Shown here: one piece after another, positions 1-25,892 of the stretch
Layout: each line of letters opens with the position of its first letter
Numbering within the stretch: position 1 is the stretch's first letter
Source of the DNA: a virus
Reading direction: 5' to 3' (one strand)
DNA length: 25,892 nt
Virus record (IMG/VR): IMGVR_UViG_3300005264_000058
Coordinates: 1-25,892 of that record
Position numbers and translations under genes: made by a program
The notes under the pieces: generated by a model
The model's database searches: none
Told to the model about the DNA's origin: nothing
The model's input: the letters and a program-made list of their open reading frames with translations, nothing else

Positions 1-636
1 AGCGATGACGGCTTGCTTAATTGGCGCGAAGGAAATTATAATGGAACAACTACTACTTCAACTGCCGATATTGATGCTGAACATCCAGGTTTATTAATTC
101 AAAGATTAAATGGAGGAGCAACCGCAGATGGGCGCACATCAACAACAATGGGTACTGATATGTTTAATATTTCAAATAAAAGAATAATTATTGAAGGTGT
201 TATAAAACCAAACGAAAGTGGTTTTACAACGCCAGAAGTAAATTATTATTTTGGGTGGAGTGATAATGTGCAATTTCAATCAATGAATGATGGTGTTGTT
301 TTTCAAATAATTGCCGATGGTACAGGTAAAGGAAGAATCCATTGTGTAACTGCTATTGGTGCAGTTGATACAGATTATGATACAGGTATTGATTTATTAG
401 AAGATGAATGGCACTCTTTAAAGATTGGATTACCACCTAATGGTATAGGCATTCATTTTATTGTAGATAATATACTTGTACACACAGCAGATAGAGCAAC
501 TTTTAATGAAAATGAAAAAGTAACTTGTGGCTTTTGTCAGTATTACGATTATACAGATACAGCATTACCAAATAATAAAGAGTGGTTTATTGATGCTTTT
601 TCATTGAAATATAGAATGAACAATAATAGAATTTAA
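1..636 (+). CDS. Lectin-like virion protein, 5' partial
   Basis: The reading frame is open from the left edge (S-D-D-G-L-L-N-W from base 1), so the TTG at 13 is probably internal and the gene is truncated by the window. The visible 212 residues are rich in beta-strand-type sequence with Gly, Asn and Thr turns. A stretch near the C-terminal third (W-H-S-L-K-I, then G-I-H-F-I-V-D-N-I-L-V-H-T) resembles the concanavalin-A/laminin-G jelly-roll pattern seen in phage fibres and other virion surface proteins. It lies just upstream of the prohead protease in the same orientation, which supports a structural role. A receptor-binding or adhesion role is inference; the fold call is tentative and the missing N-terminus could carry another domain. 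Confidence 0.6.
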   Translation, partial: SDDGLLNWREGNYNGTTTTSTADIDAEHPGLLIQRLNGGATADGRTSTTMGTDMFNISNKRIIIEGVIKPNESGFTTPEVNYYFGWSDNVQFQSMNDGVVFQIIADGTGKGRIHCVTAIGAVDTDYDTGIDLLEDEWHSLKIGLPPNGIGIHFIVDNILVHTADRATFNENEKVTCGFCQYYDYTDTALPNNKEWFIDAFSLKYRMNNNRI

Positions 637-701
637 TTATGATAACACTTATTACGTGGTAGAAAAATATCAACATTAAGCAACTAAATAACACACAAAT
701 T

Positions 702-1949
702 ATGAATAACTCTTTTTTACTCGCACGTGAAATAATGACCAGACCTTGGGCGATAGACACGGAATATGCTAATCAAATAATGCCTTCGCTTATTCCTTTT
801 CTCGAAAAAGGTGTAAAAATAGATTCTTCGTGGGATAATGAATATTACAACACTAATAAAGATAAATATCCTGACATTCTTACTTTAAGTTTGAAAGGCG
901 AAATGTTTAAAAACAACACTCGTTCTGGTCGAATGGGTATGAGAGAAATGGGAGATATAATTCAAGCGGCTGATAACGACGAAAAAATCAAAGGCATCAT
1001 TCTCGTTATAGATTCTCCAGGTGGAACAGTTGACGGAACTCGTGAACTCGTTCAAAAAATCGCTCAAACAAATAAACCTGTTGTTGGAGTAGTTGATGGA
1101 CTTGCAGCTTCTGCTGGATACTGGATAGCTTCTGCTTGCAATCATATAATATCATTAGATGATTTTGCAAAAGTCGGTAGCATAGGTGTTATGATGTCGT
1201 TTGCAGATATGCAACCTGCTTATGAACGAATGGGAGTAAAATTCCACGAAATATATTCTTCTTTGTCAAATGAAAAAAACAAAGATTTTGAAGAAATCAG
1301 AAAAGGAAATTACGAAAACTACAGGAAAGAGACATTAGATCCTCTTGCTGTTGAATTTCGAAATTCCGTTCAACAAAATCGACCTCTTGAAGAAAATCAA
1401 CTTACTGGCAAAACTTTTTTCGCAAAAGATGTTGTCGGCTCAATGATTGATCAAATCGGAAGCATTGAAGATGCTGCCAATTTTATTTATAATAATCAAG
1501 CAAATAATCAAGCAAATAATCAAGCAAATAATCAACTTAATAATCAAACACAAAAAACAATCGAAATGGAAAAATCAGAACAAAAGAGCTCATTCTGGGC
1601 TCGTATTTTCGGAAAGAAAATAGGTATAGATGCTCAAAACGAAGAAGAAGTTATTGTAGGTCAAGATGAGAAGATAACTAAACTTCAAATTGAAATTGCT
1701 TCTCTTCAAATTGACATTAAGGCTCTTAATCTCGAAAAGCAAAAAGATCTTGCTTATGCAAATGAAACTAAACAACAATTAGATACTGCAATGAATGAAA
1801 TTGCTTCTCTCAAAGCACAACCAGGTGCTACTACTGCAACAATCACTAAAAAGAATGATAGTATTGTTGAAAATTCAATCATTGTTTCTGATGATAATAC
1901 TTTTGCAGAAAATCTTGCAGCAGTAGTTAAAAAATACCAATTAAATTAA
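702..1949 (+). CDS. S49 (SppA/ClpP-fold) prohead protease with fused scaffold region
   Basis: This 415-residue protein has an S49 serine peptidase domain at about residues 60-260. Residues 101-108 (L-V-I-D-S-P-G-G) match the oxyanion-region motif, and Ser137 in A-A-S-A-G-Y-W is the likely nucleophile. By comparison with SppA the general-base lysine should be Lys194 in N-E-K-N-K-D; this is inference. A low-complexity linker of N-N-Q-A repeats (about 264-285) follows, then a Lys/Glu-rich coiled-coil tail (about 315-375). Protease followed by scaffold in one gene, directly before the capsid gene, is the lambda C/Nu3 type arrangement, so it probably trims scaffold and capsid proteins inside the prohead. 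The 65-bp gap before it shows no clear promoter. ATG 702 has an A-rich leader. Confidence 0.85.
   Translation: MNNSFLLAREIMTRPWAIDTEYANQIMPSLIPFLEKGVKIDSSWDNEYYNTNKDKYPDILTLSLKGEMFKNNTRSGRMGMREMGDIIQAADNDEKIKGIILVIDSPGGTVDGTRELVQKIAQTNKPVVGVVDGLAASAGYWIASACNHIISLDDFAKVGSIGVMMSFADMQPAYERMGVKFHEIYSSLSNEKNKDFEEIRKGNYENYRKETLDPLAVEFRNSVQQNRPLEENQLTGKTFFAKDVVGSMIDQIGSIEDAANFIYNNQANNQANNQANNQLNNQTQKTIEMEKSEQKSSFWARIFGKKIGIDAQNEEEVIVGQDEKITKLQIEIASLQIDIKALNLEKQKDLAYANETKQQLDTAMNEIASLKAQPGATTATITKKNDSIVENSIIVSDDNTFAENLAAVVKKYQLN
1491..1550 (+). repeat. Five 12-bp tandem repeats coding for N-N-Q-x linker
   Basis: Three identical copies of AATAATCAAGCA (1491-1526) are followed by two variants, AATAATCAACTT and AATAATCAAACA. 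They encode N-N-Q-A three times, then N-N-Q-L and N-N-Q-T, forming the flexible linker between protease and scaffold parts. Copy number can probably change by slippage without breaking the frame, because the unit is a multiple of three. Confidence 0.9.
1566..1949 (+). CDS. Candidate nested scaffold protein, in-frame start inside the protease gene
   Basis: Met289 of the protease (ATG 1566) follows the repeat linker and lies behind a strongly A-rich stretch, the typical look of translation starts in this window. Initiation there would give a 127-residue protein (M-E-K-S-E-Q-K) containing just the charged, coiled-coil tail. Lambda makes its scaffold Nu3 by the same kind of internal start within C. 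That analogy is established knowledge; its use here is inference. Alternatively the scaffold is only released by self-cleavage. Confidence 0.4.
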   Translation: MEKSEQKSSFWARIFGKKIGIDAQNEEEVIVGQDEKITKLQIEIASLQIDIKALNLEKQKDLAYANETKQQLDTAMNEIASLKAQPGATTATITKKNDSIVENSIIVSDDNTFAENLAAVVKKYQLN

Positions 1950-1968
1950 ACTTTAAAAATCAAATAAA

Positions 1969-2994
1969 ATGGCAGCTGTAAATTTCACATCAATTACTGA
2001 TGAAGCTAAAAAAAGAGAAAAAGAATTAAGGTATTTGCCTTGGTTTTTTATCATGGAAGAGCTTGCAAAGCTCGGAATTAATATTAAAAAAGTAAAAGGA
2101 ATTGATATTATTACGGAACTACAACGTAAAACAGGAATCTTAAAACCTTACAACATCGGAACTGCTGCAACGGAACAAACTGAAGTTGCGAAATTATCTG
2201 AACGTGAATTGAAGCTTCAAACTTCATATTACGCATTAGTTGACAATATCAAAAATTATGCTACTGCTCCAATACTGAACAATCCTTTTGATTCAGGAGC
2301 TATCAACCAATCAAAGAAAGATCCTTTGGAGGTTGAAATAATTAAAGCAAGTATAAAAACATTTGCTGAAGATGTTCTTGATGCTCTTTTCTTTGCAGAA
2401 CGAGACGTAACCGATCTAACGCCTCAGGGTACGTTTGACGGGTTTAATACCCTTATTGCTGATGAGAAAACGGCTACAAAAATTTCTCTTGCCCTTGGAA
2501 ATATGCAAAATACAGGTGCTATTATAGCTCCTGCTTCTTCATCTTCTTATGCTGCTCTTACTCAATTAATTAATTTCGTTAGAGGTGCAGACAGAATGTT
2601 ACGCAAATATCCTGCTGATTTATTCCTGACTAATGCTGTATATAATCACGGCATTGATTCTCTTGAAAATCGTATGCAATACAAAGATGCTGATACCGAA
2701 GCTCTTGAAAATTACATCAATACAAAATGTAATTCGAAAATTAAAATCAGAACTTCTGATATTCTTGGCACTGGCGATAACATTATGTTAACAATGCCGG
2801 GTTTACTTGATTTTGGAATGGATAATCAAGGAGACCTTGATTTTGTTCAAATTAGAAGTATTAAGACAGATCCAAATATTGTTCAATTTTGGATGCAAGC
2901 AGATTTTGGTGCAAGAATTAACGGATTACACAAAAAAGTTTTTTGCGTAAATGAAAGAGCCGCTGTTTCTGATCCGATTTCGGGTGACTATTAA
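1969..2994 (+). CDS. Major capsid protein (HK97-fold type, likely)
   Basis: This 341-residue protein follows the protease/scaffold gene by 19 bp, the canonical place for the major capsid protein. The N-terminal 45 residues are charged and helical, followed by a region ending in residues typical of capsid A/E-loop domains (K-Y-P-A-D-L-F-L-T-N at about 217-226). The C-terminus reads V-Q-F-W-M-Q-A-D-F-G-A-R-I-N, which fits the last strands of capsid proteins of Bacteroides-type phages as I remember them. There is no obvious long delta domain to be cleaved, consistent with a separate scaffold. ATG 1969 lies behind an A-rich leader. The assignment rests on position, length and general character rather than on a diagnostic motif. 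Confidence 0.75.
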   Translation: MAAVNFTSITDEAKKREKELRYLPWFFIMEELAKLGINIKKVKGIDIITELQRKTGILKPYNIGTAATEQTEVAKLSERELKLQTSYYALVDNIKNYATAPILNNPFDSGAINQSKKDPLEVEIIKASIKTFAEDVLDALFFAERDVTDLTPQGTFDGFNTLIADEKTATKISLALGNMQNTGAIIAPASSSSYAALTQLINFVRGADRMLRKYPADLFLTNAVYNHGIDSLENRMQYKDADTEALENYINTKCNSKIKIRTSDILGTGDNIMLTMPGLLDFGMDNQGDLDFVQIRSIKTDPNIVQFWMQADFGARINGLHKKVFCVNERAAVSDPISGDY

Positions 2995-3005
2995 AAAACT
3001 TAATT

Positions 3006-3034
3006 AAAGTAAGCTCTATATTGGAGCTTGCTTT
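3006..3034 (+). terminator. Hairpin after the capsid gene, partial terminator or RNA stabiliser
   Basis: Arms AAAGTAAGCTC (3006-3016) and GAGCTTGCTTT (3024-3034) pair over 11 bp with one G-T pair and a 7-nt loop. The T tract is short, so termination is likely weak. It lies in the 70-bp gap between the capsid gene and the next virion gene. It may reduce read-through or protect the 3' end of the capsid message, giving more capsid protein than downstream products. Confidence 0.55.
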
Positions 3035-3064
3035 CAAACATTTAATTTAAAAAAAATTTATACA

Positions 3065-4009
3065 ATGAACAAATTTGGAAACACTTCAAAAACATTATTA
3101 ATTTTCACTGTTCTTCTTATTTTTGGAATAATAATTACAGCGTCAACGAACTCTTTGGCTGGATTTATCCCTAATTTAGCAATGGCAATTCCATTAGTGA
3201 ATTTGCCTAAAAGCAACACAGCAAATATGGCTGGAATATCTTCAATTGTTTATGTAGCAGAAGTTGACGACATTGAAACATTCCCAACATTCGCAACTAC
3301 TAAGACACTACCAGAACATTCGGTAGATTTAATTGGTGATTTTGTTATGAAAGCTACAAAATATTTTAGTGCATTTTATAGTACTCAAGAAATGGGCGAA
3401 CTAATATCCGAAGTCGAGGGCAATAGAGATGGTCAATATTTTAGGAACACAGGCTCGTTTTTCTATCCCAATACTACCTCAAGAGCTTTAGGGATAGCTA
3501 ATATCCTAAAAAATAAAAGTGTTATTATAATAATAAAAGAATTTAATTGTGATGGTACTGGAATAGCTCGTGTAGTTGGAGATGAACTCTTGCCTGCATT
3601 TGTTAAGCCAAGCATAACTACAGGAAAAGCGTTTGCAGACCAAAAAGGCATAACTTTTAATTTTGATGCTGCCAACTGTAATGTGCCTGCTGTCTATAGT
3701 GGAATTATTACCACAGAAGCTGGACAAATAAACACACCAACTCAATTAACTGTTGACACAACTGTTATTGATGGCTCACTTGGCTCTCGTTTTATTCCGA
3801 ACGCAGCTCAATCTACAGATTTAAGCATTGCTACTTATACTAATTTTGAACCTGGTGCGACAATCCGGGTTGAAGAAGGAGCTTTTGCGGGCAGCTTTAC
3901 ATTAGCTCTTGCTAATGGAGGAAGCGTAATATTAACAGCTACAGGAGACTATGTAGATTTATTCTTTGTTGAAGCTAATTTGCCGGTAGTAATTAACTCT
4001 AATTTGTAA
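3065..4009 (+). CDS. Structural protein downstream of capsid, possibly major tail or decoration protein
   Basis: A 314-residue protein with three parts. Residues 9-28 are a hydrophobic segment (T-L-L-I-F-T-V-L-L-I-F-G) that looks like a signal anchor. A central region of about 54-215 has G-N-R-D-G-Q, S-F-F-Y-P-N-T and G-D-E-L-L-P-A-F, and resembles a conserved virion protein of Bacteroides-type phages. The C-terminal 90 residues (I-N-T-P-T-Q-L-T-V onward) are beta-rich. Position directly after the capsid, and before a gene with a -1 frame extension, would suit a major tail protein or a head decoration protein; I cannot choose between them. The membrane-like N-terminus is odd for a virion subunit. 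An in-frame ATG at 3224 (M-A-G-I-S-S) would remove it and may be the true start. Confidence 0.6.
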   Translation: MNKFGNTSKTLLIFTVLLIFGIIITASTNSLAGFIPNLAMAIPLVNLPKSNTANMAGISSIVYVAEVDDIETFPTFATTKTLPEHSVDLIGDFVMKATKYFSAFYSTQEMGELISEVEGNRDGQYFRNTGSFFYPNTTSRALGIANILKNKSVIIIIKEFNCDGTGIARVVGDELLPAFVKPSITTGKAFADQKGITFNFDAANCNVPAVYSGIITTEAGQINTPTQLTVDTTVIDGSLGSRFIPNAAQSTDLSIATYTNFEPGATIRVEEGAFAGSFTLALANGGSVILTATGDYVDLFFVEANLPVVINSNL

Positions 4010-4026
4010 TCTAAAAAAATAGAAGT

Positions 4027-4359
4027 ATGTCAAACATAAAAAAATATTTGTCTGCAAAACCAAAAGACAGAAATTATAAAGATGGTGTTGATCTTTTGAA
4101 AAAATCAAAAGTAAAAATCAAAGCTGCTCGTAAAAAACTCATAATAGATGAACTAAAGAAAGAGGAAGCCTCTCTACTTGCTATTCAATTACTTGATATT
4201 TTTCTTCGTAAAGCACTTCGTATAGAAGAACAACAAAACAAAACAGAAGCGAAAAGTGCAATTGTTGTTGAGAAAAACAATGACGAAGTAATTGACGACA
4301 ACGATGACGATGGTGATGGTGCAAAAAAAAAACACACTTCCAAAAAAAAAGACAAATAG
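4027..4359 (+). CDS. Small charged protein, zero-frame product of probable -1 frameshift gene
   Basis: This 110-residue protein is Lys-rich at its N-terminus, helical in the middle (E-E-A-S-L-L-A-I-Q-L-L-D-I-F) and acidic then basic at its end (D-D-N-D-D-D-G-D-G-A-K-K-K). No family is recognised. Near its stop codon lie two A-tracts, ten A at 4323-4332 and nine A at 4342-4350, read in frame as AAA codons, so each contains the slippery heptamer A-AAA-AAA. A -1 slip on either tract avoids the TAG at 4357 and continues to 4610. Its place right after a candidate tail protein recalls the two-product tail chaperone genes (lambda G/GT), although the tape measure gene is far away. It starts at ATG 4027 with an A-rich leader. 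Confidence 0.7.
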   Translation: MSNIKKYLSAKPKDRNYKDGVDLLKKSKVKIKAARKKLIIDELKKEEASLLAIQLLDIFLRKALRIEEQQNKTEAKSAIVVEKNNDEVIDDNDDDGDGAKKKHTSKKKDK

Positions 4360-4610
4360 TTCGTCTTTTAAATCTTAATTTCGATGAATTAAATTTCAAC
4401 GAAAAAAATCTTTTCAAAAATGATGAAGCTGTTTTTTTAACTAAAAAACAGCTTTTTATTGTTAATGCACAATTAACAAGAGAAATAAGAACATATCACG
4501 AAAAGATAAAACTTATTTCTGATGGTGATAATAAAAAAACAATAGCTAATAAATTAATTGAATTAGATGAAGAACGAGCAGCTAATTGGGTCAAAATTGA
4601 CACTTTTTAA
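4317..4610 (+). CDS. -1 frame extension without a start codon (probable frameshift product)
   Basis: The frame one base back from the upstream gene is open from just before the A-tracts at 4323 to TAA at 4608. From 4350 it reads R-Q-I-V-R-L-L-N-L-N-F-D-E-L and ends A-A-N-W-V-K-I-D-T-F, with amphipathic, phage-like composition and no ATG, GTG, TTG or CTG codon. The same frame has repeated stops just upstream (4269, 4281, 4293, 4305, 4314), so it is open only where it is needed. A -1 slip on the A-tracts would fuse about 87 residues to the 107-110-residue upstream protein, giving roughly 195 residues. Alternatives are a coupled start at the ATA of ATAG (4356-4359), or a homopolymer error in the sequence. 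Its last 44 bases overlap the start of the next gene. Confidence 0.65.
   Translation, partial: WCKKKTHFQKKRQIVRLLNLNFDELNFNEKNLFKNDEAVFLTKKQLFIVNAQLTREIRTYHEKIKLISDGDNKKTIANKLIELDEERAANWVKIDTF
4426..4454 (+). other. Perfect 12-bp hairpin inside the -1 frame extension
   Basis: AAGCTGTTTTTT (4426-4437) pairs fully with AAAAAACAGCTT (4443-4454) around a 5-nt loop and is followed by more T residues. It has the shape of an intrinsic terminator but lies within coding sequence, about 75 nt after the second slippery A-tract. It could attenuate transcription or slow ribosomes; whether it has any function is inference. Confidence 0.5.
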
Positions 4611-5094
4611 ATTTAAACATTTTGATAAAATTAAAGAGCATATAAATGTACCAGACACTAACATCATACATTTTTTCAACAACAGAAAATGGCATAGTTA
4701 CGAACTTTTGCTTTATTTGCTTTTCATCTCTGGTCCCGGGAATGTAATTGTTACAACTTTCGGATTATCCGAAGAAGCAATAAGAGCATTAAATAAAGCT
4801 AAACAAGCTGGTTACATAAAAAAACTAACTCTTATACTCAATAAATCGTCAAAACAATTCAAGAAGCCATTACTTTATTTTCTCAAAAATATAGCAGATG
4901 AAACTTATTTTACTCTCATTCACGCTAAGATATTTTTAATTAGCAACAATGATTTTAAAATAACAGTAAATCAATCTGCTAATTTTTCTACTAATCCTAC
5001 TATCGAAAGTGGCATAGTAACTAATAATAATGAAGTTTTCGATTTGTATTTTAAAAACATACAAATGATTATAAATAATTCTAATAAACTATGA
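4567..5094 (+). CDS. Phospholipase D-like (single half-motif) protein
   Basis: This 175-residue protein carries one phospholipase-D superfamily half-site: H-A-K-I-F-L-I at residues 119-125 (H119, K121), then N-Q-S-A-N-F-S-T-N at 135-143, matching the HxK...N...S/N pattern of HKD enzymes. The upstream part (S-G-P-G-N-V-I-V-T-T-F-G-L-S at about 55-68) resembles the first strand and turn of the same fold. Family members with one half-site act as dimers, often as nucleases, but the usual Asp four residues after Lys is not evident, so catalysis is uncertain. It sits between the virion genes and the small terminase genes, suggesting a role in DNA packaging or end processing (inference). ATG 4567 overlaps the preceding frame by 44 bp; it is the only in-frame Met near the start. 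Confidence 0.65.
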   Translation: MKNEQLIGSKLTLFKFKHFDKIKEHINVPDTNIIHFFNNRKWHSYELLLYLLFISGPGNVIVTTFGLSEEAIRALNKAKQAGYIKKLTLILNKSSKQFKKPLLYFLKNIADETYFTLIHAKIFLISNNDFKITVNQSANFSTNPTIESGIVTNNNEVFDLYFKNIQMIINNSNKL

Positions 5095-5363
5095 CAGAGT
5101 TAGAACAAATAACTCACTATGCTTCTTTGCTTTTTTCTTATGACGAAGTTGCTATACTTCTTCATAAGTCTGATAAATTTATTTTTATTCTGTCAAAAAA
5201 AGGAACAGAAGAATACAATGCCTACATGTTAGGTATGTTAAACACTGAAGAAAAAATCAGAGCCGAAATTATTAATAGTGCAGAACTCGGTTCTCCTGCT
5301 GCTCAAAAAGATTTCTTGGAACTTGTTTCAAATGTAAAATCTAAAAACCAACGAAATGGATAA
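5091..5363 (+). CDS. Small terminase-associated helical protein
   Basis: A 90-residue all-helical protein overlapping the previous stop by the ATGA arrangement and the next start by 8 bp, so translation is likely coupled. Its C-terminal part (R-A-E-I-I-N-S-A-E-L-G-S-P-A-A-Q) resembles the small helical proteins I associate with the small terminase genes of Bacteroides-type phages, where a short helix-turn-helix is followed by a G-S-P-A-A segment. The N-terminal S-Y-D-E-V-A-I-L-L could be a helix-turn-helix. DNA recognition is inferred, not shown. Confidence 0.55.
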   Translation: MTELEQITHYASLLFSYDEVAILLHKSDKFIFILSKKGTEEYNAYMLGMLNTEEKIRAEIINSAELGSPAAQKDFLELVSNVKSKNQRNG

Positions 5364-5943
5364 AAGAAATTTCTTAGATAAACTATTAGATTATCATAAT
5401 GGTAATATTCAAAGTCTTACTCCTTTAGAACTAAAACACAAACAAAGGATAGATTATATTATCGAATTGAAAATTCATGATATTACTATTTCAGATAAAA
5501 GAATTATTTCTCTTATTAGAACAAAATATAATATAAAAGCTCCTATAACTATCCTTAATGATATAACTATTGCTGAACGTATTTTGTCGTTTGGCAAAAA
5601 CAAACGAATAGACACCGACAAGTACTGGATAAGATATTTTATCTCAGAAACGTTGAAAGAAGCTATAAGAATAGCAAGAGAAAAGGGAGATAGTTATGCT
5701 ATGATTCAAGGTGCAAATACTTTGGGAAAACATCATCTAACTGACAAAGAAGATGATATTGCTGTTGCTTTTGATAGAATCGTTCCATTTTTGCCAGAAA
5801 TTACTACTGACATAACAGTATTGGGATTGAAACCTATTGAGAATCTTGAAACTATAAAAAATAGTTTGCTAAAAAAATACTCTAAAGAAGTAGAAGACAT
5901 AAATTATGAAGAAATCAATAAAGAAAAAGTTCTATCTGAATAA
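5356..5943 (+). CDS. Small terminase subunit-like DNA-binding protein
   Basis: This 195-residue protein has an N-terminal predicted helix-turn-helix: I-S-D-K-R-I-I-S-L-I-R-T-K-Y-N-I with the T-I-L-N-D helix at about residues 45-70. A helical oligomerisation-like region follows (W-I-R-Y-F-I-S-E-T-L-K-E-A-I-R-I-A at about 90-110), then an extended acidic C-terminus. Immediate position before the large terminase, with 38 bp overlap, and this two-part build fit a small terminase that binds the packaging site and recruits the motor. The C-terminal tail (E-D-I-N-Y-E-E-I) would contact the large subunit by analogy with other small terminases; that is inference. Confidence 0.65.
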   Translation: MDKRNFLDKLLDYHNGNIQSLTPLELKHKQRIDYIIELKIHDITISDKRIISLIRTKYNIKAPITILNDITIAERILSFGKNKRIDTDKYWIRYFISETLKEAIRIAREKGDSYAMIQGANTLGKHHLTDKEDDIAVAFDRIVPFLPEITTDITVLGLKPIENLETIKNSLLKKYSKEVEDINYEEINKEKVLSE

Positions 5944-7555
5944 AGCTCAAAATTATCTTCATCTCATTGCACCTAAAAATCTTACTGTAATTGCCTCAAG
6001 AAGATTTGGTAAATCTGAAGGTGTACTAATGCCTATACTTCTTCGCAATGTTCAGTCAATGCCAAAGTCGAACGGAGCTATTGTTGCTCGTTCCTACAAA
6101 CAAGCTCTTACAAGAACATTACCTGCTACATTCCACGCATTATCAAGGTTAGGTTATCATGAAGATGTGCATTATGTAGTAGGTAAAAAAGCAAATAAAA
6201 AACTAAACTTTGCCGACCCATACATAAAACCCAGGAACTGGGATAATTTCATTCATTGGTATAATGGTTCAGTTAATGCTATTATATCTCAAGATGTTCC
6301 TTATAGTTCAAATTCTCTTACCTTAGATTATTTAATTGCTGATGAAGCGAAAACTCTTGACCATGATAAAATAATGAATGAAACTTTCCCGGCACTTTCT
6401 GGGCTTCATCATTTCCGAGACAACCCTTGGCACACTGGTTATACTTTTGTTACTGATATGCCTCCTAATCCAAACTCTTGGCTTTTACGTGAGAAAGAGA
6501 AAATGGATAAGTCTCTATTAAAAGTGATTGAAGGACTTATATTTGAAATTTCTAATCTAAAAAGCAGACCTGATGCTAATATAGAATCTGTAAAATATCG
6601 TATTTTGCGATATGAAAAAGAATTAAACTCTCTTAGGTCTAATCTCACTATGTATGTTGCTTATTCTATTCTTGAGAATTTAGAATATATAGGTCAAAAA
6701 TATATTGATGATCAATTCAGAAATCTTGACAATTATATATTCAAAACAGCCATACTCTCTCTCCCAGCTAAGAATGCGTCTGGCAGATTTTATGCTGCTC
6801 TAAATGACAAACATTATTATACTGCTATTAATAATGACTACTTATTGTCATTCCGAAAAACTGATAATTCTATTGACTGGAAGTCAGCAAGCAAACATAA
6901 ATTCGATTGTAAACAAGATTTAGATATTGATTATTCTAAACCGCTATGTATTGCATTCGACACCAACATTAATATAAACTGGATAGTAATTGGTCAGCCG
7001 AATTATAACGAAAATAAATTAAAAACAATCAATAGCCTGTTTGTAAAAGAAGGTAAAATGCTTCCAGAACTTATTGCTAAATTTGTTAAATACTATCAGC
7101 CTCTACAAAATAAAACGGTTGTCTTTTACTACGACCACACATTCCTACAAGGTAAGTCTGCCATTAGCTCTGAAACATTTTATAATACTATAGAGAAAGA
7201 ACTTACTAATGCTGGCTGGTATGTTAAACCTGTATATATAGGACAAGCTGAACGACACGAAATAAAACATAAAAATATTGACATTGCATTGAAAAGAAAA
7301 CGAGGGTTATTGCCTGTATTTAACAGGTTGAACAATGAAGCTCTTATTGATGCAATGGAAAAAGCAGGCACTCGTGTATCAACAAGAGGATGGGGAAAAG
7401 ATAAAAGTAAAGAAAAAATGCCAGATAGTGAAGACAATCCTGTTGAAACTCGTACTGATGGGACAGATGCTTGGGACACTCTATTTATTGGTGTTAATAA
7501 CTTTCCTTATCATAACTTTATTCCTTCTATTTCTTTAAACACTGATTTTATGTAA
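5906..7555 (+). CDS. terL: Large terminase subunit (packaging ATPase/nuclease)
   Basis: A 549-residue protein of the usual large terminase length. The N-terminal ATPase has a P-loop at residues 31-38 (S-R-R-F-G-K-S-E, a variant of the terminase Walker A) and a Walker B at 140-147 (L-D-Y-L-I-A-D-E). The C-terminal half looks like the RNase-H-fold nuclease: candidate metal-binding acids are D352 (I-A-F-D-T-N), D410 (F-Y-Y-D-H) and D521 or D524 (T-D-A-W-D-T). It should cut concatemeric DNA and drive it into the prohead through the portal. Unusually, the portal gene is 7.5 kb downstream and not next to it. ATG 5906 lies inside the preceding gene; the basic N-terminus (K-K-S-I-K-K-K) is plausible. 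A 600-bp gene-free stretch follows. Confidence 0.88.
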   Translation: MKKSIKKKFYLNKAQNYLHLIAPKNLTVIASRRFGKSEGVLMPILLRNVQSMPKSNGAIVARSYKQALTRTLPATFHALSRLGYHEDVHYVVGKKANKKLNFADPYIKPRNWDNFIHWYNGSVNAIISQDVPYSSNSLTLDYLIADEAKTLDHDKIMNETFPALSGLHHFRDNPWHTGYTFVTDMPPNPNSWLLREKEKMDKSLLKVIEGLIFEISNLKSRPDANIESVKYRILRYEKELNSLRSNLTMYVAYSILENLEYIGQKYIDDQFRNLDNYIFKTAILSLPAKNASGRFYAALNDKHYYTAINNDYLLSFRKTDNSIDWKSASKHKFDCKQDLDIDYSKPLCIAFDTNININWIVIGQPNYNENKLKTINSLFVKEGKMLPELIAKFVKYYQPLQNKTVVFYYDHTFLQGKSAISSETFYNTIEKELTNAGWYVKPVYIGQAERHEIKHKNIDIALKRKRGLLPVFNRLNNEALIDAMEKAGTRVSTRGWGKDKSKEKMPDSEDNPVETRTDGTDAWDTLFIGVNNFPYHNFIPSISLNTDFM

Positions 7556-7758
7556 TAATAATTTGGGTGTTGCAAACAATTCTTTTTTTTGAAATAAAAC
7601 TTATCACTATATTTCAAACGAATTATTTGCCGTGCTTTCCATTCCTACAAATTAAAATTTACAATAAAATTCTGTAATCAATACGTGGTCTCATTCCAAT
7701 CGACTCCGTTTGATAACAGAATCTAATTGTAAATCCCAATTCATACCATTACAATCAC

Positions 7759-7817
7759 TAACACAATTAAAGGTGTTATTAGTTTCGTCAGGAAAACGAA
7801 ACAAATAACTTATTTGT
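7759..7817 (+). terminator. Hairpin cluster, candidate terminator of the head/packaging operon
   Basis: Three neighbouring inverted repeats are seen: TAACAC/GTGTTA (7759-7778), GTTTCGT/ACGAAAC (7782-7802, 7-nt loop) and ACAAATAA/TTATTTGT (7801-7817, 1-nt centre). The last two share bases 7801-7802, so they compete only at their edge. A run of five T follows at about 7827. Position 200 bp after the large terminase stop suits a transcript end, but the T run is displaced. Confidence 0.4.
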
Positions 7818-7902
7818 CGCTTCGCTTTTTCTAATCAAAAAAAAATACGGCATAAAGGATAGTAGTAACGCTTTTTGTATCTAAGTTGCTACATATAACG
7901 CT

Positions 7903-8066
7903 AATAAAAAGATGTTTTTTGCTTCTTAAATGTAGGGCGGGGCGTGGTCATTCGACAAATAAGCCTTACAAGGCTTAACCCAGTATTCTATAACCTCCTA
8001 AAAATCAACAACTTAAAAAGATGCTGATTTGTTTTTATTTTATTTAAAATAAAAAGATGTTTTTGC
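7903..8066 (+). repeat. Direct repeat pair flanking the spacer
   Basis: AATAAAAAGATGTTTTTTGC at 7903-7922 recurs at 8048-8066 with one T fewer. A shorter partial copy of the core (TAAAAAGATG) is at 8014-8023. The copies are 145 bp apart in a gene-free region. They could be protein-binding repeats (iterons) or a relic of duplication. Confidence 0.6.
7960..7977. repeat. Perfect 18-bp inverted repeat
   Basis: TAAGCCTT and AAGGCTTA form eight-base arms around AC. The near absence of a loop favours a dimeric protein-binding site over an RNA hairpin. It lies just downstream of a G-rich stretch unlike the surrounding AT-rich DNA. Confidence 0.55.
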
Positions 8067-8124
8067 AACTACCTTATTACCAGTAAAATAAAACAAAAAA
8101 AACATACAAAAATAGTGAAAAATA

Positions 8125-8156
8125 TTTGGTAAAGTAAACTAATTCTATTACTTTTA
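8125..8156 (+). promoter_or_regulatory. Bacteroidota-type promoter with embedded operator, copy 1
   Basis: A -33 TTTG (8125-8128) and a -7 box TACTTTTA (8149-8156, one mismatch to TAnnTTTG) are 20 bp apart, the expected spacing. Between and overlapping them lie arms AAAGTAA (8131-8137) and TTACTTT (8148-8154), symmetric about 8142/8143 with central AATT. A repressor on this site would block the promoter. Transcription would begin near 8160 and run into the accessory cassette. Confidence 0.7.
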
Positions 8157-8201
8157 TGGTAGCTAATGGGAATAGTCCCGCAACTATCAAAAATTAATAA
8201 A

Positions 8202-8681
8202 ATGGCAATCAAAGAAAACAAAAAAACAGGTGCTAATGTTGTGAAAAATAACGCTGACAGCGTTAAGTTAGAAAAAGTTTCAAAACCAATAGTAAAAAAA
8301 CAAGAGCCTAAGAAAGAGGATATTGTGAAAATTATGTTGGAACTTGAAAAATTGAAAAAAGAGAACAAAGATTTGAAAAAATCAGCAGAATATTCTTTTG
8401 AAGATGTTAAGAAATTAGTAATCTTGAAAGGTGCAATTTTGAGAAAAATTAATATTTTTGATGATAAATCACAAAAAATCGAAGATTTACTAGAAACCGA
8501 AATTGAAACGAAAGAAGATTTTGAAGATAGCAATGTTATTATTACTATCGGAAGTCGCTATAATAATGAAATTAAAATTAGTAAGCCCGTAATTATTCGA
8601 GAAATTTTAATTAATGTTTTAGATAAAATGGAAAAGTTTAGAATTGATTTACAAAATGAATTACTAACTCTTAAAATTTAA
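8202..8681 (+). CDS. Lys/Glu-rich coiled-coil protein, unknown
   Basis: The likely product is 159 residues from ATG 8202 (M-A-I-K-E-N-K-K). An upstream in-frame ATG at 8166 exists but lies only about 10 nt after the promoter -7 box, almost at the transcription start. The A-rich leader before 8202 matches the other starts here. Residues 30-75 form a charged coiled coil; the rest is mixed alpha/beta. No family is recognised. It is the first gene behind promoter copy 1 and is followed after 4 bp by an ArdC-N-like gene, so both are probably made together early in infection (inference). Confidence 0.6.
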   Translation: MAIKENKKTGANVVKNNADSVKLEKVSKPIVKKQEPKKEDIVKIMLELEKLKKENKDLKKSAEYSFEDVKKLVILKGAILRKINIFDDKSQKIEDLLETEIETKEDFEDSNVIITIGSRYNNEIKISKPVIIREILINVLDKMEKFRIDLQNELLTLKI

Positions 8682-8685
8682 TATT

Positions 8686-9081
8686 ATGGCAATTAATAAA
8701 AAAAAAATAACTAAAATTCAAGTTCGCCGTCAACAATTAAAAGAAATTACTGCAAGTGCAAAATTTATGCACGAAGACGAAAAAATAAAAGCAGAAATCA
8801 ACGGAGATATTGAATTACTTTTAAAATTAAAAGAATTTACCGTAAATAAAATGATTTGGACTTATATTTATAAACGTGAGGTACTTAAATCTTTTAATAA
8901 TTGGCGAAAACTTGGTTATTCTGTAAAAAAAGGAGCAAAATCAAAATTACTCTGGGGACAAAAAATTTTTGCAGAAAAAGAAAATAAGGAGTTAAATAGA
9001 ATAGAAGAATACGAAATATATCCAGTTGCTTTTGTGTTTTCAGAAAAAGATGTTGTAAAACATAAAACAGAAAAAGTATAG
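8686..9081 (+). CDS. ArdC N-terminal-like (ssDNA-binding) protein
   Basis: A 131-residue protein. After a charged N-terminal 55 residues, the segment F-N-N-W-R-K-L-G-Y-S-V-K-K-G-A-K-S-K at about 71-90, followed by L-L-W-G-Q and I-Y-P-V-A-F-V-F-S-E-K-D-V near the end, matches the pattern of the ArdC N-terminal domain (W...G..VkKGek). In ArdC this domain binds single-stranded DNA, and ArdC proteins counter restriction systems. No metallopeptidase domain follows, so this is a stand-alone N-domain, a form I believe is common on Bacteroidota mobile elements. Protection of incoming phage DNA is inference. A hairpin terminator lies 10 bp downstream. Confidence 0.6.
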   Translation: MAINKKKITKIQVRRQQLKEITASAKFMHEDEKIKAEINGDIELLLKLKEFTVNKMIWTYIYKREVLKSFNNWRKLGYSVKKGAKSKLLWGQKIFAEKENKELNRIEEYEIYPVAFVFSEKDVVKHKTEKV

Positions 9082-9091
9082 TAAAATCAAT

Positions 9092-9119
9092 AAATACAGC
9101 GTGTAAAATCGCTGTATTT
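9092..9119 (+). terminator. Intrinsic terminator after the ArdC-N-like gene
   Basis: AAATACAGCG (9092-9101) pairs perfectly with CGCTGTATTT (9110-9119) across an 8-nt loop and is followed by a T-rich stretch. It closes the two-gene unit from promoter copy 1, just before promoter copy 2. Confidence 0.75.
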
Positions 9120-9139
9120 GTTCTTTATTGAAAAAAAGA

Positions 9140-9170
9140 TTTGCAAAGTAAAACAATTGTCTTACTTTTG
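9140..9170 (+). promoter_or_regulatory. Bacteroidota-type promoter with embedded operator, copy 2
   Basis: TTTG (9140-9143), 19 bp, then TACTTTTG (9163-9170) match the consensus fully. Arms AAAGTAA (9145-9151) and TTACTTT (9162-9168) flank the inner palindrome ACAATTGT (9153-9160), all sharing one centre, so 11 of 12 base pairs are symmetric over 24 bp. The sequence is clearly related to copy 1 at 8125-8156. Transcription would start near 9175. Confidence 0.8.
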
Positions 9171-9206
9171 CTCACATATTAACAAAGAGTTACTAACCAA
9201 ATAATG

Positions 9207-9242
9207 CTGGCGGCAACAGTCTAAATACGGCAAAAAAATATT
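9207..9242 (+). promoter_or_regulatory. Conserved leader element, copy 1
   Basis: CTGGCGGCAACAGT followed by TAAA and CGGCA ends 7 nt before the next ATG at 9243. A second copy before the gene at 10273 matches at 22 of 26 positions. It lies inside the 5' leader of the transcript from promoter copy 2, so it could be an RNA control element or a non-Shine-Dalgarno translation enhancer. Its role is unknown. Confidence 0.55.
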
Positions 9243-9665
9243 ATGAAAAATCAAAAAAACAATAAAGAGTATCAATTAGTAATAAATGAAGTAGATTGTT
9301 ATATCGGCAATTCAAACCGCATTAATCGGTATGCGAAAGATAAAGCCGTTCAGCACCAGATTTTATTACTTGACAAAAAACAAAACATTCATTTCATCGG
9401 TCGATTAAATCGGGTTGCCGATGATGATAGAGGGTCGGGAATAGTTTTATCAAAAATAGTTGATAAAAAAGTTGCTGATTTATTTTTTGAGGCAAAAAAA
9501 ACTGAAAGTTTACTAAAATATGCTTCAAAAATTGAAGACATAAAAAAAATAAAAATTTATAATAAACCAATTTTAGAAAAAGTTAAAAAATTTTTAAAAG
9601 AAATTTATCTTATTGAAAATTTAGGAATATCTTTTGAATTATTTTGCAGACACATACTTTATTAA
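9243..9665 (+). CDS. Unknown small protein behind promoter copy 2
   Basis: A 140-residue protein I do not recognise. The N-terminal half looks globular and beta-rich (Q-I-L-L-L-D-K-K-Q-N-I-H-F-I-G-R-L-N-R). The C-terminal half is strongly Lys/Ile-rich and helical. It is the only gene between promoter copy 2 and a strong hairpin at 9675, so it can be expressed as a single-gene unit under the putative operator. Start ATG 9243 follows the conserved leader element directly. No catalytic motif is evident. Confidence 0.6.
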   Translation: MKNQKNNKEYQLVINEVDCYIGNSNRINRYAKDKAVQHQILLLDKKQNIHFIGRLNRVADDDRGSGIVLSKIVDKKVADLFFEAKKTESLLKYASKIEDIKKIKIYNKPILEKVKKFLKEIYLIENLGISFELFCRHILY

Positions 9666-9674
9666 GAAGTAACA

Positions 9675-9695
9675 GCCCTCTATCAAGTAGGGGGC
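9675..9695 (+). terminator. Intrinsic terminator-like hairpin
   Basis: GCCCTCTA (9675-9682) pairs with TAGGGGGC (9688-9695), with one G-T pair and a 5-nt loop, followed by TTT and by a longer T run at 9713. It lies 10 bp after the stop of the preceding gene. Confidence 0.7.
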
Positions 9696-9712
9696 TTTAA
9701 ACAGCCGGTTCA

Positions 9713-9776
9713 TTTTTTTTTCGCTCCCCCCTTTTATTATTATCTTATTTCAACGATAAGGGGGGCAAAAAAAAAA
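9713..9776. repeat. Long stem of T/A and C/G tracts
   Basis: A nine-T run (9713-9721) and a six-C run with TT (9726-9733) are mirrored by AA plus six G (9758-9765) and a ten-A run (9767-9776). The arms fold into one long stem with a small internal loop and a 24-nt loop. On neither strand is the hairpin followed by T residues, so it is not a standard terminator. It could still reinforce the hairpin at 9675. Confidence 0.55.
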
Positions 9777-9848
9777 TGTAGGGTTGCATTTCCTAAAAAT
9801 CTGCCTTGTAAAAATAAGGGCATTTATTTTCACTTTAAATTATGAACT

Positions 9849-10217
9849 ATGAATTTTAAATTTTCAAAAAAACAGATAGATCTAATGAAGCTGAAAACAA
9901 GCTGGAAAGCTTCGTACATTCAGCAAGTTGAATTATTAATCAATACACAAGAATTAACATATATAAAAAAATATAAAAGCAATAAACAAACTAAAACTCT
10001 TTTTTCTAATTCATATCTAAAATATTTCTTCAGATTACAGAGAAGAATAGAAGGTAAAATAGCTGAAAAGAATAAAAAAGAAGAAAAGACATGCTCTCAT
10101 TACGATAATAGAACGCCAGAACAACGAGAACGCGACAAAAGATATAGAAGGTGGGCTAATAATGCGAAATTTAGGCATGCAGAAGAATTTGACCCTAATA
10201 ATACCTATTTAATTTAA
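9849..10217 (+). CDS. Unknown basic protein
   Basis: A 122-residue, very Lys/Arg-rich protein of unknown family. The N-terminal 70 residues are basic and helical. The C-terminal part carries N-R-T-P-E-Q-R-E-R-D-K-R-Y-R-R-W-A-N-N, suggesting nucleic-acid contact. No clear promoter was found upstream, where the long stem at 9713-9776 lies. It may be read through from promoter copy 2. Function unknown. Confidence 0.55.
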   Translation: MNFKFSKKQIDLMKLKTSWKASYIQQVELLINTQELTYIKKYKSNKQTKTLFSNSYLKYFFRLQRRIEGKIAEKNKKEEKTCSHYDNRTPEQRERDKRYRRWANNAKFRHAEEFDPNNTYLI

Positions 10218-10237
10218 AATATCGTAAAACTCTAAAA

Positions 10238-10272
10238 CTGGCGACAACAGTATAAACTCGGCACTTATAATT
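10238..10272 (+). promoter_or_regulatory. Conserved leader element, copy 2
   Basis: CTGGCGACAACAGT, then TAAA and CGGCA, ends 9 nt before ATG 10273. It matches copy 1 at 22 of 26 positions, and the distance to the ATG differs by only one base. No promoter consensus is visible just upstream, so the element is unlikely to be a promoter part and may act in RNA. Confidence 0.55.
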
Positions 10273-10596
10273 ATGAAAGTAAAATGTTTCAGCGTTCGTG
10301 TCCAAAGTCTTTACAGTATTTCGGATAAAGCGGTTAAAATCTCAAGCTTTGACGGCTCAGAAGATATATTTCCAAAGTCCCAAATATTTGGGCAAGATTA
10401 CGATGTTATGAAGTCTGATGCTTATTGGATATCAGCTTGGATATTGGAAAAAAAATCAATCCAATATTCTGCAAAAAAAGAAGTTTGGTTTGATAAAGAA
10501 ACTGGCAAGCGTTTGCCGACCTATACAATCGTAAAACATATTCCTAAAAAATTAAACATAAAAGATATTACTCACGATAAAACTTTAAAAAGATGA
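10273..10596 (+). CDS. Conserved Bacteroidota phage/mobile-element protein
   Basis: A 107-residue protein with a well-marked core: S-L-Y-S-I-S-D-K-A-V-K-I, then F-D-G-S-E-D-I-F-P-K-S-Q-I-F-G-Q-D-Y, then D-A-Y-W-I-S-A-W-I-L-E-K-K-S-I-Q-Y-S. I recognise this as a small protein family recurrent in Bacteroidota phages and plasmids; I know of no established function. The wide sharing of its core suggests a maintained role, perhaps nucleic-acid binding. It overlaps the next gene by ATGA, so the pair is translated in step. Confidence 0.65.
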   Translation: MKVKCFSVRVQSLYSISDKAVKISSFDGSEDIFPKSQIFGQDYDVMKSDAYWISAWILEKKSIQYSAKKEVWFDKETGKRLPTYTIVKHIPKKLNIKDITHDKTLKR

Positions 10597-10877
10597 AAAA
10601 AATATTTATTAGTACTCCGTACCCTATTGTTAATGATGGAGATCAAACAGGTGTAGAAAATTTTGTAAAAGAAGAATTAAATATTGAAATAAAAATAATT
10701 CCACACGAATGGGACGAAGATAATCAAACTGGTTATTTCTATGTACAGGACAGTTTAGCAATAGATGTCATTGAAATAGTTCATGAATACGGAGATGCTC
10801 AATGTTTCTGGGACGAACCTAAAATGGAATATGATGACGAAGGAAGAACTATGGGTTGGTCAAATATTATAGAATAA
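10593..10877 (+). CDS. Unknown acidic protein
   Basis: A 94-residue acidic protein with no family I can name. It contains Y-F-Y-V-Q-D-S-L-A-I-D-V-I-E-I and an acidic end (W-D-E-P-K-M-E-Y-D-D-E-G). Small acidic phage proteins sometimes mimic DNA; the charge fits that idea but nothing else supports it. It overlaps its upstream neighbour by 4 bp and lies 7 bp before the helicase gene, so it is part of the same operon. Confidence 0.55.
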   Translation: MKKIFISTPYPIVNDGDQTGVENFVKEELNIEIKIIPHEWDEDNQTGYFYVQDSLAIDVIEIVHEYGDAQCFWDEPKMEYDDEGRTMGWSNIIE

Positions 10878-10884
10878 TAATATT

Positions 10885-12078
10885 ATGAAAATAAACAAAT
10901 CTCAAAAAGAAGCAATAACCAAGCTCCAAAAACAAAGAGTAGGAGCTTTATTTATGGAGCCAGGTACAGGCAAAACTTTGACTGCTTATAATTTAGTTAA
11001 GTCTGTTCCTGATGTAGATTACATTCTTTGGCTTACTCCATTTCAAACTAAAACTAATCTTAAAATTGAAATTGATAAATGCGGAGATTTGAGTAATTTA
11101 GATATAATTGGAATTGAAAGCCTGTCAAATTCTGACAACCTATATCTAAATTTGACAAGCGAATTAAAAAATGCAAGAAATCCTTTCATCATAGTTGATG
11201 AAAGTCTTAAAATAAAAAACGAAGATGCGAAAAGAACTCAACGAATAATTGAACTTAGTAAATTAGCAGAATATAAACTTATTCTTAATGGAACTCCTTT
11301 GAGCAGAAATCTTCTTGACTTATGGTCTCAAATGGAATTTCTTTCGTGGAAAGTTTTAAAAATGAATTATAAACAATTTAAAAATACTTTTGTAGAATAT
11401 ACTACTATAACTAAAAGAATTGGATATAAATCTTTCTCAAAAGAGTTCATCAACAAATATCACAATGTTGATTATTTATTCACACTTATTAAACCTTTCG
11501 TTTATGAGGCTAAACTCGAATTAAATAAAAATAAACAATACATTGATATTTCTTATGAATTATCAAAAGAAGAATTAGAAGAACACAATTTTATCAAAGA
11601 GAAATATCTTGATGATGATGCGATGGAGATGCGTAATAATAATATTTTTCTTGAAATCACTCAAAAACTGCAACACAATTATAGTTGTAGTCCTGAAAAA
11701 TTTCAAATTACAAAAAAACTATTGAAGGCAAATCCAAACGAGAAATTTATAATTTTCGCAAAATATATTGACACTCAGCAAGAATTAAAAGAATATTTCC
11801 CAAACTGCAAGATTTTAAGTTGGCAAAAGCACGCATTCGGTTTAAATCTGCAAGAATATAATAGAATAATATTCTTTGATAAAACTTGGGATTACGCTCT
11901 GCGAGATCAAGCCGAACACAGAGTTTACAGACTTGGACAAACAGAAGATTGTATTTTTTATGATTTAACTGGAAATGTAGGACTTGAAAGCCTTATAAAT
12001 CAAAATATTAACAAGAAACAACGGCTTTTAGATTATTTTAAGAACAAATCAGTCAAAGAATTAATGACAAAATTATGA
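10885..12078 (+). CDS. SNF2-type DEAD/DEAH-box helicase
   Basis: A compact 397-residue superfamily 2 ATPase. Motif I is E-P-G-T-G-K-T at residues 25-31, motif II is V-D-E-S at 104-107 and motif III is N-G-T-P-L-S at 135-140. In the second RecA lobe G-L-N-L-Q (near 320) and Q-A-E-H-R-V-Y-R-L-G-Q at 342-352 are motifs V and VI of the SNF2 family. The expected role is ATP-driven movement on or remodelling of DNA. The short length means there are no extra domains. It overlaps the PAPS-reductase-like gene by ATGA and is therefore coupled to the IbrA/IbrB-like pair; this trio recurs in Bacteroides-type phages as I remember them. Its partner or substrate is unknown. Confidence 0.85.
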   Translation: MKINKSQKEAITKLQKQRVGALFMEPGTGKTLTAYNLVKSVPDVDYILWLTPFQTKTNLKIEIDKCGDLSNLDIIGIESLSNSDNLYLNLTSELKNARNPFIIVDESLKIKNEDAKRTQRIIELSKLAEYKLILNGTPLSRNLLDLWSQMEFLSWKVLKMNYKQFKNTFVEYTTITKRIGYKSFSKEFINKYHNVDYLFTLIKPFVYEAKLELNKNKQYIDISYELSKEELEEHNFIKEKYLDDDAMEMRNNNIFLEITQKLQHNYSCSPEKFQITKKLLKANPNEKFIIFAKYIDTQQELKEYFPNCKILSWQKHAFGLNLQEYNRIIFFDKTWDYALRDQAEHRVYRLGQTEDCIFYDLTGNVGLESLINQNINKKQRLLDYFKNKSVKELMTKL

Positions 12079-13379
12079 GCAAAGTTCACAATAGAAATAA
12101 AAACGTTTATGAAGCTACAATGGAGCGAATAGAATACTTATTCTGTAATTTTGAAAGGATAGTTATTTCATTTTCGGGAGGCAAAGATAGCGGTGTGATG
12201 CTTGAATTAGTGTTAGAATACGCAATAAAAACTAATAACTTAAACAAAGTAGTTGTATATCATTTAGATTATGAGGCACAATACCAAATGACTACTGATT
12301 ATGTGCATCGGGTTTTTAATTCTTTGCCAGATGGAGTCCTTAAATTATGGTTTTGTTTGCCAGTAAAAGCACAATGTAGTACTTCAATGTTTCAGACATA
12401 TTGGGAGCCTTGGAAATTAGAAGATGAAAAAAAATGGTGTCGTGAACTTCCTCATGGTTGTTATCACGAAAGAAATTTTCCTTTTGATTTTAAATATAAT
12501 GTAAGTGATTATGAATTCAATCTTAATCTTGCTAAATCATTATCTAAAACAAAAAAAACAGCGTTTCTAATTGGAATAAGAACGCAAGAAAGCCTACACA
12601 GATACAAGGCTGTAACTAAACTTACTCATAAGAATGAATTTAAAAATAAAAATTTCACGACAAAAATTGCTAAGAATTGTATAAATGCTTATCCAATATA
12701 TGATTGGTTAGTAGATGATATTTGGGTTGCTAATGCAAAATTTGGGTATGATTATAATAAACTTTATGATTTAATGTATCAAGCAGGATTAACTCCTCAT
12801 CAAATGAGAGTTGCAAGCCCTTTTAATGATGCAGCAACTGAAAGTCTAAAACTTTACAAAACAATAGATCCGAATAATTGGGGCAAACTAATAGGTAGAG
12901 TTAATGGAGTGAATTTTACAGGACTTTACGGAGGAACAACCGCAATGGGTTGGAATACGATAACAAAGCCAAAACATTTTACTTGGAAACAATATATGTA
13001 TTTCCTTTTAGATACTCTTCCTGACGAAATAAAAGAAAATTATTTACGAAAACTAAAAACATCTTTCGCTTATTGGCTTGAAACTGGAGGAGCTTTGCCA
13101 GTTGATACAGTTAAAGAACTTGACAACAATTTAAAATTTGAAAACTTAGGAAAGCCAACAAATAAAAGGAATTATACAACAGAATATAATGTTATTAAAT
13201 TCAAGGATTATCTTGATGAAATTGATATTAAAAATCCAAACTTATTACCTACATATAAAAGAATGTGTATAGCAATAATGAAAAATGACACAAGTTGCAA
13301 AACGCTTGGTTTTGGGCAAACAAAAGCCGAATTGTCAAGACGAAAAAACGCAATAAACAAATACAAATCAATCTTATGA
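12075..13379 (+). CDS. PAPS reductase-like PP-loop protein, IbrA type
   Basis: A 434-residue protein with the PP-loop ATP-binding motif F-S-G-G-K-D-S at residues 33-39, characteristic of the PAPS reductase/adenylyl-transfer superfamily. Further family features are Y-H-L-D-Y-E-A (62-68), W-C-R-E-L-P (121-126) and L-I-G-I-R-T-Q-E-S (about 170), with a C-terminal domain like DUF3440 of IbrA. Together with the next gene (ParB-like, IbrB type) it forms the IbrA/IbrB pair; in E. coli the pair is named for regulating immunoglobulin-binding proteins, and the chemistry is unresolved. The superfamily also includes DndC of DNA phosphorothioation, so nucleic-acid modification is possible but unproven. 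No DndD, DndE or cysteine desulfurase is seen here. ATGA overlaps at both ends indicate coupled translation. Confidence 0.85.
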   Translation: MSKVHNRNKNVYEATMERIEYLFCNFERIVISFSGGKDSGVMLELVLEYAIKTNNLNKVVVYHLDYEAQYQMTTDYVHRVFNSLPDGVLKLWFCLPVKAQCSTSMFQTYWEPWKLEDEKKWCRELPHGCYHERNFPFDFKYNVSDYEFNLNLAKSLSKTKKTAFLIGIRTQESLHRYKAVTKLTHKNEFKNKNFTTKIAKNCINAYPIYDWLVDDIWVANAKFGYDYNKLYDLMYQAGLTPHQMRVASPFNDAATESLKLYKTIDPNNWGKLIGRVNGVNFTGLYGGTTAMGWNTITKPKHFTWKQYMYFLLDTLPDEIKENYLRKLKTSFAYWLETGGALPVDTVKELDNNLKFENLGKPTNKRNYTTEYNVIKFKDYLDEIDIKNPNLLPTYKRMCIAIMKNDTSCKTLGFGQTKAELSRRKNAINKYKSIL

Positions 13380-13885
13380 AAAGTCCAGTTTACAATGTAC
13401 AGGCTGTCCTTGTCGAAAAATTAAGGGCAAATAGCTATAATCCAAATTCTGTAGCTCCTCCCGAGATGAAATTACTTGAGAAGAGCATTGCAGAAGATGG
13501 TTTTACGATGCCAATTGTTTGTTACTATCTTGCTGATGAAGATATTTACGAAATTGTTGACGGGTTTCACCGTTATACAATTCTCAAAACTCGAAAATAT
13601 ATTTATGAAAGAGAAAATGGACTCGCTCCTGTTGTTGTTATCGAAAAAGATAAATCTAATAGAATGGCTTCAACGATTCGTCATAATCGTGCAAGAGGTT
13701 CGCATAGTATAGAATTAATGGTTAATATTGTAGCAGATTTAAAAAATTCAGGCATGAGTGATGCTTGGATAATGAAAAACATAGGAATGGACGCTGATGA
13801 ACTACTTAGACTAAAACAATTATCAGGATTAACAGAATTATTTAAAAACAAGGATTTCTCAGATAGTTGGGAACCACAAATATAA
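13376..13885 (+). CDS. ParB/sulfiredoxin-fold protein, IbrB type
   Basis: The start is ATG 13376, overlapping the IbrA-like stop by ATGA and giving 169 residues; a longer upstream frame only shadows the preceding gene. A ParB-N-like core is seen at about residues 11-108: L-R-A-N-S-Y-N-P-N, then V-D-G-F-H-R-Y at 61-67 (the G-x-H-R motif of the family) and H-N-R-A-R-G-S-H at 103-110. A C-terminal helical segment (W-I-M-K-N-I-G-M-D-A-D-E-L-L-R-L) resembles a helix-turn-helix. The G-x-H-R and R-A-R-G residues line the nucleotide or catalytic pocket in related proteins. It probably works with the IbrA-like protein on a nucleotide or DNA substrate (inference). Confidence 0.82.
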   Translation: MKSPVYNVQAVLVEKLRANSYNPNSVAPPEMKLLEKSIAEDGFTMPIVCYYLADEDIYEIVDGFHRYTILKTRKYIYERENGLAPVVVIEKDKSNRMASTIRHNRARGSHSIELMVNIVADLKNSGMSDAWIMKNIGMDADELLRLKQLSGLTELFKNKDFSDSWEPQI

Positions 13886-13897
13886 ATATATATATAT

Positions 13898-14242
13898 ATG
13901 TCAAAAAGACCAAAATTCATCATCGGAGACAATCCGATGATGAAAGAAAATTCAAGTTACATAACTCACATGGAAGATCCTGTGTTTTATGCAGAAGTTT
14001 ATGACCATGCAGATAAACAAGAACAGTCAGATTTTCACGATTATATTATCAAGTTTCAAGAGGAGCAAGGTATTAGTGTGGGAGTAGGAAGAGATAAAGA
14101 CTTTTATCAGCCTTTTACTTTGGCTTTCTTAGGTCAAGTCCCCGATAATCAGGAAATTGTTGATAAAATGGCAACAATAATGAAAGAGATGGCAGACTGG
14201 TATCAAGAACTAATAATATGGGAGGACAAACATTTTGAATGA
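13898..14242 (+). CDS. Unknown protein following the IbrA/IbrB-like pair
   Basis: A 114-residue acidic, globular protein (pattern F-H-D-Y-I-I-K-F-Q-E-E-Q-G-I-S-V-G-V-G-R-D-K-D-F-Y). No family is recognised. Its start ATG 13898 grows directly out of an alternating T-A tract (13886-13898) that forms the whole spacer to the IbrB-like gene. That tract gives an unstructured, AT-only leader and may vary in length by slippage. Its end overlaps the following helix-turn-helix gene by 8 bp. Confidence 0.55.
   Translation: MSKRPKFIIGDNPMMKENSSYITHMEDPVFYAEVYDHADKQEQSDFHDYIIKFQEEQGISVGVGRDKDFYQPFTLAFLGQVPDNQEIVDKMATIMKEMADWYQELIIWEDKHFE
14221..14237 (+). promoter_or_regulatory. Canonical Shine-Dalgarno supporting a TTG start
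   Basis: GGAGG at 14221-14225 lies 9 nt before the TTG at 14235. Canonical Shine-Dalgarno sites are absent before almost all other genes here. The ATG at 14239 is in a different frame, so this site decides for TTG as start of the next gene. Confidence 0.5.
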
Positions 14243-14459
14243 AGAAAAATACAGAGAAACCAGAAAACTACTGCTCGGCTATCTTGCAAATATTGCCAAA
14301 GGAAATAACATTTCCATCTCTGAAATATCTAAAAAAACAGGCTTTACAGAATCAAATATAAAACGACTTTTCGCAGGAAAATACAATCCTGACTTAGAAA
14401 TGTTTATTATACTCGTAGAAGCTATTGATGTCCAAATACAAATAACACCAAAACAATGA
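14235..14459 (+). CDS. Helix-turn-helix regulator, Xre/Cro-like
   Basis: A 74-residue protein starting at TTG 14235. Residues 27-48 (I-S-E-I-S-K-K-T-G-F-T-E-S-N-I-K-R-L-F-A) form a clear helix-turn-helix of the Xre/Cro kind, and F-I-I-L-V-E-A-I-D-V is the usual following helix. It covers only the DNA-binding domain plus a short N-terminal helix, so it probably binds as a dimer. It overlaps the next, also helix-turn-helix gene by ATGA. Candidate targets are the palindrome at 14755-14775 or the twin operators at 8131-8154 and 9145-9168; the sequence cannot assign them. Confidence 0.75.
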   Translation: MNEEKYRETRKLLLGYLANIAKGNNISISEISKKTGFTESNIKRLFAGKYNPDLEMFIILVEAIDVQIQITPKQ

Positions 14460-14674
14460 CAGAACAACAGAAATACAAATTAAATGATTTGATGAGAAAA
14501 ATCATCAAAGAAAAATACAAAAACAACCGCTCTGCATTTGCCAGAGCTGTTGGTGTGTCAAAACAAGCGGCACTCGCTTATTACTGGAACAAACGACAGC
14601 TTGGTTGGAGATTGTTCTATAAAATAATAGAAAAAACAGGATACAAATTTAAAATAGAAGTTTTCGAAAAATAA
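14456..14674 (+). CDS. Second small helix-turn-helix protein
   Basis: A 72-residue basic protein. R-S-A-F-A-R-A-V-G-V-S-K-Q-A-A-L-A-Y at about 25-42 is a helix-turn-helix with the small residues expected at the turn, and L-G-W-R-L-F-Y-K-I-I follows as the supporting helix. It is a Cro-sized protein. It ends the accessory cassette, 49 bp before a strong terminator, and is adjacent to the palindromic operator ahead of the portal operon. That position makes it a candidate regulator of late genes (inference). Confidence 0.7.
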   Translation: MTEQQKYKLNDLMRKIIKEKYKNNRSAFARAVGVSKQAALAYYWNKRQLGWRLFYKIIEKTGYKFKIEVFEK

Positions 14675-14722
14675 AAAACAATACAGAATTAGTTTAATCA
14701 GGTAAATATTGAGACACCCAAT

Positions 14723-14752
14723 AAAAACCACTATTCGTAGTGGTTTTTTTTT
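14723..14752 (+). terminator. Strong intrinsic terminator closing the accessory cassette
   Basis: ACCACTA (14727-14733), loop TTCG, and TAGTGGT (14738-14744) pair perfectly; preceding A and following T runs extend the stem by up to four pairs, and nine T in all run to 14752. A UUCG-type tetraloop adds stability. It separates early-type transcripts from the portal and tail operon. Confidence 0.9.
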
Positions 14753-14754
14753 GT

Positions 14755-14775
14755 TAATGGACAAAGTGTCCATTA
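14755..14775. promoter_or_regulatory. Perfect palindromic operator
   Basis: TAATGGACA (14755-14763) and TGTCCATTA (14767-14775) form nine-base arms around AAG. It starts 3 bp after the terminator T run and touches the probable -33 region of the next promoter, so a bound dimer would block it. No second copy was found in the window. Confidence 0.7.
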
Positions 14776-14802
14776 GATTCGTACTATTTAATTATATGTT
14801 TG
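14773..14802 (+). promoter_or_regulatory. Promoter of the portal/tail operon
   Basis: TATGTTTG at 14795-14802 matches the TAnnTTTG -7 box exactly. The -33 element is weak (TTAG at 14773-14776, 18 bp away, overlapping the operator by three bases), suggesting dependence on an activator or low basal activity. Transcription would start at about 14806-14808, at the ATG of the next gene. Confidence 0.55.
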
Positions 14803-14806
14803 TCTT

Positions 14807-15034
14807 ATGATTTATATATCAGAGGCAATCAATATTCTTAACAACGGTGAACCACACGACATTGAGTTTGTTAGCAAAACAAAAGGCAATGTTACGCAAC
14901 TCAATCAAGCAATAGTTCTTTCCTCTAATTATAAACGCCGAAAATTCAACATGAAGTCCACTATTTCTAAGCAAATACGCTGGGTTTATTATGTTTTAAT
15001 AATTTCAATAGACAAAGAGGAGGTATATTTATAA
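14807..15034 (+). CDS. Small conserved Bacteroidota protein at head of portal operon
   Basis: A 75-residue protein starting I-Y-I-S-E-A-I-N-I-L-N-N-G-E-P-H-D-I-E-F, which I recognise as a recurrent small protein motif (S-E-A-I-x-x-L-N-x-G-x-P-H-x-I-E-F) in Bacteroidota phages and transposons. Function is not known to me. The ATG lies 4 bp after the promoter -7 box, so its mRNA may have no leader. The only later in-frame Met (at 14951) would discard the conserved part. Its stop TAA shares one base with the portal start, and its last codons contain the portal Shine-Dalgarno site. Confidence 0.6.
   Translation: MIYISEAINILNNGEPHDIEFVSKTKGNVTQLNQAIVLSSNYKRRKFNMKSTISKQIRWVYYVLIISIDKEEVYL
15018..15023 (+). 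promoter_or_regulatory. Canonical Shine-Dalgarno of the portal gene
   Basis: AGGAGG lies 10 nt before ATG 15034 and inside the last codons of the preceding gene. Such sites are rare in this window, which otherwise follows the Bacteroidota pattern of A-rich leaders. Confidence 0.55.
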
Positions 15035-16377
15035 TGGAACAAATAATATTAAACGAAAGTGTTTTTGTCATAAAATCAAAAACAACAATATACGAAAAAG
15101 TAGAAGCTCCAATTAAGATAGAATCACCATCTTTAAAACGAGCAATAGTTCCGTGGGGAGAAGACAACGACTTCCCAAATCAAACAGTAGCATTAGTTGG
15201 GAAAAATCCAACAGGAAATTCTTCTATTGAATTTAAAATAGATGTTACTTATGGTTCTGGAGTCAAAGTCGGATATATACAAGATGAAATATTTAAAGAA
15301 TTTTCAAAAGAAGAGCTTGAAAAGAGAACTGATTTAAAACAAATAACTGATTTTTTTGAATACAACGATATTCAAGCTCAATATGCTGAATTAATATCAG
15401 ACCTGCACTGGTTTCATCACGGATACGTTGAGCTTATTCTTGACAAAGAACGAAAAAACATAGTTCTGTTTTCGTCCAAAGAAGCTACTTATTCTCGTCT
15501 CGAACAAGCTAATCCAAAAACAGGACAATTAGAACACCATGTATATTTTGCAAATTGGCCTGAAAATCCAAAAAGCGAAGATATTGATGTAACAAAATTA
15601 CTTAGCTACAAAGCTCCCAGCAGAGATTTAGAAATAAGAATGGGATTAGCCGAAAGTATTGACGGAATTACAAAAACAGAAACTGACAACAGATATATTA
15701 TACCTGTCCGATTAACTACTCCGGGCAAGCTTTATTATCCAAAACCTTATTATTTGTCCGCTATCGAAAGCGGTTGGATTGATTTTGCTAATGCAATACC
15801 TCAGTTCAAAAAAGCGTACATGAAAAACACAATGTCTATTAAATATATAATAGAGATTGATAAAGAATATTTTCCACGTATTTTTGCAGAAGAAGGAATA
15901 GAAACAAAAGAGGAACAAGCCGAACGTAAGCGAAAAGAGCTTACGAATATAAATACATTCTTAAAAGGAGCAGAAGCAGCAGGTAAATCTATGATTACCT
16001 ACTCAAAACGAACTCCTAACGGAGAAAAATCAATTCCAGAAATTCAAATAACTGTATTGAATGCAAAAATTGGAGGTGAGTTTCTTGAAGACAGTCAAGA
16101 GGCAGCTGCTAATATATTTAACGCATTCAGAGTACACCCAAGCATGATAGGAGTTATCCCAGGGAAAACTTCTTCTAATCTAAGCGGTTCAGACAAAAGA
16201 GAACTACTACGCATAGCTCAATCTATGCAGGGCAGAATAAGACACACAATATTAAAGCCTCTTTATGTTGTTAAAAAAATAAATAAATGGCCCGAAGATG
16301 TTGTTTTCGCAATATCAGATATTATTCTCACAACACTTGACACTAATGGTGAAACACAAAAAATAACAACTGTATGA
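15034..16377 (+). CDS. Portal protein
   Basis: A 447-residue protein of typical portal length. It begins with residues resembling portal N-termini (I-V-P-W-G-E-D-N-D-F-P-N at about 42-53), contains a middle region with the G-K-L-Y-Y-P-K-P-Y-Y motif (about 231-240) and ends with a helical crown-like region: H-P-S-M-I-G-V-I-P-G-K-T, then S-S-N-L-S-G-S-D-K-R-E-L. These agree with portal proteins of Bacteroides-type phages as I remember them. It forms the dodecameric DNA gate that binds the large terminase. Unusually the terminase is 7.5 kb upstream, beyond the accessory cassette. It is followed by an ATGA-coupled connector gene. Confidence 0.78.
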   Translation: MEQIILNESVFVIKSKTTIYEKVEAPIKIESPSLKRAIVPWGEDNDFPNQTVALVGKNPTGNSSIEFKIDVTYGSGVKVGYIQDEIFKEFSKEELEKRTDLKQITDFFEYNDIQAQYAELISDLHWFHHGYVELILDKERKNIVLFSSKEATYSRLEQANPKTGQLEHHVYFANWPENPKSEDIDVTKLLSYKAPSRDLEIRMGLAESIDGITKTETDNRYIIPVRLTTPGKLYYPKPYYLSAIESGWIDFANAIPQFKKAYMKNTMSIKYIIEIDKEYFPRIFAEEGIETKEEQAERKRKELTNINTFLKGAEAAGKSMITYSKRTPNGEKSIPEIQITVLNAKIGGEFLEDSQEAAANIFNAFRVHPSMIGVIPGKTSSNLSGSDKRELLRIAQSMQGRIRHTILKPLYVVKKINKWPEDVVFAISDIILTTLDTNGETQKITTV

Positions 16378-17255
16378 AACTAACTATTTTCAAATCAATA
16401 GCTGACGTAAAAGAATATATTACAGTTGATATTTCTTCTGACTATTCTGTCATTGCACCATACATAAATCAAGCTGAAAAGTATGTTCGTGATATTACTG
16501 GTGATGCGTTATTTGATTTGCTTATCACTTATGTTCAATCCAGTGGAACTGAACCAGAACTCGAAGCATTATTGCCTCATTGCCAATTACCTTTGGCTAA
16601 TTTCGGTTATTTACTCGGAGTTGCTAAGCTAAATGTAAATGTAGGCAATACTGGCATCACTGTAACATCAACTCAAAATCTAACTCCAGCTAACGAATGG
16701 AGGATAAAAGATTTGAAAGAAAGTTTAGAACTATCCGGGAATGATGCTCTCGAACAACTAATCAAATTCTTAGAGAATAACAAAGCTGACTATCCTACTT
16801 GGGAATCTTCTGATGCTTATTCATTTCAGCGTAATTTCTTTGTTGATAATGCTACTGATTTTTTTGAAACTATTTACAAAAAAATCACCCGAATGGAGTA
16901 TTTAATTATCCGTGAATATCTCGTTCTTGCAGAAGTTGACGTAAAAGAAGCTGTTTGCAAAGAATTATTCGATGAATTAAAAACACAAGTGCTTGCTGAC
17001 ACAGTAACCGCTGATAATGAAATACTTTTAACTTATATAAAACCTGCTGTATGTTATTTCTCATTAGGAAAATTGCATAAACAGGAAGGTTATTCTATTG
17101 AAAATAAAAAACTAATCAAACAACTTCGTGATTTTCTGGGTGCAAATGCCTCTGCAACGAAATATCCTTTATATTTCAACTCAGATTGTTACGAAGAAAT
17201 TATTTCATCAGAATTTAACAACGAAGAATCCGGCATATACTGCTTTGGATTATAA
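16374..17255 (+). CDS. Head-tail connector-like protein (DUF6712 type)
   Basis: A 293-residue protein that begins I-A-D-V-K-E-Y-I-T-V-D-I-S-S-D-Y and continues with Y-I-N-Q-A-E-K-Y-V-R-D-I-T-G-D-A-L. This layout matches the DUF6712 family of Bacteroides phage proteins, known by me only from gene context beside portal genes. The second half (about 150-293) repeats the same kind of helical build, suggesting an internal duplication of an adaptor fold. An adaptor or head-completion role is inferred from position after the portal. ATG 16374 overlaps the portal stop by ATGA. Confidence 0.6.
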   Translation: MKLTIFKSIADVKEYITVDISSDYSVIAPYINQAEKYVRDITGDALFDLLITYVQSSGTEPELEALLPHCQLPLANFGYLLGVAKLNVNVGNTGITVTSTQNLTPANEWRIKDLKESLELSGNDALEQLIKFLENNKADYPTWESSDAYSFQRNFFVDNATDFFETIYKKITRMEYLIIREYLVLAEVDVKEAVCKELFDELKTQVLADTVTADNEILLTYIKPAVCYFSLGKLHKQEGYSIENKKLIKQLRDFLGANASATKYPLYFNSDCYEEIISSEFNNEESGIYCFGL

Positions 17256-17267
17256 AAAAACATTTAT

Positions 17268-18005
17268 ATGAAAAAAATATTTATAGGTACAAAGAATTAC
17301 TCATTTCCATCAACGTGGAATGAGTTGACAAAAGAGCAGCTCTTATTTATTTCTAATTTGTTTTTGCAAAAACTAATTAAACAAGAAATGGTTGTTTTCC
17401 TAACTATCTATTTCTCTGGGTTACGTTTTGAAGAAATAAAAAGAATGAACCCGCTTATTTTTGAGCAATTAGAGCATCAATATAATTGGATTTGGAAAAA
17501 ACTAAGTCTAACAAAACAATTATTGCCAATTATTCGCCGAAAATTCAAAAAGTACTACGGACCCGAAGAAGGTTTCGCAAATATGAGCTACGAACAATTT
17601 ATAATCTTCTCCGAAACTTATTATCAAGCGTATATCGTAAATAAAGACGATGATAATCTAAATAAACTTATTGGAAGTCTTTATACGTCGAAAAAAAACA
17701 CATTCGATTCAGACGAGGTTAATATAATTGCGGATAAGCTGTCAAAAATAAGTCCAGAAGAGAAAATGGCAATTGTATTTTTCTACGAAGGAAATAGAAC
17801 TCTGATAGGAACTCGTTTTGAAAAACTAATGTCATCTGGTAAATCAAAAACATCAACAAATCATAATTACGATTTTTTACAAGTAATAGAACTAATTAAC
17901 AACGGAGATGTTAGCAAGAATAACGAAATAAAAAGAACGAATATCTATGAGATATTCACCCATTTAACTAATATAACTAACAAAAATGAACGATCAAATT
18001 CTTAA
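17268..18005 (+). CDS. Unknown helical protein in tail region
   Basis: A 245-residue, mostly helical protein. It opens with a short strand region (Y-S-F-P-S-T-W-N-E-L-T-K-E-Q-L-L-F-I), continues with Tyr/Phe-rich helices and ends in a Lys/Asn-rich tail. I recall similar proteins in the same place in Bacteroides-type phages but no function; a tail assembly role is possible. It starts 12 bp after the connector gene and overlaps the next gene by 20 bp. Confidence 0.5.
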   Translation: MKKIFIGTKNYSFPSTWNELTKEQLLFISNLFLQKLIKQEMVVFLTIYFSGLRFEEIKRMNPLIFEQLEHQYNWIWKKLSLTKQLLPIIRRKFKKYYGPEEGFANMSYEQFIIFSETYYQAYIVNKDDDNLNKLIGSLYTSKKNTFDSDEVNIIADKLSKISPEEKMAIVFFYEGNRTLIGTRFEKLMSSGKSKTSTNHNYDFLQVIELINNGDVSKNNEIKRTNIYEIFTHLTNITNKNERSNS

Positions 18006-18261
18006 CACACTAATAGGTAACAGTCCAACAATAGCAGCACTAATCTTTTTTATTTATTTTTTAATAAAAGATACAAAGCAGAAAGAGAAAGAAAGAGATA
18101 CAAAAGACAATCAGCAAAATATGATTGAAAAAGAGTTTCGAGACTATGTTATCAAACAGACGACAGAGCATCATAATATTTTGCTAAAAAACACCGAAGC
18201 GTTTGAGAAAATGATTTCGTTAATTGATAAAATAACATTAAAAAACACAAAAGATGTTTAA
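17986..18261 (+). CDS. Small single-span membrane protein, candidate holin
   Basis: A 91-residue protein with one hydrophobic segment at residues 14-28 (P-T-I-A-A-L-I-F-F-I-Y-F-L-I-K), then a highly charged helical tail. This build resembles BhlA/UviB-type holins (short N-terminus, one membrane span, charged coiled-coil tail). No endolysin is seen next to it in the window, which weakens the call. It could also be a membrane-associated tail or ejection factor. It overlaps both neighbours. Confidence 0.45.
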   Translation: MNDQILNTLIGNSPTIAALIFFIYFLIKDTKQKEKERDTKDNQQNMIEKEFRDYVIKQTTEHHNILLKNTEAFEKMISLIDKITLKNTKDV

Positions 18262-18748
18262 TGCTACGGAATATTTCAGACAAATAGCAACTCAAAACAA
18301 AGCTATTGCTCATAACGATGAAACAAATAAAGCGTTCTTTCGTGAGTTTAGTTCTGCAAAAGTATTATTTGATAATTCAGACTTTCTTGCTAAAATGAGA
18401 GATGCCTCAGATACTGTTCTTGTTTCTCAATTCAATGGTGAAATAAATTATGACCAAAGAATTGATTCAGGAAACAGAACAAACGTTGGTGCAATATTTT
18501 TGCTAAAAAGAGTTTCTGCAACTTATTATAATGCTATTGAAGATGCAAGAGTTGCATTGATTGCTATTTGGGAAGATATATATGCCAAAATGAAACACGA
18601 TATTGAAACAAATGTTATCTGCATGAGAAGTCCAGACGTACAGACTAATCCTGTAGGAATGATTGGTGATTCTTATTATGGAATTAGTGTATTTATCTCT
18701 TACGATGAATACGTAAACCACAGATACGATGCATCTAAATGGAATTAA
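18254..18748 (+). CDS. Tail/neck completion-like protein
   Basis: A 164-residue protein without a motif I recognise. It combines a helical N-terminus with a C-terminal beta-rich part (Y-Y-G-I-S-V-F-I-S-Y-D-E-Y). Located between the candidate holin and the neck-type protein and overlapping both (8 and 10 bp), it belongs to the tail operon. A role in neck or tail completion is inferred from position only. Confidence 0.5.
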   Translation: MFNATEYFRQIATQNKAIAHNDETNKAFFREFSSAKVLFDNSDFLAKMRDASDTVLVSQFNGEINYDQRIDSGNRTNVGAIFLLKRVSATYYNAIEDARVALIAIWEDIYAKMKHDIETNVICMRSPDVQTNPVGMIGDSYYGISVFISYDEYVNHRYDASKWN

Positions 18749-19164
18749 CAATTACAAATATACCTAAATCAGCACGTGTTGATTTAGAAAAATGGGCTAA
18801 ATATACTGTTGATAAATTTGAATTTGCAGTATCAAAATTCAAGTTAAAAGACTCTGGCAAGTTAATTAATTCATTTCAATATCAAGTCTCACAAGATGCC
18901 GATGGAAGCACTGCGATGATAAGTTTTGCTTTTGAGTATTATTTAAGAATGATTGATATGGGTGTTGGTTCTGGAACTACTTATGATGACAGAGATGATC
19001 AATATGCCAAAAATAGAGCATTCGGAAGAGGAGCTGGAACACGAAGACGAAAATATCCTGTTTATAACAAAATATTCTATTCGCAATTAATGAGATTAAA
19101 CGAATTATTGCAGAAATATTATAATAACACCGCATTAAATGTAATAACAAATGGCACAAGTTGA
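18739..19164 (+). CDS. HK97 gp10-like neck/tail protein
   Basis: A 141-residue protein. The pattern K-W-A-K-Y-T-V-D-K-F ... L-K-D-S-G-K-L-I-N-S-F-Q-Y-Q-V ... I-S-F-A-F-E-Y-Y-L-R-M-I-D-M-G-V-G resembles the gp10-type minor tail/neck family, in which a G-x-L-x-x-S-x stretch is followed by a strand and a Y-x-x-x-x-D/E-x-G segment. It also has a basic G-R-G-A-G-T-R-R-R-K segment at about 95-104. It precedes the tape measure, the usual place for this family, and overlaps it by 14 bp. Confidence 0.6.
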   Translation: MELTITNIPKSARVDLEKWAKYTVDKFEFAVSKFKLKDSGKLINSFQYQVSQDADGSTAMISFAFEYYLRMIDMGVGSGTTYDDRDDQYAKNRAFGRGAGTRRRKYPVYNKIFYSQLMRLNELLQKYYNNTALNVITNGTS

Positions 19165-22100
19165 AGGAAACGTAAAAGTTAATGTAAATGCAAACCAAGC
19201 TGTTCGAGAACTCGAAAAACTTGAAAATAAAGCAGAAGAGTTAAGACAAGAATTAATTAAAATTAATAAACAGAAAGTTATTGACCCTAAAAAAGTCAAA
19301 CTACTTGAGAAAGAGCTTAGAAATGTAACAAAAGAAACTAATAAACTTCGTCAAAGTGCCGCTAATTATCAAACGGTACTTAAAAATCTATCCGGTTCGT
19401 CGCTTAAAAATTTATCAAAAGCAGCTCGACAACTTACGTATGAGATGAATAATCTCGACAGGAACACAAAAGAATGGAAACAAAAAGCCGAACAACTCGG
19501 CAAAATAAAAGCCGAAATATCATCAGTCCGTAAAAAAATGCAAGGATTGAATACTACTACTAAAAAATCACAAGGATTATTTGGGAAAGCAACAGATCAA
19601 TTCAATAAATTTGGTGCAATCGGAATTGCTATTATTGGTTCATTGATGATGGCTTTCAATGCTTTTAAACAAGTGTTTCAAAAATTCACAAAAACACTTA
19701 TGGATTTTGAAGATTCATTTACAGATGTTTTAACATTACTAAGTAGCGACCAAATAAATGAATTTGGAGAAAGCCTTGAAAAAGGAGCTATCCAAACAAT
19801 GACAAAATTTGGCTTAGAAATTAACGACGTAAATAAATCATTGTTTGATACTGTTTCAGCTGGAATTAATGCAGCTGATGCAATTGATGTTCTTAATGCA
19901 GCTGGCACATTGGCAACCGCAGGTGCAACAAACTTATCTGTAGCTACCGATGGACTGACAACAATTATTAATGCTCATAATTTAGAGACAAAAGAAGCAA
20001 TTGACGTTTCTAATGCTTTTTTCTCTGCTCAAAAATTTGGTAAAACTACTGTTGAAGAACTTGCTGCTAATTATGGCAAATTAGCTCCCGTTCTTTCGAT
20101 TGTAAATGTTAGTTATCAAGAAGGTTTATCTATGCTTGCCGAAATGACTAAGCAAGGTATTTCAACTGCCGAAAGCACAACTTACTTAAAATCAATGTTT
20201 AAAAGCCTCATAAAACCAACCGCAGAGGCTGAGAAAGTTTTACGTCAATTTAATGTTCCTGTTGGAGTTACTGAAATTCAAGCAGCGGGATTGACTAATA
20301 CATTAGAAGCTCTTAATAATATGATAGAGCAAAATCCTGATGCTATTGCTCAAGCAATTCCAAGTGTAGAAGGTATGACAGCTGCGTTTGCTTTATCTGG
20401 TGAAAGTTTAGATGATTTTACTAATATTCTTAGTAGCGTAAATGCTGATATTGGAGACAACAGTTCTATGATGGATGCTTATTCTATTAAATCAGAAACA
20501 ATGTCTTTTAAAATCGAACAACAAAAAGCCAAATTATCAGCTCTTATTTTAGAGCTCAAAGATAAATTTGCTCCTGTTATTTCTACTGCTTTAACATATA
20601 TTTCAAAATTCACTAACTTTATTCGAAATTTAACTATCGAATTCTTTAAAACAGGTTCAGAACAGAAACAATGGGTAGTTATTCTCAAACAAATATGGAA
20701 ACTTATTGATAGTCTTGTTTCTGGGATTTTAAAGCCTTTAATATATACGTTAAAAGAAATCTTTTTTAATACTAATAAAAATGTCATTCTTTCTCGAACA
20801 TTTATAGGAATATTGAAATTTCTTGTAAATGTAGTAAAAGCTGTTGTCTTAGTCTTTGGCGACATGATTAAAATATTAGTAGATATTGCTGCGGCATTCT
20901 TAACATACAATAACAATGTTCAAGAAGTTACAGATAGCCAACAAAGGCTAAAAGACATGAATAATAAAATAATTAAAACAATAATAGACGAACGAAATGA
21001 AATTACAAAACTTCTCGCTATTGCAAAAAATGAGAATAAATCTAAGCAAGAACGATTAGGTGCAATTAAAAAATTAAATGCAATTAGTCCAGAATACCTG
21101 AATAGTATAACGCTTGAGACTGTTAATACCGAAGAAACGGTTGTCGCAATAAATAGTTATATTAGTGCTTTGGAAAGTAAAACAAAAGCACAAATAGCAT
21201 CTCAATATGCAGAACAGATAACAGCAGAAATAATGGAGAAAGAAATTCAGCTGTACAAGAAGCAAGAACAACTAATGAATGAATTGACATTGGCTGAAAA
21301 TTCTTATCTACCAAACAAATCATTTGAAGACATGACACCTGTTGAACAACAAACACAAAGTGAAGTGCGAGTAGATGCAAAATCTGCTTTTACAACTCAA
21401 ACGAAAGGAGATATTCTTGCAATTCAAGAAAGCATCGCACAATTAGAACAAGAAAAACAAAATTACCTCGCAATGGTTGAGGATATGGGTATTGATTTTT
21501 CCGAGCTATACACTCAGACTGATCCCGATACTGATTTAGGAAATGGCGGAGGATTAACTCCTCCTGTTCCAGATTACACAGACGTTAAAAATAACGAGGC
21601 TGAACTCGCTGCATATATAACAAATATTAGAAAAGAATTGCTATTTGACGAAAAACAACGCAAAATTGAGGAGTTAAGAATATGGAACGAAGCCGAGCAA
21701 CAAAAAATCAATGACTGGACAGCTGCACAACAAGAAAAAGATATTGCTCTCGAATTATTACAAAAACAACATCAAAGAAAATTGACAGAAATAAATAATT
21801 ATTATTCTAAAATCAATTATCAAAAAATAACAGAACTTACAGATCTCGTTCGCAAAAAAGAATTAGAACTATACGGAACAAGAGAACAACTAATTCAATC
21901 AGAAATTGAAAAAATAAGAAGTTCTTACGATGAGAAAATAGCACTTGCCCAAGAAATGGCAAGAAAAGACAACTCAAATGCAATTCTATTTGCTCAAAAA
22001 GCAGAAGAATTAAGAGATTTACGAGAAGAAGAAGTAAAACAGTATCGTTTAGAAAAAGAAGAAGAATTTCAAAAGCAAATGCAAGACGTAAAAAATAAAT

Positions 22101-23050
22101 ACGGCTTACAAACTGATGATGAGAAAATGCAAATCGAATTAGACGACTTACAATCATTGTACGATCAAAAACTAATTTCAGAAGAGAATTTTCAATTAGC
22201 AAAACAAAATATAATTGACAAATATAACACAACAGAATTATTAAGTGCCGAAGAACTTGAAGATCAAAAGAAACAACTTAGACAAAGCAATCTTCAAGAT
22301 TCTATGCAGGTAATAGATACGTTAGGGAAATTCTTTTCAACAATGAAAGAAGATGAATTGCGAGAAGCTGGAGATAATGAAGAAAAGAAAAAAGAAATTA
22401 TGAAACGTTATGCCGATATTGAAATAGGTGTAACAATCAGCAAAATCATTGCAAGTTCAGCATTAGCAATAATGCAAGCACTTGCACAATTAGGTCCAAT
22501 CGCTGGAGGAATTGCCGCAGGATTAATAACACTAACTGCTGGAGCTCAATTAACAGCAGCAGTAAATGAACGTGCTAAAATCCAAGGAATGGAATCTGGA
22601 GGAGTTGCAGTCGTCCGGGAACAAGACGGCAAACATTTCACTGCCACACCAACATCAAACAGAGGTGTAATTTCAAAGCCGTCAATTCTTGTTGCCGAAA
22701 ATGGTCCTGAATACGTTGTGCCAAATGAAGGAATGGAAAATCCTGAAATCATGAATTTTCTGATGATGATTGAAAATTCAAGAGTAGCCGGAACACTAAA
22801 ACAATTCAGTTTTCCAACAAAAATAAAAGGTTACGAAGATGGAGGATTAACAAACAGTATTACAACTGAATCGCCTGCAAAATCAGAAACAGATGCTTTG
22901 TCAAAAAAAGCAGACATACTAATAGCATCATTTCTTGAATTCAAAAAAGAAATAACTGCATGGCAAAAAGCCCTTTATGTAGATTATTTTTCATTCAAAG
23001 AAGCTGATGAGGAAATCTCAAAATTAGAAACAAAAGCAACTATCAAATGA
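19151..23050 (+). CDS. Tail tape measure protein (TP901 type)
   Basis: A 1299-residue protein. Residues 1-135 are a coiled coil and 154-171 a hydrophobic segment. About 185-430 is a TP901-like tape measure domain (D-F-E-D-S-F-T-D-V-L, then A-G-A-T-N-L-S-V-A-T-D-G-L-T, then E-L-A-A-N-Y-G-K-L-A-P-V-L). More hydrophobic stretches lie at about 550-600, a long Glu/Lys/Gln coiled coil at about 830-1090 and an Ala/Gly-rich hydrophobic patch at about 1100-1140. The C-terminus has V-A-E-N-G-P-E-Y-V-V-P. It sets tail length and leaves with the DNA during injection. By the usual scale of about 1.5 angstrom per residue the tail would be near 190-200 nm, a long flexible siphovirus tail. It overlaps the next gene by ATGA. 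Confidence 0.9.
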   Translation: MAQVEGNVKVNVNANQAVRELEKLENKAEELRQELIKINKQKVIDPKKVKLLEKELRNVTKETNKLRQSAANYQTVLKNLSGSSLKNLSKAARQLTYEMNNLDRNTKEWKQKAEQLGKIKAEISSVRKKMQGLNTTTKKSQGLFGKATDQFNKFGAIGIAIIGSLMMAFNAFKQVFQKFTKTLMDFEDSFTDVLTLLSSDQINEFGESLEKGAIQTMTKFGLEINDVNKSLFDTVSAGINAADAIDVLNAAGTLATAGATNLSVATDGLTTIINAHNLETKEAIDVSNAFFSAQKFGKTTVEELAANYGKLAPVLSIVNVSYQEGLSMLAEMTKQGISTAESTTYLKSMFKSLIKPTAEAEKVLRQFNVPVGVTEIQAAGLTNTLEALNNMIEQNPDAIAQAIPSVEGMTAAFALSGESLDDFTNILSSVNADIGDNSSMMDAYSIKSETMSFKIEQQKAKLSALILELKDKFAPVISTALTYISKFTNFIRNLTIEFFKTGSEQKQWVVILKQIWKLIDSLVSGILKPLIYTLKEIFFNTNKNVILSRTFIGILKFLVNVVKAVVLVFGDMIKILVDIAAAFLTYNNNVQEVTDSQQRLKDMNNKIIKTIIDERNEITKLLAIAKNENKSKQERLGAIKKLNAISPEYLNSITLETVNTEETVVAINSYISALESKTKAQIASQYAEQITAEIMEKEIQLYKKQEQLMNELTLAENSYLPNKSFEDMTPVEQQTQSEVRVDAKSAFTTQTKGDILAIQESIAQLEQEKQNYLAMVEDMGIDFSELYTQTDPDTDLGNGGGLTPPVPDYTDVKNNEAELAAYITNIRKELLFDEKQRKIEELRIWNEAEQQKINDWTAAQQEKDIALELLQKQHQRKLTEINNYYSKINYQKITELTDLVRKKELELYGTREQLIQSEIEKIRSSYDEKIALAQEMARKDNSNAILFAQKAEELRDLREEEVKQYRLEKEEEFQKQMQDVKNKYGLQTDDEKMQIELDDLQSLYDQKLISEENFQLAKQNIIDKYNTTELLSAEELEDQKKQLRQSNLQDSMQVIDTLGKFFSTMKEDELREAGDNEEKKKEIMKRYADIEIGVTISKIIASSALAIMQALAQLGPIAGGIAAGLITLTAGAQLTAAVNERAKIQGMESGGVAVVREQDGKHFTATPTSNRGVISKPSILVAENGPEYVVPNEGMENPEIMNFLMMIENSRVAGTLKQFSFPTKIKGYEDGGLTNSITTESPAKSETDALSKKADILIASFLEFKKEITAWQKALYVDYFSFKEADEEISKLETKATIK

Positions 23051-24087
23051 GCCTAACCATAACTATACCAAATAAACAGTCTTTTATAAAAGATGATATT
23101 AATATTGTAGTAACTACTACAACTACGGGAGTAGAAGCACATTATATTATTATTGATATAGATGTTGACAGTACTATTATTACTGCGAAACATCCAGTAA
23201 TTGATGGTAGTGCCGTTTTTAATGTTGCAGAATTAATTAATTCAAAGTCTGATGAGATATTTCATTTGGATTCAAGTATATTTACTAATTCTACAAATAA
23301 TATTAGTTGGAGAATTAGATCTTCTGAAATTTATGATTTTGAAGAAACTTTACACCACACAACGGCTTATGTAAATTCAAATTCATATAGAGGTTCAGCA
23401 GGTATCTACACGCCAACTAAATTTTTAACTAATTATCGTCAAAAAATTATTCACAGAACAGAATTTGTTTTGTTATTCTTTAATTTTGACACACTTGCTT
23501 TTGAACCAAAAGAGCTTATAATTACATTTAACAATGACCCTCAAACAATACTTACAGAAACTCTATCAACAGGACTTTGTGTTCAGGTTTTTATTCGTCC
23601 TGAATATATACCAGAGACAGCAACACAAATGATTGTGCAAATTACTGGTTACTCTGAACGAATTGTTTTTGAAATATCAGATTTTAATGTGATTGATAAA
23701 GAAACTTTTGTATATCGAAATTCATTCGGTGTATATGATACTATATCATTATATGCACATAAAAATATTCAAGACAATTTTAGTTTTGAAACTTTTATTT
23801 CTGATGACAAAAAACAAAAATACAATGCACTATATCAGGAAGAAACATCAAAAGCTACATACTTATTAAATAGTCAATTTGAAAACGAAAAAGAAGCTGC
23901 GTATGCAATTCGAGAACTTTTTCTTAGCGAAGAAGTTTATCTTATCGAAGAACGAAATCAGTCGAAACCAACAATATATAATACAATACCTATTTTAATC
24001 ACAGACAGCAAACGAATAATAGAAAGTACACAAGAACAGATGTTTACATTAGAAATTACTTACGTAAAAACATTAAAAAATGCTTAA
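23047..24087 (+). CDS. Distal tail-like protein
   Basis: A 346-residue beta-rich protein directly after the tape measure. The N-terminal part (I-N-I-V-V-T-T-T-T-T-G-V-E-A) has an immunoglobulin-like strand pattern. The middle has R-T-E-F-V-L-L-F-F-N-F-D and the C-terminal part has S-F-G-V-Y-D-T-I. Position fits a distal tail or tail-tip hub protein; no diagnostic motif was recognised. It overlaps its neighbours by 4 and 8 bp, so the three tail genes are tightly coupled. Confidence 0.55.
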   Translation: MSLTITIPNKQSFIKDDINIVVTTTTTGVEAHYIIIDIDVDSTIITAKHPVIDGSAVFNVAELINSKSDEIFHLDSSIFTNSTNNISWRIRSSEIYDFEETLHHTTAYVNSNSYRGSAGIYTPTKFLTNYRQKIIHRTEFVLLFFNFDTLAFEPKELIITFNNDPQTILTETLSTGLCVQVFIRPEYIPETATQMIVQITGYSERIVFEISDFNVIDKETFVYRNSFGVYDTISLYAHKNIQDNFSFETFISDDKKQKYNALYQEETSKATYLLNSQFENEKEAAYAIRELFLSEEVYLIEERNQSKPTIYNTIPILITDSKRIIESTQEQMFTLEITYVKTLKNA

Positions 24088-25819
24088 TATAAAAGTAGAA
24101 AATACTAATTTAGATTTATTGCCAAATACAACATTGTCTTTTACAATAAATTCTACTATTTGGGATTTTAATAAAATAACAGGCAGCTATATTTTGCCTT
24201 TCCAATTGCCATTGACTCCTCTTAATCAAAGACTTCTAAATTTTCCATTCAATCCAGAAGTAGAAAGTCAAGAAGACTATAATTGCGAAATATATGTAAA
24301 AGGAATTTTGTTCAAAGAAGGGAAATTATCTATCGAAGAAGCAAACAACAACAAAATAAAAGCAAGCATATTAATAAATATCTCAAAAATTTCAGAATAT
24401 GCAGATAAAAAATTATCTGAACTTGATATTTTTGGAGGCGACCAAACATGGACATGGAAAACAGAATATTTTCCAGAAACAGACGATTTTGCATTGCCAC
24501 AAATTATTGACGAAAATTTTTTAGGAAATTCATTAATGCCCGGTAGAAATGGTGCAATTAATCAATATTATACAACAACAAATAAATACATGAGCGAATT
24601 AGCTTGTTATGTTTATGGTGTCTCTGTACCAACTACTAACTTTCCAGTAATTCCACAACCTCAATTAATTAACATAATAACAAAACTATTTAATTTCTTT
24701 GGATACTCTGTCTCTGGGAATTTCTTTAACAGAGGTATTATTAAACATATAATAATTCTAAATGTCAATGATGCAATAACTACTGATTATGTAGCTGCCA
24801 ACGATGGATTTAATCATCAAATATCAACTTTTAATTTAAAAAATCATCTGCCAGATATTACTGTTGCTGATTTTATTATTGCATTACATAATTTCTTTGC
24901 AATAGACTTCAATATAATCAACAACGAAGTTCAAATAAATGAAATTTGGCAATATATTTCAAATGATAATTTTATTGAATACACCGACATCAGTGCCAAA
25001 TCAAAGAAAGTCAAACAAATAGACCCCATTAATGGCATTAATATAAAATGGGACACAGGACACCCAGACAAAAATATTCAAGTGTCTCAATTTCAAGATG
25101 CCATTGACGCAAACCCTATCCGAGGCTACTATTATAATCCTCCTAATAATTATCCAGAAATAAATGTAATTAAATCAAATACCGGATATATAAAGTATAC
25201 ACCTGATGATTACGAAACTTATTATGTTGCTAAATATATCGTTTGGCCCAGTACTGGAGAAATATTTTTTGGATGGTCTGGGTATGCAAATTTTAGCGCA
25301 GAAGATAGATTTTATTACAATACTTCTCAAAATTATTTTTTAAATATATATAATGACGGAAAAATTCTGGAAATAAATTTAAAAATGTTTCCGTATGCTA
25401 CAAAAAGATTTCCATCGTCTGGATACGATTATAGTATAATAAATCAACCAGGTAATAGTGATTTGAACTTTGGCAAACGACAATCTTATGGATTACGACT
25501 TGCTTTTTATATGAACAAAAACGCAAATGGCATACCTTATATGTCGCATCATAAAAATTATATGAGTTTAATCCTATCAGACAATGCTACATCTATATAT
25601 AAAATATTTTGGGAACCTGTTTTTAAGTATTTGAAAACAGTCAATTACGAGATTGAACAAAAATTACTTTTGTCGTTAAAACAAATTATATACTTCGATT
25701 TTTCTAAAAAAATAAAGATCGACAATAAATTATTTTTTGCAAAATCATTACAGTTTTCAATTGATATAAACGGGAATATTTCTTCGTCTTCAGCAGTTCT
25801 TATGCCTACTTATTCTTAA
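24080..25819 (+). CDS. Tail-tip/baseplate protein
   Basis: A 579-residue protein beginning L-D-L-L-P-N-T-T-L-S-F-T-I-N-S, followed by G-S-Y-I-L-P-F-Q-L-P-L-T-P-L-N-Q-R-L-L (about 36-54). This opening is typical of a tail protein found downstream of the tape measure in Bacteroides-type phages, as I remember them. The middle (I-A-L-H-N-F-F-A-I-D-F-N-I) and C-terminal parts are Tyr/Asn-rich and look beta-structured. A tail-tip or baseplate role is inferred from order. Its stop codon lies at a possible strand switch. Confidence 0.6.
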   Translation: MLNIKVENTNLDLLPNTTLSFTINSTIWDFNKITGSYILPFQLPLTPLNQRLLNFPFNPEVESQEDYNCEIYVKGILFKEGKLSIEEANNNKIKASILINISKISEYADKKLSELDIFGGDQTWTWKTEYFPETDDFALPQIIDENFLGNSLMPGRNGAINQYYTTTNKYMSELACYVYGVSVPTTNFPVIPQPQLINIITKLFNFFGYSVSGNFFNRGIIKHIIILNVNDAITTDYVAANDGFNHQISTFNLKNHLPDITVADFIIALHNFFAIDFNIINNEVQINEIWQYISNDNFIEYTDISAKSKKVKQIDPINGINIKWDTGHPDKNIQVSQFQDAIDANPIRGYYYNPPNNYPEINVIKSNTGYIKYTPDDYETYYVAKYIVWPSTGEIFFGWSGYANFSAEDRFYYNTSQNYFLNIYNDGKILEINLKMFPYATKRFPSSGYDYSIINQPGNSDLNFGKRQSYGLRLAFYMNKNANGIPYMSHHKNYMSLILSDNATSIYKIFWEPVFKYLKTVNYEIEQKLLLSLKQIIYFDFSKKIKIDNKLFFAKSLQFSIDINGNISSSSAVLMPTYS

Positions 25820-25892
25820 TCCATCTTATCAAGAATATCATCAAAAGCCGCAGTAATATAGGTCTGAATATATTTATTCGTTGTAGTTAAAT
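25816..25892 (-). CDS. Possible C-terminal end of a minus-strand gene, partial
   Basis: Read on the minus strand from the right edge, a frame stays open for 24 codons and ends at TAA (25818-25816). The peptide ends T-Y-I-T-A-A-F-D-D-I-L-D-K-M-D, with credible amphipathic composition. It would meet the tail gene head-on, with the stop codons overlapping (shared bases 25817-25818). A frame of this length can arise by chance, so this is tentative. If real, it marks the end of the + strand late operon. Confidence 0.35.
   Translation of the reverse strand, partial: LTTTNKYIQTYITAAFDDILDKMD

Follow-up and report, generated by a model that had tools for sequence, protein, structure and literature searches.

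A phage late gene split between two overlapping reading frames that meet at long A-runs

How does a phage produce the protein encoded by a reading frame that has no start codon? The question is posed by a 25.9-kb IMG/VR virus record (hereafter the window, meaning the whole stretch of DNA analyzed), which has 31% G+C and a siphovirus-like set of late genes. Here a short ORF of 110 aa, closed by a TAG at 4357, is overlapped by a second ORF in the -1 frame (Table 1). The original prediction described this second frame as start-less and joined to the first by a programmed -1 frameshift at two A-tracts. Its description of the DNA was accurate. The 97 codons from 4317 to 4607 contain no ATG, GTG, TTG or CTG, and their product has homologues in other phages, with 26-45% identity over about 85 residues to its nearest relatives, within the clade defined below. 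The ten- and nine-A tracts each hold an A_AAA_AAA in the zero frame, and the -1 frame is indeed closed up to the tracts and open beyond them: it is stopped at 4281, 4293, 4305 and 4314, the last stop (TGA, 4314-4316) lying 6 nt upstream of the first run, and nowhere between 4317 and 4607.

Table 1. Coordinates of the split gene and of other features in the window
Feature	Position	Strand	Remarks
S49 protease	702-1949
Probable capsid gene	1969-2994		Assigned by position; no family match
Probable tail tube protein, upstream neighbor of split gene	3065-4009	+	Predicted fold (pLDDT 89.5), Foldseek
Zero-frame ORF: N-terminal helical domain, acidic linker, short tail; 110 aa	4027-4359	+	N-domain HMM E 3e-6
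-1-frame C-terminal domain, 97 codons and TAA at 4608	4317-4610	+	C-domain HMM E 1e-16
A10 run, first possible slip site	4323-4332	+
A9 run, second possible slip site	4342-4350	+	Best counterpart of the single A9 in L136/L137
Weak stem AAAAGAC/GTCTTTT, zero-frame stop in loop	4346-4368	+	Present in window, not conserved
PLD-like gene, downstream	4567-5094	+	Start overlaps end of -1-frame ORF
Large terminase	5906-7555	+	Served to find and place relatives
Portal	15034-16377
Tape measure	19151-23050

Split and fused relatives of the gene

Direct tblastn of the window -1 frame against named phages gave no match, nor did single-protein scans with the window terminase and capsid genes. Relatives were gathered via related terminases, yielding more than 100 loci in which both domains were surveyed by HMM; all the split genomes are metagenome assemblies. 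At 84 of these phage or prophage loci, the N and C domains lie in one unbroken ORF, as in MT835542 (317 aa), and it is this arrangement that identifies the two frames of the window as halves of one protein. At about 17 further loci (e.g. Microcystis phage Mea-Yong924-1) the C domain was found with the N domain below the HMM threshold, in an ORF that is mostly long enough for both halves.

The -1 split, accompanied by a linker run of nine or ten A's, is present in eight lineages comprising 11 loci, namely the window, L136/L137 (the nearest relatives), L007, L009/L010, L012, L013, L014/L087 and L071. In the TerL tree, the split loci and the fused locus L039 form a single clade (support 100), whose members share 54-78% TerL identity and do not exceed 48% to any outsider. 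L039, which has at most seven A's, is sister to a ninth split lineage, L011, where the run has eight A's and the offset is +1; with nine A's, L011 would match the -1 sense of the other split lineages. The A8 of L011 (2235-2242) may reflect a miscounted homopolymer, or else the direction of slippage may truly have changed in this lineage. Comparing the junction in related phages, as the original prediction had proposed, hence returned a split and an A9/A10 run that are kept in eight lineages, together with distant relatives that are fused. Wider genome samples contained no split members beyond L087/G001. When the L011 junction was used as a search pattern, L011 itself was the only locus recovered, and no copy of the window junction turned up in an equivalent search. 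Two of the surveyed bins, L088 and L105, are named Helicobacteraceae and Oscillospiraceae and carry a Bacteroidota-type phage terminase; they are probably mis-binned contigs.

The association of the run with the split goes well beyond the background frequency of such tracts. In the other coding sequence of these phages, the density of runs with nine or more A's is 0.037 per kb, which corresponds to an expectation of about 0.01 per linker, and yet such runs sit at the junction in 8/8 of the -1 lineages; only one of the 84 fused relatives has such a run in its linker. A shift-prone site is therefore conserved at the junction across diverged relatives, as is expected of programmed frameshifting or slippage. 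In L009, L012 and L014, the final stop of the -1 frame directly adjoins or overlaps the run, so the shift cannot take place upstream of it. The closely related L136 and L137 are distinguished by a 51-nt linker insertion and by substitutions, all of which keep the zero frame, whereas they do not differ in the A9 or anywhere in the gene downstream of it. Some fused relatives (L028, L029, L030, L031, L034 and L106) carry an A9 inside the gene, in L106 within the linker, where slippage would truncate rather than extend the product.

The downstream frame behaves as coding sequence. Across relatives, differences in the C domain by codon position of the -1 frame amount to 0.40/0.29/0.54, position 3 being the most variable, and no conserved start of its own is present across the split members. 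Selection was further assessed by recoding one frame with the phage's own codon usage and checking whether the other stayed open. When the zero-frame tail was recoded, the -1 frame was open in 0/5000 trials for L009 and L071, and at frequencies of 0.003 and 0.007 for L012 and L013, respectively. Such openness is rare by chance, and the -1 frame must hence be under selection from the run onward. In the reciprocal test, recoding of the -1 frame usually allowed the observed zero-frame length, and only L009, whose zero frame runs up to 71 codons beyond the A-run, was marginal (0.04). The recoding test thus detected no selection of the zero-frame tail in its own right and lends no support to the idea that this tail forms a second protein terminus under selection; the short product may consequently be a mere by-product.

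Probable slippage at the A-runs and competing explanations

The arrangement is best explained, with good confidence, as a single gene whose product is a late phage protein with two domains, all of it helical, and whose two overlapping frames would be joined by slippage at the A9/A10 runs in a disordered linker. Expression without slippage would yield a short protein made up of the N domain and a charged tail. Addition of one A, or removal of two, by the host RNA polymerase would join the C domain to it; alternatively, a ribosome slipping by -1 would give the full-length protein, as made directly by unsplit relatives. Sequence comparison establishes that the gene is split, in which sense its frames are offset, that the run is there and that both halves are homologous to one protein. 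The conserved frame change at the A-runs implies short and long products, and we infer that both are made and needed, because a split that is so easily lost has persisted.

As to the step at which the frame changes, RNA polymerase slippage is probably the main contributor. The runs of the -1 members comprise 9-10 A's, fall in codon phases 0, 1 and 2 and are followed by G, T or C, and no conserved downstream structure was found among the split members, in which z ranges from -3.6 to +0.5 and the folds differ. The stem reported by the original prediction does exist in the window and its loop contains the zero-frame stop; its energy is -5.0 kcal/mol, with z at -3.4 for a 60-nt frame and -1.8 for a 91-nt frame. 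It was nevertheless rejected as a conserved stimulator, since nothing comparable is conserved in relatives. A run of this length, in any phase and with no conserved stimulator, favors transcriptional slippage. Nine A's suffice for slippage by bacterial RNA polymerase (PMC5009743), and the sequence pattern expected of the process (at least nine A's, independent of phase and free of a stimulator) is displayed by all -1 members; L011 has eight.

Classical programmed ribosomal -1 frameshifting, which would deliver the long product at a low and fixed ratio, is a possibility that we take seriously while considering it the less probable of the two. An A_AAA_AAN lies in frame in every split member, providing the X_XXY_YYZ heptamer on which such shifting relies, and no conserved downstream structure that could serve as stimulator was found, even if stimulator-free shifting occurs in some tailed phages (PMC5009743). 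Eight of the nine split lineages shift in the -1 sense, and constant direction has been read as a ribosomal hallmark by Antonov et al. (PMC3711429); L011, with its +1 sense, would point the other way if real. Ribosomal shifting also leaves unexplained why the run is held at 9-10 A's when six or seven would suffice, and why the codon phase and the base after the run both vary. Of the programmed -1 frameshift first proposed for this locus, the conserved frame change at the A-runs stands, whereas for its ribosomal step the length and phase of the runs and the missing stimulator favor transcriptional slippage.

It is rather unlikely that slippage is compensatory only, that is, that an indel in a poly-A linker broke the gene and slippage merely rescues the full-length protein, leaving the short form without a role. 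Such a reading would fit the uniformly fused state of the distant relatives and the zero-frame tail with no detected selection, and slippage has been described to rescue interrupted genes elsewhere in bacteria (PMC5009743, PMC4256274). One-base indels in an A9 are nonetheless easy and would fuse the frames again, and yet eight lineages stay split and only L039 is fused. Reversible phase variation at the DNA level is likewise unlikely, because every long-run member of the split clade is out of frame. It is highly improbable that the frames are separate genes, with independent initiation of the downstream one at a non-standard codon: an ATG lies immediately ahead of the C domain in L007 (6451) and another at 2200 in L011, but the window frame is devoid of ATG, GTG, TTG and CTG, no such codon precedes the domain core in L012, L013 and L014, and selection on the -1 frame reaches back to the run. 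Least credible of all is a homopolymer error of sequencing or assembly in what is truly a single ORF. A-runs are indeed error-prone, a single additional A would bring both frames into one ORF, and L011 (A8, +1) lacks just one A relative to the others; against this, the same -1 sense recurs in eight lineages, replicate contigs from different metagenome datasets agree (A10 in L009/L010, A9 in L136/L137) and the zero frame of L009 extends far past the run.

A candidate virion-assembly protein and its parallels

The AlphaFold model of the natural fusion in L039 (mean pLDDT 81.8) comprises two helical parts connected by a disordered linker with pLDDT below 50, and the shift site falls in this linker. 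Searches of PHROG, Pfam, NCBIfam, BFVD and PDB returned no family or fold match to the protein beyond generic coiled coils, and the family is an undescribed one. Its function probably lies in tail or virion assembly, beside the tail tube gene. The original prediction was correct in placing a candidate tail protein immediately upstream. The product of this neighboring gene has a predicted beta-rich fold, and many of its top Foldseek matches are phage or injection-system tubes, among them lambda gpV, the P1 tube, Mu tail parts, SPR and several injection-system tubes; none reaches E 0.001, and its identity as tail tube is hence only probable. The same protein has an N-terminal hydrophobic helix (residues 5-34) that resembles a membrane or signal segment and is atypical for tubes; its counterparts, such as that of L009, are of equal length.

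The position of the split gene before the terminase and far from the tape measure was also described correctly. The suggestion of a tail-assembly chaperone of the lambda G/GT type was not upheld. The likeness to G/GT (Xu et al. 2004; PMC5009743) extends to the -1 sense, the short and long forms and the location directly after a probable tail tube gene. Here, in contrast, the tape measure is not adjacent but 14.5 kb away, there is no match to the chaperone family in sequence or fold, the junction holds a long A-run, and the frameshift is not family-wide, most homologues (84) being fused.

Closer parallels in mechanism are found in bacterial secretion systems. The tssM1 gene of Citrobacter rodentium (A11) and tssM3 of Yersinia pseudotuberculosis undergo poly-A transcriptional slippage and, like the gene studied here, are interrupted soon after a long A-run, have relatives with a full-length single ORF, give two length variants and show no detectable stimulator (PMC4256274). 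Slippage at the A11 of tssM1 provides 20-25% full-length protein, and both forms are required (PMC4256274). These are, however, Type VI secretion genes, each in a single species, whereas the present case concerns a phage late gene in a diverged clade, with slippage predicted from sequence. In Shigella, spa13 has a short N part and a C-terminal extension that is reached by slippage and overlaps the start of the next gene (PMC5009743), but it is a non-homologous Type III secretion gene. An equivalent overlap recurs here, since the start of the next gene coincides with or overlaps the terminus of the C frame in most members, and this suggests that translation of the long form may be coupled to that of the downstream gene. 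In the window the latter is the PLD-like gene, which is separated from the large terminase by two small genes and whose homologue in L002 has a PLDc_2 match below Pfam's cutoff.

A further comparison is with unsplit relatives such as MT835542 and Mea-Yong924-1 (QXN68079.1, annotated as hypothetical), which share the C domain and the gene neighborhood, with both domains present in MT835542, and differ in having one continuous ORF and a linker without a long A-run. The same gene thus occurs both as one ORF and as a pair joined by slippage, a natural comparison in which the switch is placed on one clade and through which it becomes testable how and why programmed frameshifts arise. In practical terms, gene-calling programs will overlook the C-terminal half of the protein, and a candidate assembly protein family is added to Bacteroidota phages. 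It is conceivable, though we advance this tentatively, that a poly-A tract misread by the host RNA polymerase was fixed in this clade of Bacteroidota phages and gave rise to a two-product virion-assembly gene in which the short:long ratio and expression of the next gene are set. If true, this would constitute transcriptional slippage conserved in tailed-phage morphogenesis, of which the open-access literature searched, with incomplete coverage, yielded no example in a morphogenesis gene; slippage has been proposed incidentally in single phages, for the CPt10 methyltransferase (PMC2853527) and for a topoisomerase and a tape measure gene of an Acinetobacter prophage (PMC6095929).

Several minor observations concern the surroundings of the gene. 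A large gene is inserted directly after it in L012 (4666-6288, about 540 aa) and in L071 (1283-2740, about 485 aa, with a CUB-like stretch), and the L071 insertion overlaps and shortens the C domain. Elsewhere in the window, a phosphoadenosine phosphosulfate reductase-like gene (12075-13885) overlaps gene 13295-13885, whose sequence appears ParB-like as judged by eye, and an A10 run (8698-8707) near the start of ORF 8686-9081 is a possible further slip site.
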